Position numbers and translations under genes: made by a program
Notes under the pieces: model-generated
What the model saw: the letters and a program-made list of their open reading frames with translations, nothing else
The model's database searches: none
Told to the model about the DNA's origin: nothing
Source of the DNA: Eubacterium sp.
GTDB lineage: Bacteria > Bacillota > Clostridia > Oscillospirales > Acutalibacteraceae
DNA length: 64,000 nt
NCBI GenBank assembly: GCA_029258375.1
Contig: JARHZA010000001.1
Coordinates: 186,001-250,000 of the forward strand
Direction: 5' to 3'
Part shown: piece after piece, positions 1 to 64,000 of the stretch
Layout: every line of letters starts with the position of its first letter
Numbering within the stretch: position 1 is the stretch's first letter

Positions 1-833
1 ATGCTCCGGCTTTGGCAAATATAAATGTTGAAGTTATCGCAATGCCTAAGAAAAAAATTCTTGGCATTTTCGGTGGCCACGACGCTCAAGTTAAAGTATG
101 GTATGACGATGGCGTAAAAGAAAAGAAGCCACAGCCGAAGAAAGAAGCTCCAAAAAAGGAAGCTGTTAAAAAAGCAGAAAAGAAGCCTCAGCCTAAAAAA
201 GAGACTTTAAAAAATAATGATGCTCCAAAAGCAGAAGTAAAAGAGCAGAAAAAAGAAGAAGTTGTAGCAACTGAAAGCGATATTGATGTTAACGTTGCAA
301 TTTCTTATCTTAAAAACATTTTAAAGGGCCTTAAAGTTGAAGATGCTGAAGTAGTAGCAAACTTCAATAGTGGTATTCTTGAAATGGAAATTCAATGTGA
401 AGATTACGGCATCATCATTGGTCGCCGTGGTGAAACACTTGATTCTATTCAATACCTTACAAGCCTTGCATTAAAGAAAACTTGTGACAAGAGCGTTAGA
501 GTTAACCTTAATGTAGGTAACTACCGTGAAAAAAGAGCAGAAACTCTTAAAAATCTTGCACACAAAAATGCAAACTATGTTTTAAGAACTGGTAGAAGAT
601 TTACTTTTGAACCAATGAACCCATACGAAAGAAGAATTATTCACACAACTGTTCAAGAAATTGAAGGTGTTGAATCTCTTTCAATCGGTTATGGTCAAGA
701 TAGAAAAGTTGTTCTTCAACCAACTGGCGGAGTTAAACCTCGCCGTAAGAGTGCACCAGCTAAAAGCGTTGCACCTAAAGCAGACCGCAGCGATTTACCA
801 AAGTTCGGTAAGATTGAGGTTAATAAAGACTAA
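1..833 (+). CDS. khpB: RNA-binding protein KhpB/Jag (5' partial)
   Basis: RNA-binding protein of the Jag/EloR family, which in Firmicutes pairs with KhpA and affects cell elongation and division. The frame (codons from base 3) is open to the left edge, so the N-terminus is missing. Homology already begins upstream of the in-frame TTG at 12, so that TTG is not the start. Visible parts in order: the rest of the Jag-N domain with the loop KKKILGIFGG; a Lys/Ala/Pro-rich linker of about 55 residues; a KH domain with the loop IIIGRRGETLDSIQ; and an R3H domain around PYERRIIHTTVQ. The tail is basic and probably disordered. It is followed by a strong terminator, so it is transcriptionally separated from mnmE. 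The Firmicutes neighbours rnpA and yidC would lie to the left. Confidence 0.93.
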   Translation, partial: APALANINVEVIAMPKKKILGIFGGHDAQVKVWYDDGVKEKKPQPKKEAPKKEAVKKAEKKPQPKKETLKNNDAPKAEVKEQKKEEVVATESDIDVNVAISYLKNILKGLKVEDAEVVANFNSGILEMEIQCEDYGIIIGRRGETLDSIQYLTSLALKKTCDKSVRVNLNVGNYREKRAETLKNLAHKNANYVLRTGRRFTFEPMNPYERRIIHTTVQEIEGVESLSIGYGQDRKVVLQPTGGVKPRRKSAPAKSVAPKADRSDLPKFGKIEVNKD

Positions 834-846
834 TTACTAAAGAACA

Positions 847-878
847 ATGGTGGAATTCTCTAATTCCACCATTTTTTT
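847..878 (+). terminator. Intrinsic terminator after jag
   Basis: A perfect 11-bp stem (ATGGTGGAATT / AATTCCACCAT) with a CTCT loop is followed by seven T. It ends jag transcription 18 bp before the mnmE start. Confidence 0.9.
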
Positions 879-895
879 AAAGGGAGGAAAGCGTT

Positions 896-2263
896 ATGGC
901 AAAAACTATTGCAGCAATAGCAACAGGTAATTCAGCCGGTGGTATTGGTGTTATTCGCATTAGTGGCGACAACGCAGTTGAAATTGCAAATAAAGTTTTT
1001 GAACCAATGAACAAAAACTCTTCACTTCTTAATCTTGAAGGTTATAGGGCAAAGTTTGGTAACATTATTTATAATAATGAAAAAATAGATAACGCAGTTG
1101 CCCTTGTATTTCGTGCGCCTAAAAGTTATACTGGCGAAGACGTTGTTGAGCTATCTGTTCACGGCGGAATTTTTATTGTTGAAAAAACACTTGAAGCCGT
1201 TTTAAATGCTGGTGCAATTCCTGCAGATGCTGGCGAATTTACAAAGCGTGCATTTTTAAATGGTAAAATGGATTTAACACAGGCAGAAAGTGTTGCAGAC
1301 CTTATATCTGCAGAGGGTGAAGCTGCTGCAAAAGCATCTTTCAATGCACTTCAAGGTTCTTTGAGCAATAAAATATCTAATGTTTTAACAAGTTTAACAG
1401 ATTGTTCTGCTCTTATGGCTGCTTGGGTAGATTACCCAGATGAAGAAATTCCAGAACTTAAAGAAGAAAATCTTCGTGAAACACTTGTTAATGCAAAAGA
1501 TGTTCTTACTGATTTAATTGAAAATTACGAAAATGGTCAAACAATGATTCAAGGTGTTGATACTGCTATTGTTGGCAGACCTAACGCCGGCAAATCAACC
1601 CTTATGAATCTTCTTGTTGGAAGAGAAAAAAGTATCGTAACAAAAATTGCAGGTACTACAAGAGATATTGTTGAAGAAAGTGTTAGACTTGGTAATATTG
1701 TTCTTCATCTTAGTGACACTGCCGGAATAAGAGAATCTGATGATGTTGTTGAATCAATTGGTATTCAACGTGCATTTGATAAGATGGATTCTGCGTCACT
1801 TGTTGTTGCAGTTTTTGACAGTAGCAAAGAGTTAAACGATGACGATATTAAACTTATTGAAAAATGCAAAGGCAAAAAAGCTGTTGCAGTTATAAATAAA
1901 ACTGACCTTGATGAAGTTGCAAATACAGACCTTATTAAAAACGCATTTAAAGAAGTTGTTTATATCAGTGCTAAACATACCGATGACACAAAACCTCTTG
2001 AAGATGCAATTAAAAATGTTTTGGGTGTTAGTGGATTTGATGCCTCTGCACCAATACTTGCAAATAGAAGGCAAAAAAATTGTTGCAAAAATGCACTTGA
2101 TAATATCAATGAAGCTATTGGGGCACTTGATTTAGGCTTAACCTATGATGCTATAAATGTTATGGCAGATAGTGCAATTGATGAGTTATTATCACTTGTA
2201 GGTAAAAAAGCAACTGTTGAAGTAGTTAATAACATATTCAGTAAATTCTGTGTAGGAAAGTAA
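896..2263 (+). CDS. mnmE: tRNA modification GTPase MnmE
   Basis: Works with MnmG to add the carboxymethylaminomethyl (or related) group to wobble U34 of certain tRNAs, using a methylene-tetrahydrofolate carbon. The 455-residue length is normal for the family. The N-terminal TrmE domain is followed by a helical domain that holds an inserted G domain: P-loop GRPNAGKS near residue 226, DTAG near 273 and NKTD near 334. The protein ends in FCVGK, the conserved C-terminal CxGK whose Cys is needed for modification. ATG at 896 has GGGAGG eight bases upstream. mnmG follows after 5 bp and rsmG overlaps mnmG, so the three form one operon. Confidence 0.97.
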
Positions 2264-2268
2264 TAAGT

Positions 2269-4143
2269 ATGGAATATTTTTCAGATAATTATGATGTAAT
2301 AGTAATTGGTGCAGGTCACGCAGGTATTGAAGCTGCTCTTGCATCTGCAAGACTTGGTTGCAAAACTGCCGTTTTTACAATCAATGTTGACTGGATTGGC
2401 AATATGCCTTGCAACCCTTCAATTGGTGGCACTTCAAAAGGTCACCTTGTTAGAGAAATAGATGCACTTGGTGGCGAAATGGGTAAAGTTGCAGATAAAT
2501 ACACTCTTCAAAGTCGTATGCTCAACCTTGGTAAAGGCCCTGCCGTTCATTCTCTTCGTGCTCAAATTGATAGACGTGAATATTCTAAGGGAATGAAACA
2601 CGTTCTTGAACTTCAAGAAAATCTTGATATTCGTCAGGCAGAAATAATAGACCTTGTTAGAAACGAAGATGGTTTGTGGCAAGTTAAAACTAAACTTGAG
2701 GCTATCTTTACTGCAAAAGCTGTTATTCTTGCAACAGGTACTTTTCTTGGTGGACGTGTTTATATTGGTGATGTTTCTTATGAAAGTGGCCCAGACGGAA
2801 TGTTCCCTGCAACTGAACTTTCGAAAAGTCTTTATAAACTTAATATTCCACTTAGAAGATTTAAAACAGGTACTCCAAGCCGTGTAAATAGAAGAAGTAT
2901 TGATTTCTCTAAAATGGGAATTCAAGAGGGCGACGAACGCACAGTTCCATTTAGTTTTGAAACTGAAACTCCACCAGAGAATAAGGTTTGTTGCCACGTT
3001 ACATATACTAATGAAAAAACTAAAGAAATCATCCTTGCAAATATCCACCGTTCTCCTATGTACAGTGGAAAAATTGAAGGTGTTGGACCTCGTTATTGTC
3101 CAAGTTTTGAAGATAAAATTGTTCGCTTTGCAGATAAACAAAGACACCAATTATTTATCGAACCTTGTGGTCTCGATACAGAAGAAATGTATATTCAAGG
3201 TCTTTCTTCTTCACTTCCTGAAGATGTGCAACTTCAATTTATTCACACAATTCCAGGGCTTGAAAATGCTCTTGTTATGAGAACTGCTTATGCAATTGAA
3301 TACGATTGCGTTGACCCTACTGCACTAAAAGCTACTCTTGAGTTTAATGAAAATGAACTTAGTGGACTTTACGGTGCTGGTCAATTTAATGGTTCAAGTG
3401 GATATGAAGAGGCTGCCGCACAAGGTCTTGTTGCAGGTATTAACGCTGCCCTTAAAATTCAAGGTAAAGAACCTCTTGTTCTTGATAGAGGTGGCTCTTA
3501 CATTGGCACTCTTATTGATGACCTTGTTACAAAAGGTTGTTCAGACCCTTACCGTATGATGACAAGCAGAAGTGAATATAGACTTGTACTTCGTCAAGAT
3601 AATGCAGATGTGCGTCTTACCCCTACTGGTCACGAAATTGGCCTTATTAGTGACGAACGTTATAAGAAGTTTCTTCATAAGCAGGAACTTATTGCTGAAG
3701 AACTTGAAAGAATTAAAAATACTTCTATTTCTGCAACAGATGAATTGCAACACATATTGGAAGAACTTGGAACTGCACCTCTTAAAAAAGGTTGCAAAAT
3801 GATTGAACTTTTAAAAAGACCACAAGTTACTTATAAAGCTCTTACACCTGTTGATGTTAACAGACCTGAACTTCCTTATGAAGTTTTTGAACAGGTTGAA
3901 ATTTCTGTTAAGTATGAAGGCTATATTGTTCGTCAGGAACAACAAATCAAGGAAATGAGAAGAATTGAATGTAAAAAAATTCCAAAAGACCTTGATTATA
4001 GCACACTTAAAGGTTTAAGACTTGAGGCTGTAGAAAAGTTATCTAAAATCAAGCCTGAAAATCTTGGGCAAGCAAGCAGAATCAGTGGTGTTAACCCTGC
4101 TGACGTTGCTGCGCTTAATATCATTTTGGAGTCTATGAAATGA
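2269..4143 (+). CDS. mnmG: tRNA uridine-5-carboxymethylaminomethyl enzyme MnmG (GidA)
   Basis: FAD-dependent partner of MnmE in U34 tRNA modification. The Rossmann FAD motif [12 protein letters not shown] lies near residue 11. The GidA signatures [21 protein letters not shown] and, later, [21 protein letters not shown] are present, as is the C-terminal helical MnmE-binding region ending [12 protein letters not shown]. At 624 residues it is full length. It starts 5 bp after mnmE and its last four bases (ATGA) overlap the start of rsmG, indicating translational coupling. Confidence 0.97.
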
Positions 4144-4841
4144 ACAAAGAATTTTTAAATAATCAATTAAAAGAACTTGGTGTTAATGTTGATGAGGTTG
4201 TTATTGACCGTCTTTGCTTTCTTGAAGAAAATCTTCTTAATTGGAACAAAAATGTAAATTTAACTGCTATTACTGATTCAAACGAAATTGCAACTAAACA
4301 TTTTGCAGACAGTCTTTCTGTGTTGCCTTATGCCGAATTTGAAGAAGGTGCGTCTGTTATTGATGTTGGTTGTGGCGCTGGTTTTCCAAGTCTTCCCCTT
4401 TTGATTTCAAGGCCAGATCTTAAAGTTACTTTTCTTGATTCTATTGGAAAGAAACTTAATTTTATAGAAGATACTATAAACAAACTCGAACTTCAAGGCA
4501 CTATCATTCACGATAGAGCCGAAATAATTGGCAAAGATGAAGAATATCGTGAATCATTTGATTATGCAGTAACAAGAGCTGTTGCCCCTCTTAATGTTCT
4601 TGCTGAATATTGTTTGCCTCTTGTTAAAGTTGGTGGAATGTATATTTCTATGAAAGGTGCAGAAGATGAAGTTGAACTCGGAGAAAATGCAATAAACACT
4701 CTTGGTGGCAAAATTGAACGTGTTGTTTCATTTAAACTACCTAATGGAGATAAAAGAAATTTAATTATGATAAAAAAGATTTCGCAAACTCCGACAGGAT
4801 ACCCAAGAAAAGCAAAAAAAATAGACACTCGCCCACTCTAA
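4140..4841 (+). CDS. rsmG: 16S rRNA (guanine-N7) methyltransferase RsmG (GidB)
   Basis: S-adenosylmethionine-dependent methyltransferase for 16S rRNA G527 (E. coli numbering). SAM motif I is [15 protein letters not shown], followed by [14 protein letters not shown]. The C-terminus [13 protein letters not shown] is typical of GidB. At 233 residues it is standard length. The ATG overlaps the mnmG stop (ATGA) and a strong terminator follows, so this is the last gene of the mnmEG-rsmG operon. Loss of this protein gives low-level streptomycin resistance in other species. Confidence 0.96.
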
Positions 4842-4864
4842 TACTAACTAAATATGTCGATTAT

Positions 4865-4897
4865 AAAGGATTTCTCTTGATGAGAAATCCTTTTTTT
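4865..4897 (+). terminator. Intrinsic terminator after rsmG
   Basis: A perfect 12-bp stem (AAAGGATTTCTC / GAGAAATCCTTT) with a 5-base loop runs into a T tract. It separates the mnmEG-rsmG operon from the noc-like gene. Confidence 0.9.
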
Positions 4898-4910
4898 CTA
4901 TGGAACTTTA

Positions 4911-4919
4911 TGGTATAGT
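4911..4919 (+). promoter_or_regulatory. Probable extended -10 promoter of noc
   Basis: TGG TATAGT is an extended -10 element about 22 bp upstream of the noc start. No good -35 is visible because that position falls in the T tract of the preceding terminator. The implied leader is very short, about 15 nt, and starts at the Shine-Dalgarno sequence. Confidence 0.4.
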
Positions 4920-4940
4920 TTAATTAAGGAGTTGAGGGAC

Positions 4941-5774
4941 ATGCCCGAAGAAATTATTAGAATAGCAACGGAAAAATTATTGCCCAACCCCTATCAACCA
5001 AGAAAACAATTTAAAAGCGAAGAACTTTTAAGTCTTGCTGATTCTATAAAGGAAAATGGCATTTTGCAACCACTGCTTACAAGGCGAATAAATAATAGTG
5101 ATTATTTTGAAATTATTGCTGGCGAACGACGTTTGCGTGCATCAATTCTGGCAAATCTTCAAACAGTCCCTTGCCTTGTTGTTGATTGTGATTATGAAGA
5201 AAGTGCCGTTTATTCTACACTTGAAAATATTCAACGTTCTGATTTAAGTTTTTTTGAAGAGGCTCAAGCAATTCATCATATGCAAACACACTTTGGATTA
5301 ACTCAAGAAGAGATTGCAAAAAGACTTGGTAAAAGTCAAAGTGCTCTTTCTAATAAATTACGTATTCTTAAACTTCCGGTTGATGTAAGATATTTCATTG
5401 AAAAAGAAGGATTAACCGAAAGGCACGCAAGAGCACTTTTAAAACTTGAAACTGAAAAGCAGATGTGGACAACTCTTAATGTTATTAAAGATAGAAAACT
5501 TAATGTTGAGCAAACAGAAGCATATATTGATTCTATTATCAATAAAAAAGTTAAACCACATAAAAACATTGTGAAAATATTTAAAGACGTTAGAATATTT
5601 GTAAACACAGTTAATAAAGCAATAAATACTATGAAAGAGGCAGGAATCCCTGCTGAATCTAATAAAACGGAAACTGATGATTATATCGAGTTTTTAGTCA
5701 GAATTCCGAAAACGGCACAAGGGCAACCAAAATTAAAAAAAGACAATAAAGAACTACAAAGTGCCGTATCTTAA
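4941..5774 (+). CDS. noc: Noc-type ParB paralogue (nucleoid occlusion)
   Basis: ParB/Noc family DNA-binding protein. The CTP-binding region carries NPYQPR and GERRLRA, and the helix-turn-helix is LTQEEIAKRLGKSQSALSN. At the four positions reported to separate Noc from ParB specificity, this protein has Q133, K139, K144 and R161, the Noc set; ParB downstream has R, S, K and G. ATG at 4941 is chosen because AAGGAG sits nine bases before it; the in-frame TTG at 4932 touches the Shine-Dalgarno. With this start the protein lacks the N-terminal amphipathic helix by which Bacillus Noc binds membrane. The position between rsmG and soj is the canonical noc place. The exact cellular role is inferred. 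Confidence 0.88.
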   Translation: MPEEIIRIATEKLLPNPYQPRKQFKSEELLSLADSIKENGILQPLLTRRINNSDYFEIIAGERRLRASILANLQTVPCLVVDCDYEESAVYSTLENIQRSDLSFFEEAQAIHHMQTHFGLTQEEIAKRLGKSQSALSNKLRILKLPVDVRYFIEKEGLTERHARALLKLETEKQMWTTLNVIKDRKLNVEQTEAYIDSIINKKVKPHKNIVKIFKDVRIFVNTVNKAINTMKEAGIPAESNKTETDDYIEFLVRIPKTAQGQPKLKKDNKELQSAVS

Positions 5775-5780
5775 TTTGCT

Positions 5781-5800
5781 TAAAACGGGTAACCGTTTTA
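5781..5800. repeat. Small hairpin just after noc
   Basis: TAAAACGG and CCGTTTTA form a perfect 8-bp dyad with a GTAA loop immediately after the noc stop. No T tract follows. It could protect the mRNA 3' end or aid the terminator-like hairpin 27 bp downstream. Confidence 0.5.
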
Positions 5801-5827
5801 ACATATTCTCCTCTTTTCATCACGTGG

Positions 5828-5857
5828 AATAGCCTGTCGTTAATTCGACAGGCTATT
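5828..5857 (+). terminator. Hairpin after noc, terminator-like
   Basis: A perfect 12-bp stem (AATAGCCTGTCG / CGACAGGCTATT) with a TTAATT loop. It is strong and in the right place to end noc transcription, but the sequence after it is CTGCATTTAT rather than a T run, so termination strength is uncertain. Confidence 0.6.
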
Positions 5858-6766
5858 CTGCATTTATAAACGTGTTTATATTATAAATTAAATTCATTTA
5901 ACAAAACTCTTATCATAGCATTTACTTATTATTAAATGCGTTATTAAATAACCCTTTTCACACAAAATATAGTTATTTTAACTGATTTTCTGTACTTTTT
6001 TACTTTTATATTGATATTTTATTGAAATTATCTGATTTATTATAAATCTTATTTTTAAAATACATTATTCTTTTTACTTTAATAATTTAATAGTAATAAT
6101 ATAAAGATTATTTTAAGCGACTGCGATTACCAAATATATTTAATAATACTCTTTAATTTTAATTCTGCATTGTTCTATTTTTATATTAAATTATTTATTG
6201 TAATATAATTTTATTTTAATAAATAACTATATATATATTCAGGTATTAGCTAACTATTACTTATTGAATCTGCTTATATAATTTTATCTCTTAAATAATA
6301 TTTTCTAATATATAATTATAAATAAATATTTTAATTATTTGAATGACAATTTAGAGTTTAATATTTGAGTAATTACAATATATATTAGTATATATTTTTA
6401 TAATTCTAAAAATATATTTGTATGCTATTTAATAATCATTGTTGTAGTTAATATTTTAATTTGGTTTTATTAAATATCATCATTTTAATATAGATATTTA
6501 TATTTATAGTTTTAATTGTGTTTTAACTTATTTCTATTGTATTTTAATATATAAATTATAAAATCATATAACTATTATTTATTATTAAATTATATATTCT
6601 ATACTATTATTTTTTTAATATATCTATTTGCTTATATTATCAAAACTATATTATATTTTTAGTGCTGGTATTATATTGTTATTTATTACTTAAATTTTAT
6701 ATATATTTAATATAATCTATGCCCAATGAAATTTCGCAATAGATTATATTATTACCTAATTATATT

Positions 6767-6879
6767 ATTGAACTATTAAATTGAAGATTGAATTCTATTA
6801 TAATAGAATTCAATATAAATACAATTTTAATTAATTATATATATTTTTATATTATCATCTTATATTGCAATAGTTCAAT
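6767..6879. repeat. 11-bp inverted arms bracketing the palindrome
   Basis: ATTGAACTATT at 6767-6777 is repeated as its exact reverse complement AATAGTTCAAT at 6869-6879. The arms lie on either side of the 28-bp palindrome, roughly 10 and 55 bp away. With this base composition an 11-bp match can arise by chance, so the pairing is suggestive only. Confidence 0.45.
6787..6814. repeat. 28-bp perfect palindrome without spacer
   Basis: ATTGAATTCTATTA is followed directly by its reverse complement TAATAGAATTCAAT, with the centre between 6800 and 6801. It includes two EcoRI-type GAATTC hexamers. Perfect loopless palindromes of this length are rare even in AT-rich DNA. It may be a protein-binding site or a cruciform-forming element. 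Confidence 0.8.
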
Positions 6880-7019
6880 TTGATGTTTTCGTTGGCTCAA
6901 CTTCTGATTAGTTATTAGCTATTTTCTTTATTTTAAAAATCGATAATATTTATTTAAAGTTAATAACTATAACCTTTAGTTACATTGTAATCAAGTATAT
7001 ATATTATTTTTTAACCTTG

Positions 7020-7035
7020 TGTTTCACGTGAAACA
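7020..7035. promoter_or_regulatory. parS site 1
   Basis: TGTTTCACGTGAAACA is a perfect match to the 16-bp ParB/Spo0J centromere site. Confidence 0.96.
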
Positions 7036-7122
7036 TAATAACAATATATTGTATTTTCAGTTAAACAAGTTTATTTGAAATATATTTTCAATGAAATCAA
7101 TATAATTAAATTATTGTCTTAA

Positions 7123-7171
7123 GTTTTCAACATTATAAACTTTGTTTAGATGAAATAAAATTGTTGAAAAC
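7123..7171. repeat. 10-bp inverted repeat left of parS cluster
   Basis: GTTTTCAACA (7123-7132) and TGTTGAAAAC (7162-7171) are exact reverse complements 29 bp apart, within the segment between parS 1 and parS 2. The neighbouring TGTGGAAAG is a poor DnaA-box match. Confidence 0.45.
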
Positions 7172-7227
7172 TATGTGGAAAGTGTTAAAAAGTAGTGTAA
7201 ATAGGCTATATTATTGTTAAAAACTAT

Positions 7228-7243
7228 TGTTTCACGTGAAACA
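7228..7243. promoter_or_regulatory. parS site 2
   Basis: A second perfect 16-bp parS, TGTTTCACGTGAAACA, 192 bp after the end of site 1. Confidence 0.96.
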
Positions 7244-7298
7244 CGATATATAGTAGAAACAAAATTAAACTTCCACAATAGCCTAAAAATTTCTTATT

Positions 7299-7314
7299 TG
7301 TTTCACGTGAAACT
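7299..7314. promoter_or_regulatory. parS site 3
   Basis: TGTTTCACGTGAAACT matches parS at 15 of 16 positions. It ends 12 bp before the -35 box of soj, so ParB loading here could also affect transcription of its own operon. Confidence 0.93.
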
Positions 7315-7326
7315 TGCCTATTTATA

Positions 7327-7355
7327 TTGAATGTGTAGTGCAGATATTGTATAAT
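7327..7355 (+). promoter_or_regulatory. Promoter of soj-parB-serS
   Basis: TTGAAT (7327-7332) and TATAAT (7350-7355) are separated by 17 bp, a near-consensus housekeeping promoter. Transcription would begin near 7362, just before the Shine-Dalgarno GGAGG at 7365. Confidence 0.85.
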
Positions 7356-7376
7356 ATCTATCACGGAGGTGCGACT

Positions 7377-8138
7377 ATGGGAAAAACCGTATCTATATTT
7401 AATCAAAAAGGTGGAGTTGGCAAAACAACAACTTGTGTAAATCTTGCCGCTGCACTTGGCGCAAAAGGCAAAAAAACACTTCTTGTTGACGTAGACCCTC
7501 AGGGAAATTCAACAAGTGGCGTTGGAATTGATAAAGCAGAAATCGAGTATTCAACTTATGATATTTTAATCAATAAAGTTCCTGCTCGTGGTATTATGAT
7601 TGAAACTGACTTTAAAAATCTTTCATTACTTCCTGCTAATATGAATTTGGCTGGCGCTGAACTTGAACTTGCAGAAACGGAAGATCGTTTTTATGCTCTT
7701 AAAAAAGCAATAGCACCACTTGTTGTTGATTTTGACTACATTATTATTGATTGCCCCCCAAGTTTGGGATTGCTTAGTCTTAATGCTCTTACTGCATCTG
7801 ATACTGTTATTGTTCCATTGCAGTGCGAATATTATGCACTTGAAGGTTTAAGTCAACTTTTAAGCACAGTTAGAACTGTAAAGCAACATTATAATGAACA
7901 TCTTGAACTTGAAGGCGTAATTTACACTATGTACGATAGCCGTCTTAGGTTAACACAACAAGTTATCGACGAAGTAGATAAATATTTTCCAAACAAATCA
8001 TATAAAACTATGATTCCTCGAAGTGTTAAGCTTGCTGAATCACCAAGTTTTGGAAAACCAATTATTTATTATGATAAGTATTCTAAGCCAAGTTTTGCAT
8101 ACAAAAAACTTGCAGATGAATTTCTACGCAAACAATAA
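7377..8138 (+). CDS. soj: Chromosome partitioning ATPase ParA/Soj
   Basis: Deviant Walker ATPase that, with ParB, segregates origins and in Bacillus modulates DnaA. The Walker A motif is KGGVGKTTT near residue 12, the A' region VDVDPQGNSTSG and the Walker B region YIIIDCPPSLG. At 253 residues it is a short chromosomal ParA without an N-terminal regulatory domain. ATG at 7377 has GGAGG seven bases upstream; longer in-frame starts lie inside the promoter and are excluded. parB follows after 23 bp. Confidence 0.96.
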   Translation: MGKTVSIFNQKGGVGKTTTCVNLAAALGAKGKKTLLVDVDPQGNSTSGVGIDKAEIEYSTYDILINKVPARGIMIETDFKNLSLLPANMNLAGAELELAETEDRFYALKKAIAPLVVDFDYIIIDCPPSLGLLSLNALTASDTVIVPLQCEYYALEGLSQLLSTVRTVKQHYNEHLELEGVIYTMYDSRLRLTQQVIDEVDKYFPNKSYKTMIPRSVKLAESPSFGKPIIYYDKYSKPSFAYKKLADEFLRKQ

Positions 8139-8161
8139 AAATATGTGATAAGAGGTGCAAT

Positions 8162-9013
8162 ATGGCAAAAAAACAATCAGGGCTCGGAAAAGGTCTTGGG
8201 GCATTACTTCTTGAAAACGCAACAGACGAAATGGTAACAACAAATACTTTGCCATTAAACGAAATAATGCCAAACAAAGAGCAGCCAAGAAAAACTTTTG
8301 ATGAAGGTGCTCTTTTAGAACTTGCAGATAGTATTAGACAGCACGGAGTTCTTCAACCGCTTCTTGTAAGACCACTTCCAAGTGGTGGTTATCAACTTGT
8401 TGCCGGCGAAAGACGTTGGCGTGCAAGTCGAATGGCAGAATTAAAGGAAGTTCCAGTAGTAATCAAAGAACTTTCAGATACTGAAACAATGGAAATCGCA
8501 ATTATCGAAAACTTGCAACGTGAAGACCTTAACCCAATTGAAGAGGCAGAGGGATTACAAGCACTTATTGATAGATGCGGTTTCACACAAGAGGCAGTTG
8601 CAATTAGCGTTGGTAAATCAAGACCAGCAATAGCAAATAGTCTTCGTCTTTTAAAACTTCCACAAGAAGTTAGAGATATGACAAGAAATGGTGATATTTC
8701 AGCAGGTCACGCAAGAGCACTCCTTGCATTTGACAATGAGGCCATGATTTCCGAAGCTGCAAAAAAAATTGTGGAAAACAATTTAACTGTTCGTGATGTG
8801 GAACGTCTTGCAAAAATGAAAGAAAAAGAAAACAACGTTCCTGTAAAACGCAGTAAAAGAAGAGATAGTTTTTACGATGAAGTGGAATTATCTTTATCAG
8901 AAGCACTTGGCAGAAAAGTTAAAGTTTATAATGGCAGAGGAAAGGGAACACTTGAAATAGAGTTTTACTCTGCTGAGGATTTAAAAGACATTGCTAATAA
9001 ATTAGGAGAATAA
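8162..9013 (+). CDS. parB: Chromosome partitioning protein ParB/Spo0J
   Basis: CTP-dependent DNA clamp that loads at parS, three copies of which lie upstream. The N-terminus has a basic GLGKGLGALL segment of the type that stimulates ParA. The CTP-binding box is GERRWRA, and the HTH region reads GKSRPAIANSLRLLKLP with ISAGHARAL after it. Arg and Gly at the specificity positions are the parS-binding type, in contrast to the noc paralogue. It is 283 residues, with GAGGTG before the ATG. serS begins 2 bp after its stop. Confidence 0.96.
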   Translation: MAKKQSGLGKGLGALLLENATDEMVTTNTLPLNEIMPNKEQPRKTFDEGALLELADSIRQHGVLQPLLVRPLPSGGYQLVAGERRWRASRMAELKEVPVVIKELSDTETMEIAIIENLQREDLNPIEEAEGLQALIDRCGFTQEAVAISVGKSRPAIANSLRLLKLPQEVRDMTRNGDISAGHARALLAFDNEAMISEAAKKIVENNLTVRDVERLAKMKEKENNVPVKRSKRRDSFYDEVELSLSEALGRKVKVYNGRGKGTLEIEFYSAEDLKDIANKLGE

Positions 9014-9015
9014 AA

Positions 9016-10302
9016 ATGTTAGATATTAGATTTTTAAGAGAAAATCCAGAAATAGTAAAAGAAAATATTAAAAAGAAGTTTCAAGATAGCAAATTACCAC
9101 TTGTTGATGAAGTTATCGCTCTTGATGAAGAAAAAAGAGAAACACAAAAAAAAGCTGATGAACTTCGTTCAAACAGAAATAAGATTTCAAAAGAAATCGG
9201 TAATTTAATGGCTCAAGGCAAAAAAGAAGAAGGAATGGCTCTTCGCCAAAAAGTTAAGGAACAAGCAGAAGAACTTGAAGAACTTTCTAAAAAGGAAGTT
9301 GAACTTAACGAAAAAGTAACTAAGATTATGATGGTGATTCCAAATATCATTGATGAATCAGTTCCAATTGGTAAAGATGATAGCGAAAATGTAGAAATTC
9401 AAAAATATGGCGAACCAGTAGTTCCAGATTACGAAATTCCATATCATACAGATATTATGGAAAGTTTCGATGGAATCGACCTTGATGCTGCCGGCAGAGT
9501 TGCAGGTAATGGTTTTTATTATCTTATGGGCGATATCGCAAGACTTCATTCAGCAGTTCTTGCTTATGCTCGTGATTTTATGATAAACAGAGGATTCACT
9601 TATTGTATTCCACCTTATATGATTCGTTCAGCAGTGGTTGAAGGTGTAATGAGTTTTGCAGAAATGGATGCAATGATGTATAAAATTGAGGGTGAAGATC
9701 TTTACCTTATCGGCACATCAGAACATTCAATGATTGGTAAATTTATTGATACTATCACTCCTGAATCAGAACTTCCAAAAACACTTACTTCTTATTCTCC
9801 TTGCTTTAGAAAAGAAAAGGGTGCTCATGGAATCGAAGAACGTGGCGTATACAGAATTCACCAATTCGAAAAGCAAGAAATGATTGTTGTTTGTAAGCCA
9901 GAAGAATCAAAAATGTGGTTTGATAAATTATGGCAAAACACTGTTGATTTGTTCCGTTCTCTTGATGTTCCAGTAAGAACACTTGAATGTTGCTCAGGCG
10001 ACCTTGCAGACCTTAAAGTTAAATCAATTGACGTTGAGGCTTGGTCTCCAAGACAAAAGAAATATTTTGAAGTTGGTTCTTGCTCAAATCTTTCAGATGC
10101 ACAAGCAAGACGTCTTAAAATTCGTGTTAAAGGTGAAAATGGTAACTACCTTGCTCACACTCTTAACAACACAGTTGTTGCTCCACCAAGAATGTTAATC
10201 GCATTCCTTGAAAATAACCTTCAAGAAGATGGCTCAGTTAATATTCCAGTTGCACTTCAACCATATATGGGCGGAATGACTAAGATTGAAAAGAAAAAAT
10301 AA
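9016..10302 (+). CDS. serS: Seryl-tRNA synthetase
   Basis: Class II synthetase charging tRNA-Ser. An N-terminal long coiled-coil arm spans about residues 25-105. Motif 2 is around FRKEKGAHGIEERGVYRIHQ and motif 3 lies near LNNTVVAPPRMLIAFLENN. Motif 3 differs from the common bacterial GSGLAVGRTLVA wording, a divergent version that I believe is seen in several clostridia, so the enzyme is probably still functional. 428 residues. Co-transcription with soj-parB is indicated by the 2-bp gap; no T-box leader is present. Confidence 0.96.
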   Translation: MLDIRFLRENPEIVKENIKKKFQDSKLPLVDEVIALDEEKRETQKKADELRSNRNKISKEIGNLMAQGKKEEGMALRQKVKEQAEELEELSKKEVELNEKVTKIMMVIPNIIDESVPIGKDDSENVEIQKYGEPVVPDYEIPYHTDIMESFDGIDLDAAGRVAGNGFYYLMGDIARLHSAVLAYARDFMINRGFTYCIPPYMIRSAVVEGVMSFAEMDAMMYKIEGEDLYLIGTSEHSMIGKFIDTITPESELPKTLTSYSPCFRKEKGAHGIEERGVYRIHQFEKQEMIVVCKPEESKMWFDKLWQNTVDLFRSLDVPVRTLECCSGDLADLKVKSIDVEAWSPRQKKYFEVGSCSNLSDAQARRLKIRVKGENGNYLAHTLNNTVVAPPRMLIAFLENNLQEDGSVNIPVALQPYMGGMTKIEKKK

Positions 10303-10315
10303 GATTTAAAATTTT

Positions 10316-10349
10316 AAAAGCCGATGAGATTTTCTCATCGGCTTTTTTT
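10316..10349 (+). terminator. Intrinsic terminator after serS
   Basis: AAAAGCCGATGAGA and TCTCATCGGCTTTT form a 14-bp stem with a 3-base loop followed by a T run. It ends the soj-parB-serS operon. Confidence 0.93.
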
Positions 10350-10606
10350 GTCAAAAAATTATATAGTAAAATGATATTTTATATGTTTAAAATTTCAGCA
10401 ATTTAATCAAATTTATGCACTAAAAATACATAATATAATAGTATATAGGTGGAAATACTTGTTTCTTTTTATGATAAACTAATATAAAGTTTATAATAAA
10501 CAACAAAAATATTAAAATTATAATATGAAACAAATAATATTACATAAATTTGTCATTATTTTAATAAATGTTTAAATAAAGAATGTTAAAATGCTAAATT
10601 AGTGAG
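10350..10606. other. Gene-free AT-rich spacer
   Basis: About 260 bp between the serS terminator and the promoter of the MFS gene. I see no gene, hairpin or riboswitch-like structure in it. Confidence 0.6.
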
Positions 10607-10635
10607 TTGCAAAAGAGCAAATAATATTGTAGAAT
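10607..10635 (+). promoter_or_regulatory. Promoter of MFS transporter gene
   Basis: TTGCAA and TAGAAT are separated by 17 bp. A Shine-Dalgarno AAGGAGG follows at 10649-10655. Confidence 0.65.
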
Positions 10636-10668
10636 GTCATTTATCATTAAGGAGGAAATTATTTTAAA

Positions 10669-11883
10669 ATGAAGTTAACATTTAAGCATACACAGGTTGC
10701 GTGCTGGTTAGGTTATGTATCTCAAGCAATAACAGCAAGTTTTTTACCACTCCTATTTGTTAGAATGGAAAATGAATTTGGTTTTTCACTTGCTAAATTA
10801 ACATTTATTATTACATTAACATTTGTGTCAGAAATTATAATTGATGCAATTAGTCCGTTTTTAGTAAAACTTTTTGGTTACAGAAAAACACTTGTTGCCG
10901 GCAACTTTTGTTCAGTTATTGGTATTTCAGGGCTTTCTGTTTTTCCGTCACTGTTTAATGACGCATATATTGGTTTTATACTTTGTGCGTTCTTTTATTC
11001 AATCGGTGGCGGTGTAGATGAAGTTCTTGTTTCGCCTGTTGTTGAGGCGTGCCCAACTAAAAATAAAGAGCGAGCAATGGGTATTCTTCACTCAGCATTT
11101 TGTTTTGGTTGTGCTGGCGTAATATTGTTTTCAACAATTTATTTTCATTTCTTTGGTATTGAAAATTGGCGAATTCTTGCTATAATTTGGTCTGTAATTC
11201 CACTTGCAAATTCAGTTCTTTTTGCATTTGTTCCTATAAGAACTATTGAAGAAGAAAAAGGCAAGGGCAGATTTATTGATACGTTAAAAAATCCACTTTT
11301 CTGGGTTCTTGGCGTTGGAATGTTCTGCGCCGGTGCAAGCGAACTTGCAATTAGCCAGTGGGCGTCTGCTTTTGCAGAATCTGGTCTTGGTGTTTCAAAA
11401 ACACTTGGCGACTTGCTTGGCCCTTGTGCGTTTGCAATTCTAATGGGTATTTCAAGATTAACATACGCCGGTGTAAACCATAAATTTGATATTAAAAAAA
11501 TATTGATTTTTGCATCATTTTTTGGAGTAGTTTTTTATCTTGTAACTGTATTAGCAACAAATCCTTTAGTAGCGTTAATTGGTTGTTGCCTTTGCGGTGT
11601 TGCAGTTGCTCCACTTTGGCCGGGAACATTTTCACTTGCAGCAAAGCATATTCCAAATGCGTCAACAGCAATGTTTGCAGCTTATGCACTTCTTGGTGAC
11701 GGTGGATGTACAATAGGCCCATCAATAGTTGGCTTTGTTTCAACTGCTAATAACGATGATATTAGCAAAGGACTTGCGTGTGCAACAATCTTCCCAGCAA
11801 TGATGATAATTACAATTTTAGTAACAAAAAAATTAACAGAGAAAGATGAAGTTAAAGCAAAACAAATAATTGTAACCGAGTAA
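10669..11883 (+). CDS. Major facilitator superfamily transporter
   Basis: Membrane transporter with about 12 hydrophobic segments over 404 residues. Features include a cytoplasmic-loop-like LVKLFGYRKTLVAG (MFS motif A region between TM2 and TM3), and a glycine-rich YSIGGGVDEVLVSPVVEA segment as in sugar or FucP-like MFS members. Substrate cannot be told from sequence. AAGGAGG precedes the ATG with a long 13-base spacer. It stands alone behind its own promoter; the next gene starts 58 bp downstream and may be co-transcribed. Confidence 0.85.
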   Translation: MKLTFKHTQVACWLGYVSQAITASFLPLLFVRMENEFGFSLAKLTFIITLTFVSEIIIDAISPFLVKLFGYRKTLVAGNFCSVIGISGLSVFPSLFNDAYIGFILCAFFYSIGGGVDEVLVSPVVEACPTKNKERAMGILHSAFCFGCAGVILFSTIYFHFFGIENWRILAIIWSVIPLANSVLFAFVPIRTIEEEKGKGRFIDTLKNPLFWVLGVGMFCAGASELAISQWASAFAESGLGVSKTLGDLLGPCAFAILMGISRLTYAGVNHKFDIKKILIFASFFGVVFYLVTVLATNPLVALIGCCLCGVAVAPLWPGTFSLAAKHIPNASTAMFAAYALLGDGGCTIGPSIVGFVSTANNDDISKGLACATIFPAMMIITILVTKKLTEKDEVKAKQIIVTE

Positions 11884-11941
11884 AATAAATATTCAACAAC
11901 AGTTCACTAATAATAAAAAAAGCGTAATATGGAGGTTGAAA

Positions 11942-12322
11942 ATGATAAGAGATTTAATGTATATAGAGTTAAAAACTGGATATTCCGATGATGGCCCAGC
12001 GTGGATTGGGTATGTGAAAACATCAAAAAGCAAAAAAACTATTTATTTCAATGACCACGCTTTTCAAAAATATATTGGCACATATTCAAATTATATAGAT
12101 ATTGAAAATGGCGATGAATATTGGATTTCAGGGCTAAAAAAACAAGAGAGCAATAGGCATTGGGCAGGGCACGGCAAAATAATGATTGACCGCAGAGCAG
12201 TTGATGAATACCTTGCCTATATTGGCGAAAATGAATTGCCAAATAACTTGTTTGAAGTAATAGATTTGAAAGACAATTTCCCTATTGAAAGGGTAAACGC
12301 ATTGCTAAACAGCAAAGAATAA
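11942..12322 (+). CDS. Small conserved-looking protein of unknown function
   Basis: 126 residues, cytoplasmic, no signal peptide or membrane segment. The sequence carries aromatic/Gly blocks (DGPAWIGYVK, GDEYWISGLKK, RHWAGHGKIMID) that look like a compact beta-rich domain. I recall similar short proteins in Firmicutes and Bacteroidetes being auto-labelled 1-deoxyxylulose-5-phosphate synthase, a label its size cannot support. ATG at 11942 is chosen for the GGAGG six bases before; the in-frame TTG at 11936 abuts that site. A terminator follows. Confidence 0.75.
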   Translation: MIRDLMYIELKTGYSDDGPAWIGYVKTSKSKKTIYFNDHAFQKYIGTYSNYIDIENGDEYWISGLKKQESNRHWAGHGKIMIDRRAVDEYLAYIGENELPNNLFEVIDLKDNFPIERVNALLNSKE

Positions 12323-12340
12323 CGGCATTAAAATAAAAAG

Positions 12341-12370
12341 GATTGTATCTTTTGTGATACAATCTTTTTT
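12341..12370 (+). terminator. Intrinsic terminator
   Basis: GATTGTATC and GATACAATC form a 9-bp stem with a 6-base loop and a six-T tail. Confidence 0.88.
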
Positions 12371-12422
12371 GTTTATCTAAATAATTAAAGATTTGTTTAA
12401 CTATGATTTTAATGAATACCTA

Positions 12423-12473
12423 TTGAAAACAGCTTAAATTGTGTTATACTTTAATTAGTTAGCAAAGGCTAAC
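12423..12473 (+). promoter_or_regulatory. Promoter and leader dyad of methyltransferase gene
   Basis: TTGAAA (12423-12428), 16 bp, then TATACT (12445-12450) preceded by TGT, an extended -10. Directly at the expected start of transcription lies the dyad GTTAGC-AAAG-GCTAAC (12458-12473), which could be an operator or a 5' hairpin. Confidence 0.7.
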
Positions 12474-12505
12474 CGATTTATAACGTTATAGGGGTGAAAT
12501 ATATT

Positions 12506-13306
12506 TTGTCTGATTTCAATGAAATAGAGGATACACTATTCGTGCCAATGCTCGGAAGAATTTATGCAAGCGAAAAATACCCAAATATTTTAAATGATTT
12601 ATATACTGTTCAGTTAAAAAATAAATTGCCAAAAGAAGTTTTAGAACAGAATAAACAAACACAATATACTTTAATGGCAGGGGCAGTTCGTTCCACAAAT
12701 ATAGACCGATATATAAAAGCCTTTTTAAATAAAAATAAAAATGGAATTATTGTGGAACTCGGTGCTGGTTTAGAAACATCATTTTATAGAAATGATAACG
12801 GCAAAGCAATTTGGTATGAAGTTGATTTGCACAATGTAATAGAGTATCGCAAAAAAATTCTTAAACAAAATGAGCGAGATTTATATATTGTTTCTGATGC
12901 GTTTAGCGAAGAATGGATAAAAACAATACGTAAAAAGCACCCAAATGAACCAATTTTAGTTACGGCAAGTGGATTTTTTTACTATTTTAAAGAAGATGAT
13001 GTGCTAAACCTTTTTAAAATGCTTAAAAATTATGGAAATATAGAAGTTGTTTTTGATGTTGTAAACTCAGCAGGAATGAAACAAATGGGCAAATATATGA
13101 AACAAGTTGGTCACGAAGAACTACCGGTATATTTTTGTGTTGATGATGCTAAAGAAATTGCTAAAAAAGTAGGGGCAACGTTGCTTTGTGAAGAGCCATA
13201 TTATGCACATATTAACAAAAACGGCTTTTCACTCGTAACAAAAGTTACAATGATAGTTTCTGATAAATGCAAAATGGTAAAAATGATTCATTTAAAACTA
13301 AATTAA
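12506..13306 (+). CDS. Class I SAM methyltransferase, leucine carboxyl methyltransferase-like family
   Basis: 266 residues. The N-terminal half has the LCM-like layout (TLFVPMLGRIYASEKYP, then MAGAVRSTNIDRYIKAF), followed by the SAM-binding IIVELGAGLETSFYR and the acidic strand WYEVDLHNVIEYRK. This resembles the PF04072 family, whose bacterial members are assigned to small-molecule or polyketide O-methylation; the substrate here is unknown. TTG at 12506 is preferred because AGGGGTG sits nine bases upstream; the in-frame GTG at 12494 is inside that element. It is monocistronic, with its own promoter and terminator. Confidence 0.75.
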   Translation: MSDFNEIEDTLFVPMLGRIYASEKYPNILNDLYTVQLKNKLPKEVLEQNKQTQYTLMAGAVRSTNIDRYIKAFLNKNKNGIIVELGAGLETSFYRNDNGKAIWYEVDLHNVIEYRKKILKQNERDLYIVSDAFSEEWIKTIRKKHPNEPILVTASGFFYYFKEDDVLNLFKMLKNYGNIEVVFDVVNSAGMKQMGKYMKQVGHEELPVYFCVDDAKEIAKKVGATLLCEEPYYAHINKNGFSLVTKVTMIVSDKCKMVKMIHLKLN

Positions 13307-13312
13307 ACAAAA

Positions 13313-13344
13313 AAACCGAAGATAGCATTTGCCATCTTCGGTTT
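13313..13344. terminator. Bidirectional terminator
   Basis: AAACCGAAGAT and ATCTTCGGTTT form an 11-bp stem flanked by A tract and T-rich DNA. It lies between the convergent methyltransferase (+) and pduL (-) genes and can serve both. Confidence 0.85.
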
Positions 13345-13371
13345 CTTATATATAAAAATTTATATATTTAA

Positions 13372-13953
13372 TTATTTGATAACTCTGCCGATTGTGTTTG
13401 GAGCCATACCTGCAGCATTTGATTCATCTGTATCAATGTGCATAGCAAGTGCGTAGCTGTCAGAAACTCTAACAACAACATCGCCAAAAGTAAGGTTTCT
13501 GCCGTTAGCAGTTGGAATTTCAACAGAAACGATTTCGCCGTTTGTAAGTCCCATTCTTTCAGCATCTGCAGTAGTTGCGTGAATGTGACGTTTTGCAGCG
13601 ATAACACCTTCTGTGATTTCGATTTCTCCAGCAGGGCCAACAAGTTTGCAAGCACCTGAACCTGCAATATCTCCACTTTCTCTAACTGGTGCAACAACAC
13701 CAATTGAACGAGCGTCTGTAAGTGAAAGTTCAACTTGTGTTGCGTTTCTAACTGGGCCTAAAATTGAAACAGCAGGGAATTCGCCTTTTGAACCGATAAC
13801 TCTAACTCTTTCGTTTGATGCAAATTGACCTGGTTGTGAAAGTTCTTTTTTAACTGTAAGTTCAAAACCTTCTCCGAAAAGAACTTCTAAGTGTTCTTGA
13901 GAAAGGTGAACGTGACGTGCTGAGATTTCTACTAATACTTCGTTGTTTTCCAT
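13372..13953 (-). CDS. pduL: Phosphate propanoyltransferase PduL (phosphotransacylase)
   Basis: Converts acyl-CoA and phosphate to acyl-phosphate and CoA, a non-Pta route to acetyl- or propanoyl-phosphate. PduL hallmarks are present: VEISARHVHLS, ASNERV, GPVRNATQVELS, AAKRHIHATTADA and MHIDTDESNAAG, with the His residues that bind two zinc ions. Of 193 residues, none form an N-terminal microcompartment-targeting extension, and no shell genes are nearby, so this is probably a cytosolic fermentation enzyme. ATG at 13953 is chosen for AAGGAGA before it; the upstream in-frame ATG overlaps that site. Confidence 0.92.
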   Translation of the reverse strand: MENNEVLVEISARHVHLSQEHLEVLFGEGFELTVKKELSQPGQFASNERVRVIGSKGEFPAVSILGPVRNATQVELSLTDARSIGVVAPVRESGDIAGSGACKLVGPAGEIEITEGVIAAKRHIHATTADAERMGLTNGEIVSVEIPTANGRNLTFGDVVVRVSDSYALAMHIDTDESNAAGMAPNTIGRVIK

Positions 13954-14003
13954 TATAATTCTCCTTTTCATATAATAAAGTTAATTTTCTCATAACCTTA
14001 TAT

Positions 14004-14032
14004 ATTCTATACCTTTTTAGATTGTTTTTCAA
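14004..14032 (-). promoter_or_regulatory. Promoter of pduL
   Basis: On the minus strand TTGAAA (14032-14027), 17 bp, TAGAAT (14009-14004). Its -35 shares base 14027 with the -35 of the divergent udg promoter. Confidence 0.7.
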
Positions 14033-14050
14033 CATAAAATTTGCTATAAT
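14022..14050 (+). promoter_or_regulatory. Promoter of uracil-DNA glycosylase gene
   Basis: TTGTTT (14022-14027), 17 bp, TATAAT (14045-14050) preceded by TGC, an extended -10. Transcription from about 14057 leaves a leader of roughly ten bases, which rules out the upstream TTG start. Confidence 0.75.
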
Positions 14051-14066
14051 TGTTGCGGTGATGAAA

Positions 14067-14630
14067 ATGACATTAGATGAACTTGAAATAAAATGTAAAA
14101 ATTGTACAAAATGCGGACTTTGTGAGGGCAGAACAAACCTTGTGTTTGGCTATGGTAAAAAAGACGCAGATATTATGCTTATTGGCGAAGGCCCTGGCGA
14201 AAACGAGGACTTGCAGGGCAAGCCATTTGTTGGAAGAAGTGGTGCTCTTCTTGATAAATTCCTTGCAAGTGTAGATTTAAGCAGAGAAAAAAATGTTTAT
14301 ATTGCAAATATGGTAAAGTGCCGTCCACCTAAAAACAGAGATCCAAAGCCAGAGGAACAAGAATTGTGCCTTAATTGGCTCAGAGAGCAGTTTAAAATTA
14401 TTAGACCAAAGATTATTGTTTGCGTTGGCAGAATTTCTGCTCAAAAACTTATTGACCCTAAGTTTAAAGTTACACAAGAACACGGTCAGTTTATAGAAAA
14501 AAATGGTGTTCTTATGATGGGCACATATCACCCAGCAGCAATTTTAAGAAATCCAAATAATAAAGAACTTGCATTTCAAGATTGGCTTGCTCTTCGTGAT
14601 AAAATTGATGAACTCGGCATCGAAATTTAA
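14067..14630 (+). CDS. udg: Family 4 uracil-DNA glycosylase (iron-sulfur)
   Basis: Removes uracil from DNA in base-excision repair. The family-4 features are all visible: an N-terminal CxxC (CKNCTKC), motif A GEGPGENEDLQGKPFVGRSG, a second cysteine pair about 16 apart in KCRPPKNRDPKPEEQELC that completes the [4Fe-4S] site, and motif B HPAAIL. Usual length at 187 residues. ATG at 14067 is preferred because GGTGAT (complementary to the 16S tail) is correctly spaced; ATG at 14061 is the alternative. The gene is monocistronic. Confidence 0.93.
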   Translation: MTLDELEIKCKNCTKCGLCEGRTNLVFGYGKKDADIMLIGEGPGENEDLQGKPFVGRSGALLDKFLASVDLSREKNVYIANMVKCRPPKNRDPKPEEQELCLNWLREQFKIIRPKIIVCVGRISAQKLIDPKFKVTQEHGQFIEKNGVLMMGTYHPAAILRNPNNKELAFQDWLALRDKIDELGIEI

Positions 14631-14634
14631 TAAG

Positions 14635-14679
14635 TATAATAAAAAACGGTAATGTTTTTAGCATTACCGTTTTGTTTTT
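14635..14679. repeat. 45-bp terminator repeat, copy 1
   Basis: Contains the 12-bp stem AAAACGGTAATG / CATTACCGTTTT with a 7-base loop, A-rich on the left and T-rich on the right, so it terminates udg (+) and the MerR gene (-). All 45 bases are identical to copy 2 at 15550-15594. Confidence 0.95.
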
Positions 14680-15434
14680 TATACCCAGTTTAAAATTGCT
14701 GATTTTAAAAAGTTGGCACAACCGGAAATATTTTTATCGTAGTAAGATTTAAAACGTTCATCTTCTACATAAAGATTCGCAATCCCTTTGTGCATTTCTG
14801 CACTGTATTGGTTACTGCTAATAGTAAGCCATTTGCGGTGCAAATCTACAATATTTTTTCCTTCTTTTGAACAAGGGGATGTGTTATTTTGAACTGCATT
14901 TTCGAGTTTTTCTAAAATAAGATTGCTTAGTTCTTCTAATTCATTATAATCATCGGTTGTCATATTCATTATATTTTGGTTTGAAATGTTTATGGATTCG
15001 TTGCCATATAAAGAGCGAATTTCATTTCCGTATTCGTTTTCATTTTTATCAATTAGATTTTGTTTGAATGCCTCAAACTTCTTTTCATCAAGCATAATTT
15101 CATTCCTTTCTTCTGCTTTAATCGTGTCTTTAACTAATTTAATAAGATTTTCCGTTTGATTTTGCTTTTCTTGAAGCACATTAAGATGGCTTTTTAAAGA
15201 ATTTAAACGGTTGAAGGAAGGAGCATCTAAAAATTCTTTAATCTGTGCCAACTCCACACCAATGGCACGGTAAAAAAGAATGTCTTGTAAACGGTCTACT
15301 TCTTTTGAACCGTAATAACGGTAGTTGTTATCTCCAATGCGACTTGGTTTAAGTAGGTCGATTTTATCATACCAGCGAAGAGTTCGTGTGGTAACTCCAG
15401 CTAATTTTGATAGTTGACTTATTGTGTACTCCAT
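14679..15434 (-). CDS. MerR-family regulator with TipAS drug-sensing domain
   Basis: 251 residues. An N-terminal MerR winged helix (YTISQLSKLAGVTTRTLRWYDKI) with NYRYYGSKEVDRLQDI is followed by a coiled-coil dimer helix (about 75-110) and a helical C-terminal domain (about 125-245) of the TipAS/Mta type. That domain binds diverse antibiotics and turns on efflux in other species. No efflux gene is adjacent, so targets are unknown apart from its own promoter. The gene lies between two identical 45-bp terminator copies, which suggests it was inserted. ATG at 15434 follows AAGGAGGG. Confidence 0.88.
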   Translation of the reverse strand: MEYTISQLSKLAGVTTRTLRWYDKIDLLKPSRIGDNNYRYYGSKEVDRLQDILFYRAIGVELAQIKEFLDAPSFNRLNSLKSHLNVLQEKQNQTENLIKLVKDTIKAEERNEIMLDEKKFEAFKQNLIDKNENEYGNEIRSLYGNESINISNQNIMNMTTDDYNELEELSNLILEKLENAVQNNTSPCSKEGKNIVDLHRKWLTISSNQYSAEMHKGIANLYVEDERFKSYYDKNISGCANFLKSAILNWV

Positions 15435-15454
15435 TGTTTTCCCTCCTTAATTGA

Positions 15455-15485
15455 ATTTTATCAGCTGTCGTAACGTTAAAGTCAA
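15455..15485 (-). promoter_or_regulatory. MerR-type autoregulated promoter, 19-bp spacer
   Basis: Minus strand TTGACT (15485-15480), 19 bp, TAAAAT (15460-15455). The overlong spacer is the hallmark of promoters that MerR proteins activate by DNA distortion. The spacer contains the dyad-like TTAACGTTACGACAGCTGA. Confidence 0.88.
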
Positions 15486-15549
15486 GAAGTTTTTTAAGAA
15501 TTTTTTTAAACTTGAAGTTCAGTTATAGATATTGAAATATGTTTTAATT

Positions 15550-15594
15550 TATAATAAAAAACGGTAATGTTTTTAGCATTACCGTTTTGTTTTT
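15550..15594. repeat. 45-bp terminator repeat, copy 2
   Basis: Identical to 14635-14679 and in the same orientation. Here it serves as the terminator of the rubrerythrin gene on the minus strand. Confidence 0.95.
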
Positions 15595-15608
15595 ACATTT
15601 TTATAAAA

Positions 15609-16148
15609 TTAGAAATTGTCGCAATGAACTTCAAAGAAGCTTTGTGGGTGGTTACATACTGGGCAAACTTCTGGAGCTTTTGTTCCAACAACAATATGAC
15701 CGCAGTTTCTGCATTCCCAAACCTTAACTTCGCTCTTTTCAAAAACTTGAGCAGTTTCAACATTCTTTAAAAGAGCACGATAGCGTTCTTCGTGGCGCTT
15801 TTCAATTTCAGCAACCATACGGAACTTTTGTGCAAGTTCCGGGAAACCTTCTTCTTCAGCAGTTTTTGCGAATTCAGCATACATATCTGTCCATTCGTAG
15901 TTTTCGCCGTCAGCAGCTTGCTCTAAATTTTCAGCAGTGTTTCCAATTCCTTGTAATTCTTTAAACCATAATTTTGCGTGTTCTTTTTCATTGTCTGCTG
16001 TTTTAAGGAAAAGAGCAGAAATTTGTTCCATTCCTTCTTTTTTTGCAACAGATGCAAAATATGTGTATTTGTTTCTTGCTTGTGATTCACCAGCAAATGC
16101 TGCTTGTAAATTCTTTTCTGTTTGTGTTCCACTGTATTTTGTTTTCAT
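15609..16148 (-). CDS. rbr: Rubrerythrin
   Basis: Non-heme di-iron peroxidase protecting anaerobes from hydrogen peroxide. The N-terminal four-helix domain carries the Glu and ExxH ligands ([27 protein letters not shown]). The C-terminal rubredoxin domain has CRNCG and CPVCNH for one iron. 179 residues, standard. GAGGA precedes the ATG. It lies 40 bp downstream of sod on the same strand with no terminator between, so the two likely form one oxidative-stress operon. Confidence 0.95.
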
Positions 16149-16188
16149 AATATAATCCTCTTTTCTTTGTTAAATATTTAATTTTTAT

Positions 16189-16812
16189 TTATCTTTCTTC
16201 ATAGCGTTTGCTAACAACATCCCAGTTAATTAAAGAGATGATAGCATCAAAATAATCAGGTCTGCGGTTTTGGTAATCTAAATAATATGCGTGTTCCCAA
16301 ACGTCAACAGTCATTAAAGGAACAAACTCACATAAATTCGGAACATCTTGGTTAGGTGTTGAGCAAATAGAAAGTACACCGTCTTTATTTGTAACAACAT
16401 AAGCCCAACCAGAACCAAAGCGACCTAAAGCGGCTTTTTTTAATTCAGCAATCATTTTTTCAAAGCCACCAAAATCACGATCAATAGCATCTTGTAATGC
16501 AGATGAAATTTTTGTTTCTGAATTTGGTGAAGTTAGTGTTGAAAAATATAACTGATGATTGTATACACCACCGCCGTTATTTCTTACAGCAGTTTGTGCA
16601 GCCTGTGGCAATTCGTTTAGTTTTGTTAAAAGTTCTTCAAGAGTTAAGCCGTGAAATTCGGTATGAGGTTCTAAAGCCTTATTAAGATTGTCAACATACG
16701 TATTCATGTGCTTATCATGATGAAAATGTAATGTTTCGTTTCCTAAAACAGGAGATAGCGCATCATAGGAATAAGGAAGTTCTTGTAGTGTAAATGGATA
16801 GTTTTTACTCAT
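16189..16812 (-). CDS. sod: Superoxide dismutase, Fe/Mn family
   Basis: Dismutates superoxide. Metal ligands are visible in HFHHDKHMNTY, YNHQLYF and DVWEHAYYLDYQNRRPDY. The GGGVYNH context is more like manganese-type members, but metal choice cannot be fixed from sequence. 207 residues from ATG at 16812, which has AAAGGATGA just upstream; the longer in-frame start at 16863 would add a Cys-rich tail over the leader dyad and is rejected. Transcribed with rubrerythrin. Confidence 0.93.
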   Translation of the reverse strand: MSKNYPFTLQELPYSYDALSPVLGNETLHFHHDKHMNTYVDNLNKALEPHTEFHGLTLEELLTKLNELPQAAQTAVRNNGGGVYNHQLYFSTLTSPNSETKISSALQDAIDRDFGGFEKMIAELKKAALGRFGSGWAYVVTNKDGVLSICSTPNQDVPNLCEFVPLMTVDVWEHAYYLDYQNRRPDYFDAIISLINWDVVSKRYEER

Positions 16813-16838
16813 TATATCATCCTTTCTATTTTGCAACG

Positions 16839-16890
16839 GTGCTATGCAATGTTTGCACAGCACACTTAAATAACCAATTTTAATTTGGTT
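16839..16890 (-). promoter_or_regulatory. Two dyads in the sod leader
   Basis: Downstream of the sod promoter lie AACCAA / TTGGTT (16872-16877, 16885-16890) and a longer imperfect dyad GTGCT-A-TGCAA-TGT-TTGCA-C-AGCAC (16839-16863). The second ends 26 bp before the start codon. They may be operators or an mRNA hairpin; neither matches the PerR box. Confidence 0.5.
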
Positions 16891-16899
16891 ACTAATTGC

Positions 16900-16928
16900 A
16901 TTATATGTTAATTAGTATAACAAAACAA
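16900..16928 (-). promoter_or_regulatory. Promoter of sod-rbr
   Basis: Minus strand TTGTTT (16928-16923), 17 bp, TATAAT (16905-16900). Confidence 0.65.
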
Positions 16929-17008
16929 GGGTAATTTATTATAAATATTATGAACTATTTTTGGCAAAAATTACAAGATATTTTCATACGTTTTATAAAA
17001 TTATTTCG

Positions 17009-17037
17009 TTGTATAGTAATGTAAATAATGATATAAT
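17009..17037 (+). promoter_or_regulatory. Promoter of NERD-domain gene
   Basis: TTGTAT (17009-17014), 17 bp, TATAAT (17032-17037). Confidence 0.7.
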
Positions 17038-17058
17038 AACCTTAATATATACAGTGAA

Positions 17059-17868
17059 GTGTTTGGTGTGGATGGTTTAAAATATATAATAATAAAATTT
17101 TTACATTTTATTTTAAATCCATTATTTTTAGTTCCGCTCATTTTGTTTTTTATTTTTATTATAAAAAAAGTAAAAATTTTGGTTGCAAAAATAAAAGAAT
17201 ATATTGAATATAATAATTCATCATACTGTGAGGTTACTAAGAATAATTACAAAAAAGTTATGAAAGACAAAGGTTTATATGGCGAATATTTAACATATAA
17301 AGAACTTGAAGTGTTTGAAAAATATGGTGCTAAATTCTTATTTAATTTATATATTCCAAAAGAAAATAATGAAACAACAGAAATTGATTTATTGATGGTA
17401 TGTTCAAAAGGAATATTTGTTTTTGAAAGTAAAAACTATAGTGGCAGGATATTTGGAAGTGAAAATCGAAAAAACTGGTGTCAAACATTGCCAATAGGGT
17501 ATGGTGATGTTGAAAAAGAATATTTTTATAATCCTATTATGCAAAATAACACACATATAAAACATCTTAAAAGTATAATAGATGAAAATTTGCCTTTTTG
17601 GTCTATTATTGTATTTTCAGTTAGATGTGAATTAAAAAGTATAGATATAAAAAGTCCTAATTTAAGAGTTGTAAAAAGGAATGAATTATATAAAACGATA
17701 TCTGATATATATGAGTTAAAAACGGATGTATATTTAGATGAAGAAAAAATAAATAGCCTATATTTAAAACTTTATCCATATACTCAAATCGATGAAAATG
17801 TAAAAGAAAAACACATAAATGATATTGTCAATAATCATAGTGAAAAAATCGAAACACCAAAAAAATGA
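17059..17868 (+). CDS. Membrane-anchored NERD-domain protein
   Basis: 269 residues. An N-terminal membrane segment (about 14-37) is followed by a basic helix and a NERD domain (about 75-190). The nuclease-like core is EYLTYKEL, then TEIDLLMVCSKGIFVFESKNYSGRI, matching the E...ID...E-x-K pattern of restriction-like folds. NERD proteins are nuclease-related but mostly uncharacterised; activity here is not proven. The start is uncertain: GTG at 17059 and GTG at 17068 are both possible and neither has a strong Shine-Dalgarno. The C-terminus is polar. Confidence 0.8.
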   Translation: MFGVDGLKYIIIKFLHFILNPLFLVPLILFFIFIIKKVKILVAKIKEYIEYNNSSYCEVTKNNYKKVMKDKGLYGEYLTYKELEVFEKYGAKFLFNLYIPKENNETTEIDLLMVCSKGIFVFESKNYSGRIFGSENRKNWCQTLPIGYGDVEKEYFYNPIMQNNTHIKHLKSIIDENLPFWSIIVFSVRCELKSIDIKSPNLRVVKRNELYKTISDIYELKTDVYLDEEKINSLYLKLYPYTQIDENVKEKHINDIVNNHSEKIETPKK

Positions 17869-17878
17869 AGATAAAACA

Positions 17879-17906
17879 AAAAGCAGGAATTTTCATTCCT
17901 GCTTTT
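17879..17906. terminator. Bidirectional terminator
   Basis: AAAAGCAGGAAT and ATTCCTGCTTTT form a perfect 12-bp stem with a TTTC loop between the convergent NERD gene and metY. Confidence 0.9.
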
Positions 17907-17921
17907 ATTTTGATTATTAAG

Positions 17922-19190
17922 TTAGATTTGGTCAAGAGCCTGCTGAATATCTGCGATGATGTCTTCTGCGTTTTCGATACCACAAGAGAATCTAATAAGA
18001 TCTGGTGTTACGCCACAATCTGCAAGTTCACTATCTGAAAGTTGACGGTGAGTTGTTGATGCAGGGTGTAAGCAACAAGTGCGAGCATCTGCAACGTGTG
18101 TAACGATAGCAACAAGTTTTAAACTATCCATAAACTTAGTTGCAGCTTCACGACCACCTTTAATTCCAAAAGAAACTACACCGCAAGTGCCATTTGGCAT
18201 ATATTTTTCTGCAAGAGCGTGTTGCTCATCATCTTCAAGCATTGCACATTTAACCCAAGTAATTTTGTCATTTTCTTTAAGGTATTTAGCAACTTTAAGA
18301 GCATTTTCGCAGTGGCGAGCCATTCTTAAATGAAGAGTTTCAAGACCAACATTTAATAAGAATGCGTTTTGAGGTGCTTGGATTGAACCAAGATCACGCA
18401 TAAGTTGAACTGTTGCTTTTGTAATGTAAGCACCTTGTCCAAAGTCCTTTGCATAAGTTAAGCCGTGATAACTTTCGTCTGGAGTTGTAAGTCCAGGGAA
18501 TTTATCGTTTTGAGTCCAATCAAAATTACCGCTATCAATAATAGCACCGCCAATTGTTGAAGCGTGGCCTTCCATATATTTGGTTGTTGAATGAGTTACA
18601 ATGTCACAACCAAATTCAAACGGACGGCAATTTACAGGTGTTGCAAAAGTGTTATCAATAATAAGTGGAATACCATTTTTGTGAGCAACTTTTGCGAAAG
18701 TTTCAATATCTAAAATATCAAGACTTGGGTTAGAAATTGTTTCACCAAAAACGCATTTTGTGTTTGGTTTAATTGCAGCCTGAATTTCTTCTTCGGTAGC
18801 AAATGGAGAAACAAATGTAAAATCAATGCCCAGTTTTCTCATTGTAACATTGAAAAGGTTAAAAGTTCCGCCGTAAATTGCTGAACTTGCAACAACGTGA
18901 TCGCCAGCTTCTGCAATGTTAAAAATAGCATAAAAGTTTGCAGCTTGTCCACTTGAAGTAAGCATACCAGCTACGCCACCCTCTAAAAGAGTAATTTTTG
19001 CAGCAGCGTAATCACAAGTTGGGTTTTGAAGTCTTGAATAAAAGTAACCAGTTGATTTGAGGTCAAAAAGGTCACCCATTGCTTCACTTGAATCATATTT
19101 AAAAGTAGTGCTTTGAATTATTGGAATAACCCTTGGTTCGCCACTTTTTGGTTCATATCCGCCTTGAACGCATAGTGTGTCAATGTTCAT
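17922..19190 (-). CDS. metY: O-acetylhomoserine sulfhydrylase
   Basis: PLP enzyme of the Cys/Met metabolism family that makes homocysteine from O-acetylhomoserine and sulfide. PLP-binding Lys is in THSTTKYMEGH; family signatures include YFYSRLQNPTCDYAAAKI, TSSGQAANFYAI and DNTFATPVNCRP. 422 residues, the usual MetY length, longer than MetB/MetC. A cysteine pair occurs in DARTCCLHPAST. No SAM riboswitch fits in the 45-bp gap to the upstream lipoprotein gene, so it may be read from further upstream. Confidence 0.93.
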   Translation of the reverse strand: MNIDTLCVQGGYEPKSGEPRVIPIIQSTTFKYDSSEAMGDLFDLKSTGYFYSRLQNPTCDYAAAKITLLEGGVAGMLTSSGQAANFYAIFNIAEAGDHVVASSAIYGGTFNLFNVTMRKLGIDFTFVSPFATEEEIQAAIKPNTKCVFGETISNPSLDILDIETFAKVAHKNGIPLIIDNTFATPVNCRPFEFGCDIVTHSTTKYMEGHASTIGGAIIDSGNFDWTQNDKFPGLTTPDESYHGLTYAKDFGQGAYITKATVQLMRDLGSIQAPQNAFLLNVGLETLHLRMARHCENALKVAKYLKENDKITWVKCAMLEDDEQHALAEKYMPNGTCGVVSFGIKGGREAATKFMDSLKLVAIVTHVADARTCCLHPASTTHRQLSDSELADCGVTPDLIRFSCGIENAEDIIADIQQALDQI

Positions 19191-19235
19191 AGTTTTGTCT
19201 CCTTTTCAATTGTTATATTTTTTATTTTAAAACAA

Positions 19236-19742
19236 CTAATCGCCCATATAGCCTCTGTAAATGGTTTCTCCATTTTCAGCATCAATTAAAAAATAAGCTA
19301 TATCGCTAAGTGAGTTTTCATATTCATAATCAATTCGCCAGTATGGATTTTTAAACTTAATTTCAGTTACGTTTCCATTTTTGTCTTGCTTATAAATGTT
19401 ACTATTTTCACTTGGCATCTTAATTTCAATAGAAATCAAGTTAAATTCATCTGTGCTATTAGCACCAAAAATTTCTTTTAAATCGCTTTCTATGTATTCT
19501 TTAAGAATTTTTTCGCTTTTTTCTTTTGCAACAGATTTGCTAATTTTAGGTTCATAGTTTGTTTTATCAAACTTTGACTCTGTTATTGATGATGTTTCAT
19601 CTTCAATAAACAAAGTTTCGTCTTCACTAATATTGTTATTAGTGGTTGATTCGTTTTTGCTTTCTTTAATGCCGCAAGAAGAAAACAAAATCAAAATCAA
19701 AACAGAAAGAATAAGTAAAATTATTTTAGATAAATTTTTCAT
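19236..19742 (-). CDS. Putative lipoprotein with PepSY-like C-terminus
   Basis: 168 residues. An N-terminal signal with lipobox-like LFSSC (Cys 23) suggests a membrane-anchored lipoprotein. A Ser/Thr/Asn/Glu-rich linker follows. The C-terminal part NPYWRIDYEYE ... YFLIDAENGETIYRG resembles a PepSY-type domain, found in protease inhibitors and surface proteins. No further function is recognisable. It lies between the apgM-like gene and metY on the same strand. Confidence 0.7.
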   Translation of the reverse strand: MKNLSKIILLILSVLILILFSSCGIKESKNESTTNNNISEDETLFIEDETSSITESKFDKTNYEPKISKSVAKEKSEKILKEYIESDLKEIFGANSTDEFNLISIEIKMPSENSNIYKQDKNGNVTEIKFKNPYWRIDYEYENSLSDIAYFLIDAENGETIYRGYMGD

Positions 19743-19790
19743 AATTCTTTTTTAATTTTAAATAATAACTAAAAAAATAAATTTGTCAAG

Positions 19791-20999
19791 TTATTTTTGA
19801 AGAAAATGTGGCATAATGCTTGGGCCAAAGTCAATATAATTGCCAGTTTCCTTAGCAGTTTCCTCATTTATTGAGTCAACACCCTTGATTTCGCCATTTT
19901 TATGATAAATAAGATAAGGCACAGGGTCTGAAGCGTGAGTTCTTGTAACTATAGGAGTTGGGTGGTCTGGTAAAATCATAATTTTATAGTCATCATATTT
20001 TTTAAGACCTTCAAAAAGTATAGGAAGAACACGTTCGTCAATCATCTCAATAGCACGAACTTTGTTTTCTGGTTCATTTCTGTGTCCACATTCGTCTGGT
20101 GCTTCAAAATGAAGGTAAACAAGGTCATTTCTTTCTAAAAGATCAAGTCCAGCATTTGCTTTTCCTTCAAAATTAGTGTCAATATAACCAGTTGCACCCT
20201 CAACTTCAGCAACTTCCATTTTAGCACATCCACCAATACCTTTAATAAGGTCAACGGCAGAAACAACGCCACCCTTTATTCCATAAATTTCTTCAAAAGG
20301 TTTCATTGCTGGTCTTGTGCCCTCGCCCCAAAGCCAAATTGAGTTAGCAGGGCGTTTGCCGTTCTTTTTGCGTTCTATATTAACCGGGTGGTCTTTTAAA
20401 ATATCATAAGACTTTTTCATCATTTCAATAAGTGGTTTAGCATTTTCACTTGTTGAAAGATAATTTGTAATAACTTTGCCGGTAATATCGTGTGGTGGTG
20501 TCATATTTCCGAGTTCGGTAGTACCGTTTGACCAAATAAGGCAGTGACGGTATGAAACGCCTGAATAAAATTTAAACATTTCGTTACCAAATTCGTTTTG
20601 AATAGTTTTAATAAGTTCTTCAGCCTCTGATGTAGAAATATCATCTGCGCAGTAATCTTCAATAGTTTTTTCTTCATAAGGTTTATTGTCTTCTGAAAGA
20701 GTAACAAGGTTACAACGAAGAGAAACATCAGTAGGTTTCATATCTATGCCAATAGATGCAGCTTCAAGCGGACTTCTGCCAGTATAGAACTTCATAGGAT
20801 CAAAGCCCATAACACTCATATTAGCAACGTCAGAGCCTGGTTTAAGCCCTTCTGCAACAGTTCTAACAAGACCAACTTCTGCACGTTGTGCAAGATAGTC
20901 CATATTAGGCTTTTTAGCAACCATCATTGGTGTTTTTCCGTCTAATGACGGAACGGGATAGTCAGCCATTCCGTCATAAAGTACAACAACATATTTCAA
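19791..20999 (-). CDS. ApgM-family enzyme: phosphoglycerate mutase or homoserine kinase
   Basis: Alkaline-phosphatase-superfamily protein of the archaeal-type cofactor-independent phosphoglycerate mutase group, 402 residues. Metal and nucleophile sites are VVVLYDGMADYP, PGSDVANMSVMGFDP, HFEAPDECGHRNE and ILPDHPTP. A subset of this family, frequent in anaerobes lacking ThrB, is proposed, and in Bacteroides shown, to act as homoserine kinase. Nearby metY uses a homoserine derivative, so that role is possible. The start is read as TTG at 20999, nine bases after GGAGG; an in-frame TTG at 21020 lies on the other side of that site. purL ends 32 bp upstream, so the two are likely co-transcribed. Confidence 0.85.
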   Translation of the reverse strand: MKYVVVLYDGMADYPVPSLDGKTPMMVAKKPNMDYLAQRAEVGLVRTVAEGLKPGSDVANMSVMGFDPMKFYTGRSPLEAASIGIDMKPTDVSLRCNLVTLSEDNKPYEEKTIEDYCADDISTSEAEELIKTIQNEFGNEMFKFYSGVSYRHCLIWSNGTTELGNMTPPHDITGKVITNYLSTSENAKPLIEMMKKSYDILKDHPVNIERKKNGKRPANSIWLWGEGTRPAMKPFEEIYGIKGGVVSAVDLIKGIGGCAKMEVAEVEGATGYIDTNFEGKANAGLDLLERNDLVYLHFEAPDECGHRNEPENKVRAIEMIDERVLPILFEGLKKYDDYKIMILPDHPTPIVTRTHASDPVPYLIYHKNGEIKGVDSINEETAKETGNYIDFGPSIMPHFLQK

Positions 21000-21031
21000 G
21001 TTCTTTTGCCTCCAAAACAAAGTGAAAAATA

Positions 21032-24000
21032 TTATTTAAAGTATTTAACGCCACTTTCAAAGATCTTCATATCTTTTTCAAATGGAACGTTAGCATAAAG
21101 GTCAGCACCTTTTCTTTCGCTATGGCCCATTTTACCAAATACTCTACCGTCTGGTGAGGTGATACCTTCAACAGCGCAAACAGAGCCGTTAGGGTTAAAT
21201 GGCATATCTGCAACAGGGTTGCCTTGTGGGTCAACATATTGAGTTGCGATTTGAACGTTAGCAATAAGTTTCTTCATAACGTCATCATTTGCAACGAATC
21301 TGCCTTCGCCGTGTGAAATTGGAATAGCAAACATATCGCCAGCCTCAACGCCTGAAAGCCAAGGAGATTTAGTGCTTGTTACACGAGTGTAAGCCATAGA
21401 AGAAATGTGTCTGCCAATTGTGTTAAATGTAAGAGTTGGGTCTTCTGGTTTGATGTTAACAATTTCGCCGTAAGGAACAAGACCAAGTTTAATAAGAGCT
21501 TGGAAACCGTTACAAATACCGAGCATAAGACCGTCACGGCAGTTAAGAAGTTTTGTAACTGCTTCTTTAACCTTAGGGTTTCTGAATGTAGTTGCAATGA
21601 ATTTACCAGAACCTTCTGGTTCGTCACCACCACTAAATCCACCTGGAAGCATAATGATTTGGCTTGATTCAATGCACTGAACCATTTTATCAATAGTTTC
21701 GTTAATTGCAGAAGATGAAAGGTTGTTAACAACTAAAATTTCTGTTTCAGCACCAGCTTTTTCAAAAGCACGAGCAGAGTCGATTTCACAGTTTGTTCCT
21801 GGGAATGCAGGAATAAATACTTTTGGTTTTGCAACCTTATTTTTGCAAATAAAGATTGAGTGCTCTTTGTTGAGTGGCACGTCTTCTGGCATAGCAGCTT
21901 TTGCGTTGCTGTCTGTTGGGAATACGTTTTCAAGTTTGCCTGTCCAAGCTTCAATAAGTTCATCTACTGTAAGAACGTCGCCATCAATGATGAATACGCC
22001 GTTGTCGTTAGTTGTACCAAGTGTAACTGCAGTAGATTCAAAGTCAAATTCTTTATTTTCTGGAATTTCAAGAACAAAGTTGCCCTGTTTTGCAGCAAAC
22101 AATGTTTCTTTATCAAGGTTTTGAGCAAATGTAAAGCCAGTTTTGTTACCGAATGCCATTTTACAAATTGATGCAGCAGCGCCACCTTCTTTAACTACGC
22201 TTGCAGAAAGGATAGAGCCGTTTCTAACACCTTCGTAAACGCTCATCATAAGAGCCATTGCTTTTTCATAATTTGGCATACCTGTTTCTTCAACAACAGG
22301 AACTGGAACCATAACAACTTTTGAACCTGATCTCTTGAATTGAGATGAAACAGTTTTTGATGCTTCGCTCATACCAACTGCAAATGAAACAAGAGTTGGA
22401 GGAACGTCAAGGTCATTAAATGAACCACTCATACTGTCTTTACCACCGATTGAAGGTGTGCCGTAGCCGATTTGAGCAGTGATAGAACCAAGAAGTGCAG
22501 CAGCAGGCTTACCCCAACGTTCTGGAACATCGTTAAGTCTTTCAAAATATTCTTGGAAAGTAAGTCTTGCTTCGCTTGGGTTACAACCAACTGCAGCAAG
22601 TTTTGCAAGTGATTCTGTAACTGCAAATGCTGCTGAATGGAAAGGACTCCAACGAGAGAGTTTTGGAATGAAACCATAAGACATAACGGTTGCAGTGTCT
22701 GTTTCGCCCTCAAGAAGAGGGATTTTAGCAACCATTGCTTCTTCTGGTGTTAATTGATATTTACCAGCATAAGGCATAAGAACAGTTGCAGCACCGATTG
22801 AAGAGTCAAATCTTTCAACAAGACCTTTTTGGCTGCAAACTTCAAGGCGAGCAAGGTTTGCTTTAAGAGCAGCAGATAATGATTTGTCAGCAAGTTCTGC
22901 TGGAATTTCATTTCTGTAATTATTGTTTTCATCAACAGCAGTAATAACTGCGTCTGCGTGTTGAGTAACACCATTTGTGTTAAGGAAATCACGGCTAAGG
23001 TCAACGATAGTGTCGCCTCTCCAAGTCATAACAAGACGGTTTTTGTCTGTTACAACTGCAACAGGAGTAGCCTCAAGGTTTTCTTCGTTTGAAAGAGCAA
23101 TAAATCTTTCAACATTTTCTTTATCAAGAACTACTGCCATTCTTTCTTGTGATTCAGAAATAGCAAGTTCTGTTCCGTCAAGACCGTCATATTTCTTTGG
23201 AACTTTATCAAGATCAATGTTAAGACCGTCTGCAAGTTCACCAATAGCAACTGAAACACCGCCTGCACCGAAGTCGTTGCATCTTTTAATCATCTTAGAC
23301 ACTTCAGGGTTGCGGAATAATCTTTGAATTTTTCTTTCTGTTGGTGGGTTACCCTTTTGAACTTCTGCACCACAAGTTTCAATAGAAGAACTATCGTGTG
23401 CTTTTGAAGAACCAGTTGCACCGCCACAACCGTCACGTCCTGTGCGACCACCAAGAAGAACAATAATGTCGCCGTCTTCAGGAACTTCACGAATAACGTT
23501 ATCTTTTGGAGATGCACCAATTACTGCACCAATTTCCATACGCTTAGCAACGTAACCAGCGTCATAAAGTTCTGTAACTTGACCAGTTGCAAGACCGATT
23601 TGGTTACCATAACTTGAATAACCTTGAGCAGCACCTGTTGTAATCTTCTTTTGAGGAAGTTTAGCATCAAGTGTGTCTTCAAAAGGAGTAGTAGGGTCGC
23701 CAGAACCAGTTACACGCATTGCTTGGTAAACATAAGCTCTGCCTGAAAGTGGGTCACGAATAGCACCACCAAGGCAAGTAGCAGCACCACCAAATGGTTC
23801 AATTTCTGTTGGGTGGTTGTGTGTTTCGTTCTTAAATTGAACAAGCCATTTTTCTTCTTTTCCGTCAATAACAACAGGAACTTCTATTGAGCAAGCATTG
23901 ATTTCTTCACTTTCGTCAAGGTTTGTAACAATACCACGTTTTTTAAGAACTTTTGTACCAATGCAAGCCATATCCATAAGGCAAACATCTTTGTCTCTGT

Positions 24001-24793
24001 CGCCATAAACTTCTTTTCTAATATCAAAATATTGAGCAAGAGCATCTTCAATAGCTTTGTTGTATTTGCTCTTTTCAATTGTAATGCTATCAAGTTTTGT
24101 GCTGAAAGTTGTGTGACGGCAGTGGTCACTCCAATATGTATCAATAACTTTAAGCTCTGTAAGGCTTGGGTCTCTGTCTTCTGACTTAAAGTAGTCACGA
24201 ACCCAGCACAAGTCTGCAACACTCATTGCAAATCCCATTGATGAGTGATATTCGGCAATTTCTTCATCTGTTTTAGAAATAAAACCAGCAATTCTAACAA
24301 TATCAGCTGGTACATCTGCTGAAATATCAAGTGTTTCAGGCTTGTCCATAGAAGCCTCTCTTGATTCAACAGGGTTAATCATATAAGCTTTGATTTTTTC
24401 AAATTCTTCATCGCTAATGTTGCCTTTTACAGCAATAACTTTTGCACTTGCAACTACTGGGCGTTCACCAGCAGTAAGAAGTTGTATACACTGTGCAGCA
24501 CTATCTGCTCTTTGGTCGTATTGACCTGGTAAAAATTCTGTTGCAAAGAATCTCCAGTCTTCTGGAATGTTGATTTCATCATAAACATTGTCAAGGTTTG
24601 TTTCTGAAAGAATTTCAGTTACGGCACGAGAAAATTCTTCTTTAGAAAGACCTTCTGCGTCATATCTGTTAATTAGTCTTACTTCCTCAAGACCTGTTAT
24701 GCCAACGTTTGATTTAAGGTCATCAAGAATATGATGCGCCTCAATGTCGTTGCCCTGTTTTTTTTCAACAAAAACACGAAATACTTCTGCCAT
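21032..24793 (-). CDS. purL: Phosphoribosylformylglycinamidine synthase, single-chain
   Basis: Purine biosynthesis step converting FGAR to FGAM with glutamine and ATP. One 1253-residue chain carries the PurS-like N-terminus, two AIR-synthase-type halves (ETHNHPTEIEPFGGAATCLGG, GRTGRDGCGGATGSS, FGAGGVSVAIGELADGL) and a C-terminal glutaminase with PGGFSGGDEP and the catalytic Cys in MLGICNGFQ. This all-in-one layout is typical of clostridia. ATG at 24793 follows AGGAGAG; upstream in-frame codons have no such signal. Other pur genes are not in the window. Confidence 0.95.
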   Translation of the reverse strand: MAEVFRVFVEKKQGNDIEAHHILDDLKSNVGITGLEEVRLINRYDAEGLSKEEFSRAVTEILSETNLDNVYDEINIPEDWRFFATEFLPGQYDQRADSAAQCIQLLTAGERPVVASAKVIAVKGNISDEEFEKIKAYMINPVESREASMDKPETLDISADVPADIVRIAGFISKTDEEIAEYHSSMGFAMSVADLCWVRDYFKSEDRDPSLTELKVIDTYWSDHCRHTTFSTKLDSITIEKSKYNKAIEDALAQYFDIRKEVYGDRDKDVCLMDMACIGTKVLKKRGIVTNLDESEEINACSIEVPVVIDGKEEKWLVQFKNETHNHPTEIEPFGGAATCLGGAIRDPLSGRAYVYQAMRVTGSGDPTTPFEDTLDAKLPQKKITTGAAQGYSSYGNQIGLATGQVTELYDAGYVAKRMEIGAVIGASPKDNVIREVPEDGDIIVLLGGRTGRDGCGGATGSSKAHDSSSIETCGAEVQKGNPPTERKIQRLFRNPEVSKMIKRCNDFGAGGVSVAIGELADGLNIDLDKVPKKYDGLDGTELAISESQERMAVVLDKENVERFIALSNEENLEATPVAVVTDKNRLVMTWRGDTIVDLSRDFLNTNGVTQHADAVITAVDENNNYRNEIPAELADKSLSAALKANLARLEVCSQKGLVERFDSSIGAATVLMPYAGKYQLTPEEAMVAKIPLLEGETDTATVMSYGFIPKLSRWSPFHSAAFAVTESLAKLAAVGCNPSEARLTFQEYFERLNDVPERWGKPAAALLGSITAQIGYGTPSIGGKDSMSGSFNDLDVPPTLVSFAVGMSEASKTVSSQFKRSGSKVVMVPVPVVEETGMPNYEKAMALMMSVYEGVRNGSILSASVVKEGGAAASICKMAFGNKTGFTFAQNLDKETLFAAKQGNFVLEIPENKEFDFESTAVTLGTTNDNGVFIIDGDVLTVDELIEAWTGKLENVFPTDSNAKAAMPEDVPLNKEHSIFICKNKVAKPKVFIPAFPGTNCEIDSARAFEKAGAETEILVVNNLSSSAINETIDKMVQCIESSQIIMLPGGFSGGDEPEGSGKFIATTFRNPKVKEAVTKLLNCRDGLMLGICNGFQALIKLGLVPYGEIVNIKPEDPTLTFNTIGRHISSMAYTRVTSTKSPWLSGVEAGDMFAIPISHGEGRFVANDDVMKKLIANVQIATQYVDPQGNPVADMPFNPNGSVCAVEGITSPDGRVFGKMGHSERKGADLYANVPFEKDMKIFESGVKYFK

Positions 24794-24953
24794 TTTAGTG
24801 CTCTCCTTATCAATGGGTTTTAAATTATATAAAAATATAGCTTTATAATAACATAATGTTACACCTTTGCATATAGCAAAATGCAAATTTATGAATATGT
24901 GAACAAATATTTATAATTTATTATAAATTTTTTAGCAAATTAACAGTTTTTTG

Positions 24954-24962
24954 TGGTATAGT
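24954..24962 (+). promoter_or_regulatory. Extended -10 promoter of PAS gene
   Basis: TGG TATAGT ends at 24962, the same extended -10 form seen before noc. It shows that the open frame upstream of about 24970 is not translated. Confidence 0.5.
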
Positions 24963-25047
24963 GTATTCGGTGGAATTTGGGTTTGTTTATAAATTAACAA
25001 ATAAATTTAGATTCTGTCATAATATTATTTATAGCGAAAGGGGTTAC

Positions 25048-26202
25048 GTGTTAACCGTGCCGGAGAATATTGAAGACCGTTCGTATGAGGTCGATTTTTT
25101 AAACTGTGTTATTGATAAAGCAGACGATTTTAAAGTTATTGATTCGGACAGTCATTTTGCTGAATTTGTTGGAATACATTTATCAAAAATTCACGAAGGC
25201 AAATTATTTTTACAAGAAATTATTAAACCAAGTGACCGTCAAAGAGTCATAATGCAAATCACTAAAAAAGATTCGCCATATATCTATACAAGTTTTGATG
25301 TTATAAACGAAAAGGGCGAACTTGTTTTTGTGCATTGCACAGCACAAAATTATGAGGATTCATCAAAGTGCCGTCTTGTGCTTGCCGATGTTTCAAAAAG
25401 TCGTGAAAAAACAGAGAAATTAGAGGCAAAAACACAAGAAATGAATCATCTTATAGACCTTGTTACAGGTGGCGTTTGCCAGTTTCAAGTTACAGATGAT
25501 ATGCACTTTAATGCTACATATATGAACGATAGTTGCAGTCAATTATTTGGCGCAGATCAAGAAAAAGATAATTATGATGACAGCGTTTTTAGAATAGATG
25601 ATTTAATTTATCCAGAAGATAGAACAGTTGTTTTCCAAGCAGTTGGTAAGGCGATGGCAACGGGCGAAGATCTTGATTTAGAGTGCCGAATGATGACTTG
25701 TGATAAAGAATATGTTTGGTTTAAATTAAACGCATCTGTCCGTAAATATGACGGTGTTAAAAATCCTATTGTAAATGCAATGTTTTCTGATATTTCACGT
25801 GTAAAAGAGGCAGAAAAACGTGCAGATAATGTTAGTGAAAAACTTGCAAATCTTCTTAATAATTTAACAGGTGCAATGTTCTTTTCATCTTATGAAAAAC
25901 CATTTGAGGCAGTTATTTTTAGTGGCGATTTTGCAAAACTTTTAGGTTATACAAGAAACGAAATTTATGAAAAACTTAACTGCGATATTTCAAGTTTGGT
26001 TAAAGATAATATCGAACATCTTGAAGAGGATATGAAGGCTCAACTTTCTAAAAAAGGCAAGTCAAAAGCAAGGTATAATATCAAAACAAAAACACTTGGA
26101 ATTGTTGAAGTTATTGATAGAAGAAAACTTGTTACTCAGCGAGATGGCTCAACCGCACTTATCTGTGAACTTGAGGTTGATGAAAGCCAGTTAGACTATT
26201 AA
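25048..26202 (+). CDS. Multi-PAS sensor protein without output domain
   Basis: 384 residues with three PAS-like units: one near residues 7-105, one near 125-255 (PAS_3 type, with YPEDRTVVFQAV and EYVWFKLNASVRKYDG, followed by a coiled segment), and one near 265-365 (FSGDFAKLLGYTRNEIYEKL). No histidine kinase, GGDEF, EAL or HTH domain follows; the frame ends cleanly. The family usually relays signals through attached domains, so it may act by protein contact or be a degraded sensor. GTG at 25048 is chosen because the promoter excludes the earlier start and AAAGGGG lies just upstream. Confidence 0.75.
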   Translation: MLTVPENIEDRSYEVDFLNCVIDKADDFKVIDSDSHFAEFVGIHLSKIHEGKLFLQEIIKPSDRQRVIMQITKKDSPYIYTSFDVINEKGELVFVHCTAQNYEDSSKCRLVLADVSKSREKTEKLEAKTQEMNHLIDLVTGGVCQFQVTDDMHFNATYMNDSCSQLFGADQEKDNYDDSVFRIDDLIYPEDRTVVFQAVGKAMATGEDLDLECRMMTCDKEYVWFKLNASVRKYDGVKNPIVNAMFSDISRVKEAEKRADNVSEKLANLLNNLTGAMFFSSYEKPFEAVIFSGDFAKLLGYTRNEIYEKLNCDISSLVKDNIEHLEEDMKAQLSKKGKSKARYNIKTKTLGIVEVIDRRKLVTQRDGSTALICELEVDESQLDY

Positions 26203-26335
26203 ATTTATGCGCTTTTGTTGTAATTTTATTGCTTTTAAAATCACACAAAAACTTGTTTATTTTGTATATTAAACAAAGTGCTAATTCTTATATTAAACTA
26301 AAAATTTATCAAAAATTATAAAAATTGGCAAAATT

Positions 26336-26383
26336 AAAGGAACGAAAGTTGAAATTTTTCAACCCGTTCCTTTTTCTTTTTTA
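26336..26383 (+). terminator. Intrinsic terminator after PAS gene
   Basis: AAAGGAACG and CGTTCCTTT form the outer 9-bp stem, GTTGAAA and TTTCAAC an inner stem; T-rich DNA follows. Confidence 0.8.
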
Positions 26384-26529
26384 TCCCTTAAAAAACAAAT
26401 TGTTTTATGCTTTTTCAATGATTAAAAAAGGGGATATATAATGGAATAAAATTTATAATTATACAACAGAATAAATATGTATAATAAATATTTAGACATA
26501 TATATAACATAACAATAAAGATAAAAGAA

Positions 26530-26553
26530 AAGCACCTACTTTTGCAGGTGCTT
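26530..26553 (-). terminator. Intrinsic terminator after glmU
   Basis: AAGCACCT and AGGTGCTT form an 8-bp stem with T-rich sequence following on the minus strand. Confidence 0.75.
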
Positions 26554-26567
26554 AAAATTTGTTTATA

Positions 26568-27947
26568 TTATTCCATACCTTTGTATGGTTTTTTGATTGT
26601 TACCCAACCTTCTTTGTTAACTTGCTTTGCTCTTGCAATAGAAAGTGCGTTTGTAGGCACGTTATCTGTAATTGTTGAGCCAGCAGCAGTAAATGCAAAG
26701 TCGCCAATTTCAACAGGGGCAATAAGGTTTGTGTTGCAGCCAAGGAATACGTGGTTGCCAATTTTGCAACGGTGCTTGTTTTTACCGTCATAGTTAACAG
26801 TAACTGTACCACAACCAAAGTTAACATCTCTGCCAACATCAGAATCACCAATGTAAGTTAAGTGAGCACACTTTGTGCCTTCGCCAACAACAGAATTTTT
26901 AACTTCAACAAAGTCTCCAATGTGAACATTTTTGCAAAGTTTGCTGCCAGTACGAACTTGAACGAATGGTCCGCAGTCAACGCCGTCTTCAACTTCACTA
27001 TCTGTAAGTTTAACGTTGTCAAGAATAACGTTGTTGCCAACGATTCCGTCTTTAATGTAAGAGTTAGGGCCAATAACGCAGTTTTCGCCAATAACAGTGT
27101 TACCAATGATAATTGTGTTAGGTAAAATTGTTGTGCCGTTACCAATTTTAACATCCATACCAATCATAATGCCGTCTGTGCAAGGCATATCAACACCGTT
27201 TTCCATATGTTTGTTATTGATATTTCTTCTCATAATAGTAGTTAAGTTGTTAAGCTGAACTCTATCGTTAGCACCAAGAATTACTTCGCTGTTTTCACAA
27301 ACATAAGCACCAACGTTCTCGCCCTTATTGATAAGGATTTCAAGGCTATCTGTAAGATAATATTCATTTTGAACGTTGTTGTTTGTAATGCGTTCAAGTG
27401 CATAAAGTAATTCTTTACCGTTAAACCAGTAAACACCTGCGTTTGATTCGTTTATAAGTTTTTCTTCTGCATTTGCGTCTTTATCTTCAACTATGCGAAG
27501 TAAAGTGCCGTTTTCGTCACGTTTAATGTGACCAATGCCTTTTAAGTCATCAACTAAAGCAGAAACAAGTGTAATTGCATTTTTGTTTTCTTCGTGGTAA
27601 GCAAAAGCCTTGTTAATTGTTTCAGCATCCATTAAAGGGCCATCGCCATTTAAAATTAAAATTTTGTCATCTTCGTGTTCCTTAATGAAATCTGTTGCCA
27701 TCATAACTGCGTGACCAGTTCCAAGTTGAGGATTTTGGTAAGCAGTTTTGATTCCTTCTGGAAGATAGTTTTCAAGAACTTCGTGTTCGTAACCTGTAAT
27801 AACACAAATATCTTCGCAACCAGCCTCTTTTACTGCACGAATAACGTATGAAATCATTGGTTCAAAAAGCATTTCGCACATTACTTTAGGGCCGTTAGCT
27901 TTCATTCTTGTACCCTTGCCGCCGGCAAGAATTATTGCACATTTCAT
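26568..27947 (-). CDS. glmU: Bifunctional GlmU: GlcN-1-P acetyltransferase / UDP-GlcNAc pyrophosphorylase
   Basis: Makes UDP-GlcNAc for peptidoglycan. The N-terminal nucleotidyltransferase has LAGGKGTRMKANGPKV and LNGDGPLMDAETI. A left-handed beta-helix of hexapeptide repeats fills about residues 250-440, with the acetyltransferase site around HLTYIGDSDVGRDVNFGCGT and NYDGKNKHRCKIG. Full length at 459 residues. It stands alone behind its own promoter and terminator; prs, a frequent neighbour, is absent. Confidence 0.95.
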   Translation of the reverse strand: MKCAIILAGGKGTRMKANGPKVMCEMLFEPMISYVIRAVKEAGCEDICVITGYEHEVLENYLPEGIKTAYQNPQLGTGHAVMMATDFIKEHEDDKILILNGDGPLMDAETINKAFAYHEENKNAITLVSALVDDLKGIGHIKRDENGTLLRIVEDKDANAEEKLINESNAGVYWFNGKELLYALERITNNNVQNEYYLTDSLEILINKGENVGAYVCENSEVILGANDRVQLNNLTTIMRRNINNKHMENGVDMPCTDGIMIGMDVKIGNGTTILPNTIIIGNTVIGENCVIGPNSYIKDGIVGNNVILDNVKLTDSEVEDGVDCGPFVQVRTGSKLCKNVHIGDFVEVKNSVVGEGTKCAHLTYIGDSDVGRDVNFGCGTVTVNYDGKNKHRCKIGNHVFLGCNTNLIAPVEIGDFAFTAAGSTITDNVPTNALSIARAKQVNKEGWVTIKKPYKGME

Positions 27948-27997
27948 TGTTTTATGATCTCCTTTAATTTAAAGTTATTTTCGCTATAACGCTAACA

Positions 27998-28026
27998 ATT
28001 ATGCACCAAACGATTTTTATTTTCAA
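27998..28026 (-). promoter_or_regulatory. Probable promoter of glmU
   Basis: Minus strand TTGAAA (28026-28021), 17 bp, CATAAT (28003-27998). Confidence 0.55.
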
Positions 28027-28074
28027 TATATTTTGCCATAAAATTTGATTATGTGAAAATTTTACAAAATTTGT

Positions 28075-28103
28075 TTGTAATTTAATAAACATTATGTTAT
28101 AAT
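28075..28103 (+). promoter_or_regulatory. Promoter of ppdK
   Basis: TTGTAA (28075-28080), 17 bp, TATAAT (28098-28103) with a TGT extension: a strong housekeeping promoter. The roughly 60-nt leader holds an imperfect dyad TTATACT-GAAG-AGTATAGTAA. Confidence 0.8.
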
Positions 28104-28169
28104 ACTGTCGCATTATACTGAAGAGTATAGTAATTAAGTAAGTAATATTTATTAGGAGGTACTCAATTT

Positions 28170-30797
28170 ATGAGCCACAAGTATGTTTATTTGTTCTCTG
28201 AAGGCGATGCTTCAATGAGAGAGCTCCTTGGTGGTAAAGGTGCAAACCTTGCTGAAATGACAAAACTTGGTCTTCCAGTTCCACAGGGCTTTACTATTTC
28301 AACTGAAGCTTGTACTCAATATTATGAGGACGGTAGAAGAATTAACGATGACATTCAGGCAGAAATCCTTGAATACATCAAGAAGATGGAAGAAATCACT
28401 GGTATGAAATTCGGTGATAAAGAAAATCCTCTTCTTGTATCAGTTCGTTCAGGTGCTCGTGCATCAATGCCTGGTATGATGGATACAATCCTTAACCTTG
28501 GTCTTAACGAAGACGTTGTTGAAGTTCTTGCTAAAAAATCAGGCAACCCTCGTTGGGCTTGGGACTGCTACAGAAGATTCATTCAAATGTATTCTGACGT
28601 AGTTATGGAAGTTGGTAAGAAGTATTTTGAACAACTTATCGACGAAATGAAAGAAGCTAAGGGTGTTACTCAGGACGTAGATCTTACTGCTGAAGACCTT
28701 AAGGTTCTTGCTGATCAGTTTAAGGCTGAATACAAAGAAAAAATCGGCGAAGACTTCCCAACAGATCCAGTTGATCAGTTAATGGGCGCTGTTAAAGCTG
28801 TTTTCCGTTCATGGGACAACCCTCGTGCAAACGTATACCGTCGTATGAACGAAATCCCTTACTCATGGGGTACTGCTGTTAACGTACAGATGATGGCATT
28901 CGGTAACATGGGTGATACATCAGGTACTGGTGTTGCATTTACTCGTGACCCAGCTACTGGTGAAAAGAAACTTATGGGTGAATTCCTTCTTAACGCACAA
29001 GGTGAAGACGTTGTTGCTGGTGTTAGAACTCCACAACCTATCGCTCAACTTGCAGAAGTTATGCCAGAATGTTTCGCACAATTCCAAGAAATTTGTTCTA
29101 TCCTTGAAAATCACTACCGTGATATGCAAGATATGGAATTTACAATCCAAGATAAGAAGCTCTATATGCTTCAAACAAGAAATGGTAAGAGAACTGCAAC
29201 TGCTGCTCTTAACATTGCTTGCGACCTTCTTGATGAAGGTTTAATTACAGAAGAAGAAGCTGTTCTTCGTGTAGAACCAAAGCAACTTGATGCTCTTCTT
29301 CACCCACAATTCGACGCTAAGGCTCTTAAAGCAGCTACTCCAGTTGCTAAGGCTCTTGCTGCTTCTCCAGGTGCTGCTTGTGGTAAAGTTGTATTCTCTG
29401 CAGAAGATGCAAAAGAATGGGCTGAAAGAGGCGAAAAAGTTGTTCTTGTTCGTCTTGAAACATCACCAGAAGATATCGAAGGTATGGTTGCTGCAGAAGG
29501 TATCCTTACTGTTCGTGGTGGTATGACATCTCACGCTGCAGTAGTTGCTCGTGGTATGGGTACTTGCTGCGTATCTGGTTGTGGCGAAATCAAAATGGAC
29601 GAAGAAAACAAGAAGTTTGAACTTGCTGGCAGAACTTATGTTGAAGGTGATTACATTTCACTTGATGGTTCAACAGGTGCTATCTATGGTGAAGCTATCG
29701 CAACAGTTGCTGCTGATACAAACTCAGGTAACTTCGGTCGTTTCATGGCTCTTGCTGATAAATACAGAACTCTTAAAGTTCGTACAAATGCTGATAACCC
29801 TCGTGATACAGCTCAAGCTGTTGCATACGGTGCAGAAGGTATCGGTCTTTGCCGTACAGAGCATATGTTCTTTGAAGGCGACAGAATTAAGTCAATCCGT
29901 AAGATGATCGTTGCTAAGACTGCTGAAGCTCGTGAAGCAGCTCTTAACGAAATCCTTCCTCTTCAACAAGGTGACTTCGAAGCTATGTACAAGGAACTTG
30001 CTGGTCGTCCAATGACAATCCGTTTCCTTGACCCACCTCTTCACGAATTCGTTCCTCAAAAAGAAGAAGAAATTGCTGAACTTGCTAATGAACTTGGCAT
30101 GACAGTTGAAGATCTTAAAGCTGTTTGTGATTCACTTCACGAAACAAACCCAATGATGGGCCACAGAGGTCTTCGTCTTGCAGTTACATATCCTGAAATT
30201 GCTGTTATGCAAACAAAGGCTGTTATCCGTGCTGCAATCAACGTTATGAAAGAAACAGGCACAGCAATCGTTCCTGAAATTATGATTCCACTTTCATGTG
30301 ATACAAAAGAACTTAAGTTCGTTAAGGACGTTGTTGTTAAAACTGCTGATGCTGAAATCGCTGCAGCAGGCGTTGAATTAAAATATGAAGTTGGTACAAT
30401 GATCGAAATTCCTCGTGCTGCTCTTACAGCTGATGAAATCGCTAAAGAAGCTGAATTCTTCTGCTTCGGTACTAACGACCTTACTCAGATGACTTATGGC
30501 TTCAGCCGTGACGATGCTGGTAAGTTCCTTGACAGCTACTATGATGCTAAGATCTTCGAAGCTGATCCATTCGCAAGACTTGACACAGTTGGTGTTGGTA
30601 AGCTTATGAAGATGGCAGTAGAACTTGGTAAGAAGACTCGTCCAGAAATGCACTTTGGTATCTGCGGTGAACACGGCGGTGACCCAAGCTCAGTAGAATT
30701 CTGTCACGAAATTGGTCTTGATTATGTATCTTGCTCACCATTCAGAGTGCCAATCGCTCGTCTTGCTGCTGCTCAAGCTGCAATCAAGAACAAGTAA
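28170..30797 (+). CDS. ppdK: Pyruvate, phosphate dikinase
   Basis: Interconverts pyruvate + ATP + Pi and PEP + AMP + PPi, used by many anaerobes in place of or beside pyruvate kinase. The N-terminal nucleotide-binding domain begins GDASMRELLGGKGANLAEMT. The swivelling phospho-His domain has GGMTSHAAVVARGMG near residue 455. The C-terminal PEP domain has FCFGTNDLTQMTYGFSRDD and a catalytic-Cys motif GICGEHGGDP. 875 residues. AGGAGG precedes the ATG. Codon choice is visibly richer in C-ending codons than in neighbouring genes, consistent with high expression. Confidence 0.97.
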   Translation: MSHKYVYLFSEGDASMRELLGGKGANLAEMTKLGLPVPQGFTISTEACTQYYEDGRRINDDIQAEILEYIKKMEEITGMKFGDKENPLLVSVRSGARASMPGMMDTILNLGLNEDVVEVLAKKSGNPRWAWDCYRRFIQMYSDVVMEVGKKYFEQLIDEMKEAKGVTQDVDLTAEDLKVLADQFKAEYKEKIGEDFPTDPVDQLMGAVKAVFRSWDNPRANVYRRMNEIPYSWGTAVNVQMMAFGNMGDTSGTGVAFTRDPATGEKKLMGEFLLNAQGEDVVAGVRTPQPIAQLAEVMPECFAQFQEICSILENHYRDMQDMEFTIQDKKLYMLQTRNGKRTATAALNIACDLLDEGLITEEEAVLRVEPKQLDALLHPQFDAKALKAATPVAKALAASPGAACGKVVFSAEDAKEWAERGEKVVLVRLETSPEDIEGMVAAEGILTVRGGMTSHAAVVARGMGTCCVSGCGEIKMDEENKKFELAGRTYVEGDYISLDGSTGAIYGEAIATVAADTNSGNFGRFMALADKYRTLKVRTNADNPRDTAQAVAYGAEGIGLCRTEHMFFEGDRIKSIRKMIVAKTAEAREAALNEILPLQQGDFEAMYKELAGRPMTIRFLDPPLHEFVPQKEEEIAELANELGMTVEDLKAVCDSLHETNPMMGHRGLRLAVTYPEIAVMQTKAVIRAAINVMKETGTAIVPEIMIPLSCDTKELKFVKDVVVKTADAEIAAAGVELKYEVGTMIEIPRAALTADEIAKEAEFFCFGTNDLTQMTYGFSRDDAGKFLDSYYDAKIFEADPFARLDTVGVGKLMKMAVELGKKTRPEMHFGICGEHGGDPSSVEFCHEIGLDYVSCSPFRVPIARLAAAQAAIKNK

Positions 30798-30844
30798 TTT
30801 ATTGCTTACTTAATTTGTCTTTAACAAAATAAAGATATAACATT

Positions 30845-30874
30845 TGCCTGCCGTTCTTCGGCAGGCATTTTTTT
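30845..30874 (+). terminator. Intrinsic terminator after ppdK
   Basis: TGCCTGCCG and CGGCAGGCA form a GC-rich 9-bp stem followed by seven T. Confidence 0.93.
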
Positions 30875-30939
30875 GTTATATATGTAATATAAATGTTTTA
30901 ATACTATTATTTTTATTTCATAATAATATAAATTTGCAT

Positions 30940-30979
30940 AAAAAAAGCACAACTTAAAGAGTTATCAATAAGTTGTGCT
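30940..30979 (-). terminator. Intrinsic terminator, minus strand
   Basis: AGCACAACTT and AAGTTGTGCT form a 10-bp stem with a 14-base loop; a T run follows on the minus strand. It ends the phosphodiesterase-like gene. Confidence 0.8.
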
Positions 30980-31001
30980 AATTTTTTGTTAATTTTTAAA
31001 A

Positions 31002-32015
31002 TTACTTAATTGCATAATTTAAGTTTTCTTCTGTCATTTCTATTTGTTTGTTGCAAGCAATCCATGTTGTTCTTTCGTGCTTACTTTGTCCACCATGACC
31101 TTTTTTCTTTCCACCGTGGTCAGTGCTTATAACAATAAGCCAATCTTCTTCATCGTATGTGCTTCTTGAAGATATTGCATCAAGAACAATTTTGCCAAAC
31201 TCATCAGCATCTTTGCAAGCCTTAACGTAATCTTTGTTTGAATTTGAAAATCCTGTATCGTGACCTGCATGGTCTGTGTGTTCAAATGTAAAGAATATTA
31301 CGTCTGGATCTTCAAGTGCAGTTTTTTGAATATTTTCAGGTTTTGAAACATATTTAAGCACTTGGTATAAGGTTGCCTCATCATCAATTTGGTGTGTATA
31401 TGTAATTGGAAGACCTCTTTCAATTGAATCAACAGTATCATTAAAATAAGATAATTTTGTATGTTCTCTCCAAGAAGTTGTAAAAGAAGCGGCCTTTCCT
31501 TGCTCTGCAAGTTTTGTTAAGAATGTTTTTGCCTCAAGATTTTTCTTTGCGCCGTTGTCAACTAATCCGTTGTAGTCGCCCCAACCACCAGTTAACATTG
31601 CACTCCAACTTGGTGCAGTTGATGTTGCTTGTTCATTAACACCAGCAACGCCACCAGAAAATGCGTAATAAAGACCACCTTCGTTTTTAATTTGCATTAC
31701 GGCACTGTTTTTGTTATCCATAATGTTTTTTAAACCGTCAACACGGTAGCCGTCATAGCCCATAAACATTGCTTTTTTTACTTTTTTACCTTCTGGAAGA
31801 GGTGATTCAAAATGATCCATAATAATTTTGTGGATAATTGTTTGTGGCAATGATTGTTCATATTCGTTATCAAAGATAGCCATATTTTTAACTTCTTCAA
31901 CATACTCATCATTGCTCATTTTTTCTCTTGGTCCAGAACAGGCAGCAAAAGAGATAGCAAGTGTGCTTGCTAAGCCAAGTGCAATACAGTTCTTTACGAT
32001 TCTTTTTAGTTTCAT
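31002..32015 (-). CDS. Alkaline phosphatase-superfamily lipoprotein (type I phosphodiesterase-like)
   Basis: 337 residues. A lipoprotein signal ending SFAAC (Cys 26) anchors it outside the membrane. Nucleotide pyrophosphatase/phosphodiesterase features follow: GYDGYRVDGL, the nucleophile region TSTAPSWSAMLTGG, then HTDHAGHDTGFSN and STDHGGKKKGHGG supplying Asp/His metal ligands. Substrate is unknown; extracellular phosphate or nucleotide scavenging is plausible. AGGAGG precedes the ATG. Single gene. Confidence 0.82.
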   Translation of the reverse strand: MKLKRIVKNCIALGLASTLAISFAACSGPREKMSNDEYVEEVKNMAIFDNEYEQSLPQTIIHKIIMDHFESPLPEGKKVKKAMFMGYDGYRVDGLKNIMDNKNSAVMQIKNEGGLYYAFSGGVAGVNEQATSTAPSWSAMLTGGWGDYNGLVDNGAKKNLEAKTFLTKLAEQGKAASFTTSWREHTKLSYFNDTVDSIERGLPITYTHQIDDEATLYQVLKYVSKPENIQKTALEDPDVIFFTFEHTDHAGHDTGFSNSNKDYVKACKDADEFGKIVLDAISSRSTYDEEDWLIVISTDHGGKKKGHGGQSKHERTTWIACNKQIEMTEENLNYAIK

Positions 32016-32051
32016 ATCTTCCTCCTAAGATATACATTGACCCCGAAGTGT

Positions 32052-32081
32052 ATTTTATCATATATTTTTATATTTATACAA
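32052..32081 (-). promoter_or_regulatory. Probable promoter of phosphodiesterase lipoprotein
   Basis: Minus strand TTGTAT (32081-32076), 18 bp, TAAAAT (32057-32052) with a TGA extension. Confidence 0.5.
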
Positions 32082-32289
32082 TTAACAAAAATCACAAAAA
32101 ATAAAACTTTTGATTGTGCAAAATACAAATAGAACAATAGTTTTTAATTGTTAAGAAATAATACGTGATAAAATACCATATTATGTATATTTATTTATAA
32201 AAAAACTTTATTTAGTGGTTTATTTATAATTTTTATGTATATTGTGTTAAAAGTTTGTTAAAACAAGCACAACAAAAACTGTAATATTG
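32082..32289. other. Gene-free divergent intergenic
   Basis: The rest of the 390-bp gap between the divergent lipoprotein and permease genes. I see no gene here and, notably, no purine riboswitch. Confidence 0.6.
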
Positions 32290-32318
32290 TTGAATTGTGT
32301 AGAAATAATTGTTATAAT
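32290..32318 (+). promoter_or_regulatory. Promoter of purine permease
   Basis: TTGAAT (32290-32295), 17 bp, TATAAT (32313-32318) with a TGT extension. A small hairpin GACAA-CTCA-TTGTC lies in the leader at 32366-32379. Confidence 0.78.
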
Positions 32319-32404
32319 TATTTAGTTGATTATTATGTTTAGTTATGTAATTATCATTATCAAAAGACAACTCATTGTCACAAAAAATTAAAGGAGAATT
32401 TTCA

Positions 32405-33775
32405 ATGGAAAAAATCTTTAAGTTGAAAGAAAATGGCACTACTGTCAAAACTGAAGTCATTGCCGGTATTACAACTTTCTTGTCAATGGCATACATTTTA
32501 GTTGTAAACCCAAATCTTCTCTCAGCCGCTGGTATGGACGCTCAAGCAGTTTTCGCTGCAACAGCTGTTTCTGCTGCATTTGCAACACTTATTATGGCGT
32601 TTTATGCTAACTATCCTGTTGCACTTGCTTCTGGTATGGGTCTTAACGCATACTTCGCATTTACTGTTGTTCCACAACTTGCTGAACAAGGTGTGGAAAA
32701 TCCTTGGCAAGTAGCATTAACTGCTATTTTAGTTGAAGGTATTATCTTCATCATTTTATCATTATTCAAATTCCGTGAAACACTTGTAAACAAAGTTCCT
32801 GCAAACCTTAAATATGGTATTTCAGCAGGTATTGGTTTGTTTATTGTAATTGTTGCATTAAAAGGTGCAGGAATCACAATCGGCAACGAAGCAACATTAG
32901 TTGGTTTAGGTGATCTTTCATCTGCTCCAGTTTATTTAGCTTTATTAGGTGTTATCATCATTGCTATTTTATGGCACTTTAATGTAAAAGGCGCTATCTT
33001 AATTGGTATCGTAGCAACATGGATTTTTGGTATGATTGCTGAAGTTTGTGGTGTTCCAGTTGGAGAATTCTCTTTAATTCCTGACTTCTCAAACTACGCT
33101 TTATTTGCTCCACTTCAAAAGATGGGCACAGAAACATTATTCAAATTTGATTTTGCTTTTGTTGCTAAAAACGTAGTTAATTTCTCAGTTATCGTATTTG
33201 CATTCTTATTTGTAGATTTATTTGACACAGTAGGTACTCTTATTGGTGTTGCTCAGCAAGGTAACTTATTAAACGAAAAAGGCGAACTTCCAAGAGTTGG
33301 CCGAGCATTAGCAGCAGACGCTATTGGTACTTGCGCTGGTGCTTGTTTAGGTACTTCAACAGTAACTTCATTCGTTGAATCAACAACTGGTGTTGCTGCT
33401 GGTGGTCGCACAGGTTTAACTGCTGCAACTTCTGCTATTATGTTTATTTTAGCACTTCCACTTTACCCAATCTTCTTAGCAATTCCTTCATTTGCAACTG
33501 CACCTGCTTTAATCTTTGTTGGTCTTTTAATGTTAAAGAACATTACAAAGATGAATTTTGATGATGATATTGCAGACACAGTTGGTGGTTTCTTTGCTAT
33601 CATTATGATGCCATTCTCATACTCAATTGCAACAGGTATTATGTTTGGTATTATCTCTTGGGTAGTTCTTAAAGTATTCACTGGCAAAATTAAAGATGTT
33701 CACCCAGTTATGTGGGTATCATTTGCTTTATTCGTAGTTAGAATTGTAACTATTGTTTTGGGCGTTGCATCTTAA
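32405..33775 (+). CDS. NCS2-family purine permease (AzgA/PbuG type)
   Basis: Proton-linked uptake of hypoxanthine, guanine or adenine. 456 residues with about 12 to 14 membrane segments. AzgA-type signatures are TFLSMAYILVVNP, GMGLNAYFAF, FVDLFDTVGTLIGVA and GTSTVTSFVESTTGVAAGGRTGLTA. ATG at 32405 is chosen for AAGGAG seven bases upstream. The leader shows no purine aptamer. Exact base specificity cannot be told. Confidence 0.92.
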   Translation: MEKIFKLKENGTTVKTEVIAGITTFLSMAYILVVNPNLLSAAGMDAQAVFAATAVSAAFATLIMAFYANYPVALASGMGLNAYFAFTVVPQLAEQGVENPWQVALTAILVEGIIFIILSLFKFRETLVNKVPANLKYGISAGIGLFIVIVALKGAGITIGNEATLVGLGDLSSAPVYLALLGVIIIAILWHFNVKGAILIGIVATWIFGMIAEVCGVPVGEFSLIPDFSNYALFAPLQKMGTETLFKFDFAFVAKNVVNFSVIVFAFLFVDLFDTVGTLIGVAQQGNLLNEKGELPRVGRALAADAIGTCAGACLGTSTVTSFVESTTGVAAGGRTGLTAATSAIMFILALPLYPIFLAIPSFATAPALIFVGLLMLKNITKMNFDDDIADTVGGFFAIIMMPFSYSIATGIMFGIISWVVLKVFTGKIKDVHPVMWVSFALFVVRIVTIVLGVAS

Positions 33776-33791
33776 TTTAACTTTAATTTTT

Positions 33792-33822
33792 AGTCCTCAT
33801 TCTTTTGAATGGGGACTTTTTC
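33792..33822 (+). terminator. Intrinsic terminator after permease
   Basis: AGTCCTCATTC pairs with GAATGGGGACT (one G-U) over 11 bp with a TTTT loop and T-rich tail. Confidence 0.85.
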
Positions 33823-33891
33823 TATTTAAAAACAAATTTTTTATATATGTTTAAAAGAGTATAAAAACTTGCCTATATAATAATCGTTATA

Positions 33892-33920
33892 TTGAAATTG
33901 AAATTAAAATATTATATAAT
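33892..33920 (+). promoter_or_regulatory. Promoter of DUF1846 gene
   Basis: TTGAAA (33892-33897), 17 bp, TATAAT (33915-33920). Confidence 0.7.
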
Positions 33921-33972
33921 AATCAGTGGTTTATTTATATATAGAATTTAAGAAAATGGCTAGGTTTAGAAG

Positions 33973-35433
33973 ATGTATAAAATAGGTTTTGACAATGATA
34001 AGTATTTAAAAATGCAATCAAGCAGAATTCGTGAACGCATTGATGAATTCGGAGGAAAATTATATCTTGAATTTGGTGGCAAATTGTTTGATGACTACCA
34101 CGCATCAAGAGTTTTACCAGGTTTTCAGCCAGATAGTAAGTTGCAAATGCTTCTTCAACTTAAAGATCAAGCTGAAATTGTTATCGTAATTAGTGCCGAA
34201 GATATTGAAAAAAGCAAGGTTCGTGGCGATTTAGGTATAACTTATGATGCAGATACCGTTCGCCTTATTAAAGCATTTAACGAAAGAGGTTTTATGGTTG
34301 GCAGTGTTGTTTTAACAATGTATTCTGCTCATCCTCGTGTTGTTGCTTTTGAAGAAAAACTTAAAAAAATGGGCTATAAAGTTTACCATCATTATATGAT
34401 AGATGGTTACCCTTCTAATATCGCAAGAATTGTTAGTGATGAGGGCTACGGTAAAAATGATTATATAGAAACAAGTCGTTCACTTGTTGTTATAACTGCT
34501 CCAGGTCCAGGCAGTGGCAAAATGGCAACCTGCCTTTCACAACTTTATCACGAAAATAAGCGTGGCGTAAAATCAGGTTATGCTAAGTTTGAAACTTTCC
34601 CAATTTGGAATCTTCCATTAAATCACCCTGTTAACACAGCATATGAAGCTGCAACAGCAGATCTTAACGATGTAAATATGATTGACCCTTGGCATCTTGC
34701 TGCTTATGGAGAAACAACAGTTAACTATAATAGAGATGTAGAAATTTTTCCTGTTCTTAAAGCAACATTTGAACGCATTTATGGCGAATGTCCTTATAAA
34801 TCTCCAACAGATATGGGCGTTAATATGGTTGGTAATTGCATTATTGATGATGATGCAGTTTCAGAAGCTGCAAGACAAGAAATTATAAGAAGATATTTTG
34901 ATGCAAAATGCAATGCGGCAAAAGGCGCTAATAAAAAAGACGAAATTTATAAACTTGAACTTCTTATGAATCAGGCTGGCATTGGTGAAGAAGATAGAAA
35001 ATGTGCCGTTGTTGCAAGAAAAATTGCAGAAGAAACAGGCAAAGCCGCAGCAGCAATTGAACTTAATGATGGAACAATTATTACAGGCAAAACATCAAAA
35101 CTTTTGGGTTGTGCGTCTGCAATGCTTTTAAATGCACTTAAATATCTTGCAGGTATAGATGATGAGGTTCTTATGATTGTGCCAGAAGTAATTATGCCAA
35201 TTCAAGAACTCAAAGTTAATCATCTTGGCAACAATAATCCAAAATTACATATAGATGAAATTCTTATTGCACTTGCAATTTCAGCAGTTAGCGATAAAAA
35301 TGCTGCAGATGCTATGGCTCAGCTTTGTAATTTGCAAAATAGCGAAATGCACACATCTTGTATGCTTGCAGAAGTAGACCAAAGTGTTATGAAAAAACTC
35401 GGTATTCGTTTAACCGGCGAAGTAAAAAACTAA
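33973..35433 (+). CDS. DUF1846 family protein
   Basis: 486 residues, soluble. It matches my memory of the DUF1846 family (opening YKIGFDNDKYLKMQSSRIRERI, then GGKLYLEFGGKLFDDYHASR), widespread in Firmicutes with a solved structure but no firm function. A P-loop-like VITAPGPGSGKMATCLSQLYH near residues 172-193 suggests nucleotide or phosphate binding. The C-terminal half has an Ala-rich helical domain and VPEVIMPIQELKVNHLG. Read with the following GH20 gene (44-bp gap), perhaps one transcript. Confidence 0.85.
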   Translation: MYKIGFDNDKYLKMQSSRIRERIDEFGGKLYLEFGGKLFDDYHASRVLPGFQPDSKLQMLLQLKDQAEIVIVISAEDIEKSKVRGDLGITYDADTVRLIKAFNERGFMVGSVVLTMYSAHPRVVAFEEKLKKMGYKVYHHYMIDGYPSNIARIVSDEGYGKNDYIETSRSLVVITAPGPGSGKMATCLSQLYHENKRGVKSGYAKFETFPIWNLPLNHPVNTAYEAATADLNDVNMIDPWHLAAYGETTVNYNRDVEIFPVLKATFERIYGECPYKSPTDMGVNMVGNCIIDDDAVSEAARQEIIRRYFDAKCNAAKGANKKDEIYKLELLMNQAGIGEEDRKCAVVARKIAEETGKAAAAIELNDGTIITGKTSKLLGCASAMLLNALKYLAGIDDEVLMIVPEVIMPIQELKVNHLGNNNPKLHIDEILIALAISAVSDKNAADAMAQLCNLQNSEMHTSCMLAEVDQSVMKKLGIRLTGEVKN

Positions 35434-35477
35434 TTTAATATATGTGTTTTAAATATAAAATAAGTTGAGGGTGAAAA

Positions 35478-37058
35478 ATGTTAAAACTTATTCCAGTTCC
35501 AAATAGTGTTAAATATGAAAATGGCTATTTTCAGTTAAAAAAAGATAACCTAAATGATAATAATATCCTAAAAAATAACATTGCAAATGATATTGAGCAG
35601 TTTGCAAATGGTTTTGGTATTTTTAGTTTTTGGAAAAATAAAGAAAATTTAACCGTCTCTGTAAAAGATGATTTTTCAATTTTAGGCGATGAAGGTTATA
35701 GACTTAAAATTGACGAAAACGGAATTTTAATAGAGGCTTATAAAGAAAACGGCGTTTTTTATGCTATTCAAACACTAAAGCAGATTGTTGTTCAGTGTGG
35801 CGAAAAACTTCCTTTTGTTTCTATTGAAGATAAGCCAAGATTTGAATTTCGTGGATTTATGCTTGATGTTGGCAGATATTTTTATACTGTTGATGAAGTT
35901 AAGCATTTTCTTGACCTTATGGCAATCCATAAACTCAATAAGTTCCATTTTCATCTTACAGAAGATCAGGGCTGGAGAGTTGAAATAAAAAAATATCCAC
36001 TTTTAACTGAAAAGGGTTCAAAAAGAAGCCATACTAATTTCGGTTGTGTTCCAAGAAGTGGTTATTATACACAAGAACAAATTCGTGAAATTGTTGAATA
36101 TGCACATTCAAAGTATATAAAAGTTATTCCAGAATTTGATATTCCTGGTCACACAGTTTCTGCAATTGCTTGTTATCCAGAACTTTCTTGTTTTAATAGA
36201 AAACTTGATGTTGCAACACACTGGGGTGTTAAGCACGATATTTTATGTGCAGGTAAAGAAAGCACATATAAATTTGTTTATGATGTTCTTGATGAACTTG
36301 CAGAACTCTTCCCAGATGGCGAAATTCATCTTGGTGGCGACGAAGCTGTTAAGATGCGATGGGATATTTGCCCACATTGTCAGGCAGAAATAAAAAAACA
36401 AGGTCTTAAAGATTCAGAAGAACTTCAGCAGTTCTTTATGACAAAGGTTAATGCTTATCTGAATAAAAAAGGCATTAAAACAATTATGTGGAATTGGGAT
36501 GATATTAAGCCTACCGAGCACCTTGATCCTTCAATTACTTGGAACTTGTGTGCATCTACCGAAGCAAGCCTTAATTGTATAAGAGGCGAAATGGCAGCAG
36601 GCAGGGATTTAATTGTAAACACAACATTCCCATATTACCTTGATTTCCCATATGGTTGGGTTAATCTTAAATTTGCTTATGAATTTAACCCAGTTAAAGG
36701 AATTACAGAAGACGAAATGAAACATATTAGAGGAGTTGAAGCTCCACTTTGGACAGAATATGTTTCTAATATGAAAAAGGCACATTATATGACGTTTCCA
36801 CGCCTTGGCGCAATTTGTGAAAATGCGTGGTCACTTCCAGAGCAAAAAGATTGGCAGTGGTTCTGCGATAGAATGGATATGTATTATTCACTTCTTAATG
36901 TTTATGGTGTAAAACCTGCAACAATAAAGCAATCAATGCCTTCAAAATTTGTTGGTGCGTTTTCATCACTATGGTTTAACCGCCGTATGCTTCATTGGCA
37001 AGGTCTTCATAACCTTATTGATGATGCAATCGTAAAGGCAAAAGCAAAACACAACTAA
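35478..37058 (+). CDS. Beta-N-acetylhexosaminidase, GH20
   Basis: Releases terminal GlcNAc or GalNAc from glycans. 526 residues: a small N-terminal alpha/beta domain (GEGYR-like GDEGYRLKID, FYAIQTLKQ), then the TIM barrel beginning FRGFMLDVGRYF with HLTEDQGWRVEIKKYP, GHTVSAIACYPELSC, and the catalytic Asp-Glu pair in IHLGGDEAVKMRW. There is no signal peptide or sorting signal, so the enzyme is probably cytoplasmic, acting on imported disaccharides or recycled wall fragments. GAGGGTG precedes the ATG. Confidence 0.92.
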   Translation: MLKLIPVPNSVKYENGYFQLKKDNLNDNNILKNNIANDIEQFANGFGIFSFWKNKENLTVSVKDDFSILGDEGYRLKIDENGILIEAYKENGVFYAIQTLKQIVVQCGEKLPFVSIEDKPRFEFRGFMLDVGRYFYTVDEVKHFLDLMAIHKLNKFHFHLTEDQGWRVEIKKYPLLTEKGSKRSHTNFGCVPRSGYYTQEQIREIVEYAHSKYIKVIPEFDIPGHTVSAIACYPELSCFNRKLDVATHWGVKHDILCAGKESTYKFVYDVLDELAELFPDGEIHLGGDEAVKMRWDICPHCQAEIKKQGLKDSEELQQFFMTKVNAYLNKKGIKTIMWNWDDIKPTEHLDPSITWNLCASTEASLNCIRGEMAAGRDLIVNTTFPYYLDFPYGWVNLKFAYEFNPVKGITEDEMKHIRGVEAPLWTEYVSNMKKAHYMTFPRLGAICENAWSLPEQKDWQWFCDRMDMYYSLLNVYGVKPATIKQSMPSKFVGAFSSLWFNRRMLHWQGLHNLIDDAIVKAKAKHN

Positions 37059-37076
37059 AAATAATAATTTAAAATA

Positions 37077-37108
37077 AAAGCAGTCATTGATAATTCAATG
37101 ACTGCTTT
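37077..37108. terminator. Bidirectional terminator
   Basis: AAAGCAGTCATTGA and TCAATGACTGCTTT form a perfect 14-bp stem with a TAAT loop between the convergent GH20 and spoIIE genes. Confidence 0.93.
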
Positions 37109-37123
37109 TTGTATTGTTCGTTT

Positions 37124-39247
37124 TTAATTGTACATTCTATTAACCTGTGCAACAATAACACTCATATCATCTTCTTTAGTTCCCTTAGCAATGTTTAACG
37201 CTTCTTTTAAAATAGAATCTGCAATTTCTTGTGGTCTCATATCTTCAAAACCTGTAAACATAGCAGAAATCCATTCACCACCAAGTTCTGTTATTCCGTC
37301 ACTTGTTAAAATAACAATATCGTTATCACTTAAAACAGCAGTTCGTTTTGCAAATTCAATTCCACGAAGTATTCCGGCAGGCATAGAAGTTAGTTCGCAT
37401 TTTGAAACCTTGTTACCTTTAATAATGTAAGATGCAGGAGCACCTGCCTTGTAAAAATCAACTCTTCCTGTAAAAAGATCTACAGATGCACAGTCAAGCG
37501 TTGCAAGGCTTTCTTCGTTAGATTTTACAAGTAAAGCAGAGTTAACAACTTTAAGTGCAGAGTCAAACCCAAATCCGGCAGTTAAAAGCATAGATAATAA
37601 GCCTGCACCCATTGCACCGTCAAGGGCAGCTCGTCCACCTCTGCCCATTCCATCACTAATTATTAAAACAGAATGACCTTTGCCGTCATTAACGATTTTG
37701 ATTGTGTCGCCACAAAGAGTTCCTTCTGCACTGTGTTGAGCAAATCCTATATCTATTGAATAGTTAGGTTTTTCAGAAAAAGAAATCATAGTGTCATTTT
37801 TAAAATGCGTTACTTGCCCTTTTTCGAAATAGCGGTTGCAAATTTTAGAAATTTCGTTTGTGATTTTAGGATTAGAAAAAGCAACTTCTCTGCCTTTTGT
37901 CATAATTTCTATTCTAACTCTTGAATATTTATCTTCTATTACAGAAATGTTTTTTGGAAAAATATCGTATTCCCCAAGCATACGGCGAATTTTTCCTGCT
38001 GATATGTTGTCAAAATGTTCTGCTTCATCAAATTCAAGTGCAAGATCCATAAGCATATCTGCAATGGAGAAAAATTGGTCTGACGCAACCATTCTAATTT
38101 CGTTGGTTTTTTCGTTTATTATTTCTCTTGTAATGTATTCGTCTTCAGATAGATTTTCTTTAGATATAATTGTGTTTTTTGAGTTTATATCATTTATTTT
38201 TTCTCTAACTTCATTAACACTTTCGCTAATGTGGTTCATTGCGTTAGCAGCAAATCTTAATCTAACAACAAGGCTTTGGCGTAAAGAACCGTCTGGCACA
38301 ACGTCTGATGAATCGTGAAAAAAAGTTTCAACTTTAGAAGTAACAACTTGTGGAAGGAGCGTAAACACAATTGAAGAAATAAGAGCTTCGGCAGCAAAAT
38401 AAATTGCATTGTCGCTTGTTGATGCAATAGAAAATAAAGACATTGAAAGAAAAAAAGAAAGCCCTACACCAAAATTACCAAAAGGAGAAAATAAAACACT
38501 AAGAAGAGCAGAAAAACCATAAGCACCAACAAGAAAAATTGTGTTTTCGTTAGAAATTCCAAGCGCAAAACCAAGAGACAGAGCAAGAATGAGTCCAAGT
38601 TTATCTGAACCGAAACGGGCAACTAAAAGAATAAGCATAATTGCCAAAACTCGAACAGGAGAAATGCCACCAATAGTTAAGCGACTAAGGCTTATTAAAA
38701 TTAAAGATGCAGATATAATTATGCAGGTTAAGTCAGAAATCGGAAGTGCTTTAAATCTAAATCTTTTAAAATTGCAGTTAATAGTTCTGTAAAAAAAGAA
38801 AGCACCACACAATCCAAGAACACTCTCTCCAAAAGTTAGTGCATATTCTGCAAAAGCAGATCCTGTTTTTAAGTTAACAACAAATCCAGTAACTGCAAGT
38901 GATAAAAAAGAAATTATCATTGGCATAATTGGAGAGTTTCTAACATCAGAAATTATTATTGCAAAAGTGCCAAGAGCAACAATAACAACGGCAACCCCGT
39001 ATCGTGCAAATGAATTTGGGCAAAAAACAAGGTAGCCAAGTGCACTGCCAATTGCAGTATAAACAAAGTTGTTTTTCTTAGAAACAGAAATAAGCGATAT
39101 TGAAAACGGTGAAGCATATTTTAACACGGTGCTCATACTTAAAATAAAACCAAGTGCAAAAAATGAACTTGATTCAATAATAGATATAATTTTTTCGTCT
39201 TTTAAATTGTTTTTTAATCGTTCTTTTTTTCGAGTAATTGTTTTCAT
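37124..39247 (-). CDS. spoIIE: Stage II sporulation protein E (PP2C phosphatase)
   Basis: Membrane serine phosphatase that dephosphorylates SpoIIAA to switch on sigma-F in the forespore. 707 residues: about ten membrane segments in residues 30-310, a middle domain (about 320-490) and a C-terminal PP2C domain with LIISDGMGRGGRAALDG, SVDLFTGRVDFYKAGAPAS, SMPAGIL and ILTSDGITE. It is somewhat shorter than the Bacillus protein but with all parts present, good evidence that the organism sporulates or recently did. Its promoter has the Spo0A-type 21-bp spacing. Confidence 0.95.
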   Translation of the reverse strand: MKTITRKKERLKNNLKDEKIISIIESSSFFALGFILSMSTVLKYASPFSISLISVSKKNNFVYTAIGSALGYLVFCPNSFARYGVAVVIVALGTFAIIISDVRNSPIMPMIISFLSLAVTGFVVNLKTGSAFAEYALTFGESVLGLCGAFFFYRTINCNFKRFRFKALPISDLTCIIISASLILISLSRLTIGGISPVRVLAIMLILLVARFGSDKLGLILALSLGFALGISNENTIFLVGAYGFSALLSVLFSPFGNFGVGLSFFLSMSLFSIASTSDNAIYFAAEALISSIVFTLLPQVVTSKVETFFHDSSDVVPDGSLRQSLVVRLRFAANAMNHISESVNEVREKINDINSKNTIISKENLSEDEYITREIINEKTNEIRMVASDQFFSIADMLMDLALEFDEAEHFDNISAGKIRRMLGEYDIFPKNISVIEDKYSRVRIEIMTKGREVAFSNPKITNEISKICNRYFEKGQVTHFKNDTMISFSEKPNYSIDIGFAQHSAEGTLCGDTIKIVNDGKGHSVLIISDGMGRGGRAALDGAMGAGLLSMLLTAGFGFDSALKVVNSALLVKSNEESLATLDCASVDLFTGRVDFYKAGAPASYIIKGNKVSKCELTSMPAGILRGIEFAKRTAVLSDNDIVILTSDGITELGGEWISAMFTGFEDMRPQEIADSILKEALNIAKGTKEDDMSVIVAQVNRMYN

Positions 39248-39267
39248 CTTTACACATCCTTAATGTG

Positions 39268-39301
39268 ATTATATTAAAGAGGTAACGAAAATTTTGTCAT
39301 A
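39268..39301 (-). promoter_or_regulatory. spoIIE promoter, 21-bp spacer with 0A box
   Basis: Minus strand ATGACA (39300-39295), exactly 21 bp, TATAAT (39273-39268). TTTGTCATA on the plus strand (39293-39301) matches the Spo0A box TTTGTCRAA at 8 of 9 positions and overlaps the -35. In Bacillus subtilis spoIIE has the same 21-bp sigma-A promoter activated by Spo0A-P. Confidence 0.8.
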
Positions 39302-39327
39302 AAAAAAAGCACCATTTAAGGTGCTTT
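39301..39327 (-). terminator. Intrinsic terminator, minus strand
   Basis: AAAGCACC and GGTGCTTT form an 8-bp stem followed on the minus strand by an eight-T run. It ends the DUF2238-like gene just upstream of the spoIIE promoter. Confidence 0.85.
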
Positions 39328-39404
39328 AAAGTTTTATTTAAGAATAAAAACGAACGTTGTCAGCTTTAAGAAAATCAGGTTATTTTAGGTAAAAATAAAA
39401 AGAA

Positions 39405-40076
39405 TTATTTTTTCTTATTTCTTAAAATAATCATAGAAATCATTCCTATAATGCCACCAATTGCGTTCATCATCATATCTGTCATTGTGTCCACAAGACC
39501 AAGATAACCATATTCGCCGTTGTATTTAGAAATATCATACATCGCAGTTTCTTTGCCGTAATGTGCAAGTTGAAGATTTGTACCGTGAAGGCTGTCCATT
39601 AAAAATTCGTAAAATTCCCAGCCAAGAGCAATTGAAAGTGCAAACATTAGCGAAAAGATTGCTGCAAGCGTTGCCGCACATTTTCCTTTTTTCTTTTGAA
39701 TTATAACGGCAAAGTCATAACCAAAGCAGGCAGAAACAAGCCCAGAAAGAACGTGCATAAAATTGTCAAACCACCAAAAGTTATCAAAAAAGCCAAAATA
39801 TGAACCGAATAAAATGCCAACAAAAATTATTATGTTTAGCATTGTTTGAGAAAACGGCGGAACATCTTCAATAAAAGAGCCGTTACCAAAAACTTGAAAC
39901 ATATCCCATAAATGTGTGAATATAAAGCAAAAAATGGATTCAAAACCCATTACCTTATCGCCGTTTATAAAAGAATATGTTGCGCAAATAATAAGTGTTA
40001 TTCTAACAATTATCCAAAATGCAAATTGCCCTTTTGGTATTTTTTTGATTGGGTCTTTTTTTAGTTTATAAGCCAT
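39405..40076 (-). CDS. Multi-pass membrane protein, DUF2238/YjdF-like
   Basis: 223 residues with about six membrane segments. Conserved-looking polar residues sit inside membrane helices: FDNFMHVLSGL, LGWEFYEFLMDSLHG and LVDTMTDMMMNAIGG. This spacing of His, Glu and Asp resembles the DUF2238 membrane family, of unknown function. GAGG precedes the ATG. It has its own terminator and so is separated from spoIIE. Confidence 0.65.
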   Translation of the reverse strand: MAYKLKKDPIKKIPKGQFAFWIIVRITLIICATYSFINGDKVMGFESIFCFIFTHLWDMFQVFGNGSFIEDVPPFSQTMLNIIIFVGILFGSYFGFFDNFWWFDNFMHVLSGLVSACFGYDFAVIIQKKKGKCAATLAAIFSLMFALSIALGWEFYEFLMDSLHGTNLQLAHYGKETAMYDISKYNGEYGYLGLVDTMTDMMMNAIGGIIGMISMIILRNKKK

Positions 40077-40246
40077 TTATTTAATCCTCATTAAAAAAGT
40101 CAATAACAGATATATAATATCATAATGAATAAAAAAGTCAATTTATTTAATATGTGTTTGTTTTATGTTATTTAATCATATTTTTTATATTTTAGTTTAT
40201 AAAATATAAAAAATATAAACAATTGCTAAAGAATTATACAATAACC

Positions 40247-40275
40247 TTGAAGAAAAACGTTTTATATTTTAATAT
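40247..40275 (+). promoter_or_regulatory. Probable promoter of acyl-CoA synthetase gene
   Basis: TTGAAG (40247-40252), 17 bp, TAATAT (40270-40275). Confidence 0.5.
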
Positions 40276-40310
40276 TTAACTCACAAGCAAAAAAACGGGA
40301 GAACGTGAAT

Positions 40311-41990
40311 ATGATTGAATATACAACTAAATACAATGTAAAAACAACAATGTATCAGCAGTTTGAAAATTCAGTAAAACAACGTGGTAACAACGATTGT
40401 CTTTACTATTATAATAATACTTTAAGTTGGAACGAAACTGCTAAACTTGTTGATGAATGTGCTGCAGCTCTTGTAGCAAACGGCGTAAAAAAAGGCGACA
40501 GAGTTATCATTTGCCTTCCTAATATGCCACAGTGCGTTGCGGCAATATATGCAGTAAATAAAATTGGTGCAATTGCGTCAATGCTCCACCCTCTTTCTGT
40601 TAAGTCAGAGGCTGATTATGCTAAAAAACTTGTTGGCGCAAAAGTTGCTTTTTGTTTTGATGTTTCAGAAAAAGCATTTACACAAAACCCAGATTTAACA
40701 CTTATCAAGTGTAAAACAGCATCTTATTTCCCTAAAAATATTATGGGACTTATTTATAACCTTGGTTATAAAAAGAAAATCAAGGGCAAAACAGCACCTG
40801 CTGAAAATGTAAAGAAACTTATTGAATGGGGCGAATTCCTTAAAGAAGGTCAAGATTATATCAGCAAAAACGGTGTTCCTGAAACTGCAACTGATCCAGA
40901 AGCAACAGCTGCAATTATGATGACAGGTGGCACAACTGGTAATCCAAAGGGTGTTATGCTCTCTTCAGAAGCAATCAACAACTTGTCTTATCAACTTGTT
41001 GATGTTGTAACTGAAGTTATGAATATGGAAATCGACCAAGATAACGATGCAATGCTCACAGCTCTTCCAGTATTCCACGGATTTGGTTTTGCACTTTGTA
41101 TGAACGTATCAATGTGTGTAGGTATGGCACAATCATTATTCCCTGCGTTTGATGCAAAAATGTGTTCAGCAGCAATTAAAAAATATCATCTTAACTACAT
41201 ATTTGGCGTTCCAGATTTCTTTGAAAAAGTTTATAAGGCAGGCTACCTTGAAGGCGTAGATATGAGCACAATGAAGCTTATTGGTTCAGGTGGCGACGTT
41301 GTTCCTTATTCTCTTACAGAAAAAATGGATAAACTTCTTAAAGCAAACGGTGCAAAGGTTCACTTTGTATCTGGTTATGGCTTAACAGAATGTGTAACTG
41401 TTTGCACATTTACAGATCCAAGAAGAGAAGCACCTCAAGGTTGTATTGGTGTTCCTTGTTATAATGTTGAATGTATGACTGTTGAACCTGGCACAACAGA
41501 AGAATGTAAGTGCAAAGACGGCGAACTTTGTGTTTACGCTCCAACTCTTATGCAAGGTTACTGGAATGACCCAGAAGAAACAGAAAAAGTTCTTGTTAAA
41601 CACGATGACGGCAAAGTTTGGCTTCATACTGGCGATATGTGCTATATTGACGAAAGAGGAGATATTTACTATCGTCAACGTTTAAAGAGAGTTTACAAAA
41701 TTAGCGGCTATCTTGTATACCCTTCATTTATTGAAGAATCATACAGAACCATGGACGAAATTTATGATTGTTGTGTTATTGGTAAAGAAAACAATGGCAA
41801 AACAACACTCAAACTCTTTGTTGTTAAGAACAAGAAAAATAAAAATGATGACGAGGCAGAACTTATTGAAAAAATCAAAAAGTTTGGTGAAGATAATCTT
41901 TCAAAATGGTCTCTTCCAAGAGAAATTGTTTTCATAGATGAATTACCTCGTACTAAAATTGGTAAGGTAGACTTTAAAGTTCTTAAGTAA
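40311..41990 (+). CDS. AMP-forming acyl-CoA synthetase-like enzyme
   Basis: Adenylates a carboxylic acid and usually transfers it to CoA. 559 residues. The ANL-family motifs are in order: P-loop MMTGGTTGNPKGVMLS, VSGYGLTECV, LHTGDMCYIDERG with RLKRVYKISGYLVYP, and the C-terminal LPRTKIGKVDFK with its catalytic Lys. The overall look is that of medium/long-chain fatty acid ligases. ATG at 40311 follows GGGA ten bases away. It stands alone; the substrate is unknown. Confidence 0.88.
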   Translation: MIEYTTKYNVKTTMYQQFENSVKQRGNNDCLYYYNNTLSWNETAKLVDECAAALVANGVKKGDRVIICLPNMPQCVAAIYAVNKIGAIASMLHPLSVKSEADYAKKLVGAKVAFCFDVSEKAFTQNPDLTLIKCKTASYFPKNIMGLIYNLGYKKKIKGKTAPAENVKKLIEWGEFLKEGQDYISKNGVPETATDPEATAAIMMTGGTTGNPKGVMLSSEAINNLSYQLVDVVTEVMNMEIDQDNDAMLTALPVFHGFGFALCMNVSMCVGMAQSLFPAFDAKMCSAAIKKYHLNYIFGVPDFFEKVYKAGYLEGVDMSTMKLIGSGGDVVPYSLTEKMDKLLKANGAKVHFVSGYGLTECVTVCTFTDPRREAPQGCIGVPCYNVECMTVEPGTTEECKCKDGELCVYAPTLMQGYWNDPEETEKVLVKHDDGKVWLHTGDMCYIDERGDIYYRQRLKRVYKISGYLVYPSFIEESYRTMDEIYDCCVIGKENNGKTTLKLFVVKNKKNKNDDEAELIEKIKKFGEDNLSKWSLPREIVFIDELPRTKIGKVDFKVLK

Positions 41991-42027
41991 TTTTAAAGTA
42001 TTACATAAACTCTATAAAATTTATCAA

Positions 42028-42058
42028 AAAAAGGAACGGTGATTTACCGTTCCTTTTT
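42028..42058. terminator. Bidirectional terminator
   Basis: AAAAAGGAACGGT and ACCGTTCCTTTTT form a perfect 13-bp stem between convergent genes. Confidence 0.93.
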
Positions 42059-42062
42059 TTTG

Positions 42063-42920
42063 TTACATAATATTAGATTCAAAAATTATTTTGCCATTGT
42101 CTTCTAAAATTGCTTTTACACCATTGTTATCAATAGTTGTAAATATGTCTGAATGAGCAATTTTTTTTAGTTTAAACTTAACATCAGCGAAAATATTGCT
42201 TTCTTTTGTAGTTATTACAGCATATTTTGGACGAAGTTTCGAAATAAATTCAAATGATGAAGAGAAAAAAAGGCCGTGATGACCAACTTTAAGAAGGTCA
42301 ACCTTGCCAACCTTATTGGCAATTTCTTTTTCATCACCGTGTTTATAATTTAAGTCTCCTACAAGAAGAATTTTTGTTCCATTTTCTTCAATAAGTGTAA
42401 CAACTGAATTTTCGTTTTCGCCAGTTTTTTGATTTCGCTTTTTATATTTTCCATTTAAAAAAGTTATTTTTAATTTTTCAAAGTCGAATGAAAAATTATC
42501 AAATTCTTCAATAATAGGAACATTGTTGTTAATAAGTGCCGTTTTCATTTGGTCATAAACTTCTTGGTTATCCCAATTCTTAGTTTCAAAAGGCACAATT
42601 CCTTCTGCGTGATAGGGCTTTAAAAATGCCTTTTTTACAGTTATATCTGGGTGGTTTATAACAGTGTCAAATCCACCCAAGTGGTCTGAGTGAGCGTGTG
42701 TTCCAACAATAAAATCAAGTGTTACTTTGCCGTTTTCATCACTACAATTTTTAATAAGATAGTCGCAAATTTCTTGTTCATATCCCTTTGATTTTAGATG
42801 TGGTTTTTCTGGTGGATAGTCATTATCCTCAGCTGCATCAATCATTGCAAAATGTTTGTTGCTTTCAATAATTATACAATCTGATTGCCCAGTGTTTAAA
42901 AAGTGAATAATTCCGTTCAT
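42063..42920 (-). CDS. Metallo-beta-lactamase-fold hydrolase, ComEC C-terminal type
   Basis: 285 residues. The fold begins IIHFLNTGQSDCIIIES, then the metal motif THAHSDHLGG, VGDLNYKHGD and GHHGL, as in the soluble nuclease-like part of ComEC/Rec2, but without its membrane domain. There is no signal peptide. Function is unknown; a phosphodiesterase or nuclease is likely. ATG at 42920 follows GGAGC and comes 1 bp after the HAD-gene stop, so the two are translationally coupled. Confidence 0.85.
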   Translation of the reverse strand: MNGIIHFLNTGQSDCIIIESNKHFAMIDAAEDNDYPPEKPHLKSKGYEQEICDYLIKNCSDENGKVTLDFIVGTHAHSDHLGGFDTVINHPDITVKKAFLKPYHAEGIVPFETKNWDNQEVYDQMKTALINNNVPIIEEFDNFSFDFEKLKITFLNGKYKKRNQKTGENENSVVTLIEENGTKILLVGDLNYKHGDEKEIANKVGKVDLLKVGHHGLFFSSSFEFISKLRPKYAVITTKESNIFADVKFKLKKIAHSDIFTTIDNNGVKAILEDNGKIIFESNIM

Positions 42921-42921
42921 T

Positions 42922-43746
42922 TTATGCTCCCAAATGTTTTTGAAGATATTCAATAGTGTTTTCATTATTAGTGCAAATAATGGTGTCGGCAATATTTTTT
43001 AATTCCCCGCAAGCATTTTTTACTGCAAGTTTTGTTCCTGCTTTTCTAAGCATTGAAATATCGTTTTTACTGTCGCCAAGAGCAATTACAAAATTTGTAT
43101 CAATTTTAAGAATGTTGCAAAGATTTTCAAGTGTAGTTCCTTTGTTAACACCTTTTTTTATAATTTCAAGGTTGTTATCCATAGAAGTTGTAACTTCAAC
43201 ACCATTAAAAGAAGCAAATTTTTGAATACATTCTTCTCTATCTTCTTTATTTTTAAAAAATACGTTAAACATTTCTACTTTAATATTATCTTTGTTGATA
43301 ATGTTGTAAAAATTATCTGTTGGAACTCTTGTCTCCATCATACAACTTATATAATTTTTGTCAATATTATAATAGTTAAAAGATTCTTTATTAAATTTGT
43401 TTTTGTCGATAAGGGGATTTCCAAAAGTATAAATTTCAATTAACGTGTCGTAAGAATTTAATATATTAAAAATAGTTATTGCATCATTATTTTCAATAGG
43501 TGCATAAAAAATAGTGCCGTTTTCTTTGTCATAAATTCCTGCACCGTTAGAAAACACGAAATATCTAAAATTTCTGTTATTTCTAATTTTTTCAGGTATT
43601 TCAAAAAGTGTTCGCCCGGTAACAGGTATTGTTACAACATTTTTGTTTTTAAATTTTTCTACTGCGTTAAGGTTTTCTTCGGTAACAACAGAATTTTTTG
43701 CAAGAAAAGTGCCATCAAGGTCAGTTGCAATAAGCGAAATTTTCAT
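42922..43746 (-). CDS. Cof-type HAD-superfamily hydrolase
   Basis: 274 residues. HAD motif I is DLDGTFLAKNS, motif II VTGR, motif III KGVNKGTTL with its Lys, motif IV ALGDSKNDISML. The cap insertion is type IIB, as in sugar-phosphate phosphatases. The substrate cannot be named. Middle gene of the gtrA-like / HAD / MBL operon. Confidence 0.9.
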   Translation of the reverse strand: MKISLIATDLDGTFLAKNSVVTEENLNAVEKFKNKNVVTIPVTGRTLFEIPEKIRNNRNFRYFVFSNGAGIYDKENGTIFYAPIENNDAITIFNILNSYDTLIEIYTFGNPLIDKNKFNKESFNYYNIDKNYISCMMETRVPTDNFYNIINKDNIKVEMFNVFFKNKEDREECIQKFASFNGVEVTTSMDNNLEIIKKGVNKGTTLENLCNILKIDTNFVIALGDSKNDISMLRKAGTKLAVKNACGELKNIADTIICTNNENTIEYLQKHLGA

Positions 43747-43761
43747 ATTTCATTAACTCCA

Positions 43762-44352
43762 TTAGGTTGTTTTTAAAATTGCACCACCGTTTGCAGTTGT
43801 GTTTGAATCAGATTTGTTGTTTCTGTTATTTTTGTGTTTGCTTTGCTTTTTGTTATCACTTTTTTGTCTGTGAATAACGAATCTGTTAAGAGGATATGTC
43901 CAAATAGTTGGAACAGTCATTACTATAACTTTCATAATCATATCTGCAATAACGCCATCAAAGCCATGCACTTTTGCATAAGTACCTAAAAATGAACCAA
44001 ACCAAGTGTTAAATATAATTGTTACAACAACCATAATTGTATAAAGAATTGTTGAAAGAACTGGGTCTGCATCAGCTTTAAATGTAAGTTTTCTGTTCAT
44101 TACATAGGCTGCAGCATAACCGATTGTTGCTGATATTAAGTAAGAATATAAATAGCCTTTATAACTTATTCCTAAAAATGATAAAATAGGGCTGTCTGTT
44201 ACAGGAACTTCGTTAAGGCTTTTAAACACAACATATTGTAAAAACATAAAAATACCAAGTTCCAATATAGATGTGCTTGCCCCAGTAAATGTAAATTTTA
44301 TAAATTTCCAAAGTTCAGCGTGTTTTTCGATTAGTTGTTTGAATTTACTCAT
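43762..44352 (-). CDS. GtrA-like flippase-family membrane protein
   Basis: 196 residues with four membrane helices in the GtrA layout (FIKFTFTGASTSILELGIFMFL; YVMNRKLTFKAD; YPLNRFVIHR). GtrA proteins help move polyprenyl-linked sugars in wall or O-antigen glycosylation. The 35-residue C-terminal tail is rich in Lys/Asn/Ser and probably cytoplasmic and disordered. First gene of a three-gene operon. Confidence 0.87.
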   Translation of the reverse strand: MSKFKQLIEKHAELWKFIKFTFTGASTSILELGIFMFLQYVVFKSLNEVPVTDSPILSFLGISYKGYLYSYLISATIGYAAAYVMNRKLTFKADADPVLSTILYTIMVVVTIIFNTWFGSFLGTYAKVHGFDGVIADMIMKVIVMTVPTIWTYPLNRFVIHRQKSDNKKQSKHKNNRNNKSDSNTTANGGAILKTT

Positions 44353-44500
44353 AACTTTCCACTCTTTTCACAATAGATTCTGAAGTTATTGATAATAATG
44401 TACCTTTGCTTCATCTATATTGTTGCGCCGTGTTGTTAAAACAAAATCACTTAAAAGTGAAAGTTAGGTGAAATTTTAAACTTAATACTAAACAAAAATA

Positions 44501-44528
44501 AAAAGCGTTCAGTAACCTGAACGCTTTT
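44501..44528 (-). terminator. Intrinsic terminator after transketolase
   Basis: AAAAGCGTTCAG and CTGAACGCTTTT form a perfect 12-bp stem; T-rich sequence follows on the minus strand. Confidence 0.9.
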
Positions 44529-44538
44529 TTATAGTGAA

Positions 44539-45480
44539 TTATTTTACAAATTCTTTTGTTACATTTACAATGTTTTCTGCTGAAAGACCAAATTGTTTTA
44601 ATAAGTCTTTTGCAGGGCCACTGTGGCCAAAAACATCATTAACACCAATTCTTTTAACAGGTGTTGGGCAGTTTTCAGAAAGGCAAGCAGCAACAGCTTC
44701 GCCAAGACCGCCAATAATGTTGTGTTCTTCAACAGTAATAACTTTTCCAGTTTTCTTTGCTGAAGCAATAATGAGTTCTTCATCAAGTGGTTTAATAGTT
44801 GCAATGTTAATGATTTCTGCATCAATGCCATCTTCTGCAAGAACTTTTGCAGCATCAATAGCTTCTGCAACCATAAGGCCAGTTGCAACAATTGAAACGT
44901 CTTTACCTTCTTTTACAACTTCGCCCTTACCAATTTCAAATTGGTAAGATTCATCGTGGAATACAGGCACTGCAAGTCTACCAAAACGAATGTAAACAGG
45001 GCCTTCGTATTTGTAAGCAGCCTTTGTTGCTTGTCTTGCTTCAACATCGTCAGCAGGGCAAAGAACAACCATACCTGGAATTGAACGCATAAGAGCAAAG
45101 TCTTCGCAACATTGGTGAGATGCACCGTCTTCACCAACAGAGATACCTGCGTGAGATGCACCGATTTTTACGTTTAAGTGTGGGTAACCAATTGAGTTTC
45201 TAATTTGTTCAAATGCTCTGCCTGATGCAAACATAGCAAAGCTTGATGCAAATGGAACAAGGCCCATTGTGCTAAGACCAGCAGCAACGCTCATCATATT
45301 TGATTCTGCGATACCACAGTTAAAATGTCTATTTGGAAATTCCTTTTGGAACATAACTGTTTTTGTTGCAGCTGAAAGGTCTGCATCAAGAACAACTAAA
45401 TCGTTTGCACCTTCTTGTGCAAGTTCTTTTAAAGCTGTGCCGTAACTATCACGGGTAGCAACACATTTTACTTCTGCCAT
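44539..45480 (-). CDS. Transketolase, C-terminal subunit
   Basis: Second half of a split transketolase: pyrimidine-binding and C-terminal domains, 313 residues. Key segments are GIAESNMMSVAAGLSTMG, HAGISVGEDGASHQCCED and VITVEEHNIIGGLGEAVA. It starts 2 bp after the stop of the N-terminal subunit. Works in the non-oxidative pentose phosphate pathway as a complex with that subunit. Confidence 0.94.
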   Translation of the reverse strand: MAEVKCVATRDSYGTALKELAQEGANDLVVLDADLSAATKTVMFQKEFPNRHFNCGIAESNMMSVAAGLSTMGLVPFASSFAMFASGRAFEQIRNSIGYPHLNVKIGASHAGISVGEDGASHQCCEDFALMRSIPGMVVLCPADDVEARQATKAAYKYEGPVYIRFGRLAVPVFHDESYQFEIGKGEVVKEGKDVSIVATGLMVAEAIDAAKVLAEDGIDAEIINIATIKPLDEELIIASAKKTGKVITVEEHNIIGGLGEAVAACLSENCPTPVKRIGVNDVFGHSGPAKDLLKQFGLSAENIVNVTKEFVK

Positions 45481-45482
45481 TC

Positions 45483-46328
45483 TTATGCCTCCTCAAGTTC
45501 TGAAAGTTTAGCTTCAAGTTCAGCCATTGCAATATCGTATTCCTCTTTGTTTGGAGCTTTACCATGCCAGCCTACTTGGTCTTCCATATAAGATACGCCT
45601 TTGCCCTTAACTGTGTTCATAATAATTGCAAAAGGCTTTTTGCTTTCGTGGAACATATTGAAAGCATTTTCAATTTCGTCAAAATTATGACCGTCAATAA
45701 TAACATAGTCAAAACCAAATGATTTAACTTTTTCATCAATTGGTTGTGCGCTCATAACATCTTTGCACGCACCGTCAATTTGTAAACCGTTTGAGTCGAT
45801 AATAACACAAAGGTTATCAAGGTTGTATTGAGATGCAAACATCATTGCTTCCCATACTTGACCTTCTTCAATTTCGCCGTCACCAAGAAGTGTGTAAACA
45901 CGAACGTCATCTTTGCCGAGGAACTTAGCACCTTTTGCCATACCGCAAGCGCAACTAATGCCTTGTCCAAGAGAACCAGTGCTCATATCAATACCAGGAA
46001 CACTATTCATATTTGGATGACCTTGAAGATAAGATCCAATGTGACGAAGAGTTTTTAAATCTTCAACAGGGAAAAAGCCTTTGTGTGCAAGTGCAGCATA
46101 AAGACCAGGTGCACAGTGACCTTTTGAAAGAACAAAACGGTCTCTATCTTCCCATTTTGGATTTTTAGCATCATACTTCATTTCCTGATCATAAAGATAA
46201 GCAAATAAGTCTGCTGATGAAAGGCTACCACCTGGGTGACCAGCCTTTGCATTATAAGTACCTTCGATTATGCCCATTCTGATTTTAGTAGCAAAAATCT
46301 GAAGTTCCTTTTTAGTTTCGTTATTCAT
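45483..46328 (-). CDS. Transketolase, N-terminal subunit
   Basis: TPP-binding half, 281 residues. Signatures: GHPGGSLSSADLFAYLY, LSKGHCAPGLYAALA, GSLGQGISCACGMA, and the TPP motif GDGEIEEGQVWEAMMFASQY ending with the Asn of IIDSNGL. ATG at 46328 follows AAGGAGA; upstream in-frame codons are in the promoter region. First gene of the two-gene operon. Split transketolases are usual in clostridia and archaea. Confidence 0.94.
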   Translation of the reverse strand: MNNETKKELQIFATKIRMGIIEGTYNAKAGHPGGSLSSADLFAYLYDQEMKYDAKNPKWEDRDRFVLSKGHCAPGLYAALAHKGFFPVEDLKTLRHIGSYLQGHPNMNSVPGIDMSTGSLGQGISCACGMAKGAKFLGKDDVRVYTLLGDGEIEEGQVWEAMMFASQYNLDNLCVIIDSNGLQIDGACKDVMSAQPIDEKVKSFGFDYVIIDGHNFDEIENAFNMFHESKKPFAIIMNTVKGKGVSYMEDQVGWHGKAPNKEEYDIAMAELEAKLSELEEA

Positions 46329-46359
46329 AATGAAAATCTCCTTTAGAAAACATAGTGAT

Positions 46360-46388
46360 ATTCTAACATTTTTTAAACATTTCTTCAA
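46360..46388 (-). promoter_or_regulatory. Promoter of split transketolase operon
   Basis: Minus strand TTGAAG (46388-46383), 17 bp, TAGAAT (46365-46360). Confidence 0.65.
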
Positions 46389-46400
46389 TAGCAAAAACAA

Positions 46401-46430
46401 CAAAACACGGTGGAAAAAACCACCGTGTTT
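46401..46430 (-). terminator. Intrinsic terminator after LCP gene
   Basis: AAACACGGTGG and CCACCGTGTTT form an 11-bp stem with a six-A loop and a T-rich tail on the minus strand. Confidence 0.88.
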
Positions 46431-46435
46431 ACAAT

Positions 46436-47611
46436 TTAATCTACTTGAGTATAGAAACACTCAATAACTGTTTCAAGTATTGAATTTTCGTCTGGGTAAA
46501 ACTCAGCAAAAACATAATCGTTCTTTTGTTTTGATGCTTTCATTTCGCCTTTAATCTTGTGTTGAGTATATTCTGTAATACCCTTAGACATAACAAATGA
46601 TGCCATATATGTAACGTCATCAAGAGAAATGTTTGTTTGGCTATATTTCATAGCTGTGTTATAAAGTCTTGAAACGGTAGAAAAATCATTTTTTACAGCA
46701 GGCAAAAGTTGGCTTGCGTATGCACGAATGTATTGAATTTGGCGGTCAGTTCTGTTAAGTGACGCATCAATACTATCCATATTTCTTTTTCTAACATAAG
46801 TTTCTGCAAAATCGCCTTTAATTTTAATTTTATCGCCTTTTTTAATGCCTTGTTCTTTAAAATCATAAAGTGATTCAACAGTAACACCGCCAATTGCATC
46901 ATTAAGAGGGGCAATACCGGCAAGTTCAAGAGCAAAATATTTTTCAATAGGAACATTTAAAAGTATTCTGCTAAGTGCAGTTGTAACATTTTCGCAAGAT
47001 TTTTCAGCACCATCGCCGTAAGCATAAGAGAGGCAAAGTTGCTTCTTTTCTGTTCTTAAAAATCCACCATCTGCAGAATAAAGGTCAATATCAACCATTG
47101 TATCACGAGGAATTGTTATTACATCAACTTTTCCTGTTTTTGTGTCAACAACACCAACAATGTCTGCATCTGCTTGTCCGGCAGTACCAACCTGGTCATT
47201 TTTCAAACCAAATTGTTCTTTATCTACACCAAGAAATGCAAAAGCAACTTTATCGTTGTTAAACACATATTTGTGGCCATTATATTCTATTGTTTCTTCA
47301 TAACCGGTATCAGGCTTGTTAACAACAAGGTCTTTTTTACCTTGTTGTTGTAGGTGGAAAAATGTGCCTAAAACTATTGCAACAGCAACAACTATAATAA
47401 CAAGAAGTGCTATTAAAATACGAACTATAACAGGCAATTTTTTCTTTTTTTTGTGTTTTGATTTCTTTGATTTTTTTGAATGGCTTTTTTTGTTGCTGCC
47501 ATCGTTAGAAGAATTATCTTCTGTGCGTGGCTTTATAGGAGTCAATTGGCTCTCTATCAAATTGAAACCATTTTCTTCGTTATTATTAGAATTATTTTGT
47601 TCGTTCATCAT
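46436..47611 (-). CDS. LytR-CpsA-Psr family cell-wall glycopolymer ligase
   Basis: 391 residues. A Lys-rich cytoplasmic tail, one membrane helix (about 61-86), then the extracellular LCP domain with DADIVGVVDTKTG, ITIPRDTMVDI, LSYAYGDG and YVRKRNMDSIDASLNRTDRQ, the Arg/Asp pattern that binds polyprenyl pyrophosphate. LCP enzymes attach teichoic acids or other polymers to peptidoglycan. Its start overlaps the end of the sortase gene by 20 bp, so the two are coupled. Confidence 0.93.
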   Translation of the reverse strand: MMNEQNNSNNNEENGFNLIESQLTPIKPRTEDNSSNDGSNKKSHSKKSKKSKHKKKKKLPVIVRILIALLVIIVVAVAIVLGTFFHLQQQGKKDLVVNKPDTGYEETIEYNGHKYVFNNDKVAFAFLGVDKEQFGLKNDQVGTAGQADADIVGVVDTKTGKVDVITIPRDTMVDIDLYSADGGFLRTEKKQLCLSYAYGDGAEKSCENVTTALSRILLNVPIEKYFALELAGIAPLNDAIGGVTVESLYDFKEQGIKKGDKIKIKGDFAETYVRKRNMDSIDASLNRTDRQIQYIRAYASQLLPAVKNDFSTVSRLYNTAMKYSQTNISLDDVTYMASFVMSKGITEYTQHKIKGEMKASKQKNDYVFAEFYPDENSILETVIECFYTQVD

Positions 47612-48392
47612 TTACTAATACTCCACAAACAAGGAATCTGTTGCTTTTTTGACCTGTGATACAGGTGGATAAAACAACTAACTTGCTATTTTCATCAATT
47701 TTTACATCAAGATCGTTACGAACATTCTTTAAAGTAGAATTAGGGTTCATAACCATATTTTGAAATTCTTTAAGTTTTGCTGGCTTGTTAAAGTCAAAAG
47801 AATTCATAATATGACGGTCGTCATATTTAAAAATAGAAATAATTTGATATGTTAATTTTCTGTCTGGTGTGTAAATATTAAAATATTCGTGAGTGTTAAA
47901 GAATTCTTCATCTTCAAATTTGTGAAGAGTTGTAAACATTGTCTTTTTAAACCCGTTGTGACCATAAATTAAAGTTACTGGGTCTGAAAAATCAAGTGCA
48001 TTACATTTTTGTGTGTAAATTGAACCACTATCAAGAAATTCTTTTGTAAGAGCACTGTGTCTTAAATAAAAGTTATCTTCTGTGTCGTGTTGAACAATAG
48101 GGTAGTCAACTTCCGTATCGTCAATTTTAATCCAAGCGTAAATATCATCGTTTTGTGCTTTTAACGCATTAAAATCTATTGGATTTTCAGCAACGTTTTC
48201 TGAAACAGCGGGAACAGAGTTTTGCAAATCTTCATATTCGCCCTCTGCAGCAAACTGTGTATAAAGATAATATCCTAAATAAACACAAGCGCAAATAAGA
48301 ACAACAGAAGAAATAATTATAACTATATTTCTAACTATTTTTTTTGCTCTTGTATTTTTCCTTTGTACTGGTTGTTTATTGTTTTCTTCCAT
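47592..48392 (-). CDS. srtB: Class B sortase
   Basis: Membrane transpeptidase that cleaves sorting signals and attaches proteins to the wall. 266 residues: an N-terminal membrane helix (about 19-42), NFYLRHSALTKEF, the catalytic His145 in LIYGHNG, Cys244 in VVLSTCI and Arg252 in NRFLV. The insertion before the last strand is of class B type. ATG at 48392 follows AAAGGTG. The gene is preceded by a tiny APPTG-bearing surface protein, its probable substrate, and followed by an LCP ligase. Confidence 0.93.
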   Translation of the reverse strand: MEENNKQPVQRKNTRAKKIVRNIVIIISSVVLICACVYLGYYLYTQFAAEGEYEDLQNSVPAVSENVAENPIDFNALKAQNDDIYAWIKIDDTEVDYPIVQHDTEDNFYLRHSALTKEFLDSGSIYTQKCNALDFSDPVTLIYGHNGFKKTMFTTLHKFEDEEFFNTHEYFNIYTPDRKLTYQIISIFKYDDRHIMNSFDFNKPAKLKEFQNMVMNPNSTLKNVRNDLDVKIDENSKLVVLSTCITGQKSNRFLVCGVLVNDERTK

Positions 48393-48420
48393 AAAATCAC
48401 CTTTTAATTGCGAATTAAAA

Positions 48421-48446
48421 AAACCTGTTGCCAATTGGCGACAGGT
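48421..48446 (-). terminator. Terminator between surface peptide and sortase
   Basis: On the minus strand AACCTGTCGCC pairs with GGCAACAGGTT (one G-U) around an AATT loop and is followed by seven T. Sortase and LCP expression must then come from read-through or an unseen promoter. Confidence 0.85.
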
Positions 48447-48471
48447 TTTATTTTAATTTTGTATTACAAAA

Positions 48472-48720
48472 TTATTCAGCGTCTTTTTTCTTAAGAAGAG
48501 TAAGAGTAGCACCTGCGCCAAGAGCAGCTGTTGTTGCAAGACCGATTGATGCAGCGCCTGTTGGAGGAGCTTTGTGGTCTTTATCTTCTGTGTTTTCTCC
48601 AGGAATAACTTCGCCTGAAGGGCTGTTAACGCTTGTTGCAGCGAAAGCTGGAACAGCAAATGATGTTGCAACAGCGGCAAGCATCATAATTGATAAAAGA
48701 ACTGATAAAAGTTTTTTCAT
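48472..48720 (-). CDS. Tiny sortase-anchored surface peptide
   Basis: 82 residues. A signal peptide ends AFA (residue 27). A 27-residue mature segment rich in Ser, Pro, Glu, Asp follows, then the sorting motif APPTG (51-55), a hydrophobic helix (56-75) and a KKK tail. APPTG resembles the (S/P)PxTG motif used by clostridial class B sortase. After both cleavages only about 27 residues (A28-T54) would remain on the wall. ATG at 48720 follows GAGGTG. It has its own promoter and terminator, suggesting it is made in excess of the sortase. Function unknown. Confidence 0.85.
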   Translation of the reverse strand: MKKLLSVLLSIMMLAAVATSFAVPAFAATSVNSPSGEVIPGENTEDKDHKAPPTGAASIGLATTAALGAGATLTLLKKKDAE

Positions 48721-48773
48721 AAATGCACACCTCAATTAAATTTTAATTTTAAATAAAATACTTATTTGTATAT

Positions 48774-48815
48774 TTGAACATTTTCAAGTATAACATCTTA
48801 TTTTTGATTTGTAAA
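48774..48815 (-). promoter_or_regulatory. Promoter and dyad of surface-peptide gene
   Basis: Minus strand TTTACA (48815-48810), 17 bp, TATACT (48792-48787) with a TGT extension. TTGAA-CATT-TTCAA (48774-48787) lies across the start of transcription and could be an operator. Confidence 0.65.
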
Positions 48816-48863
48816 GTATTTATAATTCTTTTTAACTCTACAAATTTAAAAAACAAAATAAAA

Positions 48864-50696
48864 TTAACTTAACTTTGCTTTACCAGTACAGAGTTCATAA
48901 TATCTTCCTTTTTGAGAAAGTAGGTCGTCGTGGTCGCCACGTTCAATAATTTCTCCGTTTTCAAGAACCATAATTGCATTTGAATTTCTAACGGTTGAAA
49001 GTCTGTGGGCAATAACAAAAACTGTTCTGCCTTCCATAAGTCTATCCATACCTTTTTCAATATGAAGTTCAGTTCTTGTATCTACTGAGGAAGTTGCTTC
49101 GTCAAGAATAAGAACAGCAGGTTTTGCAACAGCAGCACGAGTAATTGCAAGAAGTTGTCTTTGACCTCTTGAAAGGTTTTCGCCGTCGCCACTGATAACT
49201 GTGTTGTATCCTTCTGGTAATCTTCTTATAAATGAGTGGGCAGATGCAAGTTTTGCAGCCTCAATACATTCTTCGTCTGTTGCCTCAAGTCTGCCGTAAC
49301 GGATATTTTCCATAACTGTGCCGGTAAATAAGTGAGTGTCTTGTAAAACAATAGAAAGTGTTTTTCTTAAATCGTCTTTTTTAATACGTTTAATATCAAT
49401 ACCGTCATAAGTTATTGAACCGTTTTCAATATCATAAAATCTGTTAATTAGGTTTGTTATTGTAGTTTTGCCAGCGCCTGTTGAACCAACAAATGCAATT
49501 TTTTGACCTGATTTTGCATAAAGATTTATGTTTTTAAGAACTGTTTTTTCAGGAACGTAAGAGAATGAAACGTCATCAAAAATAACATTACCCTTAACTT
49601 CAATAAGATTTCCGTTGTCATTCCAGTATTTTTTAACAACACCGTTTTCAACTTTTTCTTCAAGAGTTACTAAACCATCGTCAACTTCTGGTTCAATATC
49701 CATTACTTCAAAAACACGTTCAGCACCTGCAAGAGCAGAGAATATGTTGTTCATCTGTGTAGTTATTTGGTTAACTGGTTGAGAGAACTGTTTTGTGTAT
49801 GTTAAAAATGAAGTAAGTTTACCAACTGTGAAAACAGGGTTAAATAGAACCATAATAGCACCAATTATTGTAATTGTTGCATAAGCAGTGTTGTTTACAC
49901 CACCGGCAATAGGCAGCATAACACCTGAGTAAAAGTTTGCTTTTGTTGCACTTTTTCTAAAGTTATCGTTAAGTTCTTTAAATTCGTTAACTGCTTCATT
50001 TTCGTGGTTGAAAACTTTAACAACTTTCATACCTTCAACTGTTTCTTCAATAAAGCCATTCATTGCACCAAGATTTTGTTGTTGTTCTCTAAAGTATTTT
50101 CTTGTTTTTTTACCTATTATTGTAGAAACTGTAATCATTACGGCAAGGAAAACCATCATAATTAAGAATAAAAGCCAGTTAAAATAAACCATCATTACAA
50201 TAATGCCAACAAGCATAAATAAAGAAGAGAATAATTGAACAATTGATTGTTCAAGCATCATTTGAATGTTGTCAATATCATTTGTAAAACGGCTCATAAT
50301 CTCGCCGTGAGTCTTACTGTCAAAATATTTAAGTGGAAGTGATTGTAAGTGGTTAAATAAGTCTTTTCTTATAGTGTTTGTTGTTTTATAAGCAAGTTTT
50401 ACCATTGCTTTGCTTTGAATATAGTTAAGAAGAGATACACAAAGATACATAATTGCAAGTATTGCAAGTTGTTTGATAAGTTCTTTTAAATCAAAGTGAG
50501 GAAAAATTGCTTTGTCAATAATTGGCTGAAGTCTTGCAGATGCTAAAACTGTGCCAACTGTTGAAGCAGTTACAGAAAGAAAAACAAAAATAAGCATAAA
50601 TTTGCTTTTTCCTATATAAGAAAGAATGTTTCCAAGCGTTTTTTTAGTGTTTTTAGGTTTTTTAAAGCCGTGGTTATTTCCGCCATGTCCGCTCAT
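48864..50696 (-). CDS. Heterodimeric ABC exporter, subunit with active Walker B
   Basis: 610 residues: six-helix membrane domain (about 30-330) fused to an ATPase. Walker A is VGSTGAGKTT, Walker B VLILDEATSSVD with the catalytic Glu, and H-loop VIAHR. Its signature is LSRGQ instead of LSGGQ. Together with the partner's altered Walker B this gives one degenerate and one active ATP site, as in TM287/288 and BmrCD. Substrates are typically drugs or lipids. Its ATG overlaps the partner's stop (TAATG). Confidence 0.92.
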   Translation of the reverse strand: MSGHGGNNHGFKKPKNTKKTLGNILSYIGKSKFMLIFVFLSVTASTVGTVLASARLQPIIDKAIFPHFDLKELIKQLAILAIMYLCVSLLNYIQSKAMVKLAYKTTNTIRKDLFNHLQSLPLKYFDSKTHGEIMSRFTNDIDNIQMMLEQSIVQLFSSLFMLVGIIVMMVYFNWLLFLIMMVFLAVMITVSTIIGKKTRKYFREQQQNLGAMNGFIEETVEGMKVVKVFNHENEAVNEFKELNDNFRKSATKANFYSGVMLPIAGGVNNTAYATITIIGAIMVLFNPVFTVGKLTSFLTYTKQFSQPVNQITTQMNNIFSALAGAERVFEVMDIEPEVDDGLVTLEEKVENGVVKKYWNDNGNLIEVKGNVIFDDVSFSYVPEKTVLKNINLYAKSGQKIAFVGSTGAGKTTITNLINRFYDIENGSITYDGIDIKRIKKDDLRKTLSIVLQDTHLFTGTVMENIRYGRLEATDEECIEAAKLASAHSFIRRLPEGYNTVISGDGENLSRGQRQLLAITRAAVAKPAVLILDEATSSVDTRTELHIEKGMDRLMEGRTVFVIAHRLSTVRNSNAIMVLENGEIIERGDHDDLLSQKGRYYELCTGKAKLS

Positions 50697-52480
50697 TATT
50701 CCATTACTCCTTTCTGTTGTGTGTTGTAAATTTCCTTATAGATTTCGTTTGACTCAATAAGTTCTTCGTGTGTTCCAATTCCCTTAATTTCGCCGTCATC
50801 CATAACAAGAATTTCGTCTGCGTCAACAACAGATGTAATTCTTTGAGCAATTATAAATACTGTTGTGTCTTTTAAATCTGTATAGAAAGATTTTCTAATT
50901 TTAGCCTCTGTTGCTGTGTCAACAGCAGATGTGGAGTCATCAAGAATAAGAATATGTGGTTTCTTTATCATTGCACGGGCAATGCAAAGTCTTTGTTTTT
51001 GACCACCAGAAAGGTTAAGGCCACCTTGAACAAGAACAGTGTCGTAGCCGTTTGGTTGTTCCATAATAAAATCGTGTGCCTGAGCAGATTTGCAGGCAGC
51101 AATAATTTCCTCATCTGTTGCGTCTTTTTTACCCCAACGCAAGTTCTCTTTAATAGTTCCAGTAAATAATGTGTTGTTTTGAAGAACAACGCCGATATTA
51201 TCACGTAGTTCTGTTAAGTCATAATCACGAACATCAACGCCATCAATAAGAACTTGACCATTTGTAACATCATATAAACGAGGAATAAGTGACACAAGGC
51301 TTGACTTACCACAACCGGTTGAGCCTACTATACCAATAATTTTTCCAGCCTCGGCAGTAAAGTTAATGTTGCTTAAAATATCATCTCCGTGTGTTTGAGT
51401 TGAGTAACGGAAATTAACATTTTTAAATTCTACCTTGCCTTTTTTGCTTGCTGATTTTGTTTCTTTTGGTGTTGTGATATCAACTTCTGCATCAAGAACT
51501 TCTTTAACACGGTCTGCACAAGCTCTACTTCTTACAACCATCATAAGTATCATTGCAAACATCATAATACTCATAAGAATTTCCATAACGTAAGAAATAA
51601 AACTTAAAAGTTCGCCAGTTGTCATATTACCTGCGTTAATATCAATACCACCACGGTAAATAACAAGAACAGATGTAAGGTTAAAAAGAAGCATCATAAT
51701 AGGCATAACTGTAATTACAATGCCGGTTGCTTTTGCACCTTGAGCAGATAAATCATCGTTTACTTTTTTAAATTTTTCTTTTTCGTGGTCTTCACGAACA
51801 TAAGCTTTAACAACTCTTATGCCAATAAGGTTTTCTTGCACAACAGAGTTGATAGCGTCAATTTTCTTTTGCATTTTTTTAAACATTGGAAAACCAACTT
51901 TTAAAACGCACGCAACAACAATTGCAATAATAGGAAGGCAAATCATAATAAGTGATGCCAATTTTGCGTTAATTGAAAATGCAAAGAATGATGCAAAAAT
52001 AAGTAAAGATACAACTCTTACTAATATGCGAAGCGACATCATAACTGTGTTTTGAATAGTTGTAACGTCATTTGTAAGTCTTGTAGTTAAAGATGCAGTT
52101 GAAAATTCATCAATGTTTTTAAATGAAAAACTTGAAATCTTTTCAAACATTGCATTTCTTATTCTTGCAGCAAAGTTTTGGCTTGCAACAGCAGATTCTT
52201 TTATGCAGGTTATACCACCTATAATAGAAACAACTGCAACTAAAACCATTATTGCACCTTGAATAAAAATATATTTTTGACCTTCGTTTGCAGGAATTGT
52301 TCCGTTTATTACTGGAGTTACACCTTTATCTATAATTCTACCCATAATTTTAGGAAGATATAGTTGGCAAACAACTTCAATAACCATACCAAAACAACCA
52401 ATAAATGCTAAAGGCCAAAGCCCTTTCATAAATTTAGAAAGTTTAGTTTCGCTTTTTGATTTTTTTACCAATAATCTCAT
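50696..52480 (-). CDS. Heterodimeric ABC exporter, subunit with degenerate Walker B
   Basis: 594 residues with fused membrane and ATPase domains. Walker A GSTGCGKSS and signature LSGGQ are intact, but Walker B reads LILDDSTSAVD (Asp for the catalytic Glu) and the H-loop is IIAQR (Gln for His), the pattern of the non-catalytic half of heterodimeric exporters. ATG at 52480 follows AAAGGTG; a GTG lies just before it. First gene of the pair, behind a consensus promoter. Confidence 0.92.
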   Translation of the reverse strand: MRLLVKKSKSETKLSKFMKGLWPLAFIGCFGMVIEVVCQLYLPKIMGRIIDKGVTPVINGTIPANEGQKYIFIQGAIMVLVAVVSIIGGITCIKESAVASQNFAARIRNAMFEKISSFSFKNIDEFSTASLTTRLTNDVTTIQNTVMMSLRILVRVVSLLIFASFFAFSINAKLASLIMICLPIIAIVVACVLKVGFPMFKKMQKKIDAINSVVQENLIGIRVVKAYVREDHEKEKFKKVNDDLSAQGAKATGIVITVMPIMMLLFNLTSVLVIYRGGIDINAGNMTTGELLSFISYVMEILMSIMMFAMILMMVVRSRACADRVKEVLDAEVDITTPKETKSASKKGKVEFKNVNFRYSTQTHGDDILSNINFTAEAGKIIGIVGSTGCGKSSLVSLIPRLYDVTNGQVLIDGVDVRDYDLTELRDNIGVVLQNNTLFTGTIKENLRWGKKDATDEEIIAACKSAQAHDFIMEQPNGYDTVLVQGGLNLSGGQKQRLCIARAMIKKPHILILDDSTSAVDTATEAKIRKSFYTDLKDTTVFIIAQRITSVVDADEILVMDDGEIKGIGTHEELIESNEIYKEIYNTQQKGVME

Positions 52481-52526
52481 CACCTTTTTGTTAGATTTTT
52501 AAAGTTTTTATTCATAGTTCACAAGT

Positions 52527-52555
52527 ATTTTAATTTTATTAGTGCAATATGTCAA
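52527..52555 (-). promoter_or_regulatory. Promoter of ABC exporter operon
   Basis: Minus strand TTGACA (52555-52550), 17 bp, TAAAAT (52532-52527), with a perfect -35. Confidence 0.8.
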
Positions 52556-52602
52556 TTATCACTGTTTAATTTTAAAACAAAATTCAAAATTTGTAACTAA
52601 AA

Positions 52603-52620
52603 TATGTACACTATGTACTA
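52603..52620. promoter_or_regulatory. Operator-like dyad between ABC exporter and rsmA
   Basis: TATGTAC occurs twice, 9 bp apart, and GTACA-CTA-TGTAC (52606-52618) forms an inverted repeat. It lies about 50 bp upstream of the exporter -35 and 60 bp upstream of the rsmA -35. Confidence 0.5.
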
Positions 52621-52677
52621 ATTGTAAAGAAGAATTTATACGCTGTAATTACATAATGTTTATCGTTTTATCTGTAA

Positions 52678-52706
52678 TTGCCAAAAATTATATTTTATGA
52701 TAAAAT
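52678..52706 (+). promoter_or_regulatory. Promoter of rsmA
   Basis: TTGCCA (52678-52683), 17 bp, TAAAAT (52701-52706) with a TGA extension. Confidence 0.7.
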
Positions 52707-52730
52707 AACGCAAGATATTGAGGTGTGATT

Positions 52731-53579
52731 ATGGATTTATACGATTATAATACAGTAAATAGAATATTATCTAAACACGGCTTTACTTTTTCAAAAGCGC
52801 TTGGTCAAAATTTTCTTATTGATCCAAATGTCTGTCCAGAAATGGCTTATGAATTAAATGCAGATAAAAAAACAGGTGTAATAGAAGTTGGCCCTGGAAT
52901 TGGTGTTTTAACAAAAGAACTTTGCAAAGTAGCAGGCAAAGTAGTAGCAATAGAACTTGATAAAAGACTTTTTCCAGTCTTAGATGAAACATTGGGTGAG
53001 TTTGAAAATCTTCAAATTGTTGAGGGCGACGTTTTAAAACTTAATTTAAAAGAACTTATTGAAGATAAATTTAGCGATATGGAATCAGTTAAAGTGTGTG
53101 CAAATCTTCCTTACTATATAACTTCGCCAGTAATAATGAGCCTTTTAGAAAGCAAACTTCCTATTGATGAAATTGTTGTTATGGTTCAAAAAGAGGCAGC
53201 AGAACGTTTTTGTGCAGAAATTGGCTCAAGAGAAAGTGGGGCAGTAACAGTTGCAGTTAATTATTTTGCAACTGCCGAAATGCTTTTTGAAGTTAAAAAA
53301 GATTGCTTTATGCCTTCTCCAAAAGTTGATAGTGCAGTTATGCGATTAAGATTAAGAGAAAAGCCACCTGTTGAAGTTGAAAACGAAAAAAGATTTTTTG
53401 CAGTAATAAAAGCAGCGTTTTCACAAAGAAGAAAAACAGCACTAAATTGCCTTTCAAACGGGCTTTCTCTTCCAAAAGAAAAAGTTTCAAGTGCACTTAA
53501 TTCAATTGGTTTAAGCGAAAAATCAAGAGCAGAGAATTTTACAATGGAACAATTTGCAGAACTCTCTAAACTTCTTTAA
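52731..53579 (+). CDS. rsmA: 16S rRNA dimethyladenosine transferase RsmA/KsgA
   Basis: Dimethylates two adjacent adenines near the 3' end of 16S rRNA; loss gives kasugamycin resistance. 282 residues: ALGQNFLIDPNV, SAM motif VIEVGPGIGVLTKEL, and the catalytic NLPYYITSPVI. The C-terminal helical domain has AAFSQRRKTALNCLSNG. ATG at 52731 follows GAGGTG; a GTG at 52725 lies in that site. Single gene. Confidence 0.96.
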   Translation: MDLYDYNTVNRILSKHGFTFSKALGQNFLIDPNVCPEMAYELNADKKTGVIEVGPGIGVLTKELCKVAGKVVAIELDKRLFPVLDETLGEFENLQIVEGDVLKLNLKELIEDKFSDMESVKVCANLPYYITSPVIMSLLESKLPIDEIVVMVQKEAAERFCAEIGSRESGAVTVAVNYFATAEMLFEVKKDCFMPSPKVDSAVMRLRLREKPPVEVENEKRFFAVIKAAFSQRRKTALNCLSNGLSLPKEKVSSALNSIGLSEKSRAENFTMEQFAELSKLL

Positions 53580-53592
53580 TTTAATAAAAAAC

Positions 53593-53621
53593 AAACTCCC
53601 AGCGATTACCGTTGGGAGTTT
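53593..53621. terminator. Terminator between rsmA and hydA
   Basis: AAACTCCCAGCG pairs with CGTTGGGAGTTT (one G-U), followed by T-rich DNA on the plus strand. Confidence 0.85.
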
Positions 53622-53642
53622 TTCTTTTAATCTCTATTTTAA

Positions 53643-55364
53643 TTAGAAATTATATTTACTTCTTTTTCTGTAAGTAGTATGTAAAATTTCGTGTGCTTTT
53701 TCACTGTTTGGAGCACCAAGAAATTCATCATAAATCATCTTAATAACTGGAGATTCGTGAGATTTACGAAGTTCCATAGATGCGTCTTTGTCATAAAGTG
53801 CTTGAGCTCTAAGCGCAGGAATATCAAGCCTGTTTTTAGTTTTATCTCTTTGAATAGGCTGACCACCACCGTTTATGCAGCCACCAGGGCAAGCCATAAT
53901 TTCAATAAACTGGTATGGTGCTTTTCCGCTTTTAACTAAATCACAAAGTTTAGCAGCATTTTTAAGACCACTTGTAGCAGCAACGTTAATTTCAATTCCT
54001 GCAACGTTATATGTAGCCTCTTTTAAACCTCTAACGCCACGAACTTCTTTAAAGTCAGTTGCAGAAAATTCGCCGTCAAGCATATAGGCAGCAGTACGAA
54101 GTGCAGCCTCCATAACACCACCAGCAGCACCAAAAATTGCACCTGCGCCAGATGCTGTTGCAAAAGGAGAGTCAAATTCTTCATCAGGTAAAGATTCAAA
54201 ATCAATACCAGCAGCTTGAATCATTTCGCCAAGTTCACGAGTTGTGAGTGCAACGTCAACAGTGCCTGCCATTTCTTCTCTTTCAACTTCAAATTTCTTT
54301 GCAGTGCAAGGAATAACAGAAACAACAAAAAGGTCTTTAGGGTCTATGTTATTCTTTTCGCAGTAATAGGATTTTAAAAGTGCACCAAACATTTGTTGTG
54401 GTGATTTGCAAGAAGAAAGATGAGGAAGAAGTTCCGGATAATAATGCTCTGCATATTTAACCCAACCAGGGCAACAAGATGTAAACATTGGAAGTGGCTT
54501 GTTGTTTTTGATTCTGTCAACAAGTTCAGAAGCCTCTTCAAGAATAGTTAAATCGGCAGTAACGTTCATATCAAATGCAGCGTCTGCACCAAGGCGTCTT
54601 ATTGCACCTGGAAGTTTCTTTTCAACATTTGTGCCAATAGGAAGGTCGAATTCTTCGCCAAGTGTTGCACGAACTGCTGGGGCAGTGAAGAACACAACTT
54701 TTTTGTTTGGTTCGCCTATTGTTGCCCAAACTTGTGCAGTGTGGTTCTTTTCTGAAAGAGCACCAACTGGGCAAGAAACAATACATTGACCACAACCAAT
54801 GCAGGCAGAAGCATCAAGTGGCATTTCAAAAGCACAGCCAATAGTTTTTCTGTAACCACGCTGACGAGGACCAACAACACCAATTCCTTGGTTGTTACAA
54901 GCGGCAACGCAACGCATACAGTGAATACATTTATTGTTATCTCTAATAATGTATGGCGAAGTTGTGTCAACTGGTTCAAGTTTATCAGTTGAAGGAAAAC
55001 GGTCTTCGTCAACACCGTAATCTTTACAAAGTTTTTGAAGTTCGCATCTGTTAGAACGAACGCAAGAAAGGCATTTTTTGTGATGTTCAGAAACAATAAG
55101 TTCAAGAGTTGTTCTTCTTGATTGACGAACTTGTGGTGTGTTGGTCCAAACTTCAAGACCTTCAGAAACAGGGTAAACGCAAGATGCAACAAGACCTCTT
55201 GCACCCTTTACTTCAACAACACAAACACGGCAAGCGCCAATGCAGTTTATATCTTTAAGATAGCAAAGAGAAGGAATATCAATATGTGCTTTTCTTGCAG
55301 CCTCAATTATTGTTGTGCCCTCTTCAGCTTGAACAGGGATACCGTTAATTTTAAGATTTACCAT
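53643..55364 (-). CDS. hydA: [FeFe] hydrogenase catalytic subunit (HydA/HndD)
   Basis: 573 residues. The N-terminal [2Fe-2S] domain has Cys34, 45, 48, 62. The His-Cys3 cluster has H94, C98, C101, C107. Two [4Fe-4S] clusters are in CIHCMRCVAAC and CIGCGQCIVSC. The H-cluster motifs are L1 TSCCPGW (295-301), L2 IPCTAKKFE (351-359) and L3 MACPGGCINGGGQP (490-503). L2 normally begins with Met, here Ile. With hydB and hydC this forms the NAD/ferredoxin-linked trimeric hydrogenase, many of which bifurcate electrons. Last gene of the operon. Confidence 0.95.
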   Translation of the reverse strand: MVNLKINGIPVQAEEGTTIIEAARKAHIDIPSLCYLKDINCIGACRVCVVEVKGARGLVASCVYPVSEGLEVWTNTPQVRQSRRTTLELIVSEHHKKCLSCVRSNRCELQKLCKDYGVDEDRFPSTDKLEPVDTTSPYIIRDNNKCIHCMRCVAACNNQGIGVVGPRQRGYRKTIGCAFEMPLDASACIGCGQCIVSCPVGALSEKNHTAQVWATIGEPNKKVVFFTAPAVRATLGEEFDLPIGTNVEKKLPGAIRRLGADAAFDMNVTADLTILEEASELVDRIKNNKPLPMFTSCCPGWVKYAEHYYPELLPHLSSCKSPQQMFGALLKSYYCEKNNIDPKDLFVVSVIPCTAKKFEVEREEMAGTVDVALTTRELGEMIQAAGIDFESLPDEEFDSPFATASGAGAIFGAAGGVMEAALRTAAYMLDGEFSATDFKEVRGVRGLKEATYNVAGIEINVAATSGLKNAAKLCDLVKSGKAPYQFIEIMACPGGCINGGGQPIQRDKTKNRLDIPALRAQALYDKDASMELRKSHESPVIKMIYDEFLGAPNSEKAHEILHTTYRKRSKYNF

Positions 55365-55380
55365 AATATCGCTATTCTCC

Positions 55381-57273
55381 TTACTTTTTAATTATTGCGT
55401 TAAAGTGACAGTTGTTAAAGCAAAGACCACACTTAATACATTTTTCAGGGTCAATGTGATGTGGTTCTTTTACATTTCCGCTAATTGCACCAACAGGGCA
55501 GTTGCGAGCGCAAAGAGTACAACCTCTGCATTTGTCTTCTTCAATAACAAAAGAAAGGAGTGCTTTACAAACACCGGCAGGGCACTTTTTATCTTTAATG
55601 TGTGCAAGGTATTCATCGCCAAAAGCATTCATTGTTGAAAGAATTGGGTTTGGTGCAGTTTGACCTAATGCACAAAGAGATGAAGTTTTCATATGGTTTG
55701 CAAGTTCAGTAATCTTGTCAAGGTCTTCAATTTCTCCGTTACCCTCTGTAATTTTAGTAAGGTAATCAAGAAGTTTCTTTGTACCAATTCGGCAAGGTGT
55801 GCATTTACCGCAACTTTCGTCAACAGTAAATTCAAGATAGAATTTTGCAAGGTCAACCATACAGGTGTCCTCATCAAGAACAATCATACCACCTGAACCC
55901 ATCATAGAACCAATTTTAACAAGGTTGTCGTAGTCGATAGGAACATCTATGTATTCAGCACTAATGCAACCACCAGAAGGGCCACCAGTTTGTGCCGCTT
56001 TAAATTTTTTGCCGTTTGGGATACCTTCACCAATTTCTTCAACAATTTCACGAATAGTTGTTCCCATAGGGACTTCAACAAGACCAACGTTGTTGATTTT
56101 ACCACCAAGTGCAAAAACTTTTGTTCCTTTTGATGTTTCAGTACCAATTTTAGAATACCAGTCTGCACCGTTAATGATTATTGGGTTAATATTTGCGTAT
56201 GTTTCAACATTGTTAAGAATTGTTGGTTTATCAAAAAGACCTTTAACAGCTGGGAAAGGAGGTCGTGGGCGAGGTTCGCCACGGTGACCTTCAATAGAAG
56301 TCATAAGTGCAGTTTCTTCGCCACAAACAAATGCACCTGCACCAAGTCTAATTTCAATATCAAAATCAAAACCAGAATTAAGAATATTTTTGCCAAGAAG
56401 ACCATATTCTTTTGCCTGATTTATAGCAATTTGAAGACGCTGAACGGCAATAGGGTATTCGGCACGCACATAAACATAACCTTGGTTAGAGCCAATTGTG
56501 TAACCGGCAATTGCCATAGCCTCAATAACACTGTGCGGGTCGCCTTCAAGAACAGAACGGTCCATAAATGCACCAGGGTCGCCTTCGTCAGCATTGCAAC
56601 ATACATATTTAGTATCGTTTTGTTGTGCCATTGCAAAAGCCCATTTTCTACCTGTTGGGAAACCTGCACCACCTCTACCTCTAAGACCGGCAGCAAGAAG
56701 TTCATCTATAACATCTTGTTGTGACATAGTGGTTAAAACTTTTGCAAGTGCAAAATATCCGTCTGAAGCAATTGATTCCTCAATGTTTTCAGGGTCAATA
56801 ACTCCGCAGTTGCGAAGTGCAATTCTCATTTGTTTTTTATAGAATGGAGTTTCTGAAAGTGGAATTGTAGAGCCATCTTCACAAACTGTTTTTGCATATA
56901 AGTATTTTTTTACAGGTTCGCCACCAACAACAAGGTGACCTGCAACAATTTCTGGAATTTCTTTTGGTGTTACTTGGCTATAAAATGAACCCTCAGGGTA
57001 AACAATCATAATAGGGCCAAGTGAACAAAGTCCAAAACAACCTGTTTTAACTACAAGAACGTCATTTATGCCCTGAACTTCAAGTTCATTTTTGAGAGCA
57101 TCAATAACATCTCTTGAGCCAGAAGATGTACAACCTGTACCACCGCAAATAAGAACTTGTTTTCTGTAAGCAGTGTTTTTAGATAGTTTTTCGCCCTCTT
57201 CTGCAACAAGGCGGCGAACTTTTACTATATCTTCATTTCTTTTTTTAATTTCATTAAGCATTTCAACAGTCAT
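55381..57273 (-). CDS. hydB: Hydrogenase flavoprotein subunit HydB (NuoF-like)
   Basis: 630 residues: an N-terminal thioredoxin-like [2Fe-2S] domain (CGGTGC ... CFGLC), the NADH/FMN-binding NuoF core (GLRGRGGAGFPTGRKWAFA, ADEGDPGAFMDRS), the SLBB segment, a [4Fe-4S] site in SCGKCTPCRIG, and C-terminal double [4Fe-4S] ferredoxin domains (CRGCTLCARNC, CIKCGLCFNNC). This is the full bifurcating-type HydB architecture. It starts 2 bp after hydC and ends 16 bp before hydA. Confidence 0.95.
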   Translation of the reverse strand: MTVEMLNEIKKRNEDIVKVRRLVAEEGEKLSKNTAYRKQVLICGGTGCTSSGSRDVIDALKNELEVQGINDVLVVKTGCFGLCSLGPIMIVYPEGSFYSQVTPKEIPEIVAGHLVVGGEPVKKYLYAKTVCEDGSTIPLSETPFYKKQMRIALRNCGVIDPENIEESIASDGYFALAKVLTTMSQQDVIDELLAAGLRGRGGAGFPTGRKWAFAMAQQNDTKYVCCNADEGDPGAFMDRSVLEGDPHSVIEAMAIAGYTIGSNQGYVYVRAEYPIAVQRLQIAINQAKEYGLLGKNILNSGFDFDIEIRLGAGAFVCGEETALMTSIEGHRGEPRPRPPFPAVKGLFDKPTILNNVETYANINPIIINGADWYSKIGTETSKGTKVFALGGKINNVGLVEVPMGTTIREIVEEIGEGIPNGKKFKAAQTGGPSGGCISAEYIDVPIDYDNLVKIGSMMGSGGMIVLDEDTCMVDLAKFYLEFTVDESCGKCTPCRIGTKKLLDYLTKITEGNGEIEDLDKITELANHMKTSSLCALGQTAPNPILSTMNAFGDEYLAHIKDKKCPAGVCKALLSFVIEEDKCRGCTLCARNCPVGAISGNVKEPHHIDPEKCIKCGLCFNNCHFNAIIKK

Positions 57274-57275
57274 AA

Positions 57276-57773
57276 TTAAGCGTCCTCCTTGTCTTTGTAT
57301 TCAGCAAGAATTTTGCTAATATCTTCTGGTTTAACTCTGCCATAAACTTTGTCATTAATCATAATTACAGGTGCAAGACCACAAGCACCAACGCAACGGC
57401 AGGTATCAATACTGAATTTACGATCTGGTGTACATTCACCGTCTTTAATGCCAAGTTGGTTTTCAACTTCGTCAAGAACTGCTTTTGAACCTTTTACATA
57501 GCAGGCAGTTCCAAGGCAAACAGAAATTCTGTATTTACCCTTAGGCATAAGGTTAAACTGGCTGTAAAATGTTGCAACTCCGTAAACTTCAGAAAGCGAA
57601 ATTTCAAGAGCTTCTGCAATCATCGTTTGAACTTCAATAGGTAGGTATCCATAAATGTTTTGTGCCTCTTGAAGAATCGGCATTAAACATCCTGGAACAT
57701 TTTTGTACTTCTCAAAAACTGCATTAAGTTGCTTTTCTTGCGTAGCAGTTCCTTCAAACGGTAAAGTAATCAT
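57276..57773 (-). CDS. hydC: Hydrogenase [2Fe-2S] subunit HydC (NuoE-like)
   Basis: 165 residues, NuoE/HndA family. A helical N-terminus (LPIEVQTMIAEALEISLSEVYGVATFYSQF) is followed by the thioredoxin-fold [2Fe-2S] domain with CLGTACYVKG and CRCVGACGLAP. First gene of hydCBA; electron transfer subunit of the trimeric hydrogenase. The nearby upstream dyad may be an operator. Confidence 0.94.
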   Translation of the reverse strand: MITLPFEGTATQEKQLNAVFEKYKNVPGCLMPILQEAQNIYGYLPIEVQTMIAEALEISLSEVYGVATFYSQFNLMPKGKYRISVCLGTACYVKGSKAVLDEVENQLGIKDGECTPDRKFSIDTCRCVGACGLAPVIMINDKVYGRVKPEDISKILAEYKDKEDA

Positions 57774-57796
57774 GCTTATCCCCTTTTTTAAAAAAA

Positions 57797-57814
57797 TAGT
57801 ATATGTATATACTA
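57797..57814 (-). promoter_or_regulatory. 18-bp dyad upstream of hydCBA
   Basis: TAGTATAT-GT-ATATACTA is a perfect dyad 23 bp upstream of the hydC start. A possible -10 (minus strand TATAGT) overlaps it. It does not match the Rex box. Confidence 0.5.
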
Positions 57815-57865
57815 TACAATAATTTTGCTAAGAAATCTATAATTTTATCAAAGTTGTTTAAAAAT

Positions 57866-57901
57866 GGGCATAAAAATGCCCGATTTCTATACGAAATCGG
57901 G
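57866..57901 (-). terminator. Overlapping hairpins after PHP gene
   Basis: CCCGATTTC / GAAATCGGG (57879-57901) and GGGCA / TGCCC (57866-57881) share bases 57879-57881 and so exclude each other. The second is followed on the minus strand by ATTTTT. Together they probably end the PHP transcript. Confidence 0.7.
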
Positions 57902-57925
57902 AAATTGTATAACAGATTAAGTTAA

Positions 57926-58816
57926 TTATTCGTTACTTGCAGCTGCTAAAGCGGCTTCTTTTTCTGCTTTTCTTTGCGCACGTTTCTTTTTTGCCTTATA
58001 ACCAAGAAGCTTGTCTAAGTTTGCTTGAGGTGTTGAACAAGCACCAAGTGTAACAGTTTTTTCTCCATAAATGCCGTGGAAATCAGAACCACCTGTTGAA
58101 AGAAGTCCTTTCTTTGCACAAATAGTTAAAAGTTTTTCAACTGTTTCTTCGTCTGCAGAAGGGTGCCAAACTTCAACGCCATCAAGTCCCATTTTTACAT
58201 AGTTACCAATTTCATCAAAATTGTTAAACTTTGCAGGGTGAGCAAGAACTGCAATACCACCAGCACCGTGTATCTCTTCAATAACTTCTTCAACACTTGG
58301 GTATTTGGTTGGTGCAAGAACATTTATTTCACTTGATGGATCAAAAAGAGCCTTATATAAACTACCAAAAATAGAATCTGTGTAGCCTGCGTCCATAAGG
58401 GCGTGCATAATATGTTGTTTATAAAGGTTTGTTGAACCAGATGCATGGGCAATAATAAAATCAGATGTAACAGGAAAACGGCTTGCAACCTTAAGCATCA
58501 TAATTTGACCAGCACGTTTACGTGCAACTGATGTGCGTTTGCAAATTCCTTCAAGTCTGTTAGGTGAATCAGCAAGGTAACATAAAATGTGAACTTTTTT
58601 GCCTGCATCAAAGTCAAAAGCTGAAATTTCAACTCCTGGAATAACATTTACACCGTAACGTTTTCCTATAACTTGGCCTCTTACTGTACCTGCAAGGCAG
58701 TCATGGTCAGTTATTGCAATGGTGTCAATTCCGCTTTTCTGAGCAATAACAATAAGATCTTCTATTCCAACTGAACCGTCGCTTAACTTGGTATGGCAAT
58801 GTAAATCTGCTGCCAT
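57926..58816 (-). CDS. PHP-domain phosphoesterase
   Basis: 296 residues. PHP metal motifs are DLHCHTKLSDGS, ITDHDCLAG, PGVEISAFD, LAHPAKF and GGSDFHG. It resembles the RNase AM / nucleoside-3',5'-bisphosphate phosphatase branch (YciV type), probably in RNA or nucleotide metabolism. The C-terminus is a Lys/Ala-rich tail. The start is ATG at 58816 or ATG at 58822; AAGGAGAG lies upstream of both, and the promoter excludes longer forms. Confidence 0.85.
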   Translation of the reverse strand: MAADLHCHTKLSDGSVGIEDLIVIAQKSGIDTIAITDHDCLAGTVRGQVIGKRYGVNVIPGVEISAFDFDAGKKVHILCYLADSPNRLEGICKRTSVARKRAGQIMMLKVASRFPVTSDFIIAHASGSTNLYKQHIMHALMDAGYTDSIFGSLYKALFDPSSEINVLAPTKYPSVEEVIEEIHGAGGIAVLAHPAKFNNFDEIGNYVKMGLDGVEVWHPSADEETVEKLLTICAKKGLLSTGGSDFHGIYGEKTVTLGACSTPQANLDKLLGYKAKKKRAQRKAEKEAALAAASNE

Positions 58817-58877
58817 ATACATTACTCTCCTTACATAATAAATTTGTTTGGCACAAATAAAGTGCCTTATCATATAC

Positions 58878-58906
58878 ATTTTAACATTAAAATGATTTTG
58901 TTTCAA
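58878..58906 (-). promoter_or_regulatory. Promoter of PHP gene
   Basis: Minus strand TTGAAA (58906-58901), 17 bp, TAAAAT (58883-58878) with a TGT extension. Confidence 0.65.
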
Positions 58907-58973
58907 TCCCTAAATTAGACAAAATTCGAAATTTGCCAAAACTATGAAATCATATAATTTAAGGAAAGAATTG

Positions 58974-59519
58974 TTATTTTGTTGTTTTTAATTCCCTGTA
59001 AAGTTTAGAAACAGGAAGACCAACAACATTAAAATAATCGCCGTCAATTTTTTCAACAAGGATAGAGCCAAAACCTTGAATTCCATAAGCTCCTGCCTTG
59101 TCATTACATTCGCCAGTATTTATGTAACTATCTATTTCTTCGTCTGTTAAATCAAAAAAATTAACTTTTGTTTCGCAGAAAAAAGATTTCTTTTCTTTAG
59201 GCGAAATAATTGTAACGCCGGTAAAAACAGAATGTGTATTACCACTTAACATTTTAAGCATCTCTTTTGCGTTTTCGTTGCTTTTAGGCTTGCCAAGAAT
59301 TTTGCCGTCTATTGCAACAACTGTGTCTGCCCCAATAACAACATCATTTTTGTTTTCAAAAGGTTCTGCTTTTATTTTAGATAAGTATAAAACTGCATCG
59401 CTTGGAGAAATGCCATCAGGCAAAGTTTCGTCAACATCAGCAGATTTTATAACAAAATCTTCAGTAATAAATTTTAAAAGTTCACATCTTCTTGGAGATT
59501 TAGATGCAAGAATAAGCAT
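58974..59519 (-). CDS. maf: Maf-like nucleotide pyrophosphatase
   Basis: Hydrolyses dTTP/UTP or modified nucleotides; a house-cleaning enzyme linked to septum control. 181 residues with LASKSPRRCELL, SKIKAEPF, GADTVVAIDG and DKAGAYGIQG. The ATG overlaps the stop of the U32 gene by one base (TAATG). Last gene of zapA-U32-maf. Confidence 0.92.
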   Translation of the reverse strand: MLILASKSPRRCELLKFITEDFVIKSADVDETLPDGISPSDAVLYLSKIKAEPFENKNDVVIGADTVVAIDGKILGKPKSNENAKEMLKMLSGNTHSVFTGVTIISPKEKKSFFCETKVNFFDLTDEEIDSYINTGECNDKAGAYGIQGFGSILVEKIDGDYFNVVGLPVSKLYRELKTTK

Positions 59520-61522
59520 TATAATACACCTCTGTAATAAAGACCTCTTGTGTAGTCAAAAGGTGGTTTTGATTCGTTTTTATATAAATCTATAATTTTT
59601 TCAACTTCATTCACATTTTCATTTGTAAAATAAAATTGAATAAAATCAGTTTTTATTTCGTGCATTCTGTCTGCCATATAAATAGGCACAGAATTAAGAA
59701 TTTCAACACAAGGGTAAGGAGAACAAACAACAGGGAACTCAATGCCTTTTCTGTCTGTTAACTTGCCGTTTTTTTGACATTTGGCACAGCCAATGTTGTT
59801 TTTAACAGGGCAGTTTCTTGTTAACATAAGTGGAACTCTTCCGTAACCAATAATTCCGGTATCGTCTGTGTTAATAGCATTTGCACTATCAATAGTAAGT
59901 TCAAAAGATAAAATTGGAGAATTTATTTCTTGAGCAGTTTTGCTATTAAACACATTTAAACCAAAATCGCCATAAACTTCAAATCCCAAATCTTTTGCAA
60001 GTTTATATGAACCAATATTGCCACAAAGTGCCTTTTTTACACCAATTTTCTTTAATTTTTTAAGTTTTTCTGTAATTTCGTGTTCTTTGCCAAAAAGCCC
60101 ACGTGGAATTTCAACACCTGCTCTGTTGTCTATAAAATCTTCAGGGGTAGACCAAATAGGAATAAAAATTCGCTCAAATGGGTGTTTATCTGGAATTTGA
60201 GAAACATCGCTAAACCTTGCAGTAAAATAAGGCTTGCCACCTTTGATTCGCTTTTTAATCTCTTTAAAAGGTTCGGCAACAACTGGGCTTGTTTCAGTTT
60301 TAGATAGTTCTTCAACTGCTTGCCTGCGAAGTGCGTTAATCTTAGAAGCAGGCACAATCAAGCCGTCATCAAGTGTTATGTTAATGTTGTTTGCAAAAAA
60401 TTGTGTTCCACCAAATTTTTTAAGTCTGTCAGTTAAACTTTCAACTGTCATAGGCTTGTTGATTGCAACTTCTGGTGCATCGCCAGTAACAGTAACTGTT
60501 TTTTGAAGTGCAGTTGCAGTAAGTTTAACAGGTTTGTCTTTTTTACAAACAAAATCTATATCTATTGGTAAAAGTGGATTTTCGTTATCATAAAGATGAG
60601 AAAGATTTTTAAGAACATCTTTGGCAGCAACTACATCTTCTTTTTGTCTTGTGCCAAACATTGTTTTGTTCATTTCATTTTTAAAATAACCTTGTGTAAA
60701 ACCACTTCTGCTGAATACGCTTTTTAGTTCAATTTCATCTTTAATTGAATAATCGCCAGCAATTGCTTTTTTTACTGCAGAAACTGCTGCTGCAACATAT
60801 TCAGGGCGTTTCATTCTGCCTTCAATTTTAAGGCTTAAAACACCAACATTTTCAATATCTTTAATTTGCCTTATAAGACTTAAATCTTTTAAACTAAGGT
60901 CAAAACTTTTGCTGTTGTTTGCAGAAAAAGAAAGTCTGCAAGGCTGAGCACAAAGTCCTCTATTGCCACTTCTTTGACCAATCATTGCAGAAAGTGCGCA
61001 TTGACCAGAAACACTCATACAAAGAGCACCGTGAATAAACATTTCAAGTTCAAGGTCTGTGCTTTTTCTTATTTCAAGAATTTCATCTGCCGTCATTTCA
61101 CGTGGTAGCACCATTCTTGAAAAACCGAGTTCTTTTAATGCCTCTGCACCTTTTGGAGTCATAACGCTTGTTTGCGTAGATGCGTGAATTTTTGCAGTTG
61201 GAAAATATTCTTTAATCATTTTAGCAACGCCAATATCTTGCACGATAAAAGCATCAACACCAACTGAAAGTGCATTTTTTACAAGATTATAAGCGTCTAA
61301 AAATTCATTATCTGCACAAAGAGTGTTTATTGTTAAATAAACTTTAACACCGTGGCTATGGCAGTATTCTACTGCACTTTTTAGTTCTTCATCATTAAAA
61401 TTGCCGGCATTACGACGGGCGTTTAACGATTTACCACCAAGGTAAACCGCATTTGCACCGCATCTTACACCGGCAACAAGTGACTCCTGCGATCCAGCAG
61501 GAGCTAAAATTTCAAAATTCAT
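59519..61522 (-). CDS. U32-family protein (RlhA/TrhP-like)
   Basis: 667 residues. Peptidase U32 name is historical: characterised relatives hydroxylate 23S rRNA (RlhA) or tRNA (TrhP) via an iron-sulfur cluster. The N-terminal domain begins ILAPAGSQESLVAGVRCGANAVYLG; the cluster-binding Cys are in GALCMSVSGQC and RGLCAQPC. A long C-terminal part has a second Cys group (RNCPVKNNIGCAKC). The zapA-U32-maf order suggests a housekeeping role. Confidence 0.88.
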   Translation of the reverse strand: MNFEILAPAGSQESLVAGVRCGANAVYLGGKSLNARRNAGNFNDEELKSAVEYCHSHGVKVYLTINTLCADNEFLDAYNLVKNALSVGVDAFIVQDIGVAKMIKEYFPTAKIHASTQTSVMTPKGAEALKELGFSRMVLPREMTADEILEIRKSTDLELEMFIHGALCMSVSGQCALSAMIGQRSGNRGLCAQPCRLSFSANNSKSFDLSLKDLSLIRQIKDIENVGVLSLKIEGRMKRPEYVAAAVSAVKKAIAGDYSIKDEIELKSVFSRSGFTQGYFKNEMNKTMFGTRQKEDVVAAKDVLKNLSHLYDNENPLLPIDIDFVCKKDKPVKLTATALQKTVTVTGDAPEVAINKPMTVESLTDRLKKFGGTQFFANNINITLDDGLIVPASKINALRRQAVEELSKTETSPVVAEPFKEIKKRIKGGKPYFTARFSDVSQIPDKHPFERIFIPIWSTPEDFIDNRAGVEIPRGLFGKEHEITEKLKKLKKIGVKKALCGNIGSYKLAKDLGFEVYGDFGLNVFNSKTAQEINSPILSFELTIDSANAINTDDTGIIGYGRVPLMLTRNCPVKNNIGCAKCQKNGKLTDRKGIEFPVVCSPYPCVEILNSVPIYMADRMHEIKTDFIQFYFTNENVNEVEKIIDLYKNESKPPFDYTRGLYYRGVL

Positions 61523-61568
61523 ATTTAGTATCTTTCTTTTCTATTATTAAATAGCAAAGAGAAAAGAT

Positions 61569-61928
61569 TTATTGTTTTTCGCTTAATCTATCTCTTAGGT
61601 TGTTAACTTCTCTGTTAAGTCTTTCAACTTCTCTTCTTGCAACATCAACTTCCATTCTTGCTCTTGCACTATCTTCAAGGTAATCTTTAATTTGAGCACG
61701 AAGATTATCAGCCGCAGCAGTTGCTTTTCTGCAGGCATCTGTTTGGTCAAGGGCAACAAGAATAGCACATTGTATTGAAGAAAGACTTGGGCTGCTACTT
61801 GCAATGTCTTTCATTTCTGAATCAATAAATTCGCCAAGGCTTTCAACGTATTCTGGATCATCTTCTGTGCGAATTGAATATGTTGCACCGCATATTTTTA
61901 TTTGAACTTTATTCTTTTCCATTTTCAT
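61569..61928 (-). CDS. zapA: Cell division protein ZapA-like
   Basis: 119 residues. The N-terminal globular part (VQIKICGATYSIRTEDDPEYVESLGEFI) and the long coiled coil (about 60-117, RMEVDVARREVERLNREVNN) are typical of ZapA, which bundles FtsZ. GAGGC precedes ATG 61928; a second ATG two codons later is possible. First gene of the operon, with a consensus promoter and a perfect dyad at its start site. Confidence 0.9.
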   Translation of the reverse strand: MKMEKNKVQIKICGATYSIRTEDDPEYVESLGEFIDSEMKDIASSSPSLSSIQCAILVALDQTDACRKATAAADNLRAQIKDYLEDSARARMEVDVARREVERLNREVNNLRDRLSEKQ

Positions 61929-61960
61929 AATGCCTCAACTTTATATCTTTAAAATTATAT

Positions 61961-61979
61961 ATTACTAAAACTTAGTAAT
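61961..61979 (-). promoter_or_regulatory. 19-bp dyad at zapA transcription start
   Basis: ATTACTAA-AAC-TTAGTAAT is a perfect 8-bp dyad directly abutting the zapA -10 on its downstream side, where a repressor would block transcription or an RNA hairpin would cap the transcript. Confidence 0.6.
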
Positions 61980-62008
61980 AGTATAACAACTAATTAAAAC
62001 AATGTCAA
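61980..62008 (-). promoter_or_regulatory. Promoter of zapA-U32-maf
   Basis: Minus strand TTGACA (62008-62003), 17 bp, TATACT (61985-61980) with a TGT extension: near-consensus. Confidence 0.85.
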
Positions 62009-62110
62009 TTATTAAAACATAAGGCAATATATTATCAAAAAGTTGATTTTTTGTTGTTTTTTACTACCCTATGTCAGTTGTTATAAAGTAAAAAATAAAA
62101 AATTAAATTG

Positions 62111-62139
62111 TTGACAAAAAGCGTATTCTTACTTATACT
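62111..62139 (+). promoter_or_regulatory. Promoter of riboswitch-antiporter unit
   Basis: TTGACA (62111-62116), 17 bp, TATACT (62134-62139): near-consensus. Transcription would start at about 62146, the first base of the aptamer. Confidence 0.88.
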
Positions 62140-62146
62140 CTTTTGT

Positions 62147-62206
62147 GGGAATGAGGTTCTCCCTTAGTTTTTACTAAAACTGCTTATTTTAGCTGATGAC
62201 TTCTGC
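62147..62206 (+). ncRNA. Fluoride riboswitch (crcB motif) aptamer
   Basis: The leader matches the conserved blocks of the crcB/fluoride aptamer in order: GGGAATGAGGTTCTCCC (62147-62163), then AAACTGC (62177-62183) and GCTGATGACTTCT (62192-62204). The Thermotoga aptamer reads GGGCGATGAGG, AACTGC and GCTGATGGCCTCT at the same places. A 5-bp hairpin TTAGT / ACTAA is inserted between the first two blocks. The 3' block is also the 5' arm of the terminator, the usual switch design in which fluoride stops termination. Confidence 0.82.
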
Positions 62207-62236
62207 TTTTAACGCAGAAATTGTCAGCTTTTTTTG
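62192..62236 (+). terminator. Riboswitch expression-platform terminator
   Basis: GCTGA ... TTCTGC pairs with GCAGAA ... TCAGC in a long imperfect stem followed by eight T. It overlaps the aptamer's conserved GCTGATG block, so aptamer and terminator compete. Confidence 0.85.
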
Positions 62237-62304
62237 TTGTTATTAGAAAATTTTGTTAATTATACACACAAAAAAACATAAAAAATTTTTTAAGGAGAAA
62301 TTTT

Positions 62305-63510
62305 ATGCTGCTTAGTATCGCTTTAATAATGTTGCTTGGAATGTTTATGGGGCAAATTTGTAAAAAAATACATCTTCCAAGTTTAATGGGAATGCTTATA
62401 ACAGGTATTGTTCTTGGCCCTTATGTGCTTAATTTAATAGATTCGTCTATTTTAAATATTTCTGCAGAATTAAGAAAAATAGCACTTATAATTATTCTTA
62501 CAAGGGCAGGCTTATCGTTAAAAATTGATGATTTAAAAAAAGTTGGCAGACCTGCAATTTTAATGTGTTTTGTTCCTGCTTGTTTTGAAATTTTAGGAAT
62601 GATTTTGTTAGCACCAAAACTTCTTGGAGTGTCGGTTTTAGATGCTGCAATTATGGGCGCAGTTGTTGGTGCAGTTTCTCCTGCAGTTATTGTTCCCAAA
62701 ATGATAAAAATTATGGAAGAAGGGTATGGCACAAATAAAAGTATTCCTCAACTTATACTTGCAGGTGCATCTGTTGATGATGTTTTTGTAATTGTAATGT
62801 TTACTGCATTTACTGGTATGGCAAGTGGCGAGGGCATTTCTGCTAAAACTTTTATAGATATTCCAATTTCAATTGTTTTGGGTGTTTTAGTTGGTCTTGT
62901 TGTTGGTGTTCTTTTAACTTTTCTTTTTAAAAAAATTCATATTCGTGACACTGCTAAAGTTATTATAATTCTTTGTGTTTCATTTATACTTGTTGCAGTT
63001 GCAGACAGTGTTTCAAACTTTGTTCACTTTGAACCTTTGATTTCTATTATGGTTATTGGAATAACACTTCAAAGTAAAAGAAAAGTTGTTGCAAATAGAC
63101 TTTCTTCAAAATTCAACAAACTTTGGGTTGGTGCAGAAGTTATGCTCTTTGTTCTTGTTGGGGCAACAGTAGATATTAAGTATGCCGTTTCTGCTGGGTT
63201 AATGGTTGTTGTTCTCATTTTTGGAGTTCTTTTGTTTAGAATGATTGGTGTTTTTGTTTGCCTTTTAAAAACAAAACTTACAGTTAAAGAAAGATTGTTT
63301 TGTATGATTGCATATTCGCCAAAAGCAACAGTTCAGGCAGCAATTGGTGGAGTTCCACTTGCAATGGGGCTTGGTTGTGGCAATATTGTTTTAACGGTTG
63401 CAGTTGTTGCAATTCTTATTACTGCCCCTCTTGGTGCGTTTTTAATTGATTTAACTTATAAAAAATTCCTTCAAAAGAAAATAAGCGAAAATAAAGAAAT
63501 TCAACAATAA
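62305..63510 (+). CDS. Cation/proton antiporter (CPA family)
   Basis: 401 residues with about 12 membrane segments, Na+/H+ exchanger superfamily (PF00999 type). Landmarks are HLPSLMGMLITGIVLGPYVL, GAVVGAVSPAVIVPKM and ILAGASVDDVFVIVMF; the Asp pair in GASVDD is in the ion-binding region. No C-terminal TrkA-N domain. Control by a fluoride riboswitch suggests it aids fluoride resistance, perhaps by handling protons or fluoride itself. AAGGAG precedes the ATG. Confidence 0.88.
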   Translation: MLLSIALIMLLGMFMGQICKKIHLPSLMGMLITGIVLGPYVLNLIDSSILNISAELRKIALIIILTRAGLSLKIDDLKKVGRPAILMCFVPACFEILGMILLAPKLLGVSVLDAAIMGAVVGAVSPAVIVPKMIKIMEEGYGTNKSIPQLILAGASVDDVFVIVMFTAFTGMASGEGISAKTFIDIPISIVLGVLVGLVVGVLLTFLFKKIHIRDTAKVIIILCVSFILVAVADSVSNFVHFEPLISIMVIGITLQSKRKVVANRLSSKFNKLWVGAEVMLFVLVGATVDIKYAVSAGLMVVVLIFGVLLFRMIGVFVCLLKTKLTVKERLFCMIAYSPKATVQAAIGGVPLAMGLGCGNIVLTVAVVAILITAPLGAFLIDLTYKKFLQKKISENKEIQQ

Positions 63511-63564
63511 TAAGAATAAAATGTGTGGTTTTCCGCAAGTCTTGTTTAAAAATGTAGAAAAGTA

Positions 63565-63594
63565 AAAGGAGCGTATCAAGCGATACACTCCTTT
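63565..63594. terminator. Bidirectional terminator
   Basis: AAAGGAG-C-GTATC pairs with GATAC-A-CTCCTTT with one mismatch around an AAGC loop, T-rich on both outer sides, between convergent genes. Confidence 0.88.
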
Positions 63595-63633
63595 TTTTAT
63601 TTATATTGAAAAATGTTAAATACTAAATAAATC

Positions 63634-64000
63634 TTAATATTTTTTAAGTTGATCCTCGTCAAATGTTTCAAGGAATTCATCGTAACTACCTTTGTGGTCA
63701 ACGATTTTGTCGCCAGAAATCTCAATAATTCTGTCTGCAACAGTTTGAATAAACTGGTGGTCGTGAGAAGTAAAGAGAACAGTTTCTGGGTAACGGATAA
63801 GACCGTTGTTAAGTGCAGTGATAGATTCAAGGTCAAGGTGGTTAGTAGGTTCATCAAGAATAAGAACGTTTGCACCACTAAGCATCATTTTGCAAAGCAT
63901 ACATCTAACACGTTCACCACCAGATAAAACGTTAGACATTTTAAGAGCATCATCGCCACTAAATAACATTCTGCCAAGCCAACTTCTAATATCTGTTTCA
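63634..64000 (-). CDS. ABC-F family ATPase, YbiT-like (5' partial)
   Basis: Only the last ~122 residues are in the window; the frame continues past the right edge. It holds the second ATPase domain: LGRMLFSGDDALKMSNVLSGG, Walker B VLILDEPTNHLD, and H-loop FTSHDHQF. The LGRMLFS...LSGGE wording and short C-terminal tail are closest to YbiT among ABC-F proteins, which act on stalled ribosomes. Without the N-terminal half and linker, subfamily and any antibiotic link stay open. Confidence 0.88.
   Translation of the reverse strand, partial: ETDIRSWLGRMLFSGDDALKMSNVLSGGERVRCMLCKMMLSGANVLILDEPTNHLDLESITALNNGLIRYPETVLFTSHDHQFIQTVADRIIEISGDKIVDHKGSYDEFLETFDEDQLKKY

Follow-up and report, generated by a model that had tools for sequence, protein, structure and literature searches.

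We consider it probable that a transcriptional fluoride ON switch in the window (the whole stretch of DNA that was analysed, 64 kb in length) controls a cation/proton antiporter, and that this antiporter protects the cell through its proton/cation balance, in whichever direction it runs, rather than by carrying fluoride. The pairing of riboswitch and antiporter is real and known in kind, and it is more regular than first thought. The aptamer, its overlap with a terminator, the identity of the gene, the linkage, the intact cation site and the lack of a crcB match were computed. What we infer is that fluoride is bound and induces the gene in this organism, as well as which ion is transported and in which direction. 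The locus comprises the following elements.

62111..62139, + strand: sigma-70-type promoter, TTGACA/17 nt/TATACT (11 of 12 consensus positions)
62138..62212, + strand: fluoride riboswitch aptamer RF01734 (cmscan against Rfam: 42 bits, E 2.9e-8)
62147..62163, + strand: P1 hairpin, GGGA/TCCC (95.9% of cells paired, 61 sequences)
62153..62157, + strand: 5' strand of the pseudoknot, partner 62199-62203 (96.7% of cells paired; both-side changes at 4/5 pairs)
62164..62177, + strand: hairpin inserted between P1 and P2 (in 56/61 sequences; 79.1% of cells paired; both-side changes at 4/5 pairs)
62182..62193, + strand: P2, 62182-62184 with 62191-62193 (98.9% of cells paired)
62191..62236, + strand: intrinsic terminator, hairpin 62191-62229 with U tract (-18.9 kcal/mol, z -5.3)
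62292..62297, + strand: Shine-Dalgarno sequence AAGGAG, read directly
62305..63510, + strand: CPA2-type (SLC9B/NHA2-like) cation/proton antiporter, 401 aa (PF00999, 148 bits)
63564..63598, + strand: intrinsic terminator 3' of the antiporter gene (-15.9 kcal/mol, z -5.5)

Aptamer and expression platform

The initial annotation had recognised the blocks of the crcB motif and proposed a covariance-model search, which bears it out: the match to RF01734 spans the full length of the model (1-64), and the 42 bits obtained exceed the gathering score of 34. It is the sole Rfam match at gathering scores in the 64-kb window, and no second fluoride riboswitch was detected in the 1.716-Mb genome to which the window belongs. 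A covariance model of our own (R1), whose training set includes the window sequence, gives the aptamer 79.4 bits.

The structure read off the window was scored on an alignment of 61 antiporter-linked aptamers. Standard pairs occupy 92.0% of the 1011 cells, compared to 83.1% in shuffles, and both sides of a pair have changed in 104 cells, compared to 31 in shuffles. When the structure is slid along the alignment, at most 58% of the cells are paired and at most 38 show changes on both sides. In further pair types, the alignment does no better than shuffles (25 versus 23.3; 109/500). As P1 and P2 are mostly invariant, little covariation is seen in them. Membership in RF01734 is further supported by the pairing of P1 and P2 and by the covariation of the loop-to-3' pseudoknot across the 61 aptamers. 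Folded alone and without the pseudoknot, the aptamer stretch is no more stable than its shuffles (46/200 as good). The hairpin between P1 and P2, initially regarded as an uncommon variation, turns out to be usual among the aligned antiporter-linked aptamers, nearly all of which carry it, with covarying pairs; its outermost pair is badly conserved across the alignment. Judged by aptamer length, the hairpin is absent from 17 of the 28 aptamers that precede more distant antiporters.

The terminator at 62191-62229 folds better than all of its shuffles (0/200 as good), even though a simple terminator scan found none and missed it. Its 5' arm contains the 3' strands of both P2 (62191-62193) and the pseudoknot (62199-62203), so that aptamer and terminator should exclude each other, which is the layout of an ON switch. 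The overlap of the last crcB block with a terminator arm, as originally described, is thereby substantiated, and the same overlap is reported for the crcB motif in the portion of Weinberg et al. 2010 consulted (PMC2864571). Judged on anatomy alone, the expression platform should be switchable by fluoride. Without fluoride, the terminator would form and transcription would stop; with fluoride, the aptamer (P1, P2 and pseudoknot) would keep the terminator's strands and the antiporter would be made. A loose test, run without shuffled sequences for comparison and admitting some weak hairpins (e.g., L063), detects a terminator that uses the 3' end of the aptamer at 57 of 60 loci.

The near-consensus promoter fares less well. 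Its TTGACA (62111-62116) and its TATACT (62134-62139), with a spacer of 17 nt, are present as described, but three promoter-like sites were found in this AT-rich stretch against 3.2 expected from shuffles. Such sites are hence no rarer than chance, and the promoter was dropped as evidence. As the promoter ends at 62139, the transcript may be expected to start near the first base of P1 (62147). The gene's own Shine-Dalgarno sequence is found as annotated and, together with the terminator behind the gene, makes the antiporter apparently monocistronic. Elsewhere in the window (overall GC content 0.34), positions 5701-7400 are very AT-rich: the six lowest 1200-base segments start at 5701-6201 (GC 0.149-0.175), and the region holds short AT repeats.

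Antiporter protein and its linkage to the riboswitch

PF00999 is the sole Pfam domain of the protein (148.4 bits versus a gathering score of 26.2) and covers residues 11-379 of 401. No KTN regulatory domain was found by the Pfam search, nor is there room for one. Among NCBIfam models, none reaches its cut-off (TIGR00932: 50.7 versus 238.3). The closest solved structures by sequence are those of NHA2/SLC9B2 (7b4l, 1.8e-40), with which the protein shares the adjacent aspartates (DD) and the PKATVQAAIG stretch. D158, D159, R312 and K340 are invariant in all 50 aligned members, at identities down to 37%; D158, D159 and K340 we take to be cation-site residues. A predicted model (pLDDT 87.5, pTM 0.85) has NHA2 as its nearest fold (7b4l, TM 0.89), followed by NhaP and NapA. 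With the DD pair in the ion-binding helix, the later lysine and NHA2 as the closest fold, the antiporter resembles a bacterial member of the NHA2/SLC9B-like CPA2 proteins, and exchange of Na+ (or another monovalent cation) for H+ is predicted. Nothing pointing to an anion site was noticed in its sequence. No other PF00999 protein was detected in the genome.

The association of riboswitch and antiporter was followed in several samples, which share genomes (two loci, L141 and L073, look like one). In a set of 98 genomes of relatives, riboswitch matches with E<=0.001 occur at 12 places in 11 genomes (8 over the cut-off). The antiporter subfamily occurs in six of these 98 genomes, at 54-100% identity, and a riboswitch lies directly in front of it in all six. 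The other six riboswitch places precede crcB (n = 3), CLC genes (n = 2) or nothing obvious (n = 1). A sub-threshold fluoride riboswitch match (24.9 bits) at positions 1501-1605 of locus L010 in genome G083 has no obvious downstream gene on the same strand.

A scan of genome contigs yielded at least 568 relatives of the antiporter, the best 80 of which were taken. At the Rfam cut-off, 60 of these 80 have a riboswitch upstream on the same strand, at 24-250 nt in 59 cases, a distance measured to where the tblastn match begins, which is not always the start codon. The exception is L061 (620-4076, Anaerotignum neopropionicum), in which three ORFs separate riboswitch and antiporter: judged by eye, the first two look metabolic and the third, next to the antiporter, encodes a universal-stress-like protein. 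With R1, a riboswitch is found at 65 of the 80 and none at the other 15, matches being counted to E 0.1; the five additional loci (L098, L100, L103, L108, L111) fall below the Rfam cut-off. Since 60 of the 61 aptamers used to train R1 come from the 80 loci tested, 60/80 by Rfam is the independent figure. Two arrangements differ from the common one: L060 carries two fluoride riboswitches (2610-2668 and 4534-4594), one on each side of the antiporter gene, and in L219 (1820-3643, Peptoclostridium acidaminophilum) riboswitch and antiporter are separated by a CBS-domain gene.

A class-wide sample of 393 genomes contains the antiporter subfamily at 70 places in 66 genomes. The subfamily was delimited at >200 bits, in a gap where scores drop from 212 to 80, with other matches at 81 bits or less and at most four candidates scored per genome. 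A riboswitch was found at 53 of the 70 places, namely the window, L017, 23 of 28 loci and 28 of 40 lower-tier (more distant) loci; at the remaining 17 the model used detected none. The same 28 lower-tier loci are found at the Rfam cut-off, and the 40 include five (L195, L206, L211, L216, L217) with partial genes or scant upstream sequence. As a control, 24 distant PF00999 paralogues of the same order show no riboswitch (0/24), compared to 28 of 33 subfamily loci (the above 23/28 and a further 5/5; Fisher p 1.9e-11). Linkage is thus a trait of the subfamily and not of PF00999 at large. The pairing also extends to plasmids: all six homologues taken from a plasmid collection have a riboswitch (35-56% identity; Clostridia, Fusobacteriota and Cyanobacteria). 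These six represent one record per organism out of 11 with long matches, the other five being further Picosynechococcus, Synechococcus and Cetobacterium records. In total, 865 plasmid records match the antiporter, mainly from Klebsiella (n = 504) and Escherichia (n = 232), and 11 matches cover at least 80%. Nine enterobacterial plasmid rows among the matches listed comprise residues 207-394 only (57-59% identity) and look truncated.

The view of the initial annotation that antiporters are rarer partners of this riboswitch is at odds with these counts, and also with the part of PMC11139923 at hand, according to which Na+/H+ antiporters are the next-most common associated class after exporters. 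Its broader proposal, a contribution of the antiporter to fluoride resistance, gains support from the conserved linkage to the riboswitch, as far as sequences can tell.

Other fluoride defences and possible modes of protection

The genome search for crcB and CLC-F suggested at the outset gave a consistent result. No crcB/Fluc match (PF02537) was found in the window's genome, which is 98.48% complete. Its single CLC reaches 100 bits on a CLC-F-like alignment, below the 185 bits at which that class starts, and carries GSGIP, a motif that we take to bear on the type of CLC. By its score, this only CLC would be of the chloride type, and no CLC-F-like CLC was found in that genome. The CLC-F-like line lies in a gap between 185 and 127 bits, from an alignment of four sequences (two of them not riboswitch-linked) with at most four candidates scored per genome. 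Among the six antiporter genomes of the relatives' set, G072 and G093 hold a CLC that we placed with the CLC-F-like ones, G028 and the window's own genome (G000) one of the chloride type, and G065 and G088 none.

Across the class, crcB co-occurs with the antiporter seldom: it is present in 2 of 66 antiporter genomes, compared to 83 of 327 others (Fisher p 1.1e-5, counted by genome and ignoring kinship). Stratified by family, the counts are 2/66 and 33/112 (Mantel-Haenszel odds ratio 0.10, p 0.007, permutation p 0.002), in a test chosen post hoc that covers the 178 genomes with any query-protein match in families having a subfamily member. A crcB gene occurs in 1 of 50 genomes of the contig-scan loci (the first 50 of the 80, a partly overlapping set with no matched control), and in 22 of the 98 relatives but in none of the six with the antiporter. 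CLC-F-like genes are not avoided by the antiporter in the class-wide sample (19/66 versus 77/327). Neither crcB nor a CLC-F-like gene was found in 45 of 66 antiporter genomes versus 187 of 327 without antiporter (p 0.10). Since genomes without these exporters are common anyway, their lack in the window's genome is weak evidence, and a stronger signal comes from the avoidance of crcB. An argument from the missing exporter to the antiporter being one is weakened by the same base rate.

In the window's genus, 60 genomes (many of them incomplete) contain the antiporter in two cases and a crcB match in 18 (17 over the cut-off), never both, which suggests a rapid turnover of fluoride defences inside a single genus. 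A recent acquisition was considered and leaves no compositional sign (GC 0.327 for the antiporter gene versus 0.34 for the window); against that composition stands the presence of the gene in just two of the 60 genomes. A phage origin was set aside too, as positions 60000-64000 of the window have no megablast match in a phage collection.

How the antiporter would protect can be outlined as follows. HF enters the cell and F- would be trapped in proportion to the pH gradient; with a pKa of 3.2 for HF, the arithmetic gives about 32-fold trapping at pH 7.5 inside and 6.0 outside, and about 2-fold at 6.3 and 6.0. By swapping Na+ or another monovalent cation for H+, the antiporter would reset the balance that the entry of HF upsets. 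We lean slightly towards a Kef-like use, with the cation leaving and the proton entering, which would lower the transmembrane pH gradient and lessen the trapping of F-. Because a lowered gradient cuts F- accumulation, an exporter may become dispensable, which the Kef-like version would explain better. According to the part of PMC10224563 consulted, Kef couples K+ efflux to H+ influx, and the acidification protects against electrophiles. Fluoride-acclimated yeast are described, in an excerpt of PMC11139923, as tolerating a lower homeostatic pH.

The opposite direction is possible, though it falls short of being the probable one; its likelihood is contained in that of protection through proton/cation balance as a whole. 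In this case, Na+ would enter and H+ would leave, or the internal pH would be raised otherwise, once HF has brought in protons. Under an ordinary proton-motive force, H+ would be expected to move inwards through an electrogenic DD-type antiporter, contrary to such a repair of the acid load, which would also leave the avoidance of crcB unexplained. Nonetheless, acid-load repair is the published view of riboswitch-linked antiporters, at least in the section of PMC11139923 available. The initial annotation had offered two functions, fluoride export or correction of the proton load. The second remains as the published reading, with the reverse direction fitting equally well, while for the first no positive evidence appears in the sequence and the cation site is intact. 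We judge direct fluoride export by the antiporter the less likely function. An antiporter fold turned fluoride exporter (e.g., by outward F-/H+ symport or F-/cation exchange) would add a third class beside CrcB and CLC-F. It would agree with the riboswitch linkage of most sampled subfamily members, with the avoidance of crcB (2/66 versus 83/327; within-family odds ratio 0.10) and with the precedent of CLC proteins, where a chloride-type annotation hid fluoride transporters (PMC7266159, as excerpted). Such a conversion is improbable, however, given cation-site residues that are invariant in 50/50 members, a fold and motifs nearest to a Na+/H+ exchanger, and CLC-F-like genes that are not avoided. 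Finally, promoter-like sites are no rarer here than expected, but a chance neighbourhood, in which a degenerate or unrelated aptamer lies before a housekeeping antiporter, is of negligible probability with an E-value of 2.9e-8 and a pairing that recurs in scores of genomes; a chance match of the aptamer itself was rejected on this E-value and the conserved linkage.

A more far-reaching version of fluoride protection by this antiporter, which we hold to be doubtful, is that the NHA2-like subfamily comprises transporters dedicated to fluoride resistance. It would replace CrcB in many Clostridia and also be riboswitch-linked in Bacteroidota, Fusobacteriota and Cyanobacteria, acting either by a fluoride-induced influx of protons, which would collapse the pH gradient and so avert HF trapping with no exporter needed, or by carrying fluoride.

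Relation to known systems

Fluoride riboswitches have repeatedly exposed the functions of misannotated genes, such as CrcB and CLC-F. In the present case, most of the sampled members of one antiporter subfamily carry such a switch, and CrcB rarely accompanies that subfamily. Should the antiporter be enough by itself, fluoride resistance may be achieved by managing proton and cation gradients instead of pumping fluoride. The case also cautions that a lack of crcB and CLC-F need not leave a genome undefended against fluoride. In the open-access literature, as far as its accessible excerpts go, we recognised no paper testing a riboswitch-linked antiporter in fluoride resistance and noticed none that names the NHA2-like subfamily or reports its avoidance of crcB; nor did the search that included NHA2 bring up an open-access paper placing it beside fluoride.

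Compared to RF01734 (the crcB motif), the aptamer in the window is a full-length match with the pseudoknot and a terminator overlap as in the consulted portion of PMC2864571, and it differs by the hairpin inserted between P1 and P2 that it has in common with 56 of the 61 antiporter-linked copies. The antiporter itself is most similar to NHA2/SLC9B2 (PDB 7b4l, 7p1i), its best match in both sequence and fold, with the DD and PKATVQAAIG motifs in common; the latter protein, however, is eukaryotic and only about 30% identical. KefB and KefC belong to the same superfamily (CPA2), and their protective proton entry is the model for the direction that we prefer (PMC10224563, in part). In contrast to them, the window antiporter has no room for a KTN domain, scores 50.7 against the 238.3 required by TIGR00932, and appears to be regulated transcriptionally and not via glutathione.

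Genes for K+ and Cl- transport were already listed behind the crcB motif by Weinberg et al., in the text seen of PMC2864571. The riboswitch-linked Na+/H+ antiporters of Baker 2012, as cited in an excerpt of PMC11139923, resemble the present case in having an antiporter downstream of a fluoride riboswitch, a likeness at the level of the antiporter class. In C. difficile, CD0656-CD0657 form an apparent operon of a CLC and an antiporter under a fluoride riboswitch, according to the available part of PMC11477304. Both systems thus combine a fluoride riboswitch with an antiporter, of the NhaP type in C. difficile, yet there the CLC comes first in an apparent two-gene operon, whereas the antiporter of the window stands alone.
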